Part shown: piece by piece, positions 1 through 64,000 of the stretch
How positions within the stretch are numbered: the first letter of the stretch is position 1
How the letters are laid out: every line of letters starts with the position of its first letter
Assembly: GCF_900109545.1 (NCBI RefSeq)
Contig: NZ_FOAP01000017.1
Location: 1-64,000, forward strand
Reading direction: 5' to 3'
DNA length: 64,000 nucleotides
Origin: Stigmatella aurantiaca
GTDB taxonomy: Bacteria > Myxococcota > Myxococcia > Myxococcales > Myxococcaceae
The notes under the pieces: generated by a model
Seen by the model: only the letters and a program-made list of their open reading frames with translations
Databases searched by the model: none
Told to the model about the DNA's origin: nothing
Made by a program: the position numbers and the translations under genes

Positions 1-483
1 AGGGGCGGTAGACCTTGCTCATGGGTAGGCAACCCCATCACGTCCTCGCCTACCCGTCGAGTAGGTTCTCTCGGTTACCCCAACAGACTCCTAGCAAGCC
101 CAACTGGACACGCGAGCGCTCCACCGGGCCTCCCAGGCGAGCCTCGACGCGCGAGCGCCGCACTTGGCACGGCTACACCTGTCCAACGCGCGAGAGCTCC
201 AGGAACACCTCGGAAAGATGGGGGCTCTTTTGAGGGGGGGGCTGGTGCACAGGGGCCGCAGAGGGCCGCTGCCGGGTGCCACCCGGGCTGTGCGTCAAGC
301 CGTTAGAGGATCGGTGAAGCCTCCTTGGCTCTCCTTGAGCCTGCTTCCCTTGAGGGTACGGCAGGCTTCTGAGCCTGGGACCACTGCTGATGGACCTCGT
401 GACGGTCGGAGTCAAAGCGAGCAAGCCCCCGCGCGCTAAAGGCCGTGCGACAACTACGACCAGTCGTTTAGAATTCGCCCATC
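1..483. other. Gene-free leader with one hairpin
   Basis: I see no convincing gene here. The short open frames have no ribosome binding site, no recognisable domain, and overlap one another. The only structure found is a perfect 8-bp inverted repeat, GGGTAGGC at 23-30 against GCCTACCC at 48-55, with a 17-nt loop. It could be a terminator of a gene to the left of the window or an element boundary. There is no T-run after it. Confidence 0.5.
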
Positions 484-3400
484 ATGCCTAACTCCCCCCG
501 ATCAACCCCCGCCGGCGGTCGCGCGACTGAAGCTGGCATGTCGTTCCAGGCTGGTGTCGGACTGTGGTTCGCAGCTTACATCGTAAGTGATATGCCAATC
601 GGTCGGCGGTTCGGGCTTTCAGATGCAGCACGTCCGGTCGAGCTTCAGTTCGAAACGGGTATAGGCCTCGACGACATACTCCTGAAGTTGTCTGACGGCA
701 ACGCCATCTTCGTCCAATGCAAGACGCGACCATCTCTCACCACCGATGCCACCTCGGAACTCGGGATGACACTGCGGCAGCTTGTCCGATTACTGCTCGC
801 TCTGAGATCAGGCCTGAGCCGTGGAACGTGGACAGTCCGGGAGCCGACGCAGTGCGCTGCCGTTCTCGCTGTGGCCGCAGATGCTCCACGTTCCCTCGAC
901 AACCTTCACTTGGCCTGCCGCGCCTTTGATGCCGGGGGTGACTGGCCGACAATCTTAGCTCAACTCAGCGAGCAGCGACGATCGGCGATGCAGTTGTTCG
1001 AACAGCACGCTCGGTCGGCTTGGCAGACGGAGACAGGAGCAACTGCTACAGGCGCGGATCTGATCGACTTGGCTCGCCTCTTCCGGATTGAACGCTTTGA
1101 CATTGATCCTGGTGCGGCTGACTGGCGCGAGGCTTCTCGCGTGCTTGGCTCAAGGCTATTCGGGCAAGAGGATGCTGGCGACGCGCCGCTTTCGAGCCTA
1201 CTCGGCACTGTCCGAGACTTGGTTCGAAGGGGGATACCCGCCGATCAGAGCGGCCTCTTGCGCGCTCTGCGCGCTGCTGGCCACGATGACTCTCGGGCTC
1301 CTCGATACGAGGGGGACATCGCCCGCCTAAGGGAGAGCACTAACCGCGAGTTGCAGCGGCTCGATCGACACCGACGCCTAGAGATTGGAGGCGGCGTCCT
1401 CATCGAGCGCGAGTGTCTCTTACCACTCGACGCGGCGGTGCGAGATGGCAGCATCCTCATATGCGGCGAACCTGGGGCGGGGAAAACTGGAATCCTCGTG
1501 GCCTTGGCGCGCAATTGGATGCGCGATGATGCTCCTGTCATCTTCCTCTCTGTTGATCGATTGTCCGGGATAGCAACGCGCCACGACCTCCAATCTGAAT
1601 TCAGGTTGGAGAAGGATTTACTTGAGGTTCTCGCGCACTGGCCCGGACGAAATGCGGGCCTGCTCGTCATCGATGCCCTTGATGCATCGCGTGGAGGCTT
1701 GTCAGAGGCCCTATTCTCCTCGCTCATCGAAGAGGCGGTGGCGCGCCTTGGTGAGCGATGGTCAGTTGTGGCGTCGATCCGGACCTTTGACCTCAAGAGT
1801 GGCCGTAGATTCCGCGAGGCTATGCGCGGCACCCCTCCTGACCGGACATATGCCGAGGCAGGCCTTGCTCAAGTCCGGCACTTCAAAGTGCCTCGCCTTA
1901 CTGTAAGTGAACTAACTACTGTCGCACGGGAGAATGACGAACTCGGTGCGCTGTTGGGAAATGCGCCACGGGCACTCATCGATCTTCTCGGAAATCTTTT
2001 TAGCCTTTCGATTGCTGTCAACCTCATCGCGGGCGGTATTTCTGCAGCGAGTATCCGGAGCATAACCACTCAGTCGGACTTGCTTGAACGTTATGAGGAC
2101 GAGCGCCTACCGAACAGACGCATGCTCGCTGCAGTGACAAGCACTATTGCTGCCATGGTCGAGCGGCGTCGACTAACAGTGCGTTGGCTGGACGTACAGC
2201 ATGAGGCTATCGATGAGGTTCTCGCGTCAGGGGTCCTAGTGAAAGCCGGCGATAGGCTTGAATTTGCCCATCACGTCCTCTTTGATCACGTGACCGGTCG
2301 GTACTTTCTGGAATGGGATGATCCCGAGCGCCTTCAGGCTCGCGTTACGGCCGCACCTGCCATCGGTTTCATTCTTGGCCCGTCATTACGCTTTGCCATG
2401 GAACGCATGTGGCGCGATGACGAGCACGGCCGACCTCGGTCGTGGCGTTTTATTGCTGGCCTTGCAGGAGTCGACAACCTTGATCCAGTGGTTGCAAGCG
2501 TCGCGCTACGCACAGTTGCTGACCGCGTGGAGCGCACGGCAGATATTGAAGCTCTCGCCGCACTTCTCGAAGACCCTCAGGCCAACCATGCAACCTTGGG
2601 AACAATGCTGTCGCGGCTCGCTCGCTTCTTCGGCATGAGCTTCGCTGGGGGGAATACGGACCATGCCAGTGCTGCGATCGCTTGGGCCACTCTTGCCCAA
2701 CGTACGATTAGAACTGGCAAGAAAGAATTCACTGATGGCGCGAACTTCCTGCTCTGGACACTGTTCCAACGCGGGGATTTTAGCAACAGTGGCTTCACGC
2801 ATGCCTTCGGCGGCGCAGCTCGCGACCTCCTTGCTTTTGCTTGGGGGGTAGATCCACCGATGCCAAATTTGGCAACGAATGCGATTCGTTTCGTCGCTAG
2901 ATCTTTCTCTGCCGATCCAACGGCCTCCGCTCACCTCCTTAAGCAAATAATAGAGGAACCTCGCTTCTCACAGCATGCGCACGAGGAGGCCACTTGGCTC
3001 GCGGAGGGTATTCAGTACATCGCGCCTATCGATTCTACCTTTGCAGTTCGGATCTATGTCACGCTCTTTAGCCGGCCTGCTCCGCAAGACGGGACAACCT
3101 TGATGGGGGGTGTGGTAAGCCGCCTCCTGCCGCTCACCTCGACCCGCAAGCAGGACTATGAGCATGCTCGGTGGCATCTGACACGAGCGCTCCCGCGATT
3201 TCTTGCCGCAGCCCCTGGTCCTGCGACTAGGGCGCTAATTGGTGCAGCGAACGGACTCGCCGAGCAGGAGTCTTACCGCGCCAATCAGCTTGAGCGTGTT
3301 ACGGCACAGGCAGGTATGCGGGAGGTTACCATCCTATATGATCCATTCTCGCCTGGAGGCTGGCGGCAGCGTGGGGATCCCGCGAATGAACTTCTTGCCG

Positions 3401-5427
3401 CCTTTGAAGAATTCCTCCGAAACTGCACACCCGAAGCATTTCGTGATGCGGTAGGAGCCGTTCTCGAATGCCCAACCAACACGGCAGTATGGGCGCATAT
3501 CTTCGACAGTGCAGCGGACCGCATCGGTGTCGCCGACGCTCTCCTCTGGCCTATCGTTACGACCCCGGCGCTCGTCAGCATCGCCGCTATTGCCCACAGT
3601 GCTATCAACTACTTGGCGGCCCTCTACCCATCAGCAACCGAGAGCGAGCGGCGCACGTTTGAGACGGTCGCGCTAACAGCGGACCTTTTTACAGGGGAGA
3701 ATGAGCGCAACTCGTGGCGCAGATTCCTGGGACGTTTCCTATCTGTAGTATCATCCGACGTGCTCACAACCGAGTCGATGAGAACGTTGAGAGCGGAATT
3801 AGAGCGCGCAGGAGAACTCACCGGCAACCGGCCCTCGCCTTCCTTCGAAATGCGATATGGCGGCTCAGATAACATTGCCGAGGAGTTACTTGCACACAGC
3901 GGCGTTGATCTCGGCCGTTCGCCAGACCGAGAGATATTCGCGGCCAGCCAGACCCTGGACAAGGTGCTGGCAGCATCGACCAAAGAGCCGGACGACTCCG
4001 AGATTCAGGCTATCTGGTCTGCCGTTGAAACAGTGATCGCAGTTATTGATGCTTCCGTTGATCCGTCTCCTCACAAAGAGACTTTACGCGCGAGCTGGGG
4101 GACGATCAGCAATGCGCTCGAGCGCATTGTTCAGAGTGATCATTTCGACCCTGCTGCGCCTAGCCAACCAGATCTCGACGCCGTTCTCGACCTTGCCTCG
4201 CGACTTGCTACTAGTCCTTACCCCGAGTTGCGCGACGAGCGTGACAGCGACATGGCATGGGGCAACTGGGATGTTCGTGTCTACGCAGCATCAAGTTTCA
4301 TGGCGCTCGCACCGCGGTTCGCGTCGCAACGCCCGCCCATCCTTGAAGCCTTGAACAACTTCCTAGGGGATCCGAGCGCAACTGTCCGACTCCAAGTTGC
4401 CCGGAGCATCAATGTCCTTTGGGATGTTGCGCGAGAGCCGATGTGGGCCATGGTGGCTCGCATTGCCAACGAGGAAGCCAACCTTGGTGTGCTCGGCTCC
4501 TACGTTGCTGGGCCGCTCACTCGGCTCGCAGGAGCAGATCCGACCCGTTGCGAGGACATGCTCGCCTCCGTGCTGCGACGCGTGACACCCCAGGCAACCG
4601 AGGATAGCGGCAGGCGACGCGAGACTCTCGACAACGCAGTCGGCCATTTGATTGCATGGCTATATGTCGCCCGTGGTCGTGAGCGCGTCCGAGCTTGGAT
4701 CTCCGATTGGATGGCCAACCTCGTGATAGGCGAGCGCTATCTCCTGCCAATGCTTTCATCGCTCCGGGAAGTCTTCTTCTTCCGCTACGGCCCCGACTCA
4801 ACGCCCGATGAAAATGCGCTTTTTCAAAGGGCGAAAGACATCCTGGGAACTGTGGTCGCTACTGCAGTCGAGGTCATCGAAGCGGCTAGGCGCGAGTTGC
4901 AGCGCTCTGACCTTGCTGAAGCTGATAAGGCAGCCCATGAAAAGCGTTACCTCGCAGGCGATCGTCTCCTTGAACAGGCGTGTAGCCAGCTCTACTTCGG
5001 TTCCGGAGCATTTAGGTCAGGGAACCGAGGCGAGGATAAGCCCGGCTTAACGGGCAGTGACGCTATGCGTCTCTTCTTAGGTGATTTTGGACTGGCACTA
5101 AAACGAATCGGTCAGGCAGGAACACCCCGCACGCTTCATCACCTTGTTGAACTGTACGCCTATCTCTCCGATGCCTCTCCCGGAGAGGTGTTCGACCGGC
5201 TCGCCGACATCTTAGCCGGTCCGGCCATCCGGGAGGGCTACCATTTCGAGAGTATCGCATCTGACGTGCTCGTCAATCTCGTGCGGCGAAACCTCGCGGA
5301 TCATCGCGCCATCTTCGAAGATACAACTCGCCGCAGTCGCCTGGTGGAGGTTCTCGAGGTCTTCTCGCGTGCGGGTTGGCCTGAAGCTATGAAGCTCCTC
5401 TACGAACTGCCGGATCTCCTGCGATGA
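484..5427 (+). CDS. Nuclease-STAND NTPase, Avs-like defence protein
   Basis: A 1647-aa protein in three parts. The N-terminus (about 20-110) looks like a Cap4/DUF4297-type PD-(D/E)xK dsDNA nuclease: acidic residues E53/E57, D63-D64, then Q78-C79-K80. A P-loop NTPase follows, with Walker A GEPGAGKT at 328-335, Walker B LLVID at 393-397, a further acidic residue D400 and an arginine-bearing sensor-like ASIRTFDL. The remaining roughly 1100 residues are helical and repeat-like with no motif I recognise. This order (effector nuclease, STAND ATPase, long helical sensor) is that of Avs-type antiphage sensors, which recognise phage proteins and then activate the effector. That function is inferred. 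The next gene's ATG overlaps this stop codon by 4 bp, so the two are probably translationally coupled. Base use is visibly less GC-rich than the core genes after 11 kb, pointing to acquisition. An internal ATG at 538 is an alternative start. Confidence 0.72.
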   Translation: MPNSPRSTPAGGRATEAGMSFQAGVGLWFAAYIVSDMPIGRRFGLSDAARPVELQFETGIGLDDILLKLSDGNAIFVQCKTRPSLTTDATSELGMTLRQLVRLLLALRSGLSRGTWTVREPTQCAAVLAVAADAPRSLDNLHLACRAFDAGGDWPTILAQLSEQRRSAMQLFEQHARSAWQTETGATATGADLIDLARLFRIERFDIDPGAADWREASRVLGSRLFGQEDAGDAPLSSLLGTVRDLVRRGIPADQSGLLRALRAAGHDDSRAPRYEGDIARLRESTNRELQRLDRHRRLEIGGGVLIERECLLPLDAAVRDGSILICGEPGAGKTGILVALARNWMRDDAPVIFLSVDRLSGIATRHDLQSEFRLEKDLLEVLAHWPGRNAGLLVIDALDASRGGLSEALFSSLIEEAVARLGERWSVVASIRTFDLKSGRRFREAMRGTPPDRTYAEAGLAQVRHFKVPRLTVSELTTVARENDELGALLGNAPRALIDLLGNLFSLSIAVNLIAGGISAASIRSITTQSDLLERYEDERLPNRRMLAAVTSTIAAMVERRRLTVRWLDVQHEAIDEVLASGVLVKAGDRLEFAHHVLFDHVTGRYFLEWDDPERLQARVTAAPAIGFILGPSLRFAMERMWRDDEHGRPRSWRFIAGLAGVDNLDPVVASVALRTVADRVERTADIEALAALLEDPQANHATLGTMLSRLARFFGMSFAGGNTDHASAAIAWATLAQRTIRTGKKEFTDGANFLLWTLFQRGDFSNSGFTHAFGGAARDLLAFAWGVDPPMPNLATNAIRFVARSFSADPTASAHLLKQIIEEPRFSQHAHEEATWLAEGIQYIAPIDSTFAVRIYVTLFSRPAPQDGTTLMGGVVSRLLPLTSTRKQDYEHARWHLTRALPRFLAAAPGPATRALIGAANGLAEQESYRANQLERVTAQAGMREVTILYDPFSPGGWRQRGDPANELLAAFEEFLRNCTPEAFRDAVGAVLECPTNTAVWAHIFDSAADRIGVADALLWPIVTTPALVSIAAIAHSAINYLAALYPSATESERRTFETVALTADLFTGENERNSWRRFLGRFLSVVSSDVLTTESMRTLRAELERAGELTGNRPSPSFEMRYGGSDNIAEELLAHSGVDLGRSPDREIFAASQTLDKVLAASTKEPDDSEIQAIWSAVETVIAVIDASVDPSPHKETLRASWGTISNALERIVQSDHFDPAAPSQPDLDAVLDLASRLATSPYPELRDERDSDMAWGNWDVRVYAASSFMALAPRFASQRPPILEALNNFLGDPSATVRLQVARSINVLWDVAREPMWAMVARIANEEANLGVLGSYVAGPLTRLAGADPTRCEDMLASVLRRVTPQATEDSGRRRETLDNAVGHLIAWLYVARGRERVRAWISDWMANLVIGERYLLPMLSSLREVFFFRYGPDSTPDENALFQRAKDILGTVVATAVEVIEAARRELQRSDLAEADKAAHEKRYLAGDRLLEQACSQLYFGSGAFRSGNRGEDKPGLTGSDAMRLFLGDFGLALKRIGQAGTPRTLHHLVELYAYLSDASPGEVFDRLADILAGPAIREGYHFESIASDVLVNLVRRNLADHRAIFEDTTRRSRLVEVLEVFSRAGWPEAMKLLYELPDLLR

Positions 5428-6947
5428 GCAACCTGAGCGAAAGGGAAGAGTTTCGGCGCCGTCTCGGCAATATTATTAAACTGTTTGGGCAGCGCGAAGA
5501 ACTCATCCGTAGCCAATATAACGCGGCGAGAGAAGCTGGAACAGTGCCGGACAGCGATGCTCCGGCGGACCTGCTGGAGCGTCCCACTCGGCGCTTCCTA
5601 ATCGACGGCTTCTTGCGTGAATTGGGATGGGATCCCGACGACCCAGCTCGTCTAAGCGAAGAGGCGCGCAGCACGGCAGCTAGTGGCGACCGACTTTATT
5701 TCGACTACTTGGGCATCGTGCCGCAGACGATGTTTCCAGTGCTTCTGGTTGAGGCCAAAGCCTTCGACACCGCTCCGGCACGTCGGCCGCGCGGCGCCGA
5801 ACTCGACGCTAGCGGGATGGTCGATCTTCTCGTCTCAGCAATCGGAGCGCTTAAACAAGGTACCGAGGCATTGCCAGTCACCGCAGAATGGGCGCAATGG
5901 CTTAAGGACCTGCGAACCTACGTAACCTCACTAAATGAGCACGCTCGGTCGACGCTTAGGCGCGTCGTGATCACCGCTGGCCGATGGATCATTGCGTTCC
6001 AAGAGCCGCTAGCGGCGTTCACCGATGCAGGGACTGTTAGTAGAGAGCACATCCACTGCTTCACGAGCCTTGATAACATCCTGCTCCGGTGCGACGAACT
6101 GTTCGATCTCCTCGCTCGAGATCGCCTCGTCAACACTCTACCACTCACGCTCGATCTGGGCCAAGCCCTCCAGATGATAGAGCCTAGCTCGATCTCCGCT
6201 TTCTATCGGGGTGTTGTGGTCGTGACGACGACCAGTGGCGCAAGGCGCAAGCCATATCCAACACGATCGGTCTATCCCGCAGTTATTGTCTTGTCCGGGG
6301 CTCAAGTGTTCGGAATAGTCGACTACGAATCCCCACCCGAAGAACCGCCTGTCGCCACGGCTTTTTCGGCTTTTCTATCCGCTCTCGAAGCTCGTCGTGC
6401 AAAGCTTGAAGAACGGATCGCTGCGCGCTTCGGCCTGCCCCGTCTCGAACCGTCACCAATCGAAGCCTTCCCCGGATTCGCTCCGATGCGCTTGCGCCCA
6501 CATGCAGTCCGTACTCTTGTCTCAGCAGTCACAGGATCAACCGCTGAGATCCTCAGAAGTGATCTGGGAGAACCGACGCGCCACCTTGTCGTGCCGACGG
6601 GCGAGAGAACGGACGGGGTACCTGAATACCTCGTCGTCACGGGTCGAAGCTCATTTTACAAAGCCATTAGCCCACAGGGTCCAGAGTGTCCATTCCACTT
6701 TTGGAAGGGTGCTCGTGGTATCGACGCGAGCAGGTCTGGACCGCACTTGCTGCGAGGCAGCAAGTCATTCACCGAAGATGGAGAGCCCCGTCACTGTGCG
6801 CATGACGACCTTCGCGACTTGCGCCAACGAAGGTGCCACATGGCAGTCCTTGAAACGCACATGTGCTGTCGCGTCTGCGTCTTCTATTCAAACTGCTGGG
6901 AGTCTGATGGTAACCGACTTCCCTGCCCTGGTATCACTGTGCCATGA
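5424..6947 (+). CDS. HsdR-N-like nuclease, Cys/His-rich tail
   Basis: A 507-aa protein translationally coupled to the large NTPase by an ATGA overlap. Residues about 50-115 match the N-terminal nuclease fold of type I restriction R subunits: a helix like RRFLIDGFLRELGWD, acidic E79/E80, D94 in FDYLGI and E110-A-K112 in the ExK position. The helicase motor of a true HsdR is absent. The last 50 residues are rich in Cys and His (HCAH, RRCH, HMCCRVC, SNC), suggesting a metal-binding finger. The middle part is not recognised. Coupling to a STAND NTPase that has its own nuclease domain suggests a second effector or partner subunit in one defence system; this is inference. Codon use is lower-GC, like its neighbours. 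Confidence 0.65.
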   Translation: MSNLSEREEFRRRLGNIIKLFGQREELIRSQYNAAREAGTVPDSDAPADLLERPTRRFLIDGFLRELGWDPDDPARLSEEARSTAASGDRLYFDYLGIVPQTMFPVLLVEAKAFDTAPARRPRGAELDASGMVDLLVSAIGALKQGTEALPVTAEWAQWLKDLRTYVTSLNEHARSTLRRVVITAGRWIIAFQEPLAAFTDAGTVSREHIHCFTSLDNILLRCDELFDLLARDRLVNTLPLTLDLGQALQMIEPSSISAFYRGVVVVTTTSGARRKPYPTRSVYPAVIVLSGAQVFGIVDYESPPEEPPVATAFSAFLSALEARRAKLEERIAARFGLPRLEPSPIEAFPGFAPMRLRPHAVRTLVSAVTGSTAEILRSDLGEPTRHLVVPTGERTDGVPEYLVVTGRSSFYKAISPQGPECPFHFWKGARGIDASRSGPHLLRGSKSFTEDGEPRHCAHDDLRDLRQRRCHMAVLETHMCCRVCVFYSNCWESDGNRLPCPGITVP

Positions 6948-7130
6948 AATCCTGGTTCCTGTTTTCCTCACGTCACACCAGGGGATCTACTTTGAAGAGC
7001 CGCTTCCTCCCCCGGGAATTTGCCAAGCTGCTCCCCGTGCCAGCCCTGTTCAGGCAAGTTGAACGAGGTGCACGGAGACGAGTCCACGTCAACACTTTCT
7101 GCCCCCCGAATTCGGTGGAGGTTCACGCAG

Positions 7131-8246
7131 GTGAAGCGCATTCCCAGAGACCCACTTCGTTTCGATACCTTCGCCCTCCTTGCGCACCACTTACAACAAG
7201 CCAAGCTTCCACTGAACCACAGGGGCGCGCTACGGCGCTTCATCGACGATGTTAAGGCGTCCGCCAGGACTTCCCTGGCAAGTCCGACCTTCCTCCACGG
7301 TCAGCGCGCTGAGGCGCTCTTCGAGATGGTGGTCGCTACGCTCGGTCAGGTGAAACTGCTCAAGCGCGAGGACGAGGGGGATGTCTTTCACAAGTTCCCC
7401 CATGCAATACGTCCTCCAGATTTTCGGGTCATTCTTGCCGACGACACCCAGGCGCTGGTGGAGGTGAAGAACTATCACCAGAAGGAAGGCAGTGAGCCGC
7501 AGACTTTCCGGTCGGATTACGTGATGGAACTCGCTGCGTATGCTCGCGAAATGAAGTGCGAACTGTTCTTCGCGACCTACTGGGCGCGCTGGAACACTTG
7601 GACCCTGGTACGCGAGCACCACCTCACGCGCACAGATGGGCGCCGCAGCCTTTCGTTCCCAATGGCTATGGCCGTTAACGAAATGGCTCTCGTTGGTGAC
7701 CTGAGCATAGCCTCCCGAGCCCCGCTGCGCTTTCGCTTTGAGACTAAACCCATTTCGGGACCCACGCTCACTCGCGCGGGTCGGCATGCAAGCCGCCAGA
7801 AGCAGCTCCTTGAGTTTCAGTCGGCCGGGATTTACTCCGAGCGTGGGAGGATTACCGACCCTGTCGAGTTGCGCATCGCAGTCTTCCTGATGTTCTATGG
7901 CAGATGGCGAGAAGGGGCGCAACGCGTAGAGACGAACGAACATGGGGGGATTACTGCAGTGGAGATCCCTATTGAACCTGATCCCGAGAGTTCTATGCAG
8001 GGACAGCAGGGCTTCGACATTGTCGGAGCATTGAGCGGGATGCTTTCTCGGCTCTACCGCGAGAAGACGACAAAAAAGGGACGGATTGCTGGAGTGCGTA
8101 CAGATTTTGAGCCCGGCGAGTACGCAAACCTCATCCCACCAGACTTCGACTGGTCGCGTAGCATGCTGCCTCTGTGGGTCTTCAAAATGCAGCCGAACGC
8201 GAACTTCAAAGAGTCATCCAATTCCCCTTCGACCATTGACGGGTAA
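7131..8246 (+). CDS. PD-(D/E)xK restriction-like protein
   Basis: A 371-aa protein starting at GTG 7131, chosen because GGTGGAGG lies 9 nt upstream; an in-frame ATG at 7020 would add 37 poorly conserved-looking residues. Residues about 58-115 carry a nuclease-like core: E61/E65 in QRAEALFE, D97 in RPPDFRV and E111-V-K113 in LVEVKNY, the D...ExK arrangement of restriction endonuclease folds. The C-terminal half has no recognised motif. It lies 183 bp after the second nuclease gene on the same strand and shares the lower GC, so it may belong to the same defence island or be an independent neighbour. The exact target (DNA or RNA, phage or plasmid) cannot be told from the sequence. Confidence 0.6.
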   Translation: MKRIPRDPLRFDTFALLAHHLQQAKLPLNHRGALRRFIDDVKASARTSLASPTFLHGQRAEALFEMVVATLGQVKLLKREDEGDVFHKFPHAIRPPDFRVILADDTQALVEVKNYHQKEGSEPQTFRSDYVMELAAYAREMKCELFFATYWARWNTWTLVREHHLTRTDGRRSLSFPMAMAVNEMALVGDLSIASRAPLRFRFETKPISGPTLTRAGRHASRQKQLLEFQSAGIYSERGRITDPVELRIAVFLMFYGRWREGAQRVETNEHGGITAVEIPIEPDPESSMQGQQGFDIVGALSGMLSRLYREKTTKKGRIAGVRTDFEPGEYANLIPPDFDWSRSMLPLWVFKMQPNANFKESSNSPSTIDG

Positions 8247-8989
8247 AAGGCCGTAGCATGTGGAACGTCCAGAGCGGGCTTGTCATTCGAGGTCGACGTT
8301 GAGTTGAGTCTCAATTAAGGCAACGAAGGACGATGTCACTCGCAGCTCCTCCTAACTGCCGTGCTGCCTCTGGCTTATCGGCCCTCACCTGAAGGAGGGT
8401 TAGCGAGCCGCGTAGAACCCAGGAAGCCAATGGTAAGAGTGCTCTCCTAGTCTAGGAAAGACGGGAGCGCTTTTGTAGGTGGCAGGCTGCCTTGAGCGAA
8501 GACACCGTGAAACCGGGTGCGGTTTGCTCGAAGGGAGGTGCCAGGGATGCTAAGCGACACAGCAAGGTCAACGCAGCGAAAAACTGATGCGTGGTGCCGT
8601 CTGGCAGTTGACGCTTGATCCGGTACGCGACGCGCCTGTCCTCCGCTCTCTTCAACCGCTTCAGCGCCAGCACGCTGGGCGCTCCTTAGCGACATGACTT
8701 CTCCAGCCCCTGCTTGTCGTTGGCATTCAGGTGGAACTTTGGCCGCTCGCATCCGTGCGCTGCTTTACCCTCTTGGGCCGCATGTGCCCCAGTGTGCCCC
8801 TCCAGAGGGGAATTGAACGGGACGAGACGGGACGAGACGGGACGGAGCGGGGGAACGATCCGATGTGAGATCAAGGCGTTAGCCGGTAACAGCGCGACCT
8901 GCTTGGGGTTTTGCTTCCGCCTTGATGCGGGTTCGATACCCGCCGCCTCCACGCCGGCCATCGCGCAGGACTCTGTAGACTTCAGAGCC
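8247..8989. other. Intergenic stretch with short tandem repeat
   Basis: No supported gene in about 740 bp. A 10-bp unit (gacgagacgg) is repeated nearly three times at 8821-8850. The first tRNA 3'-end copy lies at 8927-8951. An open frame running from 8714 into the toxin gene crosses both elements and is not a credible N-terminus. Confidence 0.5.
8927..8951 (+). repeat. tRNA 3'-end copy, left repeat (att-like)
   Basis: A 25-bp sequence with the exact form of a tRNA T-arm plus acceptor 3' strand: GCGGG, loop TTCGATA, CCCGC, then CGCCTCC and a discriminator A. A matching 5' acceptor strand (ggaggcg) and D- and anticodon arms are not found upstream, so this is only the 3' end of a tRNA gene. The same 25 bp recur at 10390-10414 with one mismatch. 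Partial tRNA 3' ends are typical scars of tRNA-targeting integrases. No integrase gene is present between the copies. Confidence 0.75.
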
Positions 8990-9634
8990 ATGCTCACAAG
9001 CCCTGCTCGCTGGATGGCGCTCGTAGGTGTGCTCCTGGCGGCCTGCGCCACCACGAATGTCTCACTGCCTGAGAAGGAACCCCAGGAAGTCTCCTGGGAA
9101 GAAGGCTGCCAGGACGACACCACCCTTGAGCTGGTCTGCGCCGAAGACACCTGTGCCTTCTTCCACTGCAGGGACTTGACTGAGGACAGGAAAGCCACCC
9201 CTGGCAACATCGAGCCGGCTCGATGGCCGGGACTCAGGCCTCCTGGCGGGTGGCGCAGAGGGGGACGGCTACCTCGGCCAGGCGCCGAGCCCGTCTTCCG
9301 AATCCGCTGGCACAACCACCCCGCTCCAACCCTGCCCAGTCAGCGCCCGCTCCCGGGCGACCGCCTCGTGAAGCACCACATCTTCCCGCAGGCCCCGGAC
9401 CTCGCCGCATGGTTCCAGCAGCAGGGCCTCAACATCCACCAGTACACGCTCTTGATTCCTCGTGAAGTGCATATTCGGATCCATAACGGAGGCCAACGCG
9501 GAGGCCGGTGGAATGAGGAATGGTGTCACTTCACGAGGGGCCGCCTGCGAGCCACACCCGAGGAGATTTGGCAGCACGCCATCAAGTTGATCGTGAGGTA
9601 CGATCTGACAGGAGCCTCGATGGTGCCCTACTGA
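8990..9634 (+). CDS. SitA-like TIGR02269 toxin lipoprotein
   Basis: A 214-aa lipoprotein with signal peptide and lipobox LLAAC (Cys19). The C-terminal domain (about 125-214) has KHHIFPQ at H129-H130, then H150, H161, H165, and ends GASMVPY. This is the HHxxP-type pattern of the TIGR02269/DUF2380 family and resembles AHH/HNH-type nuclease toxins. SitA proteins of this family are polymorphic toxins that Myxococcus transfers between kin by outer-membrane exchange; sensitive recipients lack the matching SitI. The next gene is a double-CXXCG protein, the expected cognate position. Start chosen at ATG 8990 because it gives a proper signal peptide. The linker 78-100 is unusually Arg/Gly/Pro-rich. 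Delivery and nuclease activity are inferred. Confidence 0.78.
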   Translation: MLTSPARWMALVGVLLAACATTNVSLPEKEPQEVSWEEGCQDDTTLELVCAEDTCAFFHCRDLTEDRKATPGNIEPARWPGLRPPGGWRRGGRLPRPGAEPVFRIRWHNHPAPTLPSQRPLPGDRLVKHHIFPQAPDLAAWFQQQGLNIHQYTLLIPREVHIRIHNGGQRGGRWNEEWCHFTRGRLRATPEEIWQHAIKLIVRYDLTGASMVPY

Positions 9635-9658
9635 TGAGGCACCCTGAGCGCAAATCGG

Positions 9659-10372
9659 ATGCGATTCTACGAGTTGAGGGAGAACCGAGCGTCGGGCGAC
9701 ACAGGGGACATCAGTGCCGCATCCAAGTGGTTCCTCCCCGGAGCGAAGTGTCCTGGGTGCGGTGCTACATGGGCCAACGCGGCGGTGGCTTATCCCTGCG
9801 TCGACCTATCACGGCATCCCCAGCAGGCAGCGTTCGTGGTGCCGAGAGCTGAGCCTCTTCATGAGTTCGAACGGCTGCGTGAGCTGATCCGTCCCTGGGC
9901 TCCCGAAGGAGCGCCTCTTCCTCCCGGAACGCGGTTCGGTCCCCTTTTCGGGAAGGCGTGGGGGCGCTTCGGCTCATTCTTCTTCCAGAATCCCTGGACG
10001 CTGCTGGTGCGACGCGAGGCCATGGAGACGCTGCAACAGGCCGGCCTTCGGGGGTTGGCGGGGCGTCAGCTTCAGCTGAGCTTCCGTCAGAAGAAAAAGC
10101 TGCCAGACCTGATCGAGCTCCAGCTCATGCCCTACGGACTGTTGCACGCTGACTGCCTGCGCCAACCCCCTGCGCCTTGTCCTCGGTGCGGGCGTGAGGG
10201 CTCCGAACTCCCAGAGCAGCTCATCCTCAAGGCCGCCTCGCTGCCGCCCCATACGGATGTGTTTCGCCTGGCCGATTTCGAAAGCGTCCTGGTCGGCAAT
10301 GAGCACTTCAAGGAGGCCGTTCAGCGTCTGGGAATGGATGGAATCCTCTTCCACGAACTACCGCTGCGCTGA
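9659..10372 (+). CDS. Double-CXXCG protein, candidate SitI immunity
   Basis: A 237-aa soluble protein with two CxxCG knuckles, C31-x2-C34-G35 and C174-x2-C177-G178. This defines the Myxococcus paralogous double-CXXCG family (TIGR02264). Members sit downstream of TIGR02269 lipoproteins, and the pair matches the toxin/immunity layout of sitA-sitI loci. It begins 24 bp after the toxin gene, probably in one transcript. No signal peptide is present, as expected for a cytoplasmic immunity protein. The paired cysteines probably bind zinc. The immunity role is inferred from family and position. Confidence 0.75.
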   Translation: MRFYELRENRASGDTGDISAASKWFLPGAKCPGCGATWANAAVAYPCVDLSRHPQQAAFVVPRAEPLHEFERLRELIRPWAPEGAPLPPGTRFGPLFGKAWGRFGSFFFQNPWTLLVRREAMETLQQAGLRGLAGRQLQLSFRQKKKLPDLIELQLMPYGLLHADCLRQPPAPCPRCGREGSELPEQLILKAASLPPHTDVFRLADFESVLVGNEHFKEAVQRLGMDGILFHELPLR

Positions 10373-10389
10373 GCGCGTGCCGCATGGCA

Positions 10390-10414
10390 GCGGGTTCGAT
10401 TCCCGCCGCCTCCA
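10390..10414 (+). repeat. tRNA 3'-end copy, right repeat (att-like)
   Basis: A direct copy of the 8927-8951 sequence with one difference (T instead of A in the T-loop), followed immediately by TTTTTT at 10415-10420. It starts 17 bp after the stop codon of the double-CXXCG gene. The two copies are 1463 bp apart and enclose only the toxin and immunity genes, so the pair looks like a discrete cassette. No D-arm or anticodon arm is found upstream, so this is not an intact tRNA gene. Confidence 0.75.
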
Positions 10415-10536
10415 TTTTTTGTAACCGTTCATGGGGCTGGGCCGTCTGAGAGGAGAGCAGGAGCGGGCAGAGAGCAGAGGAGCCTATTGACAGGGTGGGC
10501 CGAGGCGTGTACTACCTATGAGGTGAGCCCTGTTGA

Positions 10537-11157
10537 CCCCAAGATGCCCGCATCGCCGAGCGGGAAGCCCAGTTAGCCGAGAGGGACGAGCGCATTGCGC
10601 AGCTGATGGCGCTGGTGGGGGCCCTGACCCAGCGGGTGGCGGAGTTGGAGGAGAAGTTGGGGCAGAACTCCAGCAATTCCTCGCGCCCGCCTTCCTTCGA
10701 TGCGCCCGGCACTGAGCGGCCCGGCAAGAAGCGCACGGGACGACGCCCCGGCGGCCAGCCAGGGCACAAGAAGCATGAGCGCGCCCTGCTGCCACCCGAG
10801 CAGGTGCACCACTTCAAGGATTTGGTGCCTACTCATTGCCAAAGGTGCCAGAGACGGCTGCGTGGGAGAGCCAGCGCGCCCGAGCGCCACCAAGTGGTGG
10901 AGGTGCCGCCGCTGTCGGCGGTGGTGACCGAGTACCGCTGCCTCGTCAAGGTCAGCACCCTGGCGGCGCTGGAAGCCGCCTACGACAACGACGCCCGCAA
11001 CAAGGCCTACAAGAACATCGCGAAGCCCATCCTCAGGGTTGTGTGGATCTGGTCCTATACGCGGGAGACGACGGGGGGCTTCCAGTATGCAGAGGCCTTC
11101 CGCCCCACCGACTCCGTCGTCGTCAACGGCGAGGTCGTCATCGACAGCGCGCCGTAA
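10537..11157 (+). pseudogene. IS66-type transposase remnant, chimeric
   Basis: Residues encoded from about 10543 read as the N-terminus of an IS66 TnpC transposase: a coiled coil (AERDERIAQLMALVGALTQR), the hallmark QNSSNSSRPPS, RRPGGQPGHKKH, and a CxxC finger (CQRCQRRLRG). Around 10942 the IS66 similarity stops after VVTEYRC, and about 70 unrelated residues follow (AYDNDARNKAYKNIAKPIL...) to a stop at 11157. The frame has a stop at 10534 and no good start codon before an internal ATG at 10606. No DDE catalytic domain remains. A TTGACA at 10487-10492 lies 17 bp from TACTAC, possibly the old promoter. This is a dead insertion sequence fused to another broken gene. Confidence 0.75.
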
Positions 11158-11373
11158 CGAACACCGAGCCCTGGGGGACACGCCTGTCCTGCCCCTTGTC
11201 TGCTGAGGGCAAGGCGGGCTCCGCACTCCCTCCACCAGCTTCACGTTTCCACGCGCGTGTCAATTCAACAAAGATCTCAATAGGCCAACTCCGGGTGTCG
11301 AGCCATTAACCCATTCATCCTGCTGTATCCCAAGAAGGTCCCACTCCCAGACACGGCAGACAGGAGCGCTTCG

Positions 11374-12522
11374 ATGCTATCCCCGCCTGAAGGAACGGAT
11401 TTCTACTACCCGCCAGACGAGCTGCTGGCGGGTGCGCATGGTGAAGTGATCTGGTCCCGGCCGCTGAGCGGCGAGGCCGCGCTCACGGCGGCCCGGCACA
11501 ACGAGCTGGTGCTGTACCGCTCACGGGATGTCCGGGGTAACCCCATTGGCGTCTCCGGAATCATCGCCCTGCCCAGAAAGCCAGCCCCCGAGGGAGGCTA
11601 TCCGGTGATTAGCTGGGCGCACGGGACGGTGGGCAGCGCGGACAAGTGCGCGCCGTCGCGCGATACCCAGGACTCAGCGGCGCACATCTACAACAAGCAC
11701 CCCCATGAGCTGCTCAACCATTTCCTGGAGCAGGGCTGGGCCGTGGTGATGACCGACTATGAGGGGTTGGGCACCTACGGCCCGCATCCGTACCTGTTGG
11801 GTGAATCCCAGGCCCGCGGCATTCTTGACATCGTGCGCGCCGCGCGCCAGCTCTACCCAGAACTCTCGCACCGGTTTGCGATCGTCGGGCATTCCCAGGG
11901 CGGCCAGGCGGCGCTGTTCGGCGCGCATCATGCTCCGGGGTGGACCCCCGAGCTCGAGCTGCGCGGCGTGGCGGCGCTGGCGCCCGCCTCGTCCATCAAG
12001 GAGCAGCTCCTCGAAGGCAGCAACTACAGCGGCAAGACAGGCGGCCTGTCGTTCACCCCGTTGTTCCTGACAGGCGCCATGGCTGGAGATCCCAGCATCT
12101 ACCCTTCCGAGGTCCTCACCGATGAGGCCTACCAGCTGTTCCCCCAGGCCGAGACACGGGCCCGAGCGGAGATGATGGGGGAAGGTTCCTGGGGAGATCT
12201 GCCGGGGACCCACCAGTTGCGCAAGCGGGACAGCCACAGCATGCGTGCTTTCTTCGAGCAGTTGGATCGCATGCACCCCTTGGTTGCGATTGGGGTGCCC
12301 ATCCGGATCTCCCAGGGGAAGGAGGACACGCGCGTCCGGGCTTCGCGCACCGCGCTCCTTCAGAAGGAGCTGGCCGAGCTGAACAAGGCTGTTCCTCTGG
12401 AATACAAAGAGTACGAGACGGTCTCGCAGACGGAGCACCCCGTCGAGCTGGGCTTCCATTTCGGTCTGGTCGAGACGGACAGGGTGCCGTTGACGGTGTG
12501 GCTGGCCGAACGGCTCACATAG
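11374..12522 (+). CDS. Secretory-lipase-type alpha/beta hydrolase
   Basis: A 382-aa alpha/beta hydrolase. The nucleophile elbow is GHSQGG with Ser174. An oxyanion-type SWAHGTVG lies at 80-87. Late in the chain, GKEDTRV offers an acid and TEHPVELGFHF offers the histidine. The pattern fits secretory lipase/lipase-esterase families acting on ester substrates. No obvious signal peptide is seen, so location is uncertain. AGGAG 8 nt upstream supports ATG 11374. It ends 16 bp from the convergent kinase gene, with no room for a separate terminator. Confidence 0.75.
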   Translation: MLSPPEGTDFYYPPDELLAGAHGEVIWSRPLSGEAALTAARHNELVLYRSRDVRGNPIGVSGIIALPRKPAPEGGYPVISWAHGTVGSADKCAPSRDTQDSAAHIYNKHPHELLNHFLEQGWAVVMTDYEGLGTYGPHPYLLGESQARGILDIVRAARQLYPELSHRFAIVGHSQGGQAALFGAHHAPGWTPELELRGVAALAPASSIKEQLLEGSNYSGKTGGLSFTPLFLTGAMAGDPSIYPSEVLTDEAYQLFPQAETRARAEMMGEGSWGDLPGTHQLRKRDSHSMRAFFEQLDRMHPLVAIGVPIRISQGKEDTRVRASRTALLQKELAELNKAVPLEYKEYETVSQTEHPVELGFHFGLVETDRVPLTVWLAERLT

Positions 12523-12538
12523 AGGCACGGAGGCGGCG

Positions 12539-15500
12539 TCAACGCCTTGCCTCCAACCACCGGGACACCTCGGCCACCTTGGCGGTGTGGCCACGGCGGC
12601 GCCATTCCTCACGCGCGTGGGTGGCCAGCTCGAGGGCGCGAGGCCGGTCCTGCTTCGCTTCCCAGAGGGCCTGGGCCAACACGAACCGGACCTCCGTGCC
12701 CGCCTGCTCCGGCGCAAGCCGCAAGGCCTGCTCGAGCAACGGCACGGCCGCCGCCGGCCTGCCGCGCGCCAACTGGAGCAGTCCCAGCCCCGTGAGCGGC
12801 TCCGCCTGTCCAGCATGGTCCTGGGGCTGCTCTTGCAGCGCCAGCGCGCGATCCAACTGGCGCTGCGCCTCCTCAGGCCTGCCCAACTGGGTGAGCGAAC
12901 GGCCCAGCAGCGTCAGGGGAATGGAGAGCATGGGGTGTTGGGGGCCCAGCCCCTTCTCCAGGAGCGCCAGCGCGCGCTCCTGTCTGGCTTTGGCCTCTTC
13001 ATGCTTCCCCAGGTCCGCGAGCACGCCGCCCAGGTTGACGAGCATGCTCGCCACACCCGGGTGTTCGGGGCCGAAGGTCTTCTCCTGAATGGCCAGCGCG
13101 TGCTCGAATCGCAGCCGCGCGTCTTCATACCTGCCCAGGCCCGCCAGCGCGATGCCCAGGCTGGAGAGCGCCTTGGAGACGTCGGGGTGCCCGGCGCCCA
13201 ACGCCTTCTCCAGGGTGGCCAGGCTGCGCTCATGGATGGCTTGGGCCTCTTCGAATCTGCCCAGGTCCAGGAGCACGTTCCCCAGTTGTCTGCGCAGGTT
13301 CGCCGTCTGGAGATGCTCGGGGCCCAGGGCATTGTCCAGAATGCTCAGGGCGCGCTCATACCGGGCCTGCGCTTGCTCGTACTGCCCCAGCTCCTTGAAG
13401 ACGATTCCCAGGGAGGTGAGCGCATGGGCCACCGTCACGTGGGTGGAGCCCACCGTGTCCTGCTGAATGGCCAGGGCCCGCTCGAGCCGCGCTCTCGCGT
13501 CCGCGTGCTGGCCGAGGCGCCTGAGGACGTTGCCGAGATCGGTGAGCGCCAGGGCCACCTGCAGGTGGTTGGTTCCAAGGAGCTTCTCTCGAATGACCAG
13601 GGCGCGCTCATAGTGGTCCTTCGCCTCCGCGAGCTGCCCCACGCTCTCCTGGAGCTGGCCTCGCGCCTGATGTGAGCCGGCGCGGGTGCTCTCGTCGTTG
13701 GCCAGCTCCACCACGGTCTCCACCATGGGCTCCAGCAGCTCGGCCTCCTTGGGGCGCGCTTGGCGAGTCCCCACCAATAGCAACCGCAGCGTCCAGGCCT
13801 GGGCCGCCAACACGGTGTCCCCACCTCGGGCCGCCGCGTGGATGGCCTGCCACGCCGTGGCCTCGCTGCTCTTGTAGTCGCCGGCGCCCTCCTGGAGCTG
13901 GGCTCTGAGCAGCAGGGCCCGCGCATGCAGGGGGGCATAGCCCAGCGGCTCCACCCACGGCAGCAGCTGCTCACTTAGCGCCAGTCCTTCCGTGTATTTG
14001 CCGGCGGAGAGCAGCACCGCCAGCGGCTCCACCTGCGCCTGCAACTCCGCCACGCGAGCGCGCACCTGGGGATCCTCGGGCGGCGGCACCGCCGCCAGCA
14101 GGGCCGTGGCATCCGCGCAGTACTCCAGCCGAGGCATCGCCTGCACCGTCTGCACCGCCTTGTCCGTGAGCTCTGGATCCGGCCCGCGTCCCAACAGCTC
14201 CGTCAGGGCGTACAGCTGGCTGCGCCGCCGCTCCAGGCAGGCCTCGCGCCGCGCCACCAGGCTCTGAGGCTGCTGGGCCGCCTGCGGTGCCCCCGCCGCC
14301 TGGCACACCTCGACCCGCTGCTTCACCCAGGCTTGGGCGTAGCCATCCAGCAGCCGCTCCACGCGCTGCGCGGTGTCCTCCGCGTACGGAAGCCCCGTGC
14401 CTTTCAGCGCCTGGGTGACGCGGGCCTTCACGGGCGTGTCCCACACTCCCTCCAGGCGGCGCTCCAGGCTTTCACAGCCAGGGCGCTGCGAGTGCCCCAA
14501 GGCCCAGACCGCCAGTCCCGCCAGCAATGCCACCGAGGCAGCCAACCCCCCCATTCGCAGCCAGGTCCGGCGCCGCTCCTCGGGATCACTCTCCAACTGC
14601 CGTAGCACCTGCTCCAGGGCGCCGGGCCGCTGTGCCGGGTCGGGGTGCAGGCCCTGCACCACCGCGCGAGAGACCCAGGCAGGCACCTGCGAGTCCGCGG
14701 GGGGAACAGGGGGCTTGGGCTCCTGCACCCGCTGGAGGATCGCGCTCAGCGAGTCCAGGGGGAAGGGCACCCGTCCATAGAGCGCCTCATAGAGCGAGGC
14801 ACAGAAGGCATACACATCACTGCGCACGTTGGCGGGCTGGCCCTGGAGCAGCTCCGGGGCCATGTACGCGGGCGTCCCCAGAAAGGAACCCGGCAGGGTG
14901 AGCGGCGTCTGTAACGCGGAGGTGGGAAGGGCGGTGACGGGCTGAGCCGCCACGCCGGGGGTGGACCCGGCACGTGCCAGGCCAAAGTCCGTGACGCGCA
15001 CCCGGCCGTCTTCGCCGGCCAACACGTTGTCGGGTTTGAAGTCGCGGTGGACGAGGCCTGCCCCGTGCGCGGCGGCCAGCCCACGCCCCGCGGCCAGATA
15101 GGCTTTGACCACCTCGCGCCAGGGCCGGGGTGGGGTTTGCTGGCACCATTGCCGCAAGGTTTGTCCCTGGACGTACTCCATGGCGATGAAGACAGCGCCA
15201 TCCTCGAGGGTCCCCGCGTCATAGACGGCCACCACATGGGGGTGATTGAGGCGGGCCATGCTCTGCGCCTCACGCACCATGCGGATCTGGGCCACCCCTT
15301 CGCCGCCGCGGTCCGCCCCTCGCGAGTGCACCAGCTTCAGGGCCACACGCCGGTCCAGCCGCGCGTCATAGGCGGCCAACACCCGCCCCATGCCGCCCTC
15401 GCCCAGGACGTCCAGCACGGTGTAGCGGCCCGCCAGGACGCGCCCGAGCGCGATGGGAGCGTCACCCGCCCATGAAGCCGTGGGCGATTCAGGGAACTCG

Positions 15501-15592
15501 CTTGCGGCCGGGGCTGGGTCCCGCTGAGGGCTGATGACAGTTCTGGCTTCCTCGGGGGCTGCCGTGCTCTCTTCCTGCTTGGGCTCGCTCAT
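12539..15592 (-). CDS. Ser/Thr protein kinase with TPR domain
   Basis: A 1017-aa eukaryotic-type kinase. ATP-binding loop GEGGMGRV at 64-71, catalytic Lys86, catalytic HRDFKPDN with Asp184, and DFG at 202-204. One transmembrane segment (about 370-390, SVALLAGLAVWALG) separates the cytoplasmic kinase from a long C-terminal region. That region ends in tandem 42-residue tetratricopeptide repeats of the kinesin-light-chain type (repeated ALGxxHP and ALAIQ). TPRs usually bind partner proteins. Start MSEPKQ at 15592 is preferred because AAGGA lies about 9 nt upstream; an in-frame ATG at 15673 would overlap the divergent histidine kinase gene. The target is unknown. Confidence 0.88.
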   Translation of the reverse strand: MSEPKQEESTAAPEEARTVISPQRDPAPAASEFPESPTASWAGDAPIALGRVLAGRYTVLDVLGEGGMGRVLAAYDARLDRRVALKLVHSRGADRGGEGVAQIRMVREAQSMARLNHPHVVAVYDAGTLEDGAVFIAMEYVQGQTLRQWCQQTPPRPWREVVKAYLAAGRGLAAAHGAGLVHRDFKPDNVLAGEDGRVRVTDFGLARAGSTPGVAAQPVTALPTSALQTPLTLPGSFLGTPAYMAPELLQGQPANVRSDVYAFCASLYEALYGRVPFPLDSLSAILQRVQEPKPPVPPADSQVPAWVSRAVVQGLHPDPAQRPGALEQVLRQLESDPEERRRTWLRMGGLAASVALLAGLAVWALGHSQRPGCESLERRLEGVWDTPVKARVTQALKGTGLPYAEDTAQRVERLLDGYAQAWVKQRVEVCQAAGAPQAAQQPQSLVARREACLERRRSQLYALTELLGRGPDPELTDKAVQTVQAMPRLEYCADATALLAAVPPPEDPQVRARVAELQAQVEPLAVLLSAGKYTEGLALSEQLLPWVEPLGYAPLHARALLLRAQLQEGAGDYKSSEATAWQAIHAAARGGDTVLAAQAWTLRLLLVGTRQARPKEAELLEPMVETVVELANDESTRAGSHQARGQLQESVGQLAEAKDHYERALVIREKLLGTNHLQVALALTDLGNVLRRLGQHADARARLERALAIQQDTVGSTHVTVAHALTSLGIVFKELGQYEQAQARYERALSILDNALGPEHLQTANLRRQLGNVLLDLGRFEEAQAIHERSLATLEKALGAGHPDVSKALSSLGIALAGLGRYEDARLRFEHALAIQEKTFGPEHPGVASMLVNLGGVLADLGKHEEAKARQERALALLEKGLGPQHPMLSIPLTLLGRSLTQLGRPEEAQRQLDRALALQEQPQDHAGQAEPLTGLGLLQLARGRPAAAVPLLEQALRLAPEQAGTEVRFVLAQALWEAKQDRPRALELATHAREEWRRRGHTAKVAEVSRWLEARR

Positions 15593-15618
15593 CAGGCCAG
15601 TTCCTTGCTGGGTCCGGA

Positions 15619-16914
15619 ATGGGGCGCTCCCCACCCACAACGGCACGGACCTGCCAGGGGGTAACGAGCGCACAGGATGCGGTGAGAGCGCAAGGGCAGG
15701 AGGGACGTGTGCTCTGGGAGCACTACCGCTGGCAGATCATCTCGGTGCTGGGGGCGGGCCTGCTGCAGGCCCTGCTCATCGTCGTGCTGCTGGTGGAGCG
15801 GCGGCGGCGCAGGGGAGCCCAGCGGCTGAACCGGGCCGTGCTGGACTCGCTGCCGGGCGCGGTGGCCATCCTGGACCGCAGCGGGGCCGTGCAGCGGGTC
15901 AGCCGCCCTTCAGCCCAGCGCGAGGGGCTGGGCGCGCTGTCCACCCAGCGGCTCGTGGCCTCGGGCGGCTCCTTTCTGCATGCGCTTCAGAGGCTGGCGC
16001 AGGGAGGGGAGCTCGAGAGGGTGGCCACGCTGCTCAAGGGCGTGCTCGCGGGCCGTGTGGATGAGGACATGGTGGAGTTTCGCGGCCCCCTGGCGGACAC
16101 CTGGTACGAGCTGCGCGCCCGGCGGCTGGACCTGCCGGATGGGGGCGCCGTCGTCACCCTGGTGGATGTGACGCCGCGCCGGCGCGCCGAGCTGGAGGCA
16201 CGCCGGGCCCAGGACGAGCGGGCTCACATGGAGCGTGTCGCCGCGGTCGGTGAGCTGGGGGCGTCCATCGCCCATGAGCTGAATCAACCCCTCTCGGCCA
16301 TTCTCACCAACGCGGAGACGGCGCAGCGGCTGCTCCAGCGCGCACCGCCGGACCTGCCACTGCTGCGAGAGCTGATCCAGGACATCATCGCGGATGACAA
16401 GCGGGCAGGAGAGATCATCCGCCACACGCGGGCGTTGCTGAAGAAGGACCCGGCGCTGCCCTTCGCCCCTCACGACTTCAACGAGCTGGTACGCCAGGTG
16501 GGCCAGTTGGTGGGCAACGATGCGCAGCTCCGAGGCGCCACCCTCACGCTGGAGCTGGCGGGCGCGCCGCTGCCCGTCCGGGGCGATGGGGTTCAGCTGC
16601 AACAGGTGGTGCTCAACCTCATCTCCAACGCGCTGGATGCGGTGGGCCCGTGCCCGCAGGGAGAGCGGAAGGTGTGGGTGCGCACCCAGCAGGTGGGGGC
16701 GCGCGTGGAGCTGGTGGTGGAGGACACAGGGGTGGGCTTGAGCCCCGAGGTGCAGAAGCGCCTCTTCGAGCCGTTCTTCACCACCAAGCCCGCGGGGCTG
16801 GGGATGGGCCTGTCCATCAGCCGCTCCATCCTCGAGGTGCACCAGGGCCGGCTCCAGGCAGAGCCCCGGCCGGGCGGCGGCACCCTGTTCCGTTGTTCAC
16901 TTCCATCTGCCTGA
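15619..16914 (+). CDS. FixL-like sensor histidine kinase, sensor domain missing
   Basis: About 431 aa. Begins with a single membrane segment (WEHYRWQIISVLGAGLLQALLIV...) followed by a PAS-like region, then HisKA with H219 in SIAHELNQPLSAIL. The HATPase part has the N box NLISNALDA, DTGVGLS and GMGLSISRSI. In related kinases the WxxYRW segment follows a periplasmic ABC-type substrate-binding domain; here that domain is absent, so the gene may be 5'-truncated or truly short. Alternative start GTG 15709 has AGGAGGG just upstream and would start right at the membrane segment. It is followed 24 bp later by a FixJ-type regulator, its likely partner. Confidence 0.82.
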   Translation: MGRSPPTTARTCQGVTSAQDAVRAQGQEGRVLWEHYRWQIISVLGAGLLQALLIVVLLVERRRRRGAQRLNRAVLDSLPGAVAILDRSGAVQRVSRPSAQREGLGALSTQRLVASGGSFLHALQRLAQGGELERVATLLKGVLAGRVDEDMVEFRGPLADTWYELRARRLDLPDGGAVVTLVDVTPRRRAELEARRAQDERAHMERVAAVGELGASIAHELNQPLSAILTNAETAQRLLQRAPPDLPLLRELIQDIIADDKRAGEIIRHTRALLKKDPALPFAPHDFNELVRQVGQLVGNDAQLRGATLTLELAGAPLPVRGDGVQLQQVVLNLISNALDAVGPCPQGERKVWVRTQQVGARVELVVEDTGVGLSPEVQKRLFEPFFTTKPAGLGMGLSISRSILEVHQGRLQAEPRPGGGTLFRCSLPSA

Positions 16915-16938
16915 GCGCGCCTTGGTAGACTGGCGCTC

Positions 16939-17562
16939 ATGAGCCAGGAGCGGTCCGCGGTACTCGTGGTGGATGACGACCCTTCGGTGCTGCGCAGCCT
17001 GGAGCGCCTGTTCCGGGTCGAAGGCTATGAGGCCGAGACGTTCTCCCACCCCCGGCAGCTGCTTCAGCGGGTGCCGACGCCAGGGCCTCAGTGCGTGGTG
17101 ATGGACCTGCGGATGCCGGAGCTCAATGGCCTGGAGCTGCAGGAGGAGCTGCGGCGCACGGGATGGCGGCACCCCATCGTCTTCATCAGTGGGCATGGGG
17201 ACGTGCCGGCGGCGGTCAAGGCGATGAAGGGGGGCGCGGTGGACTTCCTGCCCAAGCCGTTCAGCGCGGCGGACCTGTTGGCGGCGGTCGAGCGGGCCCT
17301 GGCGCAGGATCGGCAGGCCCTGGCGGTGCAAGAGGAGCGTGAGGCGCTGCGGGCCCGCTTCGCCACGCTGGCGCCCCGGGAGCTGCAGGTCTGCCAACTG
17401 GTGGCCGAGGGGCTGCTCAACAAGCAGATCGCGGACAAGCTGGGCAAGGCCGAGCAGACGGTGCGCCTGCAGCGCAGCCGCGTGATGGAGAAGCTGGCCG
17501 TGGATTCGGTGGCGGAGCTGGTGCGGCTGATGGAGAAGCTCAAAGGCGCCCCGCAGGGGTGA
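16939..17562 (+). CDS. FixJ/NarL-type response regulator
   Basis: A 207-aa regulator. Receiver domain with acidic triad DDD at 12-14, phospho-acceptor Asp56 in VVMDLRMP, and the Lys of FLPKPF. The C-terminal LuxR-type helix-turn-helix runs from LAPRELQVCQLVAEG through KQIADKLGKAEQTVRLQRSRVMEKL. It sits 24 bp behind the histidine kinase gene, so the two form a two-component system. FixJ-family proteins dimerise and activate transcription on phosphorylation. Target genes cannot be named from this window. Confidence 0.9.
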   Translation: MSQERSAVLVVDDDPSVLRSLERLFRVEGYEAETFSHPRQLLQRVPTPGPQCVVMDLRMPELNGLELQEELRRTGWRHPIVFISGHGDVPAAVKAMKGGAVDFLPKPFSAADLLAAVERALAQDRQALAVQEEREALRARFATLAPRELQVCQLVAEGLLNKQIADKLGKAEQTVRLQRSRVMEKLAVDSVAELVRLMEKLKGAPQG

Positions 17563-17605
17563 GCTGGGTGACTCCGGCGCGGCACACACCCCTCCCGTTG
17601 CGTCC

Positions 17606-17625
17606 CGGGCCGAGAATTCGGCCCG
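17606..17625 (+). terminator. Hairpin after the response regulator
   Basis: A perfect 8-bp stem, CGGGCCGA (17606-17613) and TCGGCCCG (17618-17625), with a 4-nt loop. It lies 44 bp after the regulator stop codon and before the pom operon. There is no T-run after it, so termination strength is uncertain. Confidence 0.5.
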
Positions 17626-17806
17626 CGCGGCGTTGTCAATCATCCAGGTGCCTCAAAACGTGAAAAGCCCCAGCTATTTCGGGGGTTTACCTACCATCTG
17701 GGTCTGACATATGGTCCGCCGCCCGTGACCCAAGATGGCCCTCCGTTGCTTCGACGAACGCGCTGTCCGGGGGCTGTAGCGTTTTGGGTGGAGGGCTGTT
17801 CAGGCC

Positions 17807-19648
17807 GTGAGTGATGAGCGTCCGGACGCGCTGCTCAAGAGCGCGCTCGAAAAGATCGTCTACTTCGAGGCCCGCGCGGACCAGCTCCACGGTGAGCTCG
17901 ACGCGGCGCGGCAAGAGGTCGCCCGCCTCCAGCGCGAGCTCAACGAGACTGGGCAGCGCGAAATCGTCCTGCGCCGCGAGCTGGCCGAGTTCGAGGTGCG
18001 CGTCAACCGCGCCCACTCCGAGCGCGAGGAGCTGAGCCGCCTCAACCAGGCCCTGCGCGATGAGCGCACCCAGCTGCTCGGCAAGCTGCTGGATGCCACC
18101 CGCATCCGCACCGCCTCCCAGGCCCCCGAGTCCCTGGACGACGATGACGACCTGGGCATCGACCTAGCCTCGTTCATCTCCCAGCTTCGCAGCGAGGCGC
18201 TGAACCGGCCCGCGGCGCCCGCCAGTGAAGCGCCCCCCGCGCGCTCCCCTCCGGCGCCCGCCGCGCGCGCCACCCCGCCGCCCCCCGCGGCCACCCGGCC
18301 GGGCTTCCGGGAACGGCCCCCTCCGCCCGTGCCGGACGAGGACGAGCCGCTCTGGTCCGTGCCCGTGCCCGTGGTGGCGCTCGCCGTGGCCGCCGCGCCC
18401 GCGGTGGCCGCCGCGCCCGCGGCCTCGGCCGTGGTGCAGCAGGCGCAGCGCTTCCGCCACGAGGGAAGGCTCGGCGTGAGCGCCGCGCAGCTCGCCGAGC
18501 TGTCCGGGGACAGCGGGCACGCGGGGCGCTCCGGCGAGACGCTGTTCGGCTTCTCCGTGCGCGAGCTGTCCGCCGCGGACCCCGCGGCCCGCATCCGCGC
18601 CGCCGAGCGCCTCAAGGCCCTGGGGCAGACGGCCGCCGCGCCCGCCCTGGCCACCGCGCTCCACGCGGAGACGGACCCCGGCGCGCAGGTGGTGCTGCTC
18701 CAGGCCTTCGCCGGCCTGTGCCGCGAGCAGGGCGCCTCCGTCGTCTCGCCGCTGCTGGCCTCGCCCGTGGCCGAGGTGCGCATCGCCTCGCTCAAGGCCC
18801 TGCTCTCCCTGGCCCCGAAGGATGCCGCGCCCCACCTGGCCCAGGCCATGAAGGACCCCGACCGGGCCGTGCGCCGCCGCGCCTCGCTGCTGGCGCTGGG
18901 CCTGGAGGGGGAGGCCGCGCACCGGCTCGGCGAGGAGGCCATTCACGACGCGGACCCCGAGGTGCGCAGCCTCGCCGCCCTGGCCCTGGGCGCCGGCAGC
19001 GGCGAGGGCGCCCGGCTGCTGCTGCTGGACGCGCTCCTGGATGCCGACCGCCGCGTGCGCAAGTCCGCCGCCCAGAGCCTCTCGCGCATCCTCGGCCAGG
19101 ATGTCTCCGCCGTGGTGGAGCTCGACGAGCCCCAGCGCCGCCGGGAGATTCGCCGCCTGGCCCTGCTGCCCTCCCACCCCGTGAAGACCCCGCTGAACGC
19201 GCGGCCTCCGCCCCGGCCCGTGGCCCCCGAGCCGCCCCTGGCCCCCGTGGCCCGGGCCCCGGCGCCCAGCGCCCCCAAGGTGGCTTCTGCACCCACCCCG
19301 GCCCCGGAGCCCGTCGTCCGGCCCGCGTCCGCACGCCCCTCCCGGGAGGTGCCCGCCGTGGCCGCCGAGCGCACCGGCCCCGTCCGGGCCGCACTGGCGG
19401 TGATGGGCTCCGCCCCTCAGGGCTCGGCCGCGCCCCGTCCGGCCGTGAACCGGGTGGCGGGCCCCTCCCCCGTGGAGGCGCTCTGCGCGCCGCTGATGGA
19501 GGACATTCGAACCGCTATCCGAGGACGTTCGTTCGGCGAGCTGGCATCCATGCTATCGGCTCCCGTGGAGTTGGCCCAGGAGGCGCTCACCCTCCTGGTG
19601 GCCCGGGGAGCAGTGGTGCGGAGGGGCCACAAATACTTCGCCGCTTGA
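17807..19648 (+). CDS. pomY: PomY, HEAT-repeat division-site protein
   Basis: A 613-aa protein starting at GTG 17807. Order: N-terminal coiled coil (about 8-105), acidic/Pro-Ala linker, HEAT repeats (about 210-450, repeated ALGxxAAAPALA and AVRRRASLLALG patterns), a long Pro/Ala-rich disordered part, and a small winged-helix-like C-terminus (about 560-613). This domain order and its place directly before pomZ and pomX match Myxococcus PomY (MXAN_0634). In Myxococcus, PomX, PomY and PomZ form a nucleoid-associated cluster that moves to midcell and stimulates FtsZ-ring formation; PomY condensates help nucleate FtsZ. Pro-rich and HEAT parts diverge freely, so identification rests on order and context. 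Confidence 0.88.
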   Translation: MSDERPDALLKSALEKIVYFEARADQLHGELDAARQEVARLQRELNETGQREIVLRRELAEFEVRVNRAHSEREELSRLNQALRDERTQLLGKLLDATRIRTASQAPESLDDDDDLGIDLASFISQLRSEALNRPAAPASEAPPARSPPAPAARATPPPPAATRPGFRERPPPPVPDEDEPLWSVPVPVVALAVAAAPAVAAAPAASAVVQQAQRFRHEGRLGVSAAQLAELSGDSGHAGRSGETLFGFSVRELSAADPAARIRAAERLKALGQTAAAPALATALHAETDPGAQVVLLQAFAGLCREQGASVVSPLLASPVAEVRIASLKALLSLAPKDAAPHLAQAMKDPDRAVRRRASLLALGLEGEAAHRLGEEAIHDADPEVRSLAALALGAGSGEGARLLLLDALLDADRRVRKSAAQSLSRILGQDVSAVVELDEPQRRREIRRLALLPSHPVKTPLNARPPPRPVAPEPPLAPVARAPAPSAPKVASAPTPAPEPVVRPASARPSREVPAVAAERTGPVRAALAVMGSAPQGSAAPRPAVNRVAGPSPVEALCAPLMEDIRTAIRGRSFGELASMLSAPVELAQEALTLLVARGAVVRRGHKYFAA

Positions 19649-19691
19649 GGCAAGGTAGGCCCCCGCAGGTTCCAGGGATGAAGGGTTCTTG

Positions 19692-20648
19692 ATGGAAGCT
19701 CCAACCTACAGCGCCAAGCAGGTAGCCGAGATGCTCGGCGTGACGCCCAAGGAGCTCTCCGGGGCGTTGAAGAAAGACGCCTATACCCCCGACGATGTGT
19801 GGGAGCTGCGCACCACGCTCCAGAAGTTCCCCGCCCCCATCGGCCACCGGCGCCAGCTGTTCCTCAACTTCAAGGGCGGCACGGGAAAAACTTCCCTGTC
19901 CACCTCCTATGCGTGGCGCCTGGCGGAGCTGGGCTACGCGGTGCTGCTCATCGACCTGGACAGCCAGGGCCACTCCACCAAGTGCCTGGGCTACGAGGGC
20001 GAGGACTACGAGAAGACGCTCCAGGACGTGCTGGTGCGCAAGGCGCCCCTGTCCCAGGTGATTCAGAAGTCCACCCTGCCCAACCTGGACTTCATCCCCT
20101 CCAACCTGAGCATGTCCACGGTGGACCTGGCGCTGATGCCCATGGCCGGCCGCGAGTTCAAGCTGCGCAACGCGCTCAAGGAAGTGGAGAGCCGCTACGA
20201 CGTCGTCGTCTTCGACGCGCCCCCGTCCTTCGGCCTGCTCAACCTGAATGCGCTCATGGCCGCCTCGGACCTGTTCGTCCCGGTGCTCGCCGACTTCCTG
20301 TCCTTCCACGGCCTGAAGCTGCTGTTCGAGACGGTGCAGAGCCTGGAGGAGGACCTGAACCACGTGTTGGACCACGTGTTCATCGTGGTGAACTCCTTCA
20401 ACGCCACCTTCAAGCTGGCCAAGGAGGCGCTGGAGGCGCTCCAGACGCACTACCCCGAGTACCTGCTGCCCACCATCATCCGGCAGTGCACCAAGTTCGC
20501 CCAGGCCGCCAGCGAGGGCCGCCCCGTGTTCGTCGCGGACCCGTCCTCCAAGGGCGCCACCGACATTCAGGCCATGATTGACAACGTGCTGCCGCGCATG
20601 GTGGCTGCCGCGGCGGCCCGCGGCGCCGAGGCCACGCGCGCCGGCTGA
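19692..20648 (+). CDS. pomZ: PomZ, ParA/MinD-family ATPase
   Basis: A 318-aa ParA-type ATPase. The N-terminus has a MerR-like recognition segment (YSAKQVAEMLGVT). The deviant Walker A KGGTGKTS (61-68, Lys66) and LLIDLDSQGHST follow, then VVFDAPPS as Walker B. Lys66 falls at the same number as the Walker A lysine studied in Myxococcus PomZ. PomZ dimers bind DNA non-specifically when ATP-loaded and move the PomX/PomY cluster over the nucleoid towards midcell. ATG 19692 is preferred over TTG 19689 (GGATGAAGGG upstream). It is 43 bp after pomY and 37 bp before pomX, so one operon is likely. Confidence 0.93.
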   Translation: MEAPTYSAKQVAEMLGVTPKELSGALKKDAYTPDDVWELRTTLQKFPAPIGHRRQLFLNFKGGTGKTSLSTSYAWRLAELGYAVLLIDLDSQGHSTKCLGYEGEDYEKTLQDVLVRKAPLSQVIQKSTLPNLDFIPSNLSMSTVDLALMPMAGREFKLRNALKEVESRYDVVVFDAPPSFGLLNLNALMAASDLFVPVLADFLSFHGLKLLFETVQSLEEDLNHVLDHVFIVVNSFNATFKLAKEALEALQTHYPEYLLPTIIRQCTKFAQAASEGRPVFVADPSSKGATDIQAMIDNVLPRMVAAAAARGAEATRAG

Positions 20649-20685
20649 CCTTCCTCACCTTCTCCTCCGCCCCCTTGTTCCGCTC

Positions 20686-21807
20686 ATGAAGAAAGCCTTC
20701 GAACAGAATGTGTCCCGCGCCAAGCCCCGGGTCCGCCTCGGCGCGCTGACGGGCGTCCTGGAGACCGCGGAGGGCGCGGCCGACGCCGAGGCCTCGCACG
20801 AGCCCGAGGCGTTCTCCGCCGAGCCGGCCCCCGCCCCGGACCTGTCCGCCGAGGTGCGCGCCCGCATCGAGCGTGCCCGGGCCCCGCGCCCCAGTGCCTC
20901 GGAGGCCGTGAGCGCCGCCTTGCGCGCCCCCCTGTCCGTGCAGGAGGCTCAGGCCATGGCCGCCCTGCACAGCGAGGTGTTCGGCGCACAGGCCCCGGCG
21001 CCCAGCGCGGAGGCGTCCCCGCGCGTCACCGCCATGGAGCCGGAGCCCGTGTCCGCCTCCGCGCTGTCCTCTTCCCCCGTGGCGGTGTCTCCCATGGCCC
21101 ACGCCGATGCGCCCCCCACCGAGGTGGAAATCCAGACGCCCACCGAGGAGCTGGACCCGGATGCCCGCCGCGAGCGGCTCAAGGAGCGCCTCAAGGCGGT
21201 GCGCGAGAACCCGCGCCCCGAGCCCCTGCCGGCCTCCGTGGCCGAGGCGGGCCAGCGCGCCGTGGAGCGCATCAACTCCCTGCAGGGCGAGCTCAACCGG
21301 CTGAAGGCGCTCAACCTGTCGCTCACGCAGGAGCTGGAGGTGACGCGGCGCCAGTCGGAGAAGGCCACCGAGGAGGCGCGCCTGCGCATGGACGAGGCGC
21401 GAAGGCTCTCCTCGGAGATGGAGGCCCGGGTGAAGCTCCTGAGCGACCTGGAGCGCGAGCTGGCCGCCCTGGAGGGCGAGCGCGACGAGGCGCTCCTGTC
21501 CCTCCAGGAGGCCCGCCAGGCGCTGCAGGCCGCCGCGCAGGAGCGCGACTCGCTGGAGGCCCAGGTGAGCCAGGGCAAGAAGGCCCTCACCGACAGCCTC
21601 GCCGAGGAGGAGCGGCTGGCCACGGAGCTGGAGGGCGCCCGCGACGAGACGAGCCGCCTGAGCCGCGCCGTGGAGACGCTCCAGGGCGAGCGCGACGTGC
21701 TCGCACAGCAGGTGGCCTCGCTCACCGCCGAGCGCGCCGAGCTGCTCGAGGCGCGCAAGGCGCTGGAGTCGGTGCACCGGGCGCTCAGCCAGGCCATTTC
21801 GCGCTGA
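20686..21807 (+). CDS. pomX: PomX, cluster scaffold and PomZ activator
   Basis: A 373-aa protein. The first 22 residues begin MKKAFEQNVSRAKPR, the conserved PomX N-terminal peptide that stimulates PomZ ATPase activity. The two basic residues reported as essential in Myxococcus (K13, R15) are both present. A long Ala/Pro/Glu-rich linker follows, then a C-terminal coiled coil (about 185-370, repeated LEGERDE and LEAQVSQ patterns) that forms the filament scaffold. Start 20686 is fixed by this peptide; frame extensions upstream are not conserved-looking. Third gene of pomY-pomZ-pomX. Confidence 0.92.
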   Translation: MKKAFEQNVSRAKPRVRLGALTGVLETAEGAADAEASHEPEAFSAEPAPAPDLSAEVRARIERARAPRPSASEAVSAALRAPLSVQEAQAMAALHSEVFGAQAPAPSAEASPRVTAMEPEPVSASALSSSPVAVSPMAHADAPPTEVEIQTPTEELDPDARRERLKERLKAVRENPRPEPLPASVAEAGQRAVERINSLQGELNRLKALNLSLTQELEVTRRQSEKATEEARLRMDEARRLSSEMEARVKLLSDLERELAALEGERDEALLSLQEARQALQAAAQERDSLEAQVSQGKKALTDSLAEEERLATELEGARDETSRLSRAVETLQGERDVLAQQVASLTAERAELLEARKALESVHRALSQAISR

Positions 21808-21892
21808 ACCTCCTGCCCCTCGGGGGGAGGGGGCGGCGCGGACGCCACGCGGTGGGTACACTTCTCCCTGGAGACCATCGAGCGAGGGTGGC

Positions 21893-22465
21893 GTGGCGGT
21901 CGAGAAGCAGGGCAAAGAGCAGTTCTCCGGCAGCCTTTTCAAGGCCTGCCTCAGCGGCCTGGACACCCTGGGGCTCCGCTCGGTGGTGCGCACCATGGTG
22001 CCCCCCCACGTGCAGCGCCTCATGGATGCGCCGCCGCCCTCCACCGCCTGGCTGGACGGGGATGAGCTGCCGCTGCTCTTCAACGCGGTGCAGCGGCTCC
22101 AGGGCCAGGAGGGGCTGAGGCAGCTCGGCTACGCGGCGATGAGCATCACCATGGGGCGCTTTCTCAAGCCCCTGATGCAGACGATGTTCTCGCGCTACGG
22201 CCACGGCCCGGCGGCGCTCTTCCACCACCTGGAGTCCATCTTCCGGCCCTTCTTCCAGGAGCTGGAGTTCCACTTCCTGGCGGACGGGGCGCGCTCGGGC
22301 ACCGTGCAGATCCGCTCCAAGCACCCCAAGGGCCCCGCCTCGTGGGCGGCCTGGGAGGGCGCGCTGCGCATCCTCTTCGAGGAGTGCGGCATCCGCACGG
22401 GCGTCATCAGCCCCGGCGTCCTCTCCGAGGGCGGCCTGCTGTCGAGCATGCGCGTGCGCTGGTAG
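21893..22465 (+). CDS. DUF2378 (TIGR02265) Myxococcales protein
   Basis: A 190-aa soluble protein starting at GTG 21893. It shows the pattern of the myxobacterial paralogous family TIGR02265/DUF2378: an N-terminal SGSLFKACLSGLD-like segment, a central YAAMSITMGRFLKPL helix, and a C-terminal GALRILFEECGIRTGVI stretch. Function of the family is unknown. It lies 85 bp after pomX on the same strand and could be transcribed with it. No signal peptide or catalytic motif is visible. Confidence 0.6.
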   Translation: MAVEKQGKEQFSGSLFKACLSGLDTLGLRSVVRTMVPPHVQRLMDAPPPSTAWLDGDELPLLFNAVQRLQGQEGLRQLGYAAMSITMGRFLKPLMQTMFSRYGHGPAALFHHLESIFRPFFQELEFHFLADGARSGTVQIRSKHPKGPASWAAWEGALRILFEECGIRTGVISPGVLSEGGLLSSMRVRW

Positions 22466-22607
22466 CCCGCCCAGGGGCAGCCGGCCAGACAAGCGCCCGT
22501 GGCTCCCAGTGAGGGGTAATCGGCGTCAGGTACAAGATTGTCGGCCAGGGGGACACGCCCGAACTTAAGGCCCGATTCAGCATTCAATCCCCTTGAAGGA
22601 GTCCGCC

Positions 22608-23810
22608 GTGGCCTTGGATCTTTTCAAAGAAAAGGGTGTGCCGTTGGACCGCCAGGTCTTCACCTGGAAGGACCTCGTGCAGCGCCCTTACAGCAAGCTG
22701 GATGACGATGCCTTCACGCGCGTGCGCGTCATCCTCATGAACGGCATCGAGTCCGAGGCGGTGCGCTTCCAGCATGCGGCGGCCCGGTTCAACGGCCGGC
22801 TGCGCGAGGCGCTCGCGCTCGTGCGCCGCGTGGAGCACCACCAGCAGACGCTCATCAACTGGCTCAACCCGCCGGACCAGAGCGCCATCGAGACCACCAT
22901 TGGCTTCGAGCAGGTGGCCATCGAGGTGACGGCCAGCGTGGCCCTCAAGGAGCCCGACCCGTACCTGGCGGCCACCTACCGCTTCGGCATGCTGGAGGAC
23001 TTCGACCACCTGTACCGCTACTCGGCGCTCTATGACCGGTTGGAGGGCAAGGACCCCAACAACCTCGTCCAGTCCTATTCGGACATCCGCCCGGGTAGGC
23101 CCACCGTGGTCGAGCACCGCCACCCGCTCGATGACCTGCGCAGGCCCTATGACCGGCGCACGGCCGCGCCGCTGTCGAAGATTCACGCGGCGCTCATCAC
23201 CGCCGCCGAGCACCAGACGCACGACTACTACATGACCATCGGGCCTATGTTCACGGACCCCGTGGCCCGCCAGCTCTACGCGGAGATCGCCTCCATCGAG
23301 GAGCAGCACGTCACCCAGTACGAGTCGCTGTGCGACCCCACCGAGTCGCTGCTGGAGAAGTGGCTCCTGCACGAAGTCATGGAAGTCTACTGCTACCAGT
23401 CGTGCCTGGCGTACGAGGGCAACACGCGCATCAAGGGCATCTGGGAGCGGTTCCTGGCCTACGAGCTGGGCCAGCTGCACTACGTGATGGAGCTCTTCAA
23501 GGAAATCGAAGGCAGGGATCCCGCCGAGGTGCTGCCCGCCACGCTGCCCGAGCCCATCGCGTTCAAGAGCCACCGCGAATTCGTGCGGCGCGTGCTCAAC
23601 CAGGAAGTGGACCTGCGCTCCAACGGCACCGAGTACGTGGACAAGGCGGAGCTGCCGCCCAACCACCGCTCCACGCTCATGGCGCAGCAGCTCAACTCGG
23701 AGGGCTCGCCCTCGGAGACGGCCGCGGCGGGCTACCAGTGGTCTCCGGGCACCGAGCTGGTCAAGCGCATCGATGTCACGGCCGATGGGAAGGCCGGGAG
23801 GATCCAGTAA
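22608..23810 (+). CDS. Ferritin-like diiron-type protein 1
   Basis: A 400-aa, mostly helical protein. Start is GTG 22608 with GAAGGAG 6 nt upstream. Acidic/His motifs of ferritin-like four-helix bundles recur: GIESEAVRFQH, EDFDHL, AAEHQTHDYY, IEEQHVTQYES, HEVMEVYCY. They could provide diiron ligands. The product may be an oxidoreductase or iron-handling protein; no closer identity is claimed. Its stop codon overlaps the next gene's ATG (TAATG), and that gene encodes a second ferritin-like protein, so the two products may act together. Confidence 0.6.
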   Translation: MALDLFKEKGVPLDRQVFTWKDLVQRPYSKLDDDAFTRVRVILMNGIESEAVRFQHAAARFNGRLREALALVRRVEHHQQTLINWLNPPDQSAIETTIGFEQVAIEVTASVALKEPDPYLAATYRFGMLEDFDHLYRYSALYDRLEGKDPNNLVQSYSDIRPGRPTVVEHRHPLDDLRRPYDRRTAAPLSKIHAALITAAEHQTHDYYMTIGPMFTDPVARQLYAEIASIEEQHVTQYESLCDPTESLLEKWLLHEVMEVYCYQSCLAYEGNTRIKGIWERFLAYELGQLHYVMELFKEIEGRDPAEVLPATLPEPIAFKSHREFVRRVLNQEVDLRSNGTEYVDKAELPPNHRSTLMAQQLNSEGSPSETAAAGYQWSPGTELVKRIDVTADGKAGRIQ

Positions 23811-24568
23811 TGAAGACGACTTCCAGTGACGTGGGCTTCAACCGTACCGGCATTCAAACCTCGCCCATCGAGACCGAGGAGGCCATCGAGGGGGCGCGTG
23901 AGGGCATCCCCAGCAGCCCGGGCGATGGCAGCGGCATCCTCGCGGTGCGCGCCGCCTACTCGGTGGAGAGCCCCAACGTGGGCTCGGTGCCCGTGCCGGC
24001 CACCTTCAAGGGCCTGTTGACGACCACCAAGGACTTCCTCAAGGGCAACAAGTCCACCGTGTTCATCGACAAGCTGGGCGAGCGCCTGGCCTTCGAGCGC
24101 TCGGGGGTGCGGCTCTACGAGGGGGCCCTGGCCAAGTTCGACCTGCACGGCACCTGGCCCGGGGGGCCCTCGCGCGAGCAGCTCGAGAGCATCTACCGCG
24201 ATGAGCTGAGCCACTTCGCGCTCATCCGCGAGACGATGGAGACGCTCGGCGCGGACCCCACGGCGATGACGCCCTCGGCGGACCTCATCGCGGTGACGTC
24301 CAAGGGCGTTCCCGAGGTGCTGGCCGATCCGCGCACCAACCTCGTCCAGTCCCTGGAGGCGCTGCTGGTGGCGGAGCTGACGGACAACGCGGGCTGGGAG
24401 CTGCTCATCGAGCTGGCGCGCGGGCTGGGCCAGGACGCCATCGCCGACCAGTTCCAGGTGGCGCTGGACGCGGAGGCCGAGCACCTGCTCTTGGTGCGCC
24501 GCTGGCACGCGGCCGGCGTCACCGGCGAGGCGGGCGTGTGGTCCGAGGCCACCGCCCCGGCGTTCTAA
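23810..24568 (+). CDS. Ferritin-like protein 2
   Basis: A 252-aa protein whose ATG overlaps the previous stop. A disordered, Gly/Ser-rich N-terminal 60 residues precede a helical core with ferritin-like metal motifs: AFERSGVRLYE, YRDELSHFAL (ExxH), LVAELTDNAGWELL and LDAEAEHLLLVRRWH (ExxH). It is translationally coupled to the first ferritin-like gene and followed 41 bp later by tspO. The set suggests handling of iron, oxidants or porphyrin-linked stress. That is inference from the neighbourhood only. Confidence 0.6.
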   Translation: MKTTSSDVGFNRTGIQTSPIETEEAIEGAREGIPSSPGDGSGILAVRAAYSVESPNVGSVPVPATFKGLLTTTKDFLKGNKSTVFIDKLGERLAFERSGVRLYEGALAKFDLHGTWPGGPSREQLESIYRDELSHFALIRETMETLGADPTAMTPSADLIAVTSKGVPEVLADPRTNLVQSLEALLVAELTDNAGWELLIELARGLGQDAIADQFQVALDAEAEHLLLVRRWHAAGVTGEAGVWSEATAPAF

Positions 24569-24609
24569 AGCCCCACGCGGACTTACCTTCACGGGAGCGA
24601 GGCTCAACC

Positions 24610-25122
24610 ATGCAGACCGGCAACTTGGCGTTGAAGAGCCCCTCCCTGAAGGCGGAGTCCACCGCGGCCCTGGCCGTGTTCAGCGCCCTGAGCGCGGGCG
24701 CGGCCATCGCGGGGGCCCTGGCGACGAACGGGGCCATCCAGGGCTGGTACCAGAAATTGAGGAAGCCCCCGTTCCAGCCCCCCCGCGGCGTGTTCGGCCC
24801 GGTGTGGACGGTGCTCTACGGCCTCATCGCCGTGTCGGGGTGGCGCGTGTGGAATGGGCCCGCGGGCGTGGCCCGCTCCCGGGCCTTGAGCCTGTGGGCC
24901 GTGCAGCTCGGCTTCAACGCCGCCTGGTCCTGGCTCTTCTTCGGCCGGCGGCGGCTGCGCAGCGCCCTGGTGGATGTCACCGCGCTGAGCCTCTCCGTGG
25001 GGGCCTACCTGGCCGCCGCGCGGAAGGTGGACCGCACCGCCGCGGTGCTCGTGGCGCCTTACCTGGGCTGGGTGTGCTTCGCCAGCCTCCTCAACGAGGA
25101 GCTCGTCCGCCTCAACCGCTAG
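24610..25122 (+). CDS. tspO: TspO/MBR family membrane protein
   Basis: A 170-aa membrane protein of about five helices with family hallmarks: GWYQKLRKPPFQPPRGVFGPVWTVLY, FNAAWSWLFFG, and the C-terminal APYLGWVCFASLLN. TspO proteins bind and degrade or transport porphyrins and respond to oxygen, light and stress. Start ATG 24610 with GGGAGCGAGG upstream. It follows the two ferritin-like genes and probably shares their transcript. It ends 44 bp from a small convergent gene. Confidence 0.88.
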   Translation: MQTGNLALKSPSLKAESTAALAVFSALSAGAAIAGALATNGAIQGWYQKLRKPPFQPPRGVFGPVWTVLYGLIAVSGWRVWNGPAGVARSRALSLWAVQLGFNAAWSWLFFGRRRLRSALVDVTALSLSVGAYLAAARKVDRTAAVLVAPYLGWVCFASLLNEELVRLNR

Positions 25123-25166
25123 GCGGGCCCTGCCCAGGTCTCGTGCCGGGTTCCTGCGGGGTGTGG

Positions 25167-25343
25167 CTAGTTGCGGAAGCGCGTGGGCTTCAGCGGGTTC
25201 ATGGCGAGCATGGCCGCGAAGTAGCGCGCCTGGTTCTCCGTGGCGCAGCGCACTTCCTGCACGCGGCCGGCGAGCTTCACGCGAATGAGCCAGCCATCCT
25301 TCTCTCGGGTCAGGGTGGGAGAATCCATCGTCAGCGTATCCAT
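25167..25343 (-). CDS. Small conserved-looking protein, 58 aa
   Basis: A 58-aa open frame starting MDTLTMDSPTLTREKDGW and ending LKPTRFRN. GGAGG lies 10 nt upstream of the ATG. The composition is balanced, with a mix of charged and aromatic residues, and third positions are GC-rich as in real local genes. No domain is recognised. It lies alone between tspO (convergent) and the PAS histidine kinase gene (same strand, downstream). Function unknown. Confidence 0.6.
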   Translation of the reverse strand: MDTLTMDSPTLTREKDGWLIRVKLAGRVQEVRCATENQARYFAAMLAMNPLKPTRFRN

Positions 25344-25490
25344 CGTGTTCGAGCCTCCATTCCTCTTGGCTTCTCTCTAAGCAGCGAACGTGCCAGCGCC
25401 GGAACCGTGGGGTTGCGGGCGGTTGCTGCCAGGGAGCGATCACCGGTGGACGCTCGGCCTGACTTTTTTGCAGACGGCTCTGCAAGAGTT

Positions 25491-27542
25491 TCAGTGCATC
25501 TGGGGTTCCGGGGTGGGCCCGGTGAGGGCGCGCGAGGCCTGCAGTGTTGGCAAGGCCACATAGAAGGTGGAGCCCCGGCCCACCTCGCTCTCCACCCAGA
25601 TGCTGCCGCCGTGGCGGGCGACGATGTCGCGGCAGATGTAGAGCCCCAGCCCCAGGCCGCCGTAGGAGTGGGTGGAGACGTTGCGCGCCCGGAAGTGGCG
25701 CTCGAACAGGTGCTTCTGCTGGTCCGAGGGGATGCCGATGCCCGGGTCGGACACCGTCATCAGCACCACCTCGCCCCGGGCCTCCAGGGAGACGTGGATG
25801 GTGCCGCCGTCCGGGCTGTACTTCAGGGCGTTCTCCAGGAGGTTGGCGATGACCTGCTCCAGCCGGTACGGGTCCCCCATCACCTCGATGGGGCGCACGG
25901 GCACGTGGAAGGCGATGCGGTTGCCGGCCTCGCGGAAGGACTCGGTGACGCGGATGACGTGCTCGATGAGCACATCCAGCCGCGTGGGCTGGGGGTGGAG
26001 CGCCAGCCCCCCGGACTCGATGCGCGAGGAGTCCAGCAAGTCGTTGATGAGGGTGGTCAGCCGCACGAGGTGCCCGCGCGCCTGCTGGAGCGAGGAGGCA
26101 TCCAGCGGCTCGCCGCGCTCCAGCTTCCGCTCCAGGGTGGCCAGGCGCAGGGACAGGGGCGTGAGCGGCGTCTTCAGCTCGTGCGAGGCGATGGTGAGGA
26201 AGTCATCGCGCACGCGCACGGCCTCCTGGGCCTCGCGCAGCAGGCGCAGCCGCTCCTGCTCGGCGCGCTTGGCCCCCGTGGTGTCCTCCACCACCGAGCC
26301 GAGGCCGAGAATCCGCCCATCCGGGGCGCGCACCGGGTACATGCTGATGGTGCTGTACTCCCAGGTGCCCAGGAGCCCCATCTCCCGGGAGTTCACCTCG
26401 AGCCGCTCCAGGGGTTGGCCCGTCTCCATCACATGGCGCAGGAACTGCTCCAGTTGAATCCCCGGGGGGCCGAGCATCTCCGGCAGGGTATGCCCGATGT
26501 AGGCCTCCGGGGGCTGGCCGGTGACCGAGGCCAGCACGTCGTTGATGTGCACGAAGCGCAGGCGCGTGTCGTAGAAGGCCATGCCCACGGGGGCGGTGCG
26601 CAGCAGGGTGCTGGCCAGGGCCAGCTGGGTGTCGCGCTCCTGCTCCATGCGGCGCTGGGTGGTGATGTCCTCGACGATGCCCACCCCGCCCACCACCCGC
26701 CCCTGCTCGTCGCGAAAGGGGGCGAAGTGGGCCCGGAGCGGGGTGCACTTGCCCGTGGTGGTGGAGACGTAGTTGCCCTCGTAGCGGGTGTGCTGGCCCT
26801 GGAGCGTGACGCGGATGCAGTCCACCACGCGCATGTCCCGCAGGGTGAGCAGGTTCAGCCCCAGGAGCTGCTGCCGGGTGGTGCCGAGCAGCCCGGCGAA
26901 CTGGTCATTGCACGCGATGAGGAAGGGCGGGTTGCCGAAGTGGAACAGGCCCAGCGGCGCGTTCTCGACGATGAGCTGGTAGAGGCGCTCGGCGAGCGTG
27001 GGCGCGTGCGCGAGCCCCTGGTGGGCGTGCTGCCACGGGTAGGGGGCCAGGCCCAGCTCCAGCGGCTCGGCGGTGGCATCCGGGACTTCCGGCAGGTGGC
27101 GCAGCGTGAGGATGACGCGCTCGGGGGGCTCCTTCCCCGTGTGGCTCACCACCGCCTCCAGGGCCAGCTCCGCGCCGGTGCGGTGGCGCAGGGGCACCAG
27201 GGTGGAGCGGCCCGCGGACGCCAGGCGCTTGCCCAGCAGATGCCTCAGCAGCGAGCCCTCCTTCCAGGCCTGGAAGCGGGGGGGCACGAGCACCGAGAAG
27301 GACTGTCCCTGCAGCTCCTCGCGCGGCCAGCCCAGCAGCAGCTCCGCCGCCCGGTTGAGGTAGAGGATGTGCTCCACGTCATCGCAGACGAGCAGCGCAT
27401 CGGCCATGGCATCCATCCACTGCTTGAACTCATCCGCCTCGATGTGCGCCACCGCTGGCTTCTCCCGCCGCACGAGGCTCCCCGGACGCGGTGCGGCTGC
27501 ACGGGAAGGGCATGCAGCCCTCTTCCCTGTAGAGTTATCCAC
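25491..27542 (-). CDS. Multi-PAS sensor histidine kinase
   Basis: A 683-aa soluble sensor. Three PAS/PAC units: about 38-150 (EFKQWMDAMADALLVCDD), 185-310 (YQLIVENAPLGLFHFGN, ending VEDITTQRR) and 315-440 (TLLRTAPVGMAFYDTRLRFVHIND, ending VVEDTTGAKR). Then HisKA with SHELKTPLTPL and a complete ATPase domain: NLLENALKYSPDGG, DPGIGI, and GGLGLGLYICRDIVARHGG. No transmembrane segment, so it senses cytoplasmic or redox signals. Start is taken as GTG 27542 without a clear ribosome binding site; a downstream start before the first PAS domain is possible. No adjacent response regulator. Confidence 0.88.
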   Translation of the reverse strand: MDNSTGKRAACPSRAAAPRPGSLVRREKPAVAHIEADEFKQWMDAMADALLVCDDVEHILYLNRAAELLLGWPREELQGQSFSVLVPPRFQAWKEGSLLRHLLGKRLASAGRSTLVPLRHRTGAELALEAVVSHTGKEPPERVILTLRHLPEVPDATAEPLELGLAPYPWQHAHQGLAHAPTLAERLYQLIVENAPLGLFHFGNPPFLIACNDQFAGLLGTTRQQLLGLNLLTLRDMRVVDCIRVTLQGQHTRYEGNYVSTTTGKCTPLRAHFAPFRDEQGRVVGGVGIVEDITTQRRMEQERDTQLALASTLLRTAPVGMAFYDTRLRFVHINDVLASVTGQPPEAYIGHTLPEMLGPPGIQLEQFLRHVMETGQPLERLEVNSREMGLLGTWEYSTISMYPVRAPDGRILGLGSVVEDTTGAKRAEQERLRLLREAQEAVRVRDDFLTIASHELKTPLTPLSLRLATLERKLERGEPLDASSLQQARGHLVRLTTLINDLLDSSRIESGGLALHPQPTRLDVLIEHVIRVTESFREAGNRIAFHVPVRPIEVMGDPYRLEQVIANLLENALKYSPDGGTIHVSLEARGEVVLMTVSDPGIGIPSDQQKHLFERHFRARNVSTHSYGGLGLGLYICRDIVARHGGSIWVESEVGRGSTFYVALPTLQASRALTGPTPEPQMH

Positions 27543-27548
27543 TGTGCG

Positions 27549-27601
27549 GATGGCTGGCTCGCAAGCGGCACGCGGGGGCGAGCCCCCGTCGCCCAGCCAT
27601 C
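27549..27601 (-). terminator. Nested hairpin between two minus-strand genes
   Basis: Outer arms GATGGCTGG (27549-27557) and CCAGCCATC (27593-27601) enclose an inner stem CGGGGGC/GCCCCCG (27573-27579 and 27582-27588). It lies just after the phosphatase-fold gene in the minus direction and immediately before the histidine kinase start. It could terminate the upstream transcript or affect translation of the kinase. No T-run is seen. Confidence 0.45.
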
Positions 27602-27645
27602 ATCCGGAGGGCGCCCGTCCGGGCATCCAGCCCCCCGGGCCCTGC

Positions 27646-28614
27646 TCACACGGCTTGCTGGGACGGGCCCTCCAGGGTGAAGCGGGCAATGAGCGGCATG
27701 TGGTCCGACAGCCCATGGAAGCGGCTGTTCACGTCCCCAAAGGGGCGCGTCTCCTCCATGTCCAGCCAGCGCACGCCACTGCCGGAGAAGAGGTGGTCCA
27801 GGTGCATGCGCAGGTGCATGAAGCCCGCGGTGGGAAAGCCCCGGATGAGCGCGGGGTTGATCTGCCCCACGGTGGCCTGGGCGCACGTGAGCTGGGCCTC
27901 GTCACACAGGTAGCGGAACACGGGCGAGGCGGGCGGGGAGTTGAAGTCCCCCGTCACCACGAAGGGCTCGCCCTGGGCATGCTCCGTCACGAGCGCCACC
28001 AGCTTGCGCGCCTCGTGGAGCTGGTTGACGCCACAGCCCATCTTGTCCTTGGTGGCCCAGAACTCGCGGGCAAAAGGGGTGGGCAGGCTCAGGTGGGTGT
28101 TGAAGACGTGGAAGGCCCGCCCATCCGTGGCGCGCGCCAGGCGCATGTGCGCGCAGATGCGGCTCTGCTTGCGCTCCTTCAGCCGCTGCACGTGGTGGTG
28201 GGTGATTTGCGCGGGCGCATCCACGTTGTGCCGGTCCACGCGCAGGGTGTTGCGGTTCACCAGGATGGCCAGGCCCGTGGTGTAGAGCGAGAAGTCCCGC
28301 ACCTTGTAGTGGTGGGCGCGGAAATAGAACGCGTCGTAGGGCATGGTGCGGCCCTGCGCGGTGAAGATCTCCTCCATGCGGCCCATGAAGGCCTGGAGCT
28401 GTGTCTCGCCGGGCACCTTGCGGCGCTCGGCCACCGAGCTGCGGAACGAGGAGGTCTCCACCTCCTGGAGGCAGATGACGTCCGGCAGCGGCTCCAACGC
28501 GGCGAGCGCCGCGGAGACCCGGCGCTTGGGGCCTTGCGTGCTCGCCAGCCCCCGGAGCGCATGGCCAAAGTAGCGGACGTTGTAGCTGAGAATGCGGATG
28601 GGGGACTCGGACAT
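27646..28614 (-). CDS. Endonuclease/exonuclease/phosphatase-family enzyme
   Basis: A 322-aa protein of the Mg-dependent EEP fold (DNase I/sphingomyelinase/inositol phosphatase superfamily). Motifs: RILSYNVRYFG near the start, ICLQEVE with the metal-binding Glu, FNTHLSL, VVTGDFNSPP with the catalytic Asp/Asn pair, HLDHLF, and the final GLSDHMPLIARF with the catalytic His. Substrate cannot be predicted. MSESPIR at 28614 is preferred; an ATG four codons upstream is equally in frame. No signal peptide. Confidence 0.82.
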   Translation of the reverse strand: MSESPIRILSYNVRYFGHALRGLASTQGPKRRVSAALAALEPLPDVICLQEVETSSFRSSVAERRKVPGETQLQAFMGRMEEIFTAQGRTMPYDAFYFRAHHYKVRDFSLYTTGLAILVNRNTLRVDRHNVDAPAQITHHHVQRLKERKQSRICAHMRLARATDGRAFHVFNTHLSLPTPFAREFWATKDKMGCGVNQLHEARKLVALVTEHAQGEPFVVTGDFNSPPASPVFRYLCDEAQLTCAQATVGQINPALIRGFPTAGFMHLRMHLDHLFSGSGVRWLDMEETRPFGDVNSRFHGLSDHMPLIARFTLEGPSQQAV

Positions 28615-28732
28615 ACCTGGAGTCATAAGGCGGTGAGGCCCAGGTGATAATCCACCCCCCCGTGGGCCGCCCACTTCCCAACGGTCCAGGCGCGCATCCG
28701 CCGGGGGGGGAGTGTTAAAGGAGGGAGCCACC

Positions 28733-29578
28733 ATGACGACGCCCCTTTCCGCCCGCTTCCGTGGAACCGACACGTACCTCTCCGGCGAGAGCCTCCAGGC
28801 CGCCGTGGACTGCGCGCTGACGCTTCAGCGCCCCCTGCTGGTGAAGGGCGAGCCCGGCACGGGCAAGACGCTCCTGGCGGAGGCCATCTCCAGCGCGCTC
28901 GGCCTGCGGCTCATCCCCTGGCACGTGAAGAGCACCACGCGCGCCCAGGACGGGCTCTACCTCTATGACACCGTGCAGCGCCTGTATGACTCGCGCTTCG
29001 GCGATGGGGACGTGAAGGACATCCGCCGCTACATCCGCCTGGGGCCGCTGGGCGAGGCGTTCGCCTCGCGCGAGCGCGTGGTGCTGCTCATCGACGAGGT
29101 GGACAAGGCGGACCTGGAGTTCCCCAACGACTTGCTCCACGAGCTGGACCGGATGCGCTTCCGCATCCAGGAGACGAACGACGAGGTGGTGGCCACGCAG
29201 CGCCCCGTGGTCGTCATCACCAGCAACAACGAGAAGGAGCTGCCGGATGCGTTCCTGCGCCGGTGCGTCTTCCACTTCATCGACTTTCCGGACACGGAGC
29301 TGATGCGCCGCATCGTCGCGGTGCACCACCCGGGGCTGGACGAGGCGCTGACGGAGCAGGCGCTGAAGGTGTTCTACGAGCTGCGCGGCTTCAGCCGGCT
29401 GCGCAAGCGCCCCTCCACGAGCGAGCTCATCGACTGGATTTCGGTGCTCAAGGCCAGCGGCGTGCAGAGCCTGAAGCTGGAGGAGAACCTGCCGTTTTTG
29501 GGCGCGCTCCTGAAGAAGGAGCAGGACCTCATCGCGGTGGCGGAGGCCTTCGGGCGCGGCCGCAAGACGCGGGCCTGA
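28733..29578 (+). CDS. MoxR-family AAA+ ATPase
   Basis: A 281-aa AAA+ ATPase. Walker A GEPGTGKT at about 41-48, Walker B VLLIDEVDKAD, sensor 1 ITSNNEKELPDAFLRRC with the arginine finger region. AAAGGAGGG upstream fixes ATG 28733. MoxR ATPases act as chaperones that mature or activate VWA partner proteins and metal enzymes. A VWA gene begins 12 bp downstream, so the pair is probably one functional unit. No substrate enzyme lies next to it. Confidence 0.9.
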   Translation: MTTPLSARFRGTDTYLSGESLQAAVDCALTLQRPLLVKGEPGTGKTLLAEAISSALGLRLIPWHVKSTTRAQDGLYLYDTVQRLYDSRFGDGDVKDIRRYIRLGPLGEAFASRERVVLLIDEVDKADLEFPNDLLHELDRMRFRIQETNDEVVATQRPVVVITSNNEKELPDAFLRRCVFHFIDFPDTELMRRIVAVHHPGLDEALTEQALKVFYELRGFSRLRKRPSTSELIDWISVLKASGVQSLKLEENLPFLGALLKKEQDLIAVAEAFGRGRKTRA

Positions 29579-29590
29579 GAGGCGGACGCC

Positions 29591-30796
29591 ATGTTCCTGC
29601 CCTTTCTCTATGAGCTGCGGCGGCGCGGGGTGCCCGTGGGCACGCAGGAGGCGCTGGCGCTGGCGGGCGCGCTGAAGGCGGGCCTGCACGACAGCAGCCT
29701 GGATGGCTTCTACCACGTGGCGCGCGCGCTCCTGGTGCACTCGGAGGCACACCTGGATGCCTTCGACCAGGCCTTCCTCGCGCACTTCCAGGGCGTGGAG
29801 TCCGCGGGGCTGGAGCTGACGCGCGAGCTGCTCGACTGGCTGAAGGACGCGCGCGAGCGGCGCGAGCTGTCCCCCGAGGAGCAGGCGCTGCTCAACTCCC
29901 TGGACGCGGCCGCGCTGGAGAAGCTCTTCCAGGAGCGGCTCCAGGAGCAGCGCGAGCGCCACGATGGGGGCAACCGGTGGATTGGCACCGGGGGCTCCTC
30001 GCCCTTCGGCAACGGGGGCCACGCGCAGGCGGGCTTCCGGGTGGGCGGCACCGGCGGGCGCCAGGGCTCGGCGATTTTCTCGGCCGGGGCGCGCAAGTAC
30101 CAGGGCTACCGGGATGACCTGGTGCTGGACACGCGCCAGATGGAGGTGGCGCTGCGCAAGCTCCGGGCCTTCGCGCGCGAGGGGATGCCGGACGAGCTGG
30201 ATGTGGACGAGACCATCCGCGCCACGGCGAGCAACGCGGGCGAGCTGGAGGTGGTGACGCGCGCGCCGCGCCGGCCCAACACGCGCGTGGTGCTGCTGAT
30301 GGACGTGGGCGGCTCCATGGACCCGTACGCGGCGCTGGTGAGCCGGCTGTTCAGCGCGGCGGGCCGGGCCACGCACTTCAAGGAGCTGCGCACCTACTAC
30401 TTCCACAACTGCGTGTACGGCCGGCTGTACGCCACCCCGCAGATGACCGGCGGCACCACGGTGCCGGAGCTCATTGGCCAGGTGGGCAAGCACCACAAGC
30501 TGGTGCTGGTGGGCGATGCCTTCATGGCCCCGTACGAGCTGAGCATCCGCGCGGACGCCCAGGGGCGCTACTCGCCCGAGGGGCTGGAGGGGCTCGTGTG
30601 GTTGATGCAGCTCGCACAGCACTTCGAGCGCAGCGCCTGGCTCAACCCCGAGCCGCCCCGGCTGTGGCTCAACTCCACCATCTCCACCATTGCCCGCGTC
30701 TTCCCCATGTTCCACCTCACCGTGGAAGGGCTGGGCGAGGCGGTGGGGCACCTGACGCGCGGCCGCACGCCGAAGGGGACGACGGCCCGGCGCTAG
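29591..30796 (+). CDS. VWA (CoxE-like) partner of MoxR ATPase
   Basis: A 401-aa protein. The C-terminal von Willebrand A domain begins RRPNTRVVLLMDVGGSMDPY, where DxGGS is a variant of the DxSxS metal-ion-dependent adhesion motif. The N-terminal helical part (MFLPFLYELRRRGVPVGTQE) is typical of CoxE-like proteins. It lies 12 bp after the MoxR gene. Such pairs remodel or activate target enzymes in the cytoplasm. The target here is unknown. Confidence 0.85.
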   Translation: MFLPFLYELRRRGVPVGTQEALALAGALKAGLHDSSLDGFYHVARALLVHSEAHLDAFDQAFLAHFQGVESAGLELTRELLDWLKDARERRELSPEEQALLNSLDAAALEKLFQERLQEQRERHDGGNRWIGTGGSSPFGNGGHAQAGFRVGGTGGRQGSAIFSAGARKYQGYRDDLVLDTRQMEVALRKLRAFAREGMPDELDVDETIRATASNAGELEVVTRAPRRPNTRVVLLMDVGGSMDPYAALVSRLFSAAGRATHFKELRTYYFHNCVYGRLYATPQMTGGTTVPELIGQVGKHHKLVLVGDAFMAPYELSIRADAQGRYSPEGLEGLVWLMQLAQHFERSAWLNPEPPRLWLNSTISTIARVFPMFHLTVEGLGEAVGHLTRGRTPKGTTARR

Positions 30797-30818
30797 TATG
30801 TGGATGTAAGCAGGGCCG

Positions 30819-30864
30819 GAAGGGGGGCCCCCGCTCCAGGGGGGGGGCCTTCGCCCTATATAAT
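30819..30864 (+). promoter_or_regulatory. G/C hairpin followed by TATAAT
   Basis: GAAGG (30819-30823) pairs with CCTTC (30848-30852), and CCCCC (30828-30832) with the G-run at 30839-30847. This gives a hairpin just after the VWA gene, plausibly its terminator. TATAAT at 30859-30864 is a perfect -10 hexamer 132 bp before the lipoprotein start; no good -35 is seen. Confidence 0.35.
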
Positions 30865-30996
30865 GATGCGGGGTGGCCTCGGGGCGCCGGGGTGTGTGGT
30901 TTCCTCCGGAGTTCCCACACTTTCCGGAATGCCGAGTCTATGGCATGCAGAGTGTCTGGCGGTTCACGTTGTTCGCCTCGGCCGCCTCCCCTCGCG

Positions 30997-32787
30997 ATGA
31001 CCCAGGCTCGACTCTCCTCGATTCTCTTCTTGGTGGTGGCCGCGCTCCTCTTGAGCTGTTCGGGAGACGAGGACGCCGCGCAGGGCCCCTCCATCTCCGT
31101 GAGCCCGCGGGCGGTGAACCTCGGCGTGGGCCTGCAGCAGCGCTTCACGGCCACCGTCGAGGGGCTCGACGACACCTCGGTGCGCTGGGTCGTCGTGGAA
31201 GGGGAGGGGGCGGGAACGATTGATGCCTCGGGCCTCTACACGGCCCCGTCCACGGTGGGCACCTACCACGTGGTGGCCATCAGCGTGGGCGACCCCACCC
31301 GGAGCAGCTCGGCGGTCATCCACGTCCAGGCCTCGGCCTCCCCGGTCCAGGTGAGCCTCTCGCCGGAGAGGACCCAGATCCACGTCGCGGGCACCGTGCG
31401 CTTTACCGCCACGGTGACGGGCACGGCGAACACCGCGGTGACCTGGAGCGTGACGGAGGCGAACGGCGGCACCATCGACGCCACGGGGCTCTACACGGCG
31501 CCCACCGCCGGGGGCACCTTCCACGTGGTGGCCACCAGCGTGGCGGATCCGGAAAAGAAGGCCACCGCCACCGTGACGGTGGAGCCCGAGCTGGCCCCGG
31601 TCTCCGTGAGCATCTCCCCGGAGTCGGTGGACCTGCGCACCGGGGGCACGCAGGCCTTCACCGCCACGGTGACGGGCCCGGCCAACACGGCGGTGAGCTG
31701 GAGCGTGGCGGAGACGGGCGGCGGCACCCTCGACGCCTCCGGGCTGTACACGGCGCCCGCCACCCCGGGCACCTACCACGTGGTGGCCACCAGCGTGGCG
31801 GACCCGTCGCAGAGCGCCTCGGCCACCGTGCACGTCACCGCCGCGGACATCGTGACGGTGACGGTGGCGCCCACGGAGGCGCAGCTGGGCACCGGCGAGA
31901 CGAAGGACTTCACGGCGGAGGTGACGGGCACGGCGAACACCGCGGTGAGCTGGAGCGTGACGGGCGGCACCATCGACACCGCGGGGCGCTACACGGCGCC
32001 GGCCACGGCGGGCACCTTCCAGGTGGTGGCCACCAGCGTGGCGGACCCGTCGCAGAGCGCCTCGGCCACCGTCCGCGTGAGGCCCTTCCCCACCGCGGGC
32101 CTGGTGATGCACTTCGCGGCCTCCGAGCTGTTGGGCCCCCAGGGCACGTTGCCCGCGGCGGGCGCCCCGGTTTCCTCCTGGGTGGACCTCTCCGGCAACG
32201 GGCGGGACCTGACCCAGACCGACTCCACCCGGCAGCCCGTCTTCAAGACCAACGCCCTCAACGGCCTGCCCACCGTGTCGTTCGATGGCAGCAGCACGAG
32301 CGGGGACTTCCTGCGCACGGCGGCCCTCGCTCCGGCGCTGGCGCAGCCCGTGACGATCTTCTTCGTCTACAAGGCCCCGCCGGTGAGCGTGAACAAGACC
32401 CTGCTGGACGCGCCTCCGGGCACGGGCGCCAACCGGGCCCGCATCCAGGTGACCCCCGTGCCTGCGGGGGCCCTGCAGCTCTACGCCACCAAGTTCTCCA
32501 GCCCCTTCAAGGCCAAGGTGACGGGGACCTTCTATTACGCCACCGCCGTGTTCAACGGGGTGAGCTCGCGCCTGCGCGCCAACGGCGTGGAGGAGGCGCC
32601 CTCCTCCAGCGCGGATCCAGGCACCACCGGCATGGCGGGCCTGATGCTCGGCGGCCGCCAGGAGCTGAACAACGACGCCTTCGCCGCCACCGAGTTCGCC
32701 GAGGTGCTCGTGTACGGCCGTGCCCTCGACGCCGCGGACCTGGGCCGCGTCGAGGCCTACTTGAAGAGCCTCTACTTCCCCCCCTGA
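30997..32787 (+). CDS. Lipoprotein, four Ig-like repeats plus LamG-like domain
   Basis: A 596-aa lipoprotein with lipobox ALLLSC. Four tandem Big-type Ig-like repeats of about 85 aa follow, each with VSxSPxxxxL, FTATVxGxxNTAVxWSV, GTIDAxGLYTAP and GTYHVVATSVADP. The rest (about 370-596) is a concanavalin/LamG-like domain: LVMHFAASEL, SWVDLSGNGRDL, KTLLDAPPG, GLMLGGRQELNNDAF, AEVLVYGRALD. LamG-like folds bind glycans or surface proteins; Ig repeats act as spacers. Start ATG 30997 is chosen for its signal peptide. A shorter paralogue follows 102 bp later. Probably displayed on the cell surface. Confidence 0.85.
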   Translation: MTQARLSSILFLVVAALLLSCSGDEDAAQGPSISVSPRAVNLGVGLQQRFTATVEGLDDTSVRWVVVEGEGAGTIDASGLYTAPSTVGTYHVVAISVGDPTRSSSAVIHVQASASPVQVSLSPERTQIHVAGTVRFTATVTGTANTAVTWSVTEANGGTIDATGLYTAPTAGGTFHVVATSVADPEKKATATVTVEPELAPVSVSISPESVDLRTGGTQAFTATVTGPANTAVSWSVAETGGGTLDASGLYTAPATPGTYHVVATSVADPSQSASATVHVTAADIVTVTVAPTEAQLGTGETKDFTAEVTGTANTAVSWSVTGGTIDTAGRYTAPATAGTFQVVATSVADPSQSASATVRVRPFPTAGLVMHFAASELLGPQGTLPAAGAPVSSWVDLSGNGRDLTQTDSTRQPVFKTNALNGLPTVSFDGSSTSGDFLRTAALAPALAQPVTIFFVYKAPPVSVNKTLLDAPPGTGANRARIQVTPVPAGALQLYATKFSSPFKAKVTGTFYYATAVFNGVSSRLRANGVEEAPSSSADPGTTGMAGLMLGGRQELNNDAFAATEFAEVLVYGRALDAADLGRVEAYLKSLYFPP

Positions 32788-32889
32788 CAGGCGAGCGTGA
32801 GGGAGCGCCGGCGAGCCACCGTCTTCACGAGGTACGCTTCGCCCCCGGCCCTCGCCCCGCCTCTCCGGTCCCCCTGGACCTTGCGTGTC

Positions 32890-34065
32890 ATGAACAAACT
32901 TCTGCTTCTCACCGTGGGTTGCGTGCTGCTGGCTGGGTGCTCGGTGGACTTCACCGAGCCCGAGGGGCGCAGCTGTGACGACACGCACGCCTGCCCCGCC
33001 AATCAGATCTGCGTGGAGCTGCGGTGCCGGCCCTTCGAGGTCCCCCCCCCGCCGGATGGCGGCACCCCGGACTCGGGCACCCCGGATTCGGGCACTCCGG
33101 ACTCGGGCACCCCATCCGCCGTCGAGGTGAGCGTGAGCCCGGTGTCCGCGAGCCTCACGCCCTTGGGGACGTGGCGCTTCACGGCCACGGTGAGCAACGC
33201 GGACGACACGCGGGTGAGCTGGAGCGTCCGGGAGGGCGCCGCGGGTGGCACCATCGACGCCACCGGGCTGTACACCGCGCCGGCGCAGACGGGCACCTAC
33301 CACGTGGTGGCCACGAGCGTGGCGGACCCCTCGCGCTCCGCCTCCGCGGTGGTGAGCGTGGCCTCGCTGCCCTCGAACCTGGCGCTGCACTTCTCGGCGG
33401 ACCGGCTCAACGGCCCCACGGGCGAGCTGCCCGCGGACGGCGCCCGGGTGGCCTCCTGGGCGGACCTCTCGGGCCAGGCCCACACCCTGACCCAGACCGA
33501 GGAGAACCGGCAGCCGCTCTTCAAGGCCCGGGGGCTCCATGGGCTGCCCACGGTGGTGTTCGACGGGGACACGCTGGGCGCGGGGGACTACCTGCGCACG
33601 GCGGCCTTCCCGTCCGCGCTGCCGCAGCCGCTCACCTTCTTCTTCGTCTACCGCTCGCCGCTCACGGATGTGAACAAGACGCTGCTGGATGCGCCCCCGG
33701 GTGTGGGCCCCAACCGCGCCCGCGTCCAGGCCACCATCGAGCCGCCCGGCGCGCTGCAGCTCTACGCGAGCAAGTTCTCCAGCCCCTACCTGCAGAAGGC
33801 CGCCGGTTCCTTCTATTCCGTTACCGCCGTGTTCAATGGCCCCAGCTCGCGCGTGCGCGCCAACGGCACGGAGGAGGCGCCCTCGGCCAACCGGGACCCG
33901 GGCACGGTGGGCATGGGCGGGCTGATGCTCGGCGGCCGTCAGGAGCTGACCCCTGACGCCTTCGCCGCCACCGAGTTCGCCGAGGTGCTCGTCTTCACCC
34001 GCGCGCTGAACGACTCCGAAATCGAACAGGTCGAAACGTACCTGCGTGGCAGGTACTTCCCGTAA
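32890..34065 (+). CDS. Paralogous lipoprotein, one Ig-like repeat plus LamG-like
   Basis: A 391-aa lipoprotein with lipobox LLAGC. The N-terminus has a small Cys-rich part (CDDTHACPANQICVELRC), then PDSGT repeated three times, encoded by 15-bp DNA repeats at about 33064-33108. A single Ig-like repeat (SVSPVSASLTP ... GTYHVVATSVADPS) and a LamG-like domain follow, closely matching that of the preceding gene (KTLLDAPPG, GLMLGGRQEL, DAFAATEFAEVLVF). The two genes are a tandem duplication that differs in Ig copy number. The Cys-rich/PDSGT stalk is absent from the first copy. Confidence 0.85.
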   Translation: MNKLLLLTVGCVLLAGCSVDFTEPEGRSCDDTHACPANQICVELRCRPFEVPPPPDGGTPDSGTPDSGTPDSGTPSAVEVSVSPVSASLTPLGTWRFTATVSNADDTRVSWSVREGAAGGTIDATGLYTAPAQTGTYHVVATSVADPSRSASAVVSVASLPSNLALHFSADRLNGPTGELPADGARVASWADLSGQAHTLTQTEENRQPLFKARGLHGLPTVVFDGDTLGAGDYLRTAAFPSALPQPLTFFFVYRSPLTDVNKTLLDAPPGVGPNRARVQATIEPPGALQLYASKFSSPYLQKAAGSFYSVTAVFNGPSSRVRANGTEEAPSANRDPGTVGMGGLMLGGRQELTPDAFAATEFAEVLVFTRALNDSEIEQVETYLRGRYFP

Positions 34066-34079
34066 GCCCCCGAGTCCCC

Positions 34080-35852
34080 ATGTCCACCGTCGCCGGCGTC
34101 CCCACGCCCGAAGTCCAACTCGGCAAGTACCGCCTGCTGAAGCTGCTGGCCACCGGCGGCATGGGCGAGGTGTTCCTGGCGCGCCAGGAAGGGCCCGCGG
34201 GCTTCGCGAAGACCGTGGTCATCAAGCGCATGCTGGCGCACCTGGGGAGGGATCCGAAGTTCGTGGAGATGTTCCTCAACGAGGCGCGGCTCGCGGCGGA
34301 GCTGTCCCACCCGAACATCGTCCAAATCTTCGAGCTGGGAGAGCACGCCGGCACCTACTTCCTGGCCATGGAGTTCATCCACGGGGTGAACCTGCGCACG
34401 CTCAAGCGCCGCATGGATGAGCGGCACCTGGAGGTGCCCGCGGGCCTGGCGGCGTTCATCTGCGCCCAGGCGCTCAAGGGGCTGCACTACGCGCACACGC
34501 TCACGGACGAGGCCGGCAAGTCGATGAACATCGTCCACCGGGACGTGAGCCCGGACAACGTGCTCGTCGGCTTCAACGGCACGGTGAAGATGGTGGACTT
34601 CGGCATCGCCAAGGCCTCCAGCTCCATCTCCACCACCAACGCGGGCACGGTGAAGGGCAAGTACGCGTACATGTCCCCCGATCAGCTCAGCGGGCAGAAG
34701 GCGGATCCGCGCACGGACGTGTACGCGATGGGCGTCGTGCTCTACGAGCTCCTCACCGGGGGCCGGCCGTTCCAGGGCCCCTCGGAGGGGGCGCTCGTGC
34801 GCTCCATCCTCCAGGACACGCCCAAGGCACCCCGGGAGGTGCGCCCGGGCCTCTCCCCGGAGCTGGAGGACATCACCCTGCGCGCCATCGCGCGCAACCC
34901 ACAGGAGCGCTTCCCGAGCGCCGAGAGCATGGCCACGGCGCTGGAGGCCTACGCGCTGGGCGAGGGGGGCATGACGCCGCACAAGGTGAAGGGGCTGCTG
35001 CGCGGCCTGTTCGGCGAGGAGGCCGACATCATCTCCGCGGTGGGCACGCGGCCGAAGTCCGGCGGCTCGCTCAACGCCTCCCCGAGTTCCCAGGTGGGCA
35101 GTGCCGCGGGCCAACCGGGCACCTCCTCGGCGCTGAAGAAGACGGGCGATGCGCCGCAGCAGACCTCGGCGCAGTGGGTGAACGTGGATCTCTCCACCCA
35201 CTTCACGGTCTCCATCGCCGAGGTGCCCCTGCCGCCGCCGCCGTCCGCGGCCGCCGTGCCCGCGCCGCCACAGGCCAAGCGCCGGTGGGTTCCCTGGCTC
35301 GTGGCGGGAGGCGGCGTGGCCGCGCTGCTGGTGGGCGCGGGCGTGACGCTGCCGGCGCTGCGAGAGCCCGCCGTGGCGCCCCCGGCCCGGGTCTCGCTCC
35401 AGAGGCTGGAGCACGTGGACCCGAAGGCCTCGCCCCCGGCGCCCGTGGCGGTGGACACGGCGGCCCTGCCCCAGAGTCCTCCGCCCGAGGCGGTTGCGGC
35501 AACCACGCCCGCCGCGCAGGCACAGGCCGCCCCCGAGGAGGACGACCCTGAGGAGAACGCCCCCGAGGAGGCCACCGCTCCGGAAGCCCCCCGGGCCCCC
35601 GCGGCCAAGCGCGCGGCGCGCCCTGCCAAGCACGCCTCGGGCACCGTGTCGCTGCGGGTGAACCCGTGGGCGGAGGTGCTCTACGCGGGCAAGTCGCTGG
35701 GGGTGACGCCGATGGCGCCCTTCGAGCTGCCCAGCGGCACGCACACGCTCACGCTGGTGAACCAGGATCTCGACGTGAAGCGCAAGGTGCGGGTGGTGGT
35801 GCCCGCGAGCAAGCAGGTGGTGCTGCGCATCAACCTGCTCGACGGGATGTAG
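34080..35852 (+). CDS. Ser/Thr protein kinase with PEGA domain
   Basis: A 590-aa kinase. ATP loop ATGGMGEV at 24-31, Lys49, HRDVSPDN catalytic loop, DFGIAKA. A Pro/Ala-rich linker, one membrane segment (WVPWLVAGGGVAALLVGAGV, about 400-420) and an extracytoplasmic C-terminal PEGA domain (VSLRVNPWAEVLYAGKSLG, TPMAPFELPSGTHTL). PEGA domains are small surface modules often found on myxobacterial kinases. The start is 14 bp after the lipoprotein gene's stop, so it may be co-transcribed with the surface lipoproteins and sense their state; that is inference. Confidence 0.9.
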   Translation: MSTVAGVPTPEVQLGKYRLLKLLATGGMGEVFLARQEGPAGFAKTVVIKRMLAHLGRDPKFVEMFLNEARLAAELSHPNIVQIFELGEHAGTYFLAMEFIHGVNLRTLKRRMDERHLEVPAGLAAFICAQALKGLHYAHTLTDEAGKSMNIVHRDVSPDNVLVGFNGTVKMVDFGIAKASSSISTTNAGTVKGKYAYMSPDQLSGQKADPRTDVYAMGVVLYELLTGGRPFQGPSEGALVRSILQDTPKAPREVRPGLSPELEDITLRAIARNPQERFPSAESMATALEAYALGEGGMTPHKVKGLLRGLFGEEADIISAVGTRPKSGGSLNASPSSQVGSAAGQPGTSSALKKTGDAPQQTSAQWVNVDLSTHFTVSIAEVPLPPPPSAAAVPAPPQAKRRWVPWLVAGGGVAALLVGAGVTLPALREPAVAPPARVSLQRLEHVDPKASPPAPVAVDTAALPQSPPPEAVAATTPAAQAQAAPEEDDPEENAPEEATAPEAPRAPAAKRAARPAKHASGTVSLRVNPWAEVLYAGKSLGVTPMAPFELPSGTHTLTLVNQDLDVKRKVRVVVPASKQVVLRINLLDGM

Positions 35853-35861
35853 CCGCCGCGC

Positions 35862-36611
35862 TCACTGAAGGACGTACGAGAGCAGCGCCCCGACGGCGGC
35901 CGTGGCGGCCACGCCAATGGCCACGTTGGCGAACTTCGCGTTCTGCCGGGCATCGTCGCGGTGGGCGAGCGAGTCCTCGTAGAAGGTGTCCCGGTCATTG
36001 GCCTTCTCCTCCTCGGAGCGCGCCTGGAGGCCGAAGTAGACGGCCCCGCCCGCGGCCACGGCGCTGGTGCTCGACAGCAACACGGGGAAGAGCAGCTTCT
36101 TGGGCTGGGGGGCCGGAGGGGCCTGGGTGAGCAGGGGCTGCTCCGGGGGCGGCGCCGGTTGCAGCTCCACCTGGCGGGGCGTGTCCTGCGCGGGCGCGGG
36201 CGGAGGCGGGGCGGGGGCCGGAGCGGGGGGCGCGGCCTCCTCGTCAGGCTCCTCGGCGGGGGTGGTGCGCTGAGAGAGCGCATCGAAGAAGGTGACGAGC
36301 CGGGGGCTGGAGTAGGGCGGCAGCTCCACCTGGGGATCCATCTCCAGCGCGAGGCTGAAGGCCTTGCGGGCCTCCTCCTCGTTGCCCAGGTTGAAGGCGC
36401 ACAGGCCCGAGTACAGCTCGATGTCCACCTGCTCGGCGCGGGTGTTCTTCTTCCACCGGGTGGCCTGATCCAACCGCCGCAGGCACTTCTCGAACTCCAG
36501 CCCCTGGTAATGCACCTTGGCCTGCACGAGGAAGGGGTTGGGTTTGCGCGCGGCCAGCGCCGGCGAGGACAGACAGAGCATCAACAGCAGACAGGACCAG
36601 GCGCGGCGCAT
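35862..36611 (-). CDS. Exported TPR-like protein with C-terminal membrane helices
   Basis: A 249-aa protein with signal peptide (MRRAWSCLLLMLCLSSPALA). A short tetratricopeptide-like region (VHYQGLEFEKCLRRLDQA, YSGLCAFNLGNEEEARKAF), a Pro-rich linker, then two hydrophobic helices (LLSSTSAVAAGGAVYFG, ANVAIGVAATAAVGALLSYVL). This form is common in myxobacteria, often beside PEGA kinases. It converges on the PEGA kinase gene with 9 bp between stops. Start 36611 is chosen for the signal peptide and GGAG upstream. Function unknown. Confidence 0.75.
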   Translation of the reverse strand: MRRAWSCLLLMLCLSSPALAARKPNPFLVQAKVHYQGLEFEKCLRRLDQATRWKKNTRAEQVDIELYSGLCAFNLGNEEEARKAFSLALEMDPQVELPPYSSPRLVTFFDALSQRTTPAEEPDEEAAPPAPAPAPPPPAPAQDTPRQVELQPAPPPEQPLLTQAPPAPQPKKLLFPVLLSSTSAVAAGGAVYFGLQARSEEEKANDRDTFYEDSLAHRDDARQNAKFANVAIGVAATAAVGALLSYVLQ

Positions 36612-36695
36612 TCCAACTCCGGACGGTTCGCTTCCGCCCGCAGCGTAGTGCCCGCTCCTGCCGCCCACAACCGGGATAAGCCGGACAGCAGGAAC

Positions 36696-38345
36696 TCAGC
36701 GACCGAGGATGTGCCGGGTTACTTCCATGGCGCGCTTGGGGGCGTACTGGGTGTCGAAGAGGAGCGGCACGCCGGTGCTGCCCAGGTAGGTGTACTTGTC
36801 GGTGATGCCCCAGGTGGTGATGCGGGTGCAGCCGGGGCGGGCCTGACAGGCGGCCACCAAGCCCTGATAAATCTGCGCCTGGAGCTCGAACTTCTCCGCG
36901 TCGGGGGTGTCCGTGAGCTTGGCGAGGCTCACGTCCAGCTCGGTGAGCTGGCCTTCGAGGCCCGCCTGCTCCAGGCGCGAGAGCACCGCCTCGAGCTGGG
37001 CCTGGGTGGGGTAGTAGTTGGGCGTGACGTGGGACTGCATCCCGATGCCATGGATGGGCACGCCCTGCTCCTGGAGTGAGCGGGCCAGGTTGTAGACGGC
37101 GGTGGACTTCGCGTTGATCCGCTCGACGTTGTAGTCATTGTAGAAGAGCTTGGCGGACGGGTCGGCGCGGTGGGCGGCCTGGAAGGCCAGGGCGATGTAC
37201 TCGGTGCCGATGGTGGTGAGCCACAGGTTGGGCCGCCAGCTCCCATCATCCAGGAAGGCCTCGTTGACGACGTCCCACTCGGGGATGCGGCCCCGGTAGC
37301 GGCCCACCACGGTGGCGATGTGCGTCTCCAGCACCTGGATGAGCTCCTCGCGCGTCCAGGTACGCCCGGTGAGCCACGCGGGCAGCGAGTTGCCCCAGAT
37401 GAGCGTGTGGCCGCGCACCTGCTTCCCGTTCGCCTCGGCGAAGGCGACAATTTGGTCAGCGATGGCGAAGTCGAACTGTCCCTGGGCGGGCTGGAGCTGG
37501 GCGATCTTCATCTCGTACTCGGGCGTGAGCGAGTCGAAGTGCGTGAGGAAGGTCTGCGCGTAGGCGGGCTCGGCCGCGTCGAAGAGGCGCTTCTGGTGGG
37601 TGGCGGCGCCCAGGCGCACCTGGCGCAGGAGCGGCACGCGCTGCGAGGGGCCGAAGTGGGTGAAGCCCTGCGCATCCTCGTAGCTGGGCAGCACCTGCCA
37701 CTCGCCGGCCGGGGCGGTGGGCAGGGGGCGGCCCAGGGCCTCCAGCGTCACCGTCTGGCCGGGGGCAAGCGTGATGGGGCCCAGCGTGGGCGCGAAGTCC
37801 ACGCCCGCGGTCGCGCCGGCCGGGGCCAGGGCGGTGAGCCGCAGCCGGGGCAGCGTGAGGGGCTGGGGGCCCGGGTTGGTGAAGGTGGCCGAGGCGCGGA
37901 GCATGTCCCCGAGCACGCCGCCCTTCGGGGCGACGGTGAGCGCCATGCCCACCGGGGACATGGGCCTGCCCGCATCGAAGTTGCTCACCTCCACCGGGAC
38001 GGTGGTGAGGCCGACGTTGCCGGAGGTGTCGGTGACGCGGACGGTGAGGGCGTGGACGCCGTCGCTCAGCGGCGAGGTGTCCCACAGGTAGCTCCACGCG
38101 GTGGTGCCCGTGGCGGGGACGAAGGCGTCCGCATCGACCTGCACCTCGACGGAGGCCACGGCGACGTCATCCGAGGCGGTGCCCACGACGCCGAGCGTGC
38201 CGCTCACCCGGGCGCTGAAGGTGGGGGCCTGGATGGAGACGAAGGGCGCGGTCGAGTCCAGGGAAGCCCCCGGATCCGAGGAGCTCCCGGACCCACACCC
38301 CACGAGGGCCAGGGACACCAGGCTTCCAAACCATCCACGGCGCAT
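36696..38345 (-). CDS. GH10 endo-1,4-beta-xylanase lipoprotein
   Basis: A 549-aa lipoprotein (lipobox LALVGC). An Ig-like domain (about 33-125, [20 protein letters not shown]) and a second beta domain precede the GH10 barrel (about 245-549). Acid/base Glu362 in WDVVNEAF and nucleophile Glu469 in LTELDV are 107 residues apart, as usual for GH10. Other GH10 signs are [12 protein letters not shown] and GIGMQSHV. It should cleave internal beta-1,4 bonds of xylan at the cell surface. The gene is divergent from an FHA sigma-54 activator, with two dyad repeats between the starts, so it may be that activator's target. Confidence 0.92.
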
Positions 38346-38467
38346 CGCGGCACCTCAGGGGCACGCCCCTCCCCCCACGGGAGGGGCCGGCCGCCCACGC
38401 GGGGAGCCCATTGCGCGAAGCGTGCCGGACGGACTCCGCTCGGAGACAGGGGGCACGAGAGGGGCCA

Positions 38468-38521
38468 CCATGCAGCTTTGGCATGGTGGGGCGGCGCGGT
38501 GGCATGCAGCTTTGGCATGGT
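38468..38521. promoter_or_regulatory. Two identical 19-bp dyad repeats, operator-like
   Basis: The 19-bp sequence CATGCAGCTTTGGCATGGT occurs at 38469-38487 and again, identically, at 38503-38521. The first copy has symmetrical arms CCATGC (38468-38473) and GCATGG (38481-38486) around 7 bp; the second has one arm mismatch. Centre spacing is 34 bp. They lie between the divergent starts of the xylanase (38345) and the FHA activator (38558), a natural place for an activator or repressor binding site. No -24/-12 sigma-54 element with correct spacing was found with them. Confidence 0.6.
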
Positions 38522-38557
38522 TGCCTGACCGCTGGCCGGGGATGCGGGGAGCGTTGT

Positions 38558-40357
38558 ATGGACGGGGGGCCTATGGAAGGCTTTGGGCAACCCATGAGCA
38601 AGGCCAGTGAGGTCGGGGTCTCGACCGCCGTCAACGACGTGGGTCAGCCCGCTCGGCGAGGACCTCCCCCCGAGCTCGAGGGCCCCTACCTGCTCGTCTT
38701 CGAGAACGACTCCTCGCGAATCGTCCGCCTGCCCAGCACGGGGGAGGTGCTGGTGGGGCGGGGCGAGACGGCGCACCTGCGGCTCCAGGACGGGGCGGTG
38801 TCGCGCTCGCACGCGCGGTTCGTGCTGAAGGAGGACGAGGCGCACCTCATCGACCTGGGGAGCCAGAACGGCACGGCGGTGAACGGCGAGCGCATCCAGT
38901 CGCCGAGGCTGATGCTCTCCGGGGACATCATCACGCTGTGCGGGGTGACGCTGGTGTTCCACGGGCCGGGCCGCTTGCGCACGCGCCGGCCACTCCTGGC
39001 GCTGGGGGCGTTCCGGCAGCGCATCGAGGAGGAGCTGGAGCGGGCGGCGCGCTACGAGCGCACGTTCAGCCTGGTGTCGCTGGTGTGCCAGCAGGGGCTG
39101 GAGGACGAGGCGGCGGACGTGCTGGTGGGGCAGCTGCGGCTGATGGACGTGGTGGGCCGGGCAGGGGGCGGACAGCTGCTGCTGCTGTTGCCGGAGGTGG
39201 GGATGGAGGGGGCGGGGGCGGTGGTGGCGCGGCTGCTGAAGGAGAGTGGGCGGGCGCAGTGGAAGGCGGGCTTTGCCTGCTACCCCTCGGACGGCTGTGA
39301 CGTGGACACGCTGATGTCGGGGGCGCGGGCGGCGGCGGGGGCGGCGACGGAGGGACAGGCGGCGGCGGTGGCGCAGACCTTCAAGCTGCTGCGGGTGGGC
39401 GAGGCATCGGTGGTGGTGGCGGATGCGGCGATGCTGCGGCTCTACGCGTTGATTGCGCGGCTGGCGAAGGCGGAGCTGCCGGTGCTGGTGCTGGGGGAGA
39501 CGGGGACGGGCAAGGAGCTGGCGGCCTCGGCGCTGCACCACTGGTCCAGCCGGGCGGGGGCGCCGCTGGTGGCGCTGAACTGCGCGGCGTTCCAGGAGAA
39601 CCTGGTGGAGAGCGAGCTCTTCGGCCACGAGAAAGGAGCCTTCTCGGGGGCGGTGAGCCGGAAGACAGGGCTGCTGGAGGCGGCGGACGGGGGCACGCTC
39701 TTCCTGGACGAGGTGGGGGAGCTGTCGCTGGCGGTGCAGGCCAAGCTCTTGCGAGTGCTCGACACGCAGCGCTTCACGCGGGTGGGCGACACGAAGGAGC
39801 GCGCCATCAACATCCGTTTGGTAGGCGCCACGAACAGAGACTTGGAGCAGGAAGTGAAGGCGGGACGGTTCCGCCAGGACCTCTACTTCCGGCTGAGCGC
39901 GGCGAAGCTGTGCCTGCCGCCGCTGAGGGACCGCAAGCTGGAGCTACCGCTGCTGAGCCAGAGCTTCCTGGACGAGGCATGCCGGAAGGTGGGGCGGCCG
40001 AGGATGACCATCACGGCGGGGGCGCTGGAGCTGCTCTCGGCGCACCTGTGGCCAGGCAACGTGCGCGAGCTGAGGAACCTGATGAACTTCGTGGCGGCGG
40101 GAACCTCGGGAGAGGTGCTCGCGCCCGAGGACCTCTGGGACTCGCTCGGCCCGGCCTCTCCGGAAGGGATGAAGGACGCCAGTATGCCGGATGCCGCGAA
40201 GGGCTTCCGTCCCATCGAAGAGGAGATCCGCAACCTGGAGCGCAGCCGCATGCAGGAGGCGCTGGTGGCCTCGGGGGGAAACAAGACGCGGGCGGCGGAG
40301 CTGATCCGCATGCCGCTCAGAACCTTTTTGGCGAAGCTCAAGCGCTACAGCTTGTGA
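38558..40357 (+). CDS. FHA, degenerate GGDEF, sigma-54 activator
   Basis: A 599-aa transcription regulator. An N-terminal FHA domain ([32 protein letters not shown]) binds phosphothreonine. The next region (about 145-275) looks like a degenerate GGDEF domain, with [14 protein letters not shown] where GGDEF should be. The AAA+ core has GETGTGKE and the loop HEKGAFSGA at 360-365, with Ser363 in place of the Thr of GAFTGA. A Fis-type helix-turn-helix ([23 protein letters not shown]) ends the protein. GGGGAG six nt before ATG 38558 supports the start. It probably links a Ser/Thr kinase signal to sigma-54-dependent genes. Confidence 0.88.
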
Positions 40358-40371
40358 GGAGTTTTATTGCG

Positions 40372-40812
40372 ATGACCACTTCATCGAAGATTTTGGTACT
40401 GATTTCCACGCTTGCTTCGAGCCGCCCCTTTGCTGTTGATACGGTGAGCCGGTTGACAGGCGCGCAGTTGCAGCCTGCGCCTGAGGTGTCGAATGAGTAC
40501 TTTACGGTCTATCGTTCCAGCAAAGTAAAAGACGCTTCCATTCTAAAGGTCGAGCTCCGGGTGCCAACACCCAAAACAAGCCGCAAGGATGGGCTGTTGC
40601 TCTTCGAGCTGAACCCTGCAACGTGCGTGACGCGGAATGAGGCTCAGCTTCATTTTGATTTGATTCCTACTCTTTCTGTTCCAACACCTCATCAGCCTCC
40701 GGATTCTCCTTTCTATCTCAATTATACGCATCCGTGGGGGCAGGTTCGATTGGGGTTCTCGCAATCTTCCCGGTCTTGTTTGATGTCTGTTGTCCTTGAT
40801 GCGATTGGGTAG
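40372..40812 (+). CDS. Hypothetical protein, low-GC, 146 aa
   Basis: A 146-aa protein beginning MTTSSKILVLISTLASSRPF. I recognise no family. It lies only 14 bp after the sigma-54 activator and 59 bp before a kinase gene. Its codon use is clearly AT-richer than its neighbours (many TTT, GAT, TCT, CCT, AAA), which suggests recent transfer or weak codon selection. No transmembrane segment or signal peptide is clear. GAGGAG lies 12 nt upstream of the ATG, rather far. Confidence 0.55.
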   Translation: MTTSSKILVLISTLASSRPFAVDTVSRLTGAQLQPAPEVSNEYFTVYRSSKVKDASILKVELRVPTPKTSRKDGLLLFELNPATCVTRNEAQLHFDLIPTLSVPTPHQPPDSPFYLNYTHPWGQVRLGFSQSSRSCLMSVVLDAIG

Positions 40813-40871
40813 AATTGGGAGGGTACGATGTATACAGCGTGCGCCCTGTTCCATGCGTATCCTTGCTGCCC

Positions 40872-42200
40872 ATGACGAACTCAGCCGGACTGGCGCCTGG
40901 AACGGAGATCGGCGCCTGGCGCGTGGTGAGCCACCAGGGCCAGGGGGCCTACGGCGCGGTCTACCGGGCCGAGCGGGTGGGAGACGAAGGCGCGGGTCCA
41001 TTCGCCCTGAAGTTGGCGCTCCATCCCCTGGATCCACGCTTCGAGCGGGAAGGGGAGCTGCTCGCGCGCTTGAACACCCCCCACGTGCCACGGCTCCAAG
41101 ACCGGGGCTGGTGGATGCCGGAGGGGACGCCGTTCCCGTATCTGGTGATGGAGTGGGTGGAAGGTCTGCCCCTGTACGAGTGGGGCACGCGGCACGTTCT
41201 CACCTCCCGGCAAGCGCTGCGGCTCCTGGCGCACGTGGCCCGGGCGCTGGAGGCGACGCACGCGGTGGAGGGCGTGCACCGGGACGTGAAGGGGGACAAC
41301 ATCCGGGTGAGAGCCGATGGCACGGCGGTGCTGATGGACTTTGGCTCATCGAACTACCGGCAGGCGCAAACGCTTACCCACCAGCATCCTCCCCCGGGAA
41401 CACCCGAGTATCAGAGCCCCGAGTCTCAGCGCTTCCAATGGGAGACGAGACACCAGCCGAGGATCCGCTACGAAGCCCAGCCCGCGGATGACGTGTATGC
41501 GCTGGGGGTGACGGCCTATCGCCTGTGTACGGGCCAGTACCCACCCGGCCTGGAGCTGAAGCAGACCGAGGAGGGCTTCGAGTTCGTGGATCCGCCCTGG
41601 GTTCCCCCGGAAACGCTGGCCTCGGTGTGCCCGGAACTGGCGGCGTTGATCCGGCAGATGTTGCACGAAGAGCCCGCAGAGAGGGGCAGCGCGGCCTCGG
41701 TGGCCCAGGCGCTGGAGCGCGCGGCGAAGAAAGCAGGCCGTGCAGCGGATCAGCCCTTGGCCGGGGGCCAATACGTGGCCCTGCCACCTCCAGCGTCTGC
41801 CGCATGGAGGCCCGCGCTCGTGGCAGCCCTCGGGATGTGCCTGTCGTTGGCCGTGTGGTGGTGGGGCTCCCAATCTCTTGGAGGCGCCAAGTGGACGGCA
41901 GACAGGCAACATCCGGAGGAAGCTCCGGTGGGCCTCGCCGATTCGACGCTGGATGCCTCAACGGCAGGACCACCGGCTGAGTTCGAGCAAGGCGGAATGG
42001 CGCTCGATGTGCCAGAGACCCCGCTCCCTGGACAGCATCGCCCTCCCTGTGCCAAGCAAGAACTCAAGATCAACGGTGGATGTTGGAGACGCTTGGCCGA
42101 TGCCACGCCGCCATGCGGTGTTCGCACGTACGAGTGGAAGGGCATGTGCTACGTGCCCATGTTCGATCCGCCGCGGCCTTCGACCTCGAATCTGCCATGA
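40872..42200 (+). CDS. Membrane Ser/Thr protein kinase
   Basis: A 442-aa kinase. Glycine loop GQGAYGAV at 23-30, Lys47, catalytic VHRDVKGDN, DFGSSNY, and GTPEYQSPE. One membrane segment (AALGMCLSLAVWWWG, about 315-335). The extracytoplasmic tail has four to five cysteines in the pattern CAKQELKINGGCWRRL and CGVRTYEWKGMCYVP, a tail seen on many myxobacterial kinases of this type. The ligand is unknown. ATG 40872 is chosen at the start of the conserved N-terminus. Confidence 0.87.
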   Translation: MTNSAGLAPGTEIGAWRVVSHQGQGAYGAVYRAERVGDEGAGPFALKLALHPLDPRFEREGELLARLNTPHVPRLQDRGWWMPEGTPFPYLVMEWVEGLPLYEWGTRHVLTSRQALRLLAHVARALEATHAVEGVHRDVKGDNIRVRADGTAVLMDFGSSNYRQAQTLTHQHPPPGTPEYQSPESQRFQWETRHQPRIRYEAQPADDVYALGVTAYRLCTGQYPPGLELKQTEEGFEFVDPPWVPPETLASVCPELAALIRQMLHEEPAERGSAASVAQALERAAKKAGRAADQPLAGGQYVALPPPASAAWRPALVAALGMCLSLAVWWWGSQSLGGAKWTADRQHPEEAPVGLADSTLDASTAGPPAEFEQGGMALDVPETPLPGQHRPPCAKQELKINGGCWRRLADATPPCGVRTYEWKGMCYVPMFDPPRPSTSNLP

Positions 42201-42399
42201 ATGACTCAACTGGATCGAAGTTTGCGTCAGCAACTGGGATGGCCTCGCGCGTACAGCGCGGTGGAGACCTTTTGGTACACCCGATGCATCGAACTCAAGT
42301 GGACAGGCAATTGTTCCAGTTGTCTTGAGCGATGCAGGGGCCAGCGGGGAGTATGGCCCGATAACATGCGCGGTGCGCCCATGCCCGGTAGGAGAGGCC

Positions 42400-43194
42400 A
42401 TGACGGACGAGGACCAACTGGACTGGGAACGCATTGAGGAATTGGACCGGAAGGTATCTGTGCAGGGCGAGTCCCTCGAACTCAGTGACGAGACCTGTGC
42501 CATCTTGAGAGGAGGCGCTCGGCTCGTGGCCATCCGCCCTGAGGACACCACGGAAGCTCTGCGGGAAGTAGTCACAGCGGCTCACCACTTGAAGGAGATC
42601 ACACGGCGCCTCCGGGAAGGGTCTGCACGCCTGGGAGCAGCGGATGCTCAGACGGACCCCCTTCGCGACAAGGGGGACTTCGCGGGGGCGAGGAGGGTGC
42701 TGGAGGACGCGCTCGCTGCCGAGGCCGTTCCGTTCTATCGGGAGCAACTCACCGGCAGGATCGAGGATCTGGCAACGCTTGAGACGGTGTTCCAGACCGG
42801 GCACGTGACCGGGGACTTCCACCCCTGGAGGCAGGTTCGAGCCCTCTCTGTCCGGGTTCAGCAGGGCAAGCCGCTGGAACTTCGCGATGACTTGCGTGGC
42901 TTCCTTCGGCAGACCGCCCCTTCTGTGGCCATCGGCGAGGCAGAAGTGGAAGAGGCCTTCAAGACACAGGAAGGTACGGCGGCGCTCCTCGCGCAGATGG
43001 TGCAGCGCATCGATGACGGAAAGCAGCGGATCTCACAAGCGCTCTACCAGATGATCCGTTGTCAGGAGGTGGGGGAGCTCGACGGGGCACGCCAGCAGAT
43101 GCGCGACGTGCTGGCCGTGGAGGTCGTGCCCTTGTACCGCCGCGCCGCGGAGGAAAACCTGGCGAGCCTGGAGGAACCCACCCCGGAACCTTGA
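42400..43194 (+). CDS. DUSAM-domain protein (DUF2379), two copies
   Basis: A 264-aa soluble protein with two copies of the Myxococcales-specific DUSAM domain. Each begins with a Q-G-x-x-L-E-L motif (VQGESLELSDETCAILRGGA; VQQGKPLELRDDLRGFLRQTA) and ends in a segment like GDxxGARxxxxDxLAVEVVPxYR (GDFAGARRVLEDALAAEAVPFYR; GELDGARQQMRDVLAVEVVPLYR). DUSAM function is not known. It follows the kinase gene on the same strand after 199 bp. ATG 42400 is used because conservation begins there. Confidence 0.78.
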   Translation: MTDEDQLDWERIEELDRKVSVQGESLELSDETCAILRGGARLVAIRPEDTTEALREVVTAAHHLKEITRRLREGSARLGAADAQTDPLRDKGDFAGARRVLEDALAAEAVPFYREQLTGRIEDLATLETVFQTGHVTGDFHPWRQVRALSVRVQQGKPLELRDDLRGFLRQTAPSVAIGEAEVEEAFKTQEGTAALLAQMVQRIDDGKQRISQALYQMIRCQEVGELDGARQQMRDVLAVEVVPLYRRAAEENLASLEEPTPEP

Positions 43195-43273
43195 ATCCGG
43201 GACTTCCCCCCTTGCAAGTGGACGCCACCGCCAACACCGTGAACGCAGGACACAGCCCTGGAGGGTGCACACC

Positions 43274-43441
43274 ATGAAGAAGAATCAGCCGTTCGATTCC
43301 CAACCCGCCTGGGCGCGGGCCCAGTCGAAGAAGATGGGCAACCCCGTGTCAAAGATCACCAAAGTCGCGGGCCGCCGCATTGGCGGTGCCCTGCGCGCGG
43401 AGCAAGCGAGGCAGCAGAAGCGGAAGGACTCGCGGCACTGA
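43274..43441 (+). CDS. Small basic protein, 55 aa
   Basis: A 55-aa Lys/Arg-rich protein starting MKKNQPFDSQPAWARAQSKK and ending QQKRKDSRH. GGAGGG at 43260-43265 is 8 nt upstream. No domain is recognised. The high charge and small size are compatible with a nucleic-acid-binding or ribosome-associated peptide, but this is only compositional. A strong hairpin lies about 125 bp downstream and could end its transcript. Confidence 0.5.
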   Translation: MKKNQPFDSQPAWARAQSKKMGNPVSKITKVAGRRIGGALRAEQARQQKRKDSRH

Positions 43442-43566
43442 GGTCTCGCCCGGCAGGACAGCAGACGGGCAAACACACGTGAAGGCGATGTGAGTGTCGC
43501 CGCAGAGGCTTTCAAAACTCCTGAAGAGACAGCACGGCGTTGGCTGGCAGACGGCCCGCAGACGGT

Positions 43567-43600
43567 GGCGTCCGGAGGGACCCAGGTCCTTCCGGACGCC
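43567..43600 (+). terminator. Strong 16-bp hairpin
   Basis: A near-perfect stem of 16 bp (43567-43582 with 43585-43600, a single G-U pair) with a 2-nt loop. It lies between the small basic gene and the next lipoprotein gene, 52 bp before the latter's start. It could be a terminator, an attenuator or an RNA-protein site. The following GTGTTTCG is only weakly T-rich. Confidence 0.55.
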
Positions 43601-43651
43601 GTGTTTCGCGTGTCTATGTTGCCGCCGCTTCAGCCCTCCAGGAGGCACATG

Positions 43652-44434
43652 ATGAAACGCGAAGGTTCTGTTGCGGGCAGAATGGTTCGAGGTTTCGTGG
43701 TGGCGGCGCTGTGCGGCGGTTTCATGCCGGGGTGTGCTTCCGGGGGAGGCAATGACAGCGGCTCGGATCCGGCCGCGAAGGACACGCTGGAACTGCGGCC
43801 GGAAGCGGGGCTGCTCACGGCCTTGCCACCGCGCGTCGGGTTGTCGCTGAAGAACATCCAGGATGCGCAGGCGAGCCTCCCGTATTGCCGCCTCTATTCC
43901 GAGTACGTGACGCCCTACGTGCTCCAGGCGTACTACTCGGATCAGGGCTTCGACGGTTGCGTCGTCGCGTGGATTGGCGACACGGGCAACAGCCTGGAGG
44001 TGAACGCGAACTACGCGGAGGACGTCTACCGCATCTATGTGAAGCGCTCGGGCCCGGCCGTCGGGGACACGGTGTTCCGGATGCTCGGGGACGGCGTGGG
44101 CCCGGTGGACCTGCACCTGGGCCGGCCGCTCCAGAACGCCGTCGATACCTTCTCGCTCGCGCTCACCGCGCAGGGCTACCCCATCGTCGCCTGGCTCCAT
44201 CAGCCGTCGGTCCACGCCCCGAACGTCGTCATCCAAGCGGCCCAATGGAACGGACAGGCGTGGGTGAACATGGGGGCGGAGCTCAACGACGAGAACTCGG
44301 CCGATTCGGTCGCCTCGAAGCCGCACCTGACCTGGAACACCCACGGCCAGCCCGTGCTGAGCTGGGACGAGACGGTGGGCACCACCACACGCCACAGCCA
44401 GCGCGTCTGGAATGGGAGTGTTTGGACGGAGTGA
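43652..44434 (+). CDS. Lipoprotein, unknown function
   Basis: A 260-aa lipoprotein (MKREGSVAGRMVRGFVVAALCGGFMPGC, lipobox MPGC). ATG 43652 is preferred because GGAGG is 6 nt upstream; ATG 43649 is also in frame. The mature part is beta-rich with repeated VxAW, AQWNGQAW and GQPVLSWDE segments, recalling beta-propeller or sialidase-like repeats seen in myxobacterial lipoproteins. No catalytic motif is recognised. Confidence 0.65.
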   Translation: MKREGSVAGRMVRGFVVAALCGGFMPGCASGGGNDSGSDPAAKDTLELRPEAGLLTALPPRVGLSLKNIQDAQASLPYCRLYSEYVTPYVLQAYYSDQGFDGCVVAWIGDTGNSLEVNANYAEDVYRIYVKRSGPAVGDTVFRMLGDGVGPVDLHLGRPLQNAVDTFSLALTAQGYPIVAWLHQPSVHAPNVVIQAAQWNGQAWVNMGAELNDENSADSVASKPHLTWNTHGQPVLSWDETVGTTTRHSQRVWNGSVWTE

Positions 44435-44502
44435 GTCAGCGGTGTAAATTGCTCCAAGTCTCTTTAAACGGACGAGACAGAAAGAGCAGGGAGACCGTGA
44501 AG

Positions 44503-44784
44503 ATGCTGCGAGCCAAGTTCATCCTCCTGGCGATGGCGATGTCCTGGGCGGGCTGTGGCGTGGCCCCGGAAGAGCAGGAGGCCCTGTCCGGCGGGGAAGT
44601 CACCACGGAGGCCAGCGTCGAGGCGCCGATTCAGGTGGCCTGCGAGGCGGGACCGCCGTCGAACTTCTGCCAGAACGTCGAGGGCAAGGCCTGTGCGACG
44701 ACGTCCACGCGCCGCTGCTACCTGCCCAACTACTGCGAGTGGTTCTTCTGCCGGTGCACCAACGGCGCCTGGGCCTGTGAGTAG
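44503..44784 (+). CDS. Small Cys-rich lipoprotein
   Basis: A 93-aa lipoprotein with lipobox MSWAGC. The mature part (about 48-93) contains nine cysteines in a compact pattern (CEAG, NFCQN, KACATT, RRCYLPNYCEWFFCRC, WACE), pointing to a disulfide-stabilised extracytoplasmic module. AGGGAG is 9 nt upstream of ATG 44503. It ends 22 bp before the sirtuin gene. Function unknown. Confidence 0.7.
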   Translation: MLRAKFILLAMAMSWAGCGVAPEEQEALSGGEVTTEASVEAPIQVACEAGPPSNFCQNVEGKACATTSTRRCYLPNYCEWFFCRCTNGAWACE

Positions 44785-44806
44785 TCCTGCGGGGTTCCCC
44801 TCGGAA

Positions 44807-45580
44807 ATGGAACCAGAGCTCGCGCGAGTCATCGGGCACCTGTCCCGGGCCCGGAGTGTGCTGTTCGTCACCGGCGCTGGCATCTCGGCGGAGTCGGGCA
44901 TTCCCACCTACCGCGGCATCGGTGGGCTCTACGAGGGGAAGACGGCCGAGGACGGCGTGCCCATCGAGGTGGCGCTCTCGGGGAGCATGTTCCGGCACCA
45001 GCCGGAGCGGACGTGGAAACACCTCCACGACATCGAGCGCGCCTGCCGGGGGGCGGTCTTCAACCGCGCGCACGAAATCCTGGCGCAGCTCGAAGGCTGC
45101 TTCGAGCGCTGCTGGGTGCTCACCCAGAACGTGGACGGCTTCCACAGGACAGCGGGCTCGAAGAACGTCATCGACATCCACGGTGACATTCATGAGCTGC
45201 GCTGCACGCGGTGCGATTTCGCGGAGCGTGTCGCGGACTACGCGCACCTGCCTCCCTGCCCATCCTGTCCCCGGTGCGGCGCGGTGGTGCGCCCGGACGT
45301 GGTGCTCTTCGAGGAACTGCTCCCGCCCACGAAGGTGGCGCTCATGGAGCAGGAGCTGATGCGGGGCTTTGATCTGGTGTTCTCGATCGGCACCTCCAGC
45401 CTCTTCCCCTACATCACCGCGCCGGTGCTCCAGGCGGCGAGGCGCCAGCGTCCCACGGTGGAGATCAACCCAGGGCGCACCTCGCTCTCGGAGTACGTCG
45501 ATGTCCGGCTGGAGGTGGGCGCGGTGGCCGCGTGCGAGGCCTTGTGGGCCGCCCGCGGCCAGTGGGAGCGCCGCGGTTAA
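44807..45580 (+). CDS. Sir2-family NAD-dependent deacylase
   Basis: A 257-aa sirtuin. NAD-binding GAGISAESGIPTYRG (23-37), TQNVDGFH, catalytic His in IDIHGD, a Cys4 zinc site (LRCTRC ... CPSCPRC), RPDVVLFEE, and the GTSS and INPG motifs of the Rossmann fold. Sirtuins remove acetyl or other acyl groups from lysines with NAD, in the cytoplasm. Start ATG 44807. It is followed 8 bp later by an EEP-fold gene, so the two are probably co-transcribed. Confidence 0.92.
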   Translation: MEPELARVIGHLSRARSVLFVTGAGISAESGIPTYRGIGGLYEGKTAEDGVPIEVALSGSMFRHQPERTWKHLHDIERACRGAVFNRAHEILAQLEGCFERCWVLTQNVDGFHRTAGSKNVIDIHGDIHELRCTRCDFAERVADYAHLPPCPSCPRCGAVVRPDVVLFEELLPPTKVALMEQELMRGFDLVFSIGTSSLFPYITAPVLQAARRQRPTVEINPGRTSLSEYVDVRLEVGAVAACEALWAARGQWERRG

Positions 45581-45588
45581 AGGAGCGC

Positions 45589-46335
45589 ATGTTGCGAGTG
45601 CTCACGCTGAACATCGCCCACGGCGTGCCCACGAGCCCCATTCCGCTGCCCTTCCTGCTGCCCCGCCGCCGGCTGCTGGAGCACCTGGACCGGATGGCCG
45701 GGCTGCTCGCGGAGCGGCGGGCGGACGTGGTGGCGCTCCAGGAGGTGGACCGCGCGGGCCTCTTCAGCGGGGCGGTGGACCCCCTGGAGCGGCTGGCCCA
45801 CCGGGCGGGGTATGCGCACGTGCTGCACGGCCCGCATCTGCACTGGCCGGGCGTCTGCGCCCGGGGGACGGCGCTGCTGTCCCTGCGGCCCCTGCACGAG
45901 CCGGCATGGAACTCCTTCGAGGCGGACCGGGCGGTGGACAAGGGCTATGTGGTGGCGGCGGTGGAGGACGCGGGCCGCTGGCTCGATGTGGTCTCCGTCC
46001 ACCTGGACAGCGTCTCGGGGCGCTGCCGCCAGCGGCAGGTGGCGCGGCTGCTTCATGCGCTCAGCGGCCGCCCGGCCCGGCCCCGGCTGGTGTTGGGAGA
46101 CCTGAACGCCCCGGGAAGCCATCCTGGGGAGGCGCCCGCGCAGCTGATCCAGGCGCTGGCCCTGCACGCGCCGGACGTGGAGGGCGGCCTCGCCACGTAC
46201 CCCGCTTCGCGCCCCGCCCAGCGGTTGGATTGGATCCTCGCGCCCCGGGAGCTGCGCTTTCACGCGCAGCGGACGCTCCCCGAACCGGTGTCCGACCACC
46301 TGGCGGTGGAGGCGGAGCTGGAGTGGCTTGGGTGA
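45589..46335 (+). CDS. EEP-family phosphodiesterase/nuclease
   Basis: A 248-aa protein of the endonuclease/exonuclease/phosphatase fold. Motifs: VLTLNIAHG, VVALQEVD (metal Glu), VVSVHLDS, LVLGDLNAPG, RLDWILAP and EPVSDHLAVEAEL with the catalytic His. AAAGGAG is 4-5 nt before ATG 45589 and overlaps the sirtuin stop. It is short, with no signal peptide, so probably cytoplasmic. The substrate is not predictable. A second, unrelated-looking member of the same superfamily lies at 27646-28614. Confidence 0.82.
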   Translation: MLRVLTLNIAHGVPTSPIPLPFLLPRRRLLEHLDRMAGLLAERRADVVALQEVDRAGLFSGAVDPLERLAHRAGYAHVLHGPHLHWPGVCARGTALLSLRPLHEPAWNSFEADRAVDKGYVVAAVEDAGRWLDVVSVHLDSVSGRCRQRQVARLLHALSGRPARPRLVLGDLNAPGSHPGEAPAQLIQALALHAPDVEGGLATYPASRPAQRLDWILAPRELRFHAQRTLPEPVSDHLAVEAELEWLG

Positions 46336-46392
46336 AGCACGGCGGCGCCTCGGGAGGCGAGGACGTCTGCTAGGTTGAGCCCGGAGGGTAGC

Positions 46393-46923
46393 GTGGCGAG
46401 CTTCGGACACATTGCGGTGGGACTGGCGCTGGGACGGGTGGGCGCGAGGGAGGCGTCACCTGGCAAGCGGGCCGCCGTGATGGGGGCGCTCGCCGCGCTG
46501 GCGATGCTGCCGGACGCGGACGTCATCGCCTTCGTGCTGAGGATTCCCTACGCGGCGCCCTGGGGGCACCGGGGCGCCTCGCACTCGTTCGTGATCGCCG
46601 CGCTGGTGGCGCTCGCGGTGGCGGTGGGGATGCGGGTGGCGCGAGGGCCCGCGCTCAAGGCGGGGCTGCTCACCTTCGCCGCCGTGGGCAGCCATGGGGT
46701 GTTGGATGCGATGACCACGGGCGGGCTGGGCGCGGCGCTGCTGTGGCCCTTCACCACCGCCCGCCACTTCCTTCCCTGGAGGCCCATCCCCGTGGCGCCC
46801 ATCGGGGTGGGCATGCTCTCGGCGCGCGGCGTGTACGTGGTGCTGGTGGAGCTGCTCCTCTTCTTGCCCTTCTGGGGCTACGCTCTCTGGCCCCGCCGGA
46901 GCGCGCCGCCGCGCGGGCGTTGA
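46393..46923 (+). CDS. Membrane-bound metal-dependent hydrolase, YdjM-like
   Basis: A 176-aa integral membrane protein starting at GTG 46393 (GGAGGG 5 nt upstream). It carries the YdjM/DUF457 pattern: FGHIAVGLALGR with an N-terminal His, LPDADV, HRGASHSF, and GSHGVLDAMT. These His and Asp residues lie at membrane edges and may bind metal. Family members are annotated as inner-membrane metal-dependent hydrolases without firm substrates. The next gene's ATG follows its stop codon directly. Confidence 0.8.
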   Translation: MASFGHIAVGLALGRVGAREASPGKRAAVMGALAALAMLPDADVIAFVLRIPYAAPWGHRGASHSFVIAALVALAVAVGMRVARGPALKAGLLTFAAVGSHGVLDAMTTGGLGAALLWPFTTARHFLPWRPIPVAPIGVGMLSARGVYVVLVELLLFLPFWGYALWPRRSAPPRGR

Positions 46924-47793
46924 ATGCGAGCTCATTTCCTACTGATCCTCCTGGCCCCCGTGCCGGCCCTCCTCCTCGGCGTGGCCGTGGCGGGCTCCGC
47001 TCACACCCGGGCGTTTGTCCCGAACGCGCTGGCGCTCCTGCTGGGGTGCGCCTGCGTGTGGCTGTGGAGACTGGGGTCTCCTTCCAGAAGGGACCTGCGC
47101 CTGGGGGTCATGGCCCTGGCCGCGTTCGCCGCCATCGCCGCGACGCTGGCCTTTCCTGGCCTGGACGGGGTGCATCGCTGGCTGCCGCTCGGCCCCCTGC
47201 GCTTGAACGCTTCCGCCGCCTTCCTTCCCTGGCTCCTGGTGGGAATGAGCGCCTCCCATGCCGGGGTGCGCCGCGGGTGCACCGTGCTCGCACTGCTGGC
47301 CCAGGGCGTCCACTGGCTTCAGCCCGATGCGGCCCAAGCCACCGCGCTCGCGGGGGGGACGCTCGTCCTGATGCGCCCTTGGGCGCCAGGGCCCGGCAGA
47401 GGTCTTCGGATGGCCGGGGTGGCCCTGATGGGGGGACTCGCGGCCTGCACCTGGGCCCGGGCGGATCCGCTGGCCCCCGTGGCGCACGTCGAGCGGATCC
47501 TCTTCCTCGCCGCGGACCGGGGGCCCCTCTGGCTGGGGGCCACCGGGGCGGTGGGGGCGCTCCTGCTCGGGGCGTTCTGGCTCACCGCCAGAGCCTCCGC
47601 TCCCGCGCATGCCCGGGTTGCGCTTGCCTTCGGGACCGCGTTTGCCCTCATGGTGGGGGCCACGTTCCTGGGGAACTTCCCCGTGCCGCTGATGGGGGCG
47701 GGAGCGGGCCCTGTCCTGGGCTGGTACGCCTTCGCGGCGGTGCTCACCCGCCCGGAGCGGCCTGAGCAGGGAGACCCCGCGGAATCAGGCTAA
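46924..47793 (+). CDS. Polytopic membrane protein, FtsW-like motif
   Basis: A 289-aa protein with about seven to eight hydrophobic segments. It begins directly after the previous stop codon. The segment GVHRWLPLGPLRLNASAAFLPWLLVG recalls the RWIPLGPxxLQPSExxK signature of FtsW/RodA SEDS proteins. The protein is shorter than SEDS enzymes, and the rest of their conserved residues are not clear. It may be a remote or degraded relative, or the match may be chance. Co-translation with the YdjM-like gene is likely. Confidence 0.55.
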   Translation: MRAHFLLILLAPVPALLLGVAVAGSAHTRAFVPNALALLLGCACVWLWRLGSPSRRDLRLGVMALAAFAAIAATLAFPGLDGVHRWLPLGPLRLNASAAFLPWLLVGMSASHAGVRRGCTVLALLAQGVHWLQPDAAQATALAGGTLVLMRPWAPGPGRGLRMAGVALMGGLAACTWARADPLAPVAHVERILFLAADRGPLWLGATGAVGALLLGAFWLTARASAPAHARVALAFGTAFALMVGATFLGNFPVPLMGAGAGPVLGWYAFAAVLTRPERPEQGDPAESG

Positions 47794-47812
47794 CCCTCCG
47801 GGGTCCCCGTCC

Positions 47813-48949
47813 TCACGGAGCAACGCCCGTCTGTTTCAGCCGGACGAGCTGGTAGCCCCGGCCTCCGGGGCCGAAGCCCTGGACATTGGCGAGCTGGAGA
47901 ATCAGCAGTCCCGAGGGCAGCTCGAAGTAGACGTCGGCCCGGACGTTCGCGTTGGGGTCCAGGCGAGGGTAGCTGCGCAGCTCCCGCCACTCCACGCCAT
48001 CGAGACTGCCCCAGACGTGCGCGCTCACCTCGCTGGGAGGATAGATGTCTCCGCCCGGCTCCCGGGCGATGCCCGCCACGAAGCCTCCCGCCTTCAGGGC
48101 GTAGGTGGAGTAGGCGGGGCCGGTGAGCTGCACCAGCGCGGCATACGTCCCATCCGGCGAGAGCTGGGCAATGTGCGGCCGCTGCGGCAGGTAGGTGATG
48201 TCCTGCCCGAAGAGCAGGCTGCCATCGCTGAGCGGCACCGCGTCGACCACGCACCCCTCCTGGCCTCCGAGGACCCGCACCCACGAGTTGCCCGCGTCCA
48301 CCGAGCGAAAGGTGCCAGCCTTCTGGGGGGTATCTCCGAAGAAGGCCCACAGGGCATGGTGCGCCGGATCCGCCGTCAGCCCGTGGCCATGGCGATGGCC
48401 GGTGAAGGTCTGCCGCACCTCCCAGGTGAGGCCCCGGTCCTTGCTGGCGTGGAGCCGGATGGGCGTGTCCTGGGTGGTGAAGGACTGATACTCGAGGAAG
48501 TACACGGTGCCATCCAGCTCCGCGATGTTGTGGGGCGTGAGCATGCGGAAGTCGCCGAGCGAGAGGACCTCGCTCCAGGTGGCGCCGCCATCCGCGGAGC
48601 GGGAGAGGTATTGCAGGCCGTCGCGGCTGGTGTTGGCCAGCAGCGTGCCGTCGGCCAGCGCGGACATGACGCGGAAGGAGCCTCCCAGCGGGTGCCGCGC
48701 CTTGAAGCTCCAGGTCTGGGCACCATCCGTGCTCGCATAGAGACGGCTGGTCGATTCATCCATCTTCAGCGCATACGCCGTCCCCGAAGGGGCGACCGCC
48801 ATGATCTGGTGCGTCGTGTTGGTGAGCACCACCTCCAGGCCAGGCTGGGCCAGGGGCGTGACGGGCTCCGCCGCGTGAAGGCTCGCCGTGAAGAGCAGGC
48901 ACCCCAGCAGGGTGACGTGAATCGGGAAACGCGTATCCATTGGAATCAT
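47813..48949 (-). CDS. Exported beta-propeller (sialidase/BNR-like) protein
   Basis: A 378-aa protein with signal peptide (PIHVTLLGCLLFTASLHAAEP). It has repeated Asp-box/BNR-like segments: LYASTDGAQTWSF, SRSADGGATWSEV, ASKDRGLTWEV, RSVDAGNSWVRV, GSLDGVEWREL. Such S-x-D-x-G-x-T-W boxes mark sialidase-type and Vps10-type propellers. No clear sialidase arginine triad is identified, so enzymatic activity is not claimed. Start 48949 has AGGA 6 nt upstream. It is convergent with the preceding membrane protein gene. Confidence 0.75.
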   Translation of the reverse strand: MIPMDTRFPIHVTLLGCLLFTASLHAAEPVTPLAQPGLEVVLTNTTHQIMAVAPSGTAYALKMDESTSRLYASTDGAQTWSFKARHPLGGSFRVMSALADGTLLANTSRDGLQYLSRSADGGATWSEVLSLGDFRMLTPHNIAELDGTVYFLEYQSFTTQDTPIRLHASKDRGLTWEVRQTFTGHRHGHGLTADPAHHALWAFFGDTPQKAGTFRSVDAGNSWVRVLGGQEGCVVDAVPLSDGSLLFGQDITYLPQRPHIAQLSPDGTYAALVQLTGPAYSTYALKAGGFVAGIAREPGGDIYPPSEVSAHVWGSLDGVEWRELRSYPRLDPNANVRADVYFELPSGLLILQLANVQGFGPGGRGYQLVRLKQTGVAP

Positions 48950-49056
48950 GAGCGTCCTGATGGAGATGACGCGCACTGTTGGAAACCCTCCCTTCGGGAG
49001 GGGGGGCCCGTCACGGCCCGGAACTTGCGAACCCTCCCTGTGTGGAGGTGGTACCC

Positions 49057-50505
49057 ATGGGGATTCGCGCAGGGGCGGTGGGGGCAGGGCTGGCGTTCAT
49101 GTCTGTTTTCGCGGTGGGTTGTAGTGATGAGCCCAGGACAGTCGAGCCCCCGGAGCAACAGGAGCCCGGGCCACCGCTGGGAAATGAAGTTCCCCCGGAG
49201 CGCCCGCCGCTTCCCCCCGAGGAGGACGGCACACCCCCGGCCCCCGCGCCGGACGAGGAGACGGAGCCCGGGCCGGGCGAGCCTCAGAGCGCGGGGCCGT
49301 GGCCGGTGGAGGCCGTGCTCGACTACACGCAGCGGTTTGGCACCGGGACACCGCAGAGCGTGGGGCTCGATGAAGGGCTGAACCTCTGGCTGCTCGATGG
49401 CGGCCGCATCGGCGTGTTGCGCCCGGGAGACGCGGCGCCCACCTGGAGCTCCGGCATCGGCCAGGCGCGCCAGCCCTTTGGCAGGGAGTCGCTCGCCATC
49501 GGCTCGACGGTCATCTGCGGCGGTGAGGCGGGACGCGCCTACGTGGGCTACCGCGCCGCCGAGATGAAGCGCGCGGCAGGCATCTCCCAGCGCACGTACA
49601 TCCCGGGCCCGGACGAGGCGTACTACACGCCCGAGCGCTATGCCGAGTACCAGAAGGGGGATCTCGACGCGGTCCGCCTCCAGCCCGATGGGTCCGTCGT
49701 GCTGGAGGAGCACATCTGGCGCACCACGAGCCCGTCGAGCGAGGGCAAGCAGCTCGGAATCCACAACACGAACGACTTTCACTACGAGGAGGACCGCAGC
49801 ATCCTGAACTGCGCCCGCGTGACGCGCGGCCCGCATCGCGGCGACCTCTACGTCACGACCAACCACGGGGTGACGCGCATCCAGGGGCTCACCTACAACA
49901 GCCACCGTCATCCCGGCTGGTACCTCATCACCGAGAACCCGGACGGAACGAAGGCCGAGTCCCTGCAGTGCCCGCCCATGTATGGGCTCGGCATCGCGAA
50001 GAACGGAGACGTCCTCGTCGCGAACGAGCAGATGCTGGGCGTCCTCGTGCCAAGCTCGCGGCTGGAGGACTGGGACCGGGAGAACACCTGGGCGGGCCCC
50101 ACGCCCTGGACGTTCAAGGGCTTCAACGAGGCGCTCAACGGCCAGGCCACGGATGATTACTGGCGCGCCTTCGAGCAGACGGCCTCGGGCCGCTACTACC
50201 TGGGCAGCGCGGAGTTCGGCGTCTGGGCGATGACGCCCAGGTCGCGCTCCTCGGGGAACTGGTCGAAGCTCGCGGGGCTGCCGTCGGATCGGATCCTCTC
50301 GCTCAAGGCGACGGACGATGGGGCGCTCTACATCGGGACGCAGGGCGCGGGGCTCTGGCGGCTGGAGCCGGACGGCGTGACGCTGGCCCAGGTGCCGCAG
50401 GTGGCGGGCCAGAGCGTCTTGCAGCTCGTCTACGAGCCCACGGTGACGCCGAGCATGCTGCTCGTCCTCACGGACCAGGGGCTGACCGTCCTCCGGGGCC
50501 CGTAG
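49057..50505 (+). CDS. Lipoprotein with propeller-like repeats
   Basis: A 482-aa lipoprotein (lipobox FAVGC). A Pro/Glu-rich stalk (about 25-75) is followed by a beta-propeller-like domain with GLDEGLNLWLLDGG, LYVTTNHGVTRIQGL, GLGIAKNGDVLVAN, ALYIGTQGAGLWRL and LLVLTDQGLTVLRG. These resemble two-component-sensor propeller repeats. GGAGGTGG is upstream of ATG 49057. Its last 38 bp overlap the end of the convergent MFS gene. Ligand unknown. Confidence 0.75.
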   Translation: MGIRAGAVGAGLAFMSVFAVGCSDEPRTVEPPEQQEPGPPLGNEVPPERPPLPPEEDGTPPAPAPDEETEPGPGEPQSAGPWPVEAVLDYTQRFGTGTPQSVGLDEGLNLWLLDGGRIGVLRPGDAAPTWSSGIGQARQPFGRESLAIGSTVICGGEAGRAYVGYRAAEMKRAAGISQRTYIPGPDEAYYTPERYAEYQKGDLDAVRLQPDGSVVLEEHIWRTTSPSSEGKQLGIHNTNDFHYEEDRSILNCARVTRGPHRGDLYVTTNHGVTRIQGLTYNSHRHPGWYLITENPDGTKAESLQCPPMYGLGIAKNGDVLVANEQMLGVLVPSSRLEDWDRENTWAGPTPWTFKGFNEALNGQATDDYWRAFEQTASGRYYLGSAEFGVWAMTPRSRSSGNWSKLAGLPSDRILSLKATDDGALYIGTQGAGLWRLEPDGVTLAQVPQVAGQSVLQLVYEPTVTPSMLLVLTDQGLTVLRGP

Positions 50506-51691
50506 GCGGCTCGGTGGGGAGGCTCAGGTGCCGCTCCTCGATGCGCGAGCCCGCCGCGAGCACGAGGATGCCCCCGCCCAGCGAGGCCAGCGTCCAGGAC
50601 AGTGACCACTCGGCGAGCAGACCGATGAGGGGATTCATCACCACGATGCCCAACGTGCGCACCATCGACACGAAGGAGAGCACGGTGGCCCGCCGCTCCG
50701 AGGGCACGTGGTGGTTGATATAGGCGCTGAACAGGGGGATGCGCGGCAGGCTGAAGGTGAAGCCCAGGACGATCCCCAGGATGACGAGCGGCAGCCACTG
50801 GGTGGCCGACAGCAGCAGGAAGCTCAGGCCAGTGAGGACGCTGGCCGCGAGCAGGAGCCGGCGCATGGAGCCGCTCCAGCGCTCGAACCGCGCGGTGTTG
50901 CCCAGAAAGACGATCTGCCCGAGACACGACAGGGCATGCACGATGCCGAAGAAGCGCAGGGGCATCCCGGCGCGCTCCAGCAGGGGCTGGAACAACCAGA
51001 TGATGCCCCAGGCGAGGGCATTCGTCAGGGCCAGCTCGACGGCGAGCAGCAGGACCACCTTGTGGCCCAGGAAGTAGCGGCCCCCCTCGGCGAGGATGCG
51101 CGTGTAGGGGACGCGGCCCGGAGCCTCCCGGGCCTGGACGGCGGGCTCCTGCAGGGTGAGCGAGAGCAGGAAGGCGAGGGCGGCGGGAATCGCATAGGCC
51201 GCCATGGGGGCGCTCATGCCGAAGGCGCTGGCGATGAAGCCTCCCGCGAGGGTCGCGGTGATGATGCCGCCGAGCTTGAAGGACTCCATGCGGCCGAGGA
51301 CCTGGGCGGCGCGGTCCGCCTGTCCCTCCGCCTTGAGGCTGTCATAGGCGAGCGCCTCGTCGGCGCCGGAGTGGAGGGTGTAGGCGATGGCGAAGAGCGC
51401 CTCGGCGGCCATGAACACCCCGAAGGAGGGCCGCGACACGTAGAGCAGGGCCGCGCCCAGGCCCACGGCGCTGCCGAGCGCCAGGGACACCTTGCGCCCG
51501 AGGTAGTCCGCCACGGTGCCCGTGGGCACCTCGAAGAGGAAGTTGCACAGGAAGAACCAGGCGTTGAGGTAGAGCACCTGCGCCAGCGAGAGGCCGCCCC
51601 ATTGCGTGTAGAACGGCACGAGGACGGCGGCGAAGAAGTGCATCCAGAACAGCAGCCGGATGACCTGGAGCTTCCAGAGATTGGACCTCAC
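50468..51691 (-). CDS. MFS transporter
   Basis: A 407-aa transporter with about twelve membrane helices. Family signs: FEVPTGTVADYLGRK between helices 2 and 3 (the MFS loop motif), and the duplicated second half beginning about residue 200. Start is taken as GTG 51691, where GGGAG lies about 9 nt upstream and a typical short cytoplasmic N-terminus (VRSNLWKLQVIRLLFW) begins; longer upstream frames have no support. The direction and substrate (drug, sugar or metabolite) are not clear. Its 3' end overlaps the convergent lipoprotein gene by 38 bp. Confidence 0.83.
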   Translation of the reverse strand: MRSNLWKLQVIRLLFWMHFFAAVLVPFYTQWGGLSLAQVLYLNAWFFLCNFLFEVPTGTVADYLGRKVSLALGSAVGLGAALLYVSRPSFGVFMAAEALFAIAYTLHSGADEALAYDSLKAEGQADRAAQVLGRMESFKLGGIITATLAGGFIASAFGMSAPMAAYAIPAALAFLLSLTLQEPAVQAREAPGRVPYTRILAEGGRYFLGHKVVLLLAVELALTNALAWGIIWLFQPLLERAGMPLRFFGIVHALSCLGQIVFLGNTARFERWSGSMRRLLLAASVLTGLSFLLLSATQWLPLVILGIVLGFTFSLPRIPLFSAYINHHVPSERRATVLSFVSMVRTLGIVVMNPLIGLLAEWSLSWTLASLGGGILVLAAGSRIEERHLSLPTEPPTGPGGRSAPGP

Positions 51692-51721
51692 GCGCGTTCT
51701 CTCCCGGGATAGACTGGTGGC

Positions 51722-52762
51722 ATGCTGCGTGTCCTCGTGCTGCTGTCCTCCGCCGCCGTGGCCCAGACGCCCGAGGCCACCGCCTTGCCGGAGGAGGAGA
51801 AGCTGCCCTTCGTGACGGCCCTGCACTTCGAGAACGATGTGCTGGCGCAAAGCGACCGCTTCTACACCACCGGCCTCCGGCTGGAACACCACGGCGAGTA
51901 CAACCCCTGCCGCAAGCTCGCCCTCGCGCTCGGCTTTCCGGACACCGTGGACCACCGCTATCCCTGCGGCGTCTCGCTGTCCCAGAACATCTACACGCCC
52001 AGCGACATCACCCCCAGCGAGGGCGAGACGCCCTGGCCCAACCCGGAGGACCGGCCTTACGGCGGCTGGCTCCATGCCGGGGTGCTCTTCCAGCACCTGG
52101 CCGCCGCGGATTCCCCCACCCGCTCATCGCGGCTCACGCTGGAGGCCACCGTGGGCGTCACCGGCCCGGCCTCGGGGGCAGAGCACGTCCAGCGCGGGGT
52201 TCACTCGGCGCTGCGGCACCTCTTCGGCCCGGACACGGCCCGGGACCCCATTGGCTGGGAGGCGCAACTGCCCACCGAGCCCACCTTGCACCTCTCCGCG
52301 CTCCGCGAGCAGCCCCTGCTCTGGAGCCCCTTCGTGGACGCGGCCTGGTCGGCGGGAGCCATGCTGGGCACGGTCTTCACGAACGCCAGCGCGGGCGCCA
52401 CGGTGCGCGTGGGGTGGCTGGCCCGGCCGTTCGGGCTGGCGCCCCTCATGCCGTCCATCCGCCAGAGGTTGCGCGCGGAGCAGGCGCCCCCGGAGCGCAC
52501 CTGGGAGGCGTACCTCTTCGCCCGGGGCCAGGTGCGGCTGGTGGCGCGCAACCTGTTCCTGGACGGGACCCTCTTCCGCAAGAGCCTCAGCGTCCGGAAG
52601 ACGCCCGTGGTGGGAGACACCGAGGTTGGCGGGGCCGTGCGCACGCGCCACTTCCAGGCCGCCCTGAGCATGGTCTTCCGCTCCCAGGAGATGGCCGAGC
52701 CGCCCGATTCCCGGCTGGGAGGCCACCGGTTCGCGCAACTCCAGCTCGCGTACTTGCGATAA
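51722..52762 (+). CDS. LpxR-type lipid A deacylase
   Basis: A 346-aa outer-membrane beta-barrel protein with signal peptide (MLRVLVLLSSAAVAQ). It has the LpxR/DUF2219 hallmark FENDVLAQSDRFYTTGLRLEH, where N38-D39 match active-site residues, plus GVSLSQNIYTPSD, RPYGGWLH and a final beta strand ending LQLAYLR. LpxR removes the 3'-acyloxyacyl chain of lipid A at the outer membrane. In myxobacteria this could tune LPS. It is divergent from the MFS gene, with 30 bp between starts. Confidence 0.82.
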   Translation: MLRVLVLLSSAAVAQTPEATALPEEEKLPFVTALHFENDVLAQSDRFYTTGLRLEHHGEYNPCRKLALALGFPDTVDHRYPCGVSLSQNIYTPSDITPSEGETPWPNPEDRPYGGWLHAGVLFQHLAAADSPTRSSRLTLEATVGVTGPASGAEHVQRGVHSALRHLFGPDTARDPIGWEAQLPTEPTLHLSALREQPLLWSPFVDAAWSAGAMLGTVFTNASAGATVRVGWLARPFGLAPLMPSIRQRLRAEQAPPERTWEAYLFARGQVRLVARNLFLDGTLFRKSLSVRKTPVVGDTEVGGAVRTRHFQAALSMVFRSQEMAEPPDSRLGGHRFAQLQLAYLR

Positions 52763-52842
52763 GCTGCGCAGGCTCCCCTGCTGGGTACCCCTCCCGCTCG
52801 GGACATTTCCACATCCCCCTTGTGTTGCTGGAGGCGTTCTTC

Positions 52843-53727
52843 ATGAAGAAGCTGCTCTACGCTGTCGTGTTCGCGCTGACCGTCCTGGTGGTTCCGGAAG
52901 CATCCGCCACCAACTACACCCTGTGGATTCACGGCAAGAACGGCGGTGGCACCCAGATTGGCAACTACAACGACTTCAGCAACTGGGGTCCCAGCAGCAC
53001 CGCGGCGGGCGTGAACAAGAAGGCGGTGAACTGGAACGGCACGCAACAGATTGGCGGCCAGAACGGCTACATCCGGAACGCGCTGGACTGTTTCTGCACG
53101 GGAGACAACTGGTGCACCATCGCCGTGCACAGCGCCGGAAACCTGCAGATTGGCTACGCGCTGGCGCTCCACGGTGGCTCGGCGCGTTACAAGAAGAACG
53201 CCACGCCCAACGCCAGCGGCGTGTGTGGCAACACGGATGGCACCACGCAGACGGGCTGGAACATCAAGCGGGTGTACGTGGCCTCGGGCGCCGGCGGTGG
53301 CAGCGAGCTGGCCGATGCCGGGGAGTGGGCGGTGAAGGACCCCATCGTGGGGGACCTGGTCACCACCACCGCGCGCACGATGTATGACCACAACGCCACG
53401 CGCGCCAAGATGTTCTACATGTACGCGGGCGCCAAGGGGACGTTCTACGCGGCCATCCTGGATGGCCAGGATGACGAGGCCGTCGCCTACCACTCCACGG
53501 GCGGCGTCTCGGGCAGCTCGGGCGGTGGTTACTGCAACCCCGGCGACTGGTTCTGCGACGGCACGCTGAACACCGGCACCAACGCGTGCAGCAACGGCAA
53601 GGCCAAGTGGAGCAACCACTCGGTGGCCCTGCGCGATGACAACGAGGCCTACAACCACCACGGCGCCGGCAACTGGGCGGGCATCATCGGGCCCGTCCGG
53701 GCCGCTGTCGTCACTTACTCCTACTGA
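52843..53727 (+). CDS. Secreted Cys-containing protein, possible serine hydrolase
   Basis: A 294-aa secreted protein with signal peptide (MKKLLYAVVFALTVLVVPEASA). The segment CTIAVHSAGNLQIGYALALHG contains HSAGN, resembling a nucleophile elbow, and YTLWIHGKNGGG could be an oxyanion strand. C-terminal His residues (NHSVALRDDNEAYNHHGAGNW) could complete a triad. Several paired cysteines (CFCTGDNWC, CNPGDWFCDG) fit an extracellular protein. The hydrolase idea is tentative. A large hairpin follows the stop codon. Confidence 0.6.
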   Translation: MKKLLYAVVFALTVLVVPEASATNYTLWIHGKNGGGTQIGNYNDFSNWGPSSTAAGVNKKAVNWNGTQQIGGQNGYIRNALDCFCTGDNWCTIAVHSAGNLQIGYALALHGGSARYKKNATPNASGVCGNTDGTTQTGWNIKRVYVASGAGGGSELADAGEWAVKDPIVGDLVTTTARTMYDHNATRAKMFYMYAGAKGTFYAAILDGQDDEAVAYHSTGGVSGSSGGGYCNPGDWFCDGTLNTGTNACSNGKAKWSNHSVALRDDNEAYNHHGAGNWAGIIGPVRAAVVTYSY

Positions 53728-53735
53728 AACACCGG

Positions 53736-53795
53736 CTCCTGGGAAAGACGGACTTTAAGGTATAACTGCTTAAACGTCTTTCTCTTTCCCAGGAG
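53736..53795 (+). promoter_or_regulatory. Long hairpin masking the next ribosome binding site
   Basis: CTCCTGGGAAAGA (53736-53748) is perfectly complementary to TCTTTCCCAGGAG (53783-53795). Inside, GAC/GTC (53751-53753, 53776-53778) and TTTAAG/CTTAAA (53754-53759, 53769-53774) also pair, leaving a 9-nt loop. The right arm contains the AGGAG that serves the golvesin-domain gene (ATG 53803). The structure could be a terminator of the upstream gene or a translational switch hiding the ribosome binding site. Confidence 0.65.
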
Positions 53796-53802
53796 TCCAG
53801 GC

Positions 53803-55236
53803 ATGCGCGCGTCGTGGCGATCCACCCTGCTGACGGTGATGTTGGGTTCGGTCTTGGCGGAGGGCGCCGCGTTCGCGGAGCAAGCCGCGGAGCCGCTCCC
53901 GGTGGAGGCAGGGCCCCAGCGCTGGACGGAGGCGCTGTCCACGGGCGAGGGCGCGGGGGACATCGTGCGCACACGGGACGGGCTCTTGTACGAGCCCTTC
54001 GCCGTGATGCGCAGGTCCGAAGGGCTGAACCGGCTGACGGGCCTCTACACGTTCCCAGCGCGCAGCCTGGAGCGGACCGTGGACACGGTCCGGCCGGGCG
54101 TTCAGGCGGCGATGACACAGGGGATGGGCGTGGAGGTGGACGTGCGCGTGCGCGCTCCGGGGGGCGCCTGGAGCGAGTGGCGCACGGCGAACCCGGGGGA
54201 GGCCGTGCGGCTGCCCCGGGCCGGCACGGAGGTGCAGGTCCGGCTGGCGCTCCTGGCGGATGAGCACGGCCGGGGGCCCTTGGTGCAGGGGGTGGAGCTG
54301 GAAGGGTGGCACGAGGGGCACGGCGCCGGAGAGGACTTCCAGACGCTGGCGCCGCTGACCTACCGCATCTTCGCCACCCGCGAGGGGCTGGTGGGCGGCA
54401 CGACGGCCAACGGCCACATCATCAAGAGCAACGACCGCTTCGTGGCGCTGCCGTCCCGCCGGGGGCTCGCCTCCAACGGGGGCTCCGAGTACCAGGTGCG
54501 CGTGTGCTACGCGAAGACGTCGAAGTGCGCGACGGCCTCCGTGTGGGACGTGGGGCCCTGGAACACGAAGGATGACTACTGGAATCCGTCCAGCGTGCGC
54601 GAGTCGTGGAAGTCCTTGCCACAGGGCAAGCCGGAGGCGCAGGCCGCGTACCAGGACGGCTTCAACGGCGGGTTGGATCAATTCGGGCGCCGGCCATCGA
54701 ACCCCGCGGGCATCGACATCGCGGACGGGACGTTCTGGATCGACCTGGGGATGACGAACAACGACTGGGTGGACGTGACGTACCTGTGGACCTCGGGCGG
54801 GGGCACGCCCGCGGGGCTGGTCATCGACAGCAACAACGCGAACAACGACCAGACGAAGGGCTACATCCAGCTCACGGGCTCGAGCTGGGCCTCCTCCACG
54901 AACGTGACGGGCTACTACGGCAGCAGCTACCTGGTGTCCCCCGGCGCGGCGGTGTCGGAGCCGGCGACGTTCTGGTTCTACCTGCCGGCGGCGGGCACGA
55001 AGACGGTGGATGCGTGGTGGACGGCGGCGTCGGACCGCTCGGCGGCGGCGCCCTTCATCATCCTGAGCGCGACGGGCGCGCAGCTGGCGAACGTGAAGGT
55101 GAACCAGCAAGTCAATGGCGCCCGGTGGAACACGCTCGGCACGTGGAGCTTCCCGGCGGGCTGGAACAAGGTCCAGCTGAGCCGCTGGGTGACCGCGGGC
55201 ACCTACGTCGTCGCGGACGCCATCCAGGTCCGGTAG
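53803..55236 (+). CDS. Secreted golvesin-C-like domain protein
   Basis: A 477-aa secreted protein with signal peptide ending AAFAEQ. An N-terminal beta region (about 30-180) precedes a central part (VGGTTANGHIIKSNDRFVALPSR, QVRVCYAKTSKCATASVWDVGPWN, GIDIADGTFW). This resembles the core found in bacterial golvesin-type secreted proteins. The C-terminal domain (about 365-477, NVTGYYGSSYLVSPG ... WVTAGTYVVADAIQVR) is golvesin-C/xanthan-lyase CBM-like and probably binds carbohydrate. AGGAG 7 nt upstream of ATG 53803 lies in the right arm of a long hairpin, so translation may be controlled. Confidence 0.75.
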   Translation: MRASWRSTLLTVMLGSVLAEGAAFAEQAAEPLPVEAGPQRWTEALSTGEGAGDIVRTRDGLLYEPFAVMRRSEGLNRLTGLYTFPARSLERTVDTVRPGVQAAMTQGMGVEVDVRVRAPGGAWSEWRTANPGEAVRLPRAGTEVQVRLALLADEHGRGPLVQGVELEGWHEGHGAGEDFQTLAPLTYRIFATREGLVGGTTANGHIIKSNDRFVALPSRRGLASNGGSEYQVRVCYAKTSKCATASVWDVGPWNTKDDYWNPSSVRESWKSLPQGKPEAQAAYQDGFNGGLDQFGRRPSNPAGIDIADGTFWIDLGMTNNDWVDVTYLWTSGGGTPAGLVIDSNNANNDQTKGYIQLTGSSWASSTNVTGYYGSSYLVSPGAAVSEPATFWFYLPAAGTKTVDAWWTAASDRSAAAPFIILSATGAQLANVKVNQQVNGARWNTLGTWSFPAGWNKVQLSRWVTAGTYVVADAIQVR

Positions 55237-55267
55237 CACCCCGGGCGAGTCATGGCCATGTGAGCTG

Positions 55268-55302
55268 CTGAGGGCCGCGTGAGCCGCCTCCCGCGGCCTC
55301 AG
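55268..55302 (+). terminator. Hairpin after the golvesin-domain gene
   Basis: CTGAG-G-GCCGCG (55268-55279) pairs with CGCGGCCTCAG (55292-55302): 11 bp with a one-base bulge and a 12-nt loop. It starts 31 bp after the stop codon, before the convergent trefoil gene. No T-run follows. Confidence 0.5.
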
Positions 55303-55389
55303 CGATGACAACATCAGGATGGGAACTCCCAGGCGCGCAGGAAAGACAGCCGCCTGGGGTTCGCCGCATTGCCTATCGAAGCTGCACCT

Positions 55390-56394
55390 TTAAGGGGCGT
55401 AGGCGATGTTCCACTGGGCGTAGGCCTCCTTGTTGGGATCCGTGGCGTGCACGGTGACGGTGTTGGCCTGAGAGGCGCCCGGCGAGCAGTTGTTGCAGCG
55501 GGCCGCGTACTTGCCGGTGTCGGACTCGAGGGCCCACTTGCCGTTGTTGAGCAGCACGGGCTTGAACTGGGCATAGGCCGCGGCCGGGTCATCCACGTGG
55601 ACGGCCAGGGTGTCGGGCTGCTTGGAGCCCACGATGCAGCCATTGCAGCGGGCCACGTACTTGCCGTTGTCCGACTTGAGGGCGATCTTCCCGCCGCCCA
55701 TCTCCCTCACCTCGAACTGGTCATAGGTCTCCGTGGGAGCCTTGACGTGGACGGTGACGGTGTCGGGGAACTTGTTGTTCACGGTCTTCTGGCAGCCATT
55801 ACAGCGCGCGAAGTACAGGCCCGTGTCCGCCTGGAGGGAGATCTTCTGGCCCTTGGGGAAGAGGGGCGTGATGGCCCACTGCGCGTAGGCCTCCTTGTTG
55901 GGATCCGTGGCGTGCACGGTGACGGTGTTGGGAGTCGAGGCGCCCGGCGAGCAGCCATTGCAGCGGGCCAGGTACTTGCCGGTGTCCGCCTTGAGCGCGT
56001 ACTTGCCGTTGCTCAGCCGCTCGATCGAGAACTGGGCGTAAGCCTGGGACGCGCTGTCCGCGTGCACCGTCACGAAGTCCGGCTTGGCGCCACCCACGAT
56101 GCAGCCATTGCAGCGGGCCACGAACTTGCCGTTGTCCGACTTCAACGCCACCTTCCCATTGCCCACGAGCACCAGCTCGAACTGGGAGTAGGCCCCGGTG
56201 GCATCCTTGGCGTGGGTGGTGACGGTGTCGGGGATCTTGTTGTCCACGGTCTTCTGGCAGCCATTGCAGCGCGAGAAGTAGGTCCCCTCATCCGACTGCA
56301 GCGTGATCTTCAGCCCCGCGGCCTCGCTGGCCCCCGGAAGCAACACGCACATCGTCACCAGGCTCAATGCCCACTTCGTCAGTCCTGCGGTCAT
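55390..56394 (-). CDS. Secreted double beta-trefoil protein with CxxC repeats
   Basis: A 334-aa secreted protein (signal peptide ending GASEAAG). It consists of six repeats of about 50 aa, each with SDxGKYxARCNGC, then TVxVHAxD and AYAQF. CxxC pairs lie at 43/46, 95/98, 145/148, 198/201, 250/253 and 300/303. Loop types after CxxC alternate Q-K-T-V, I-V-G, S-P-G, then the same three again, so the protein is a duplicated three-repeat unit, that is two beta-trefoils of fascin-like type. AAGGAG six nt upstream fixes ATG 56394. The same CxxC trefoil occurs in the cytochrome gene at 60101-62104. Binding partner (glycan or protein) and metal/disulfide role of CxxC are unknown. Confidence 0.8.
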   Translation of the reverse strand: MTAGLTKWALSLVTMCVLLPGASEAAGLKITLQSDEGTYFSRCNGCQKTVDNKIPDTVTTHAKDATGAYSQFELVLVGNGKVALKSDNGKFVARCNGCIVGGAKPDFVTVHADSASQAYAQFSIERLSNGKYALKADTGKYLARCNGCSPGASTPNTVTVHATDPNKEAYAQWAITPLFPKGQKISLQADTGLYFARCNGCQKTVNNKFPDTVTVHVKAPTETYDQFEVREMGGGKIALKSDNGKYVARCNGCIVGSKQPDTLAVHVDDPAAAYAQFKPVLLNNGKWALESDTGKYAARCNNCSPGASQANTVTVHATDPNKEAYAQWNIAYAP

Positions 56395-56539
56395 GACTTC
56401 TCCTTGCCGGTATGGAAGGTCTCCGCCGGGGACATGCCCCCCAGACGGGCCGATGACCACCTGTGCAAAAGCCATGACAGCGGGAAGGGCCGGGGCTTCC
56501 CTCCTGCGGGAACAAACGCCCGTGACAACCGGCCTTGGG

Positions 56540-56567
56540 TGACACGTCAAGCGCCTGGGCTGACACG
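56540..56567. promoter_or_regulatory. Direct-repeat motif A, TGACACGTCAA-N10-TGACACG
   Basis: TGACACGTCAA at 56540-56550 and TGACACG at 56561-56567, 21 bp from start to start (two helix turns). The region separates the trefoil gene (minus, ATG 56394) from the LodB-like gene (plus, ATG 56639). A matching motif with identical spacing lies at 62212-62239. No other copy with the second half at this spacing was noticed in the window. Confidence 0.55.
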
Positions 56568-56638
56568 TTGTTCGCGTCGGCGGGCGTGAAGTCCCCGGAG
56601 GCCCCCGCTGGGTATGCGCGTTGCACGGGAGGGCGCGG

Positions 56639-57796
56639 ATGACGACCGGCCCTCTCTCCAGTTCCGCGGACGCCCCGTCCGCTCCCGTGGTGCGAAGCCC
56701 ACAGGCCTCCTATGCCGTGGTGGTGGTGGGAGGCGGTGTGGCGGGCTTGAGCGCCGCGCTGACCCTGGTCCGGGCAGGCGTGTCCGTCTGTGTGCTGGAG
56801 CGCACCGATTATTCCACCTGGCGCCCCGGGGAGACGCTCTCCCCGGCGGCGTATTCCGAGCTGCGGCAACTGCTGGCGCCCGCGCCCCTGGAGACGGAGG
56901 GTTTCCTGGCCTCCCACGGCCTGGAGGCCACCTGGGGGTCGGAACAGCCGCACCACCACTCCTTTCTCACCAATCCCTACGGCAGCGGCTGGCATGTGGA
57001 GCGCCGGCACCTGGACGCGCTGTTGGCCCGGCATGCCCAGGCGCACCAGGTGCCCCTGTGGCAAGGCACCTGTCTCACCCACCTGGCGCGGGAGGGGACG
57101 GGGTGGCGGCTCCAGGTCAACACCCCTCAGGGGCCGTGCGAGGTGCGCTGCGAGGCGTTGGTGGATGCGACGGGGCGCTCGGCGCAGGTGGCGCGCCACT
57201 GTGGGGTGCGGCGCCTGAGCTGGGATGCGCTGTGCAGCGTGTCGGCCATCGTGGACCGGCCCCTGGCCCTCCAGGAGCAATCCCTGGTGGTGGAGGCCAC
57301 GCGCTGGGGCTGGTGGTACGCCGCGCCGCTGCCCCAGGGCCGCTTCATCCTCACCCTGATGAGCGACGTGGATGTGCTGGAGCGCCAGGGCTGCTGGAAG
57401 CCGGAGGGGTGGAGCGCGCTCTTCTCGGCCACCCAGCACCTGGCCCCCCGGGTGGGCGCCCTGCCCGAAGTGAAGCGGCTGTACGTCCGCCGCTGCGAGA
57501 CAAGCTGCCTGGAGCGCGCGGCGGGGGAGAACTGGGCCGCCGTGGGGGACGCCGCGGCGATGTGGGATCCACTCTCGTCGAGCGGCATCCTCAAGGGCCT
57601 GCGCACCGGGCGCGAGGCCGCGCAGGCCCTGTGTGCCGCGCTGGGGGGAGACGGAGCGGCGCTGAAGCACTACGCCCAGCAGCGGGACGCGGAGTTCTTC
57701 CGCTACCTCTCCGCGCGCCGGGCCCATTATGCCCAGGAGCAGCGCTGGGCCCGGGAAGACTTCTGGCGCCGCCGGCTGAGCGCTGCCTTGGAGTAA
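56639..57796 (+). CDS. LodB-like FAD oxidoreductase (quinone cofactor maturation)
   Basis: A 385-aa flavoprotein. N-terminal Rossmann motif VVVVGGGVAGLSAALTL, then VCVLERTDYSTWRPGETLSP as in halogenase/geranylgeranyl-reductase-like monooxygenases, and GDAAAMWDPLSSSGILKGL for FAD binding. Such proteins (LodB, GoxB) are required to build the cysteine-tryptophylquinone cofactor of LodA/GoxA oxidases. The LodA-like gene is its convergent neighbour, 37 bp away, which makes this role likely. ATG 56639 has GGGAGGG 5 nt upstream. Alone it could equally be a halogenase-like hydroxylase. Confidence 0.78.
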   Translation: MTTGPLSSSADAPSAPVVRSPQASYAVVVVGGGVAGLSAALTLVRAGVSVCVLERTDYSTWRPGETLSPAAYSELRQLLAPAPLETEGFLASHGLEATWGSEQPHHHSFLTNPYGSGWHVERRHLDALLARHAQAHQVPLWQGTCLTHLAREGTGWRLQVNTPQGPCEVRCEALVDATGRSAQVARHCGVRRLSWDALCSVSAIVDRPLALQEQSLVVEATRWGWWYAAPLPQGRFILTLMSDVDVLERQGCWKPEGWSALFSATQHLAPRVGALPEVKRLYVRRCETSCLERAAGENWAAVGDAAAMWDPLSSSGILKGLRTGREAAQALCAALGGDGAALKHYAQQRDAEFFRYLSARRAHYAQEQRWAREDFWRRRLSAALE

Positions 57797-57833
57797 GGAG
57801 CGCTCAGCCGAGGGCGGACAGCCTGTCCCGGTT

Positions 57834-60083
57834 CTAGGCCGGGCGGGACTCCAGGATCTCGGCCTGCCAGAGGTTGCCGATGCCCTCGCCCCAGGTCGTC
57901 ACGCCGGAGGCCGAGTCGGGCCGGTGCAGGCAGTCGCCCCTGGAGGACTTCAGGACGACCTGGCCGTTGAGCAGCTCGAGGATCCACTCACTGGCGGCCC
58001 CCACGGCGCCGGTGGTGACCCCTTGGGGGGTCTCGGCCCGCAGCAGGTAGTCGCCCTTCCACGACTTCAGCCGGAGCTTGTTCTCGCTCACCCACTCGAC
58101 GGCCCACTCCGTGCCCTTGCCCTCGCCCAGCGTGGTGACTCCCGAGGCCGCGTCGGGCCGGTGCAGGTAGTCGGTCTTCCATGACTTCAGCTTGATCTTC
58201 GTCGCGTAGCGCAGGTTCGAGCCCGGGGTGGGCGGAGGGCTGCGCTCCTGGGTCTCGAAGTGCAGCTCGCCCTCGCTGATGACGAAGCCGAGCTGGGGCC
58301 AGTTCTTCTGCATCTGGATGTACATGGTCAGGTCGATGGCGGGCACGTCCTCGGTCGCGAGGCTCTGGAACTCCGGCTTCTTCGCCTCGGCCTCGGCCAC
58401 CGCGTCCAGCGCGCGCGTCCAGGGCACGAGCTGGAAGTCTCCCTTCTTCGCGTAGACGTCATCCGGCCGGTGAGCGGACCACCACATGTGGTACATGCCC
58501 TCGCCCTCGTAGGCGTGTCCCTTGGGCGGGAAGAGCTGCTTCTTGCACTGGTAGAAGTCCGCCTGCCAGGGCAGCGCCATCTGCTGGGAGAAGAACCCCG
58601 GGCCGATGGGGAGCTTGGCCGTGCCAGGGAAGGCCACCCCCGAGTGCTTCACCCGGAAGGGCGCCGCGTACAGCTCGGGCCGCCGCACCATCCAGCTGCA
58701 GTCGATGCCGGGGAAGAAGGGGCCGCCCACGCAGTTCTCCAGCGCGGCCCGGTCCAAGCCCTCGGCGGTGATGGCCGGATCAATCGCCCGGGCCGCCGCC
58801 TCGTTCCAGTCCTCCTCGAACGCCCCCTCGGACCACCGCTTGAGCAGCGCGTACTGCACGTGCGTGAGGGTCATGAAGTAACCCGGCCGGGGCCCTTCCG
58901 TGTCCGAGTAGTTGTCGCCCAGCCCCTTGGGCATCAGCAAGGGCTCGACGGTGGTGCTGGACGGGTCGCGCAGGTAATTGAAGATGGTCTTGCGCAGGCG
59001 CTTGCCCTTGGAGGAGCTCAGCGAGCCCAGATCCCCTTCCGCGCCCGCGAAGCTTCCATGGAACGCCTTGGAGGCCTCGGGGTTGTGGACCTGCCGGTGC
59101 TGCAGGGCGCGGTCCAGAATGGGGAAGATCTCCTGCCGGAAGGAGGGCAGGTACGTCTTGAAGGACTTGGACGCCTCATCCCAGTCCTTGCGCTGCTTGG
59201 CGAGCCGGGAGAACAGGCCCTGGGAGAAGAGGCCGTCGGTGTCGAACAGCGGCACCTCGGGGAAGCGCACCGCCACATCCCACAGCGTGTCGATGAGGCG
59301 GATGACGTTGCTCGCCGAGGGCGCGAAGTCCGGCGGGCCCACCAGCAGCCAGGCCCCGGTGGCCCCCTCCAGCACCGCCTTCTGGGTCTTCCCGGCCTCG
59401 GTATAGGTGACTTCGGCGCTCACGGGGCCGTCCGACATGTCATCGAACCAGAAGTCGTTGTTCACGTAGTTGTCGATGAGCTTGCCTTGGGGAAGCTTCT
59501 CGGCGCGTCCCAGGCCGCCCAGCACGAGCAGGTTTCCGTTCTCGTCCGTGCGCAGCTCGCCCAGCGTGGGGATGGGAATGTGGCTCTTGGTGTGGGTGAG
59601 GGGCACGGGGGGCTGGCTGCGGCCCGAGACCGTCTTGGGCCCCGGATCGATGACGAGCTGGCGCTCGCGCTCGGCGGCACCCTGGACATGGGCGTTGCGC
59701 AGGTTGACCCGCGGCTTGCCCTCCTCGGGCTCCGCGCCCTTCCAGACGCCGTCCACGCCGTCCTGGCCATCGAAGGTGAAGAAGGCCGCCTTGCGGTTGG
59801 CCAGGTGGACCTTCCACTGGATGCTGACAACGCCGCTGGTGCCCGCGGTCACCTCGCGCACGGGGACGATCGCGCCGCCCTTCTGCTCGTACTCGAAGAT
59901 GCGGAAGCGGGCCGCCTGCCGCTTGATGCGGCCCTGGCTGTCCTTGAACGGCCGGAACTTCTTCTGGGCAAGGTCGAAGTTGGGGGGCTCCCCGGGGTGC
60001 TCGGGGCCCATGAAGAACTCATCGGGGGAATTGCCCACGCGGGCAACGCCCACGGCGGGGTGGATTCTGAAGAACTTGGGCAT
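57834..60083 (-). CDS. LodA-like CTQ amine/amino-acid oxidase with beta-trefoil
   Basis: A 749-aa protein. It starts FFRIHPAVGVARVGNSPDEFF and continues with GPEHPGEPPNF, the typical LodA/GoxA N-terminus. The cofactor region has Cys451 in ENCVGGPFFPGID and Trp506 in ALPWQADFYQC, the positions expected to form cysteine tryptophylquinone. LodA-type enzymes oxidise the epsilon-amine of lysine (LodA) or glycine (GoxA) and release hydrogen peroxide. The C-terminal 125 residues are an extra domain: three repeats of LKSWKxDYLxRxDxxxGVTT, a fascin-like beta-trefoil. No classic signal peptide, as in known LodA. It starts 17 bp after the cytochrome gene's stop in the same operon. The substrate is unknown. 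Confidence 0.85.
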   Translation of the reverse strand: MPKFFRIHPAVGVARVGNSPDEFFMGPEHPGEPPNFDLAQKKFRPFKDSQGRIKRQAARFRIFEYEQKGGAIVPVREVTAGTSGVVSIQWKVHLANRKAAFFTFDGQDGVDGVWKGAEPEEGKPRVNLRNAHVQGAAERERQLVIDPGPKTVSGRSQPPVPLTHTKSHIPIPTLGELRTDENGNLLVLGGLGRAEKLPQGKLIDNYVNNDFWFDDMSDGPVSAEVTYTEAGKTQKAVLEGATGAWLLVGPPDFAPSASNVIRLIDTLWDVAVRFPEVPLFDTDGLFSQGLFSRLAKQRKDWDEASKSFKTYLPSFRQEIFPILDRALQHRQVHNPEASKAFHGSFAGAEGDLGSLSSSKGKRLRKTIFNYLRDPSSTTVEPLLMPKGLGDNYSDTEGPRPGYFMTLTHVQYALLKRWSEGAFEEDWNEAAARAIDPAITAEGLDRAALENCVGGPFFPGIDCSWMVRRPELYAAPFRVKHSGVAFPGTAKLPIGPGFFSQQMALPWQADFYQCKKQLFPPKGHAYEGEGMYHMWWSAHRPDDVYAKKGDFQLVPWTRALDAVAEAEAKKPEFQSLATEDVPAIDLTMYIQMQKNWPQLGFVISEGELHFETQERSPPPTPGSNLRYATKIKLKSWKTDYLHRPDAASGVTTLGEGKGTEWAVEWVSENKLRLKSWKGDYLLRAETPQGVTTGAVGAASEWILELLNGQVVLKSSRGDCLHRPDSASGVTTWGEGIGNLWQAEILESRPA

Positions 60084-60100
60084 GACACGTCTCTCAGTGG

Positions 60101-62104
60101 TTAGTGGGTCTGGTCGTAAAGCTTTTCAACGAGCTCCAGCAGGCGCTGCTTGTCCTTGGCCGGCATCTCCCGGTCCGCGGGCATCCGGAAGCCGAGGATC
60201 TTCTGCTGCGTGGGATTGGGGGCCACGCGGTCGAGGATGGGGCTGCTCTGATCCGCGACCATGTCCTTGCTGTAGAGGTCGAAGCGGATGGCGCCGTGGC
60301 AGCGGTAGCAATACTTGTTCATCAGCCCCAGCAGCTCCCGGTCCTCGGCGTTGGTGGTCCAGTTCAGGGGGCCAGTGGTGGGCTTGCGGTCCTTCTTGAG
60401 CGGGTGGCCGGTGTTGAAGAAGGAGATGGAGCGCTTGACGAGGTCCGGCTCCGGCGCGGCCGACGTCTTGTGCAGCTCCAGCCACTTCTGGGTGGCGGTC
60501 AGGTGGAAGGCGCCCGGGTTCGTCCGCTGCTGCGTGGTGGCGATCTCCTGGTTCAGCCGGCGCAGGATGTTGAAGGCCGCCACGTACTGCGGGCTCTTCG
60601 GATCCTTGCCCGCGTCGAAGAGCGGTGCGGGGGCATCGGGCTTGGCCAGGGCGGGGAAGTCTCCGTCCGTGAGCCGGTCCATCCAGTGGTCCGTGTCCAG
60701 GTGGTTGAGCACGGCATTGCCACGCAGCGCGCCATGGCAGGTGTCACACCCGTTGGGGACGAAGTAGGGGGCCTGGCCGTTGCCGGGCAGGGCGCCCGCA
60801 TCGAAGAAGGCGTCGAGCTGGTAGGAGAGCTTGGAGCCATTCTCCGTGGCGCCGAAGTCCAGCCAGTAGATGCTGTTGAGCGTCAGCTCCTTGCAGGTGG
60901 GGTTGGAGGCCGGGCAATGGGTGACGAGCGCCACCTGCGTGTTGACGGAGCCGTTCTTCTTCGAGGCCGGCACGGTGACCGTCACGTCTCCCCAGGGGGA
61001 GGGCTTCACCTCCTGGGTGGGGGTGAGGCTGCCGCCAAAGGGGCTGTGGGTGGGCGGCTTCGTGAAGTGGTTGAAGAGGATCCACGCGCTCTCCACGAAG
61101 TGCTTCTGTGCCTCGGAGCCGGGGCGGGCGTTGATGCGCACCAGCCGGCGCCAGCCAATCTCCCGCTGCTCGGGCGCCACGGCGTAGTTGACGATCTTCG
61201 GTGCGAAGAAGCGGGAGACGAGAAGCTCCCCGGGGCGCAGGGCGGGGGCGGGGACAGGGGCGGGGGTGCGCGTGACGACGGTCCACTGGGCGGTGACATC
61301 GGTCTGCGGTTGGGTGGCGTTGACCGTGACCGTGTCGGGCACGGTGGTGTCGGAGGAGCACTGCCGGCACCGGTTCAGGTACTTGCCCGTGTCGGCCTTG
61401 AGGGCGAGCTTGCCGTTGGGCAGCCGCTCCGGGGTGAACCGGGCAAAAGCGGCGGAGGGGTCCGTCGCATGGACCGTGGCGAAGTCCGGGACGCGGCCCC
61501 CGATGATGCAGTTGTTGCACCGGGCCACGAACTTGCCCGTGTCCGCCTTGAGGGCGATCTGCCCGTTGCCGGCGTCCACCACCTCGAACTGGCCGTAGGG
61601 CGCGGTGTCCGCGTTGTTGATGTGGGTGGTGATGCTATCCGGGGCGCCATTGTTCACGCTGCGCTGGCAATTGTTGCAGCGGGCGAAGAAGAAGCCGGTA
61701 TCCGCCAGGAGCGACACCTTGCTCCCGGGAGCCAGGGGCAGCGGGGCGGTGACGGGCTTCTGCACAGGAGCCGCCATCAACGCCTCGGGCGTGGCGAACT
61801 CAAGCTCGTCGGGGGTGAGGGCGGGATACCCGAGATAGTTCAGGAGCACCTTCACGGTGGCCTGCGTCTCGATGGTTGCCGGTGTGAGGAAACCCAGCTT
61901 CCCGGCGAGCTCCTTGTAGTACTTGGAGGCCTCCTCCGGGCTGCCGTTGTTGAGGGCGCTCGGCTTGGGGGCTGGCGCGGCGGGTGGGGTGGGGGCTGGG
62001 CTCTGGGCGAAACCTGGCTGGGCTTGCAGCACCGCCAGCAAGGCGCCGAAAGCGAGAAAGGGCGTTCGACGGGGACGTAACGGTGAGGATGGGAAGGGTT
62101 TCAT
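60101..62104 (-). CDS. Secreted c-type cytochrome with CxxC beta-trefoil
   Basis: A 667-aa exported protein (signal peptide ending GFAQ, residues 31-34). After a Pro-rich linker, residues about 125-275 form one beta-trefoil of three CxxC repeats (C143/C146, C196/C199, C246/C249), closely like the separate trefoil protein. The C-terminal part has two heme-attachment motifs, CDTCH (453-457) and CYRCH (599-603), with FRMP near 640 offering a methionine ligand. It probably accepts or carries electrons outside the inner membrane. Its operon partner, 17 bp downstream, is the LodA-like oxidase. A link between the two reactions is inferred. Start 62104 is chosen for the signal peptide. Confidence 0.78.
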   Translation of the reverse strand: MKPFPSSPLRPRRTPFLAFGALLAVLQAQPGFAQSPAPTPPAAPAPKPSALNNGSPEEASKYYKELAGKLGFLTPATIETQATVKVLLNYLGYPALTPDELEFATPEALMAAPVQKPVTAPLPLAPGSKVSLLADTGFFFARCNNCQRSVNNGAPDSITTHINNADTAPYGQFEVVDAGNGQIALKADTGKFVARCNNCIIGGRVPDFATVHATDPSAAFARFTPERLPNGKLALKADTGKYLNRCRQCSSDTTVPDTVTVNATQPQTDVTAQWTVVTRTPAPVPAPALRPGELLVSRFFAPKIVNYAVAPEQREIGWRRLVRINARPGSEAQKHFVESAWILFNHFTKPPTHSPFGGSLTPTQEVKPSPWGDVTVTVPASKKNGSVNTQVALVTHCPASNPTCKELTLNSIYWLDFGATENGSKLSYQLDAFFDAGALPGNGQAPYFVPNGCDTCHGALRGNAVLNHLDTDHWMDRLTDGDFPALAKPDAPAPLFDAGKDPKSPQYVAAFNILRRLNQEIATTQQRTNPGAFHLTATQKWLELHKTSAAPEPDLVKRSISFFNTGHPLKKDRKPTTGPLNWTTNAEDRELLGLMNKYCYRCHGAIRFDLYSKDMVADQSSPILDRVAPNPTQQKILGFRMPADREMPAKDKQRLLELVEKLYDQTH

Positions 62105-62211
62105 CAGGGTTCCGGGTGGTTGCAACCCCTGACTCAGCAACGGCCGTGCCGATGTTTGGCCAAGCGCTGCGCGAGGACGGAGCCCGGAGCGTGCGTGTCC
62201 AAGGGCACCGC

Positions 62212-62239
62212 TGACATGTCAACGGGCCGCTTTGACATG
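62212..62239. promoter_or_regulatory. Direct-repeat motif B, TGACATGTCAA-N10-TGACATG
   Basis: TGACATGTCAA at 62212-62222 and TGACATG at 62233-62239, again 21 bp apart. TGACATGTCA is a perfect palindrome. It lies 108 bp upstream of the cytochrome-LodA operon (minus) and 30 bp before the plus-strand ATG 62270. It matches motif A in 17 of 18 fixed positions if C/T is counted as one class, with the same orientation on the plus strand. Confidence 0.55.
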
Positions 62240-62412
62240 GCGGAGCGGGGGCGAGGTAGAACGCCCGTCATGAAGCCCAAGTCACCGAAGCCCAAGCCGC
62301 CGAGGGCCCCGCGAAGTGGAACGCGCCCAGCTTTCTCACCCAGGAGCACTTCGCCACCCTCAAGCTGCACCCACCGAAGGCCGTCCAGGTCGTCTTCCAC
62401 ACGGGGGCCAAG

Positions 62413-63132
62413 GTGAAGGCCGATGCCAGGCCCCTGAAAATCGACGATCCCTCCGGCCTGCTGAAGTGGGCTGCCCCGGACCGGGCCGTGGCCACCTTCG
62501 CCAGCATGAAAGACATCAAGGCGCACAAGGTGGCCCTGGTGGGCCTCGTCCGGCAATGGCTGGCGCAAACCAGTCCCGCCCAGGACGCCACGCCCTCGAA
62601 CTTCGAGGAGCTCTGGTCCACGGACCGGCAGGTGCAGCACCGGGCGTTCGTGGACGTGATGCAGGCCACGGCGCAGCCCGTGGACTGGGCCTATGACGTC
62701 TGGGAGGAGCTGCTCCAGAACCTGACCCACGAGGACAACCACCACCGCGCCATCGCCGCCCAGGTGCTGTGCAATCTGGCCAAGAGCGACCCGAAGAAGC
62801 GGATGCTCAAGGGCTTCGATGCGCTGTTCGCGGTGACGCGGGACGAGCGCTTCGTCACGGCCCGGCATTGCCTCCAGTCGCTGTGGAAGGTGGGCGCGGC
62901 GGGCCCCGCGCAGCGCAAGCGCCTCCTCGCTGCGCTGGAGCGCCGGTTCGAGGAATGCGCCCCGGAAAAGAACTGCACGCTGATCCGCTATGACATCTCC
63001 CAGAGCCTGCGCGACGTGTATGACGCCACCCAGGAGCCCGGCGTCCGGGAGCTGGCCCTGCGGCTCATCGAGACCGAGGAGGACCTCAAGTACCGCAAGA
63101 AGTACGGTACCGTCTGGAAGAAGACGGGATGA
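62413..63132 (+). CDS. HEAT-like protein, apparent 5' frameshift
   Basis: The open frame from GTG 62413 codes for 239 aa, helical and HEAT-like (YDVWEELLQNLTHEDNHHRAIAAQVLCNLA; GVRELALRLIETEEDL). The same frame reads back to 62299 as clear coding sequence (KWNAPSFLTQEHFATLKLHPP) but has no start codon before a stop at 62257. The natural start, ATG 62270 (MKPKSPKPKPP), is in another frame. One base missing near 62298-62301 would join them. Either the gene is a pseudogene, it undergoes frameshifting, or there is a sequence error. Function unknown. Confidence 0.6.
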   Translation: MKADARPLKIDDPSGLLKWAAPDRAVATFASMKDIKAHKVALVGLVRQWLAQTSPAQDATPSNFEELWSTDRQVQHRAFVDVMQATAQPVDWAYDVWEELLQNLTHEDNHHRAIAAQVLCNLAKSDPKKRMLKGFDALFAVTRDERFVTARHCLQSLWKVGAAGPAQRKRLLAALERRFEECAPEKNCTLIRYDISQSLRDVYDATQEPGVRELALRLIETEEDLKYRKKYGTVWKKTG

Positions 63133-63150
63133 GAGGGTTGAGAGAACGAT

Positions 63151-64000
63151 ATGGTGATTCGAAGCATCGGAAGCCGCGTGCTGCGTGCGGGGCGGTGGAG
63201 CGTGTTGGTGGGGATGGTGTTGATGGGCTGTTCCTCCGAGGAGTCCAAGCCTCCTGAGGTGGAGAACCCGGAACCCACCCTGCCCGAGGGGTGTACGGAA
63301 ATCACGCTGGGGACGCTGGTCAATGGCATTCAAATCTCTCCGGTGAAGTACGGGGGCCAGCCGACCTTTCAGGGAACGTTTGGCGCGTTTGGGGACCCGG
63401 CGGTGGCGGACACCGCCTTCATCCGGTTGGATGCGAACACGGTGCCGGGCGCGTATGACCTGGCCACGGGGGGCTCCAACCTCTTCACGTGTGAGCAGTG
63501 TGTGTATGGCTATCAGGACGCGGGCGCGGGGCAGAAGCTGTTCGTCGCGGTCTCGGGCTCGCTGACCGTGGTGAACCAGGTGTCGCTGGAGCAGGTGCAG
63601 GGCGTCATTGAGAACGTGACGCTGCGCGAGTCGGTGAACGCGGCGCCGCTCAGCGCGCCGTACCGGGGCAGCGCGGTGGTGGACGGGGGAGAGTGCAAGT
63701 GGATCCGCCGCGCGGAGTGGAGCACGGTGCGCCCGGGTGGGTGTGATCCCCGCCAGGGCTCGCCCACCGCGAACTTGCCTGGGCAGACGTGCGTGGCGGT
63801 GAGCTACGCGGCAAACGACGGCACGCTGGAGAACTCGCAGGGCACCAAGACCCAGGGCGAGGCCTGCACCTCCACGCCGCCCGCGAGCGCCGAGGGGCTG
63901 GCCACGACGGACTGTGCGCAGGGCTATGCGTGCTCGAAGCGGTTCACGGCCGAGGGCCAGTGCCTGAAGGTGTGCGATCCGCTGGCCGCGGTGCCCGGGT
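63151..64000 (+). CDS. Lipoprotein, partial (runs off the window)
   Basis: An open frame from ATG 63151 to the window end without a stop (283 codons seen). It has a signal peptide and lipobox VLMGC. The mature part carries paired cysteines (LFTCEQCVYGYQD; CTSTPP; TTDCAQGYACSKRF; GQCLKVCDPL), which fits an extracellular Cys-rich myxobacterial lipoprotein. The first half is beta-rich (LGTLVNGIQISPVKYGG, GGSNLF). No catalytic motif is recognised in the visible part. Confidence 0.7.
   Translation, partial: MVIRSIGSRVLRAGRWSVLVGMVLMGCSSEESKPPEVENPEPTLPEGCTEITLGTLVNGIQISPVKYGGQPTFQGTFGAFGDPAVADTAFIRLDANTVPGAYDLATGGSNLFTCEQCVYGYQDAGAGQKLFVAVSGSLTVVNQVSLEQVQGVIENVTLRESVNAAPLSAPYRGSAVVDGGECKWIRRAEWSTVRPGGCDPRQGSPTANLPGQTCVAVSYAANDGTLENSQGTKTQGEACTSTPPASAEGLATTDCAQGYACSKRFTAEGQCLKVCDPLAAVPG

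Follow-up and report, generated by a model that had tools for sequence, protein, structure and literature searches.

The locus analyzed here, from a window (the whole stretch of DNA studied, 64,000 nucleotides) of Stigmatella aurantiaca, a soil bacterium belonging to a group of predators, raises the question of what a LodA-like quinoprotein does beside the gene for an exported diheme c-type cytochrome, i.e. whether it makes hydrogen peroxide or passes substrate electrons to its neighbour. To our knowledge, LodA-type quinoproteins have been described only as oxidases, the peroxide of which kills competitors or shapes biofilms. The host genome (9.37 Mb, 61 contigs) contains a single LodA-like gene, which is accompanied by the following features:

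60101..62104, minus strand: gene for the diheme c-type cytochrome (667 aa), with a Sec-type signal peptide, an N-terminal domain, a CxxC trefoil and a heme domain with two CxxCH motifs.
61265..61735, minus strand: CxxC beta-trefoil within the cytochrome, with three CxxC motifs (RCNNC, RCNNC and RCRQC).
60734..60748, minus strand: cytochrome heme site 1, CDTCH, residues 453-457, invariant across 16 aligned homologues.
60296..60310, minus strand: cytochrome heme site 2, CYRCH, residues 599-603, invariant among the aligned homologues.
60084..60100, minus strand: spacer of 17 bp from the cytochrome stop codon to the LodA start codon, read from the sequence.
57834..60083, minus strand: LodA-like quinoprotein (749 aa), with matches to PF17990, PF18417 and LodA structures.
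58479..58559, minus strand: predicted CTQ residues and the accompanying Asp (Cys513, 58545-58547; Trp535, 58479-58481; Asp509, 58557-58559).
57837..58214, minus strand: C-terminal beta-trefoil of the LodA-like protein, without CxxC, from AlphaFold and Foldseek.
56639..57796, plus strand: LodB-like FAD monooxygenase, the predicted quinone maturase, with a match to NF038171 and inverted relative to LodA.
55390..56394, minus strand: free secreted double-trefoil protein (334 aa, six CxxC), with Fascin and FRG1 Pfam matches.

The cytochrome and LodA-like genes form a tight operon with the cytochrome first and a gap of 17 bp, in line with the initial annotation, which had placed a secreted protein with two CxxCH motifs and a CxxC trefoil together with the LodA-like gene. 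The LodB-like gene had been assigned to the same operon as well, and here the annotation has to be corrected: it adjoins the LodA-like gene convergently on the opposite strand. This inversion was found in the window and in its nearest relative (G001), while in most relatives lodB directly follows lodA on the same strand, the usual order being cytochrome, LodA, LodB. On its other side, the LodB-like gene lies back to back with the free trefoil gene, with the two starts approximately 245 bp apart.

Assignment of the quinoprotein to the LodA family was well founded. Its scores of 216 bits against PF17990 (6.4e-64; cut-off 26) and 114 bits against PF18417 (4.5e-33; cut-off 25) lie far above the cut-offs, LodA crystal structures were matched with an E-value of 2.7e-48, and both domains of the family are present together with the CTQ Cys, Trp and Asp and a nearby lodB-like gene. 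Scores against the equivalog models NF038172 (lysine 6-oxidase LodA; 265 bits) and NF038173 (glycine oxidase GoxA; 221 bits) were below the respective cut-offs of 600 and 750.

As for the cofactor, the quinone residues of lysine 6-oxidase LodA are, in the established numbering of that enzyme, Cys516 and Trp581. Phmmer and profile alignments to the structures of this enzyme placed Cys516 at Cys513 (FYQC), Trp581 at Trp535 (MWWSAHRP) and Asp512 at Asp509 of the LodA-like protein. Both Asp509 and Cys513 were invariant among 59 LodA-like sequences, and Trp535 was retained in all 56 that align at this position. Cys451 and Trp506, originally named as the cofactor pair, were thus ruled out by the profile alignment and by conservation across the 59 sequences: Ser, Gly or Ala occupies the position of Cys451 in 18 of 21 clade members, and Trp506, conserved as it is, is not the quinone Trp. 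Because of the alignment to LodA and the conservation of Asp, Cys and Trp, the LodA-like protein is expected to carry its quinone at Cys513-Trp535. Residues specific to the cytochrome-linked clade include several that are near this pair in sequence (F497, Q500, K515, M533 and H538).

The identity of the LodB-like protein, which had also been recognized from the sequence, was upheld by its match to NF038171 (4.4e-74, under the equivalog cut-off). A score of 166 bits against NF049967 (QhpG; cut-off 240) placed it in the same superfamily as QhpG, but not as an equivalog.

To what extent these genes belong together was analyzed in searches covering 98 relatives, 195 Myxococcota, 96 genomes of the family to which the window belongs and a named genome collection. 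In the 96 family genomes, all 18 full-length LodA genes of the clade adjoin the same diheme cytochrome, a count that includes G009, where the pair is divided between two contig ends. The only clade member seen without the cytochrome, in G491, is a LodA gene that is not intact. Outside the family, the pair was also present in Polyangium (L089), where LodB is not adjacent and a homologue with 35% identity lies elsewhere, and at two loci in Verrucomicrobia (L091 and L096), in the first of which LodB is interrupted by a contig end; a wider search of 338 Verrucomicrobiota genomes returned only the already known case. No fourth conserved gene was found near the operon, and the flanks share nothing except common kinases. 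Since the flanking genes differ, selection, rather than general synteny, holds the unit together. In line with this, the distance matrices of LodA and the cytochrome, compared over 20 loci, gave r = 0.99 (0 of 5000 permutations), which is what genes that move as one unit should show. The diheme-linked LodA clade received a tree support of 100/99 (21 rows). Conserved linkage in other genomes, the absence of which was to refute the initial proposal, is thus present across distant genomes with differing flanks.

Linkage of this kind might also reflect a role of the diheme protein in completing the quinone cofactor, in a MauG-like manner and without any part in turnover. Precedents are the diheme MauG, which oxidises the tryptophylquinone precursor of methylamine dehydrogenase, and the hemes of quinohemoprotein amine dehydrogenase, which have been proposed to act in the last oxidation step (PMC7876137). 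We consider such a role quite unlikely, as LodB is already encoded in nearly all of these operons, LodA-like loci often lack a cytochrome (10 of 11 in Pseudomonadota) and the cytochrome has no match to the MauG family. Related LodA and GoxA operons, moreover, mature without a cytochrome.

The cytochrome itself has exactly two CxxCH motifs in its 667 residues (CDTCH at 453 and CYRCH at 599) and a signal peptide, read by eye as KPFPSSPLRPRRTPFLAFGALLAVLQAQPGFAQ. Orthologues were detected at 18 loci in 16 Myxococcota genomes, with further ones in Polyangium and Verrucomicrobia. Other relatives of the cytochrome occur in Mesorhizobium, Roseibium and one planctomycete, the genomes of which yielded no LodA, and these carry LDTDQW in place of the LDTDHW of LodA-linked cytochromes. 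His545 (60470-60472), invariant in homologues, is a candidate distal ligand of heme 1, and Met641 of a Met641-Pro motif (Met at 60182-60184), kept by all homologues with complete sequence at that position, is a candidate distal ligand of heme 2. With this Met-Pro, and with a weak match to Cytochrome_CBB3 that all 11 members examined show in the region of heme 2, the second heme domain resembles a typical c-type domain for electron transfer. Foldseek with the model of the cytochrome (mean pLDDT 70) gave no match at an E-value of 0.001, the confidence of the model being too low for its fold to be declared new. For the first heme domain, a cytochrome P460 fold was weakly suggested by structure comparison and found no support from profiles: against P460 and cytochrome c'-beta, weak VIA-align Z-scores of 2.3-2.5 stood among those of unrelated folds, and HHalign aligned only the CxxCH.

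Diheme c-type peroxidases exist, and the LodA-like enzyme might make hydrogen peroxide that the diheme protein, as a peroxidase, either consumes or uses to oxidise a substrate or the matrix. Such an arrangement would agree with the peroxide production of known LodA and GoxA enzymes (PMC4417212, PMC3948610) and with the fusions of LodA to catalase-like domains that are on record (PMC4417212). We nevertheless regard it as unlikely, given that the second heme resembles that of an electron-transfer domain with Met-Pro and that the cytochrome is without a match to any peroxidase or MauG-type family; among 11 members searched, no such Pfam match was found up to an E-value of 5.

A peroxidase would also leave unexplained the unrelated multiheme proteins of a second LodA clade. 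At 17 loci of the family, all checked directly, a protein of 1030-1130 aa with five CxxCH motifs is encoded directly after lodB; one more locus (G500) is broken by contig ends. This protein is unrelated to the diheme cytochrome and shows weak Pfam matches to cytochrome c7/c3 and MtrC-like heme domains. In the LodA tree, the five-heme clade (14 family rows, support 100/99) stands apart from the diheme clade, with unlinked genes between the two. One of 11 Pseudomonadota LodA loci (G877), placed elsewhere on a long branch, has a five-heme cytochrome too, and the other 10, as well as 10 further myxobacterial LodA loci, served as a control and were without a convincing c-type neighbour. Five-heme proteins fit electron transfer better than peroxide production.

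Trefoils are the most variable part of the system. The LodA-like protein was confirmed to end in a beta-trefoil, modelled confidently by AlphaFold (pLDDT 91.3) and similar in fold to fascin, FRG1 and designed trefoils in Foldseek (E-values of about 1e-6 to 1e-5, TM about 0.8). A C-terminal trefoil is found on LodA in six genomes (the window, G001, G004, G013, G033 and G048) and an N-terminal one in a member of Verrucomicrobia (L096), and the other LodA proteins have none. Cytochromes carry one or two trefoils at most loci, usually of the CxxC type; in relatives, the CxxC trefoil of the window is missing or swapped for a CxxC-free one, and in G003, G020, L086, L088 and G494 the cytochrome bears one or two copies of the LodA-type trefoil. 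Neither partner has a trefoil in L068, L074, L089 and L091, where the cytochrome and LodA are kept. The proposal that trefoils serve as anchors is thus half supported: their repeated recruitment to the pair, on either partner, is in keeping with it, but several intact operons are trefoil-free. As judged from these sequences, the anchor would be optional and could sit on either protein, which fits, but does not prove, a pair that works as one particle.

The double-trefoil protein is present as initially described (55390-56394, minus strand; Fascin and FRG1 above the Pfam cut-offs), and the CxxC trefoil of the cytochrome is 50-60% identical to it. Its proposed place as a third anchored member could not be maintained: homologues in G034 and G054, genomes without any LodA, rule against a core function, and it is probably a neighbour outside the core system. 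Regarding the ligand, the free protein showed a weak sequence match to CBM92 structures. Three sugar-binding WExF motifs mark most CBM92 domains, and a subgroup without them has been noted (PMC11039641). These motifs are absent from the LodA trefoil and from the CxxC trefoils, and CBM92 was rejected as the ligand class. No description matching the CxxC-bearing trefoil repeats was found.

These results also bear on the suggestion that the oxidase, the cytochrome and the free trefoil protein are all anchored by their trefoils to a single ligand, where they would act as a weapon based on peroxide or as a matrix cross-linker. Recurrence of trefoils on the LodA-cytochrome pair speaks for it. We consider it improbable in view of the trefoil-free operons that retain the pair and of the free protein in LodA-less genomes; nothing specific points to a weapon or to cross-linking, and transfer of electrons to the cytochrome is more probable than either.

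Starting from the gene content, cofactor residues, heme motifs, conserved three-gene unit and optional trefoils observed at these loci, we infer the direction of electron flow, complex formation, export of LodA and the substrate, and favour, with slightly better than even confidence, a LodA-type CTQ dehydrogenase whose substrate electrons go to an exported c-type cytochrome of its own. In such a system, LodB would help to form the Cys513-Trp535 quinone, and the LodA-like protein would oxidise a primary amine or amino-acid group. The reduced quinone would then reduce both c-type hemes of the exported cytochrome instead of O2, and from there the electrons would reach the respiratory chain or an outside acceptor, with optional trefoils on either partner fastening the two proteins to a ligand on a surface or in the matrix. 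Intact cofactor machinery, the cytochrome beside every full-length LodA of the clade in the family genomes, correlated distances, the LDTDHW of the LodA-linked cytochromes, the five-heme clade and the clade-specific residues all count in favour of the dehydrogenase. Cooperation between the enzyme and the cytochrome, as first proposed, is hence borne out by linkage in distant genomes, with electron transfer now favoured over peroxide. Against a dehydrogenase stands the fact that characterised LodA-family enzymes are O2-dependent, peroxide-making oxidases (PMC4417212, PMC3948610).

Localisation is the weakest point of the dehydrogenase model. No signal peptide was recognisable by eye at the N-terminus of any cytochrome-linked LodA, while the cytochrome is exported, so that the partners may not meet; a Tat signal is, however, present on the related Marinomonas enzyme GoxA (PMC3948610). 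The genes could, on this ground, be co-inherited and co-expressed for proteins that reside in different compartments and exchange no electrons. We judge this to be highly improbable, considering that the three-gene unit is kept in unrelated contexts and that trefoils swap between the partners.

The dehydrogenase reading is preferred because the locus combines the same three functions as quinohemoprotein amine dehydrogenase, with an unrelated quinone protein. In that enzyme, CTQ is likewise the quinone, one subunit binds two hemes, and the maturase is a flavoprotein of the LodB/QhpG type (PMC7876137). The QhpA-G system resembles the locus in having CTQ, an exported partner with two c-type hemes, a maturase from the broad flavoprotein family of LodB and a quinone-bearing protein that lacks a classical signal peptide (PMC7876137). 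In contrast, the quinone of quinohemoprotein amine dehydrogenase resides in a thioether-crosslinked gamma subunit of 9 kDa (QhpC), and here in a LodA fold of 749 aa. The cytochrome matched no family of known diheme subunits, and its comparison with QhpA concerns the two-heme export layout.

Within their own families, the closest described systems are LodA/LodB (lysine 6-oxidase) and GoxA/GoxB (glycine oxidase) of Marinomonas and Pseudoalteromonas, in which the quinone Cys and Trp and the nearby Asp are conserved. The proteins of the window fall under the NCBIfam equivalog cut-offs for these, and the locus adds a dedicated cytochrome, often trefoils and clade-specific residues in the cofactor region. 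A survey of LodA fusions and operons reported catalase-like, ferritin-like, von Willebrand and tyrosinase/multicopper oxidase partners, likewise showing recruitment of redox partners, and mentions no cytochrome (PMC4417212). No LodA-cytochrome system was found in the open-licence literature, searched for LodA with multiheme cytochromes and for lysine epsilon oxidase with Myxococcus.

Taken together, the diheme and five-heme clades lead us to propose tentatively, at a little short of even confidence, that on at least two independent occasions peroxide-making oxidases of the LodA family became dehydrogenases coupled to cytochromes, giving rise to a convergent second kind of quinohemoprotein, with swappable trefoil anchors, that may link amine oxidation to extracellular electron transfer. 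If true, this would mean that unrelated catalytic parts have converged on the layout known from quinohemoprotein amine dehydrogenase, with implications for what decides whether a quinone enzyme uses O2 or a protein as its electron acceptor. Such conserved and recurrent association with multiheme c-type cytochromes suggests a respiratory role for much of the LodA family, at least in myxobacteria.

The free double-trefoil protein, a secreted double beta-trefoil encoded at window 55390-56394 and, in other genomes, at loci L078 and L079, carries one CxxC in each repeat, its six CxxC pairs being regularly spaced, and is kept in LodA-free genomes. Its gene in the window is adjoined by the following feature:

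53803-55236, + strand: secreted protein with a Golvesin_C domain (domain match).

The diheme cytochrome family was also encountered, as the LDTDQW variant, at L092, L093, L094 and L095, whose hosts are Mesorhizobium, Roseibium and a planctomycete. A search for LodA in the genomes carrying these cytochromes found none.

Downstream of the diheme-type LodA-LodB genes of a relative (G009), a further multiheme frame was located:

L069 4453-7359 (G009), + strand: 969-aa open frame with six CxxCH (CxxCH count).

Its product showed partial relatedness to the five-heme protein encoded directly after lodB in the second LodA clade, and a weak match to cytochrome P460.

At the window start, two mutually overlapping genes lie in a stretch of lower GC (about 58%):

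484-5427, + strand: gene matching PDC-M54A (PADLOC, 1359 bits).
5424-6947, + strand: gene matching PDC-M54B (PADLOC, 531 bits).

Neither of the two proteins had a match in a Pfam search; PDC-M54A and PDC-M54B are a candidate anti-phage defence pair of PADLOC.
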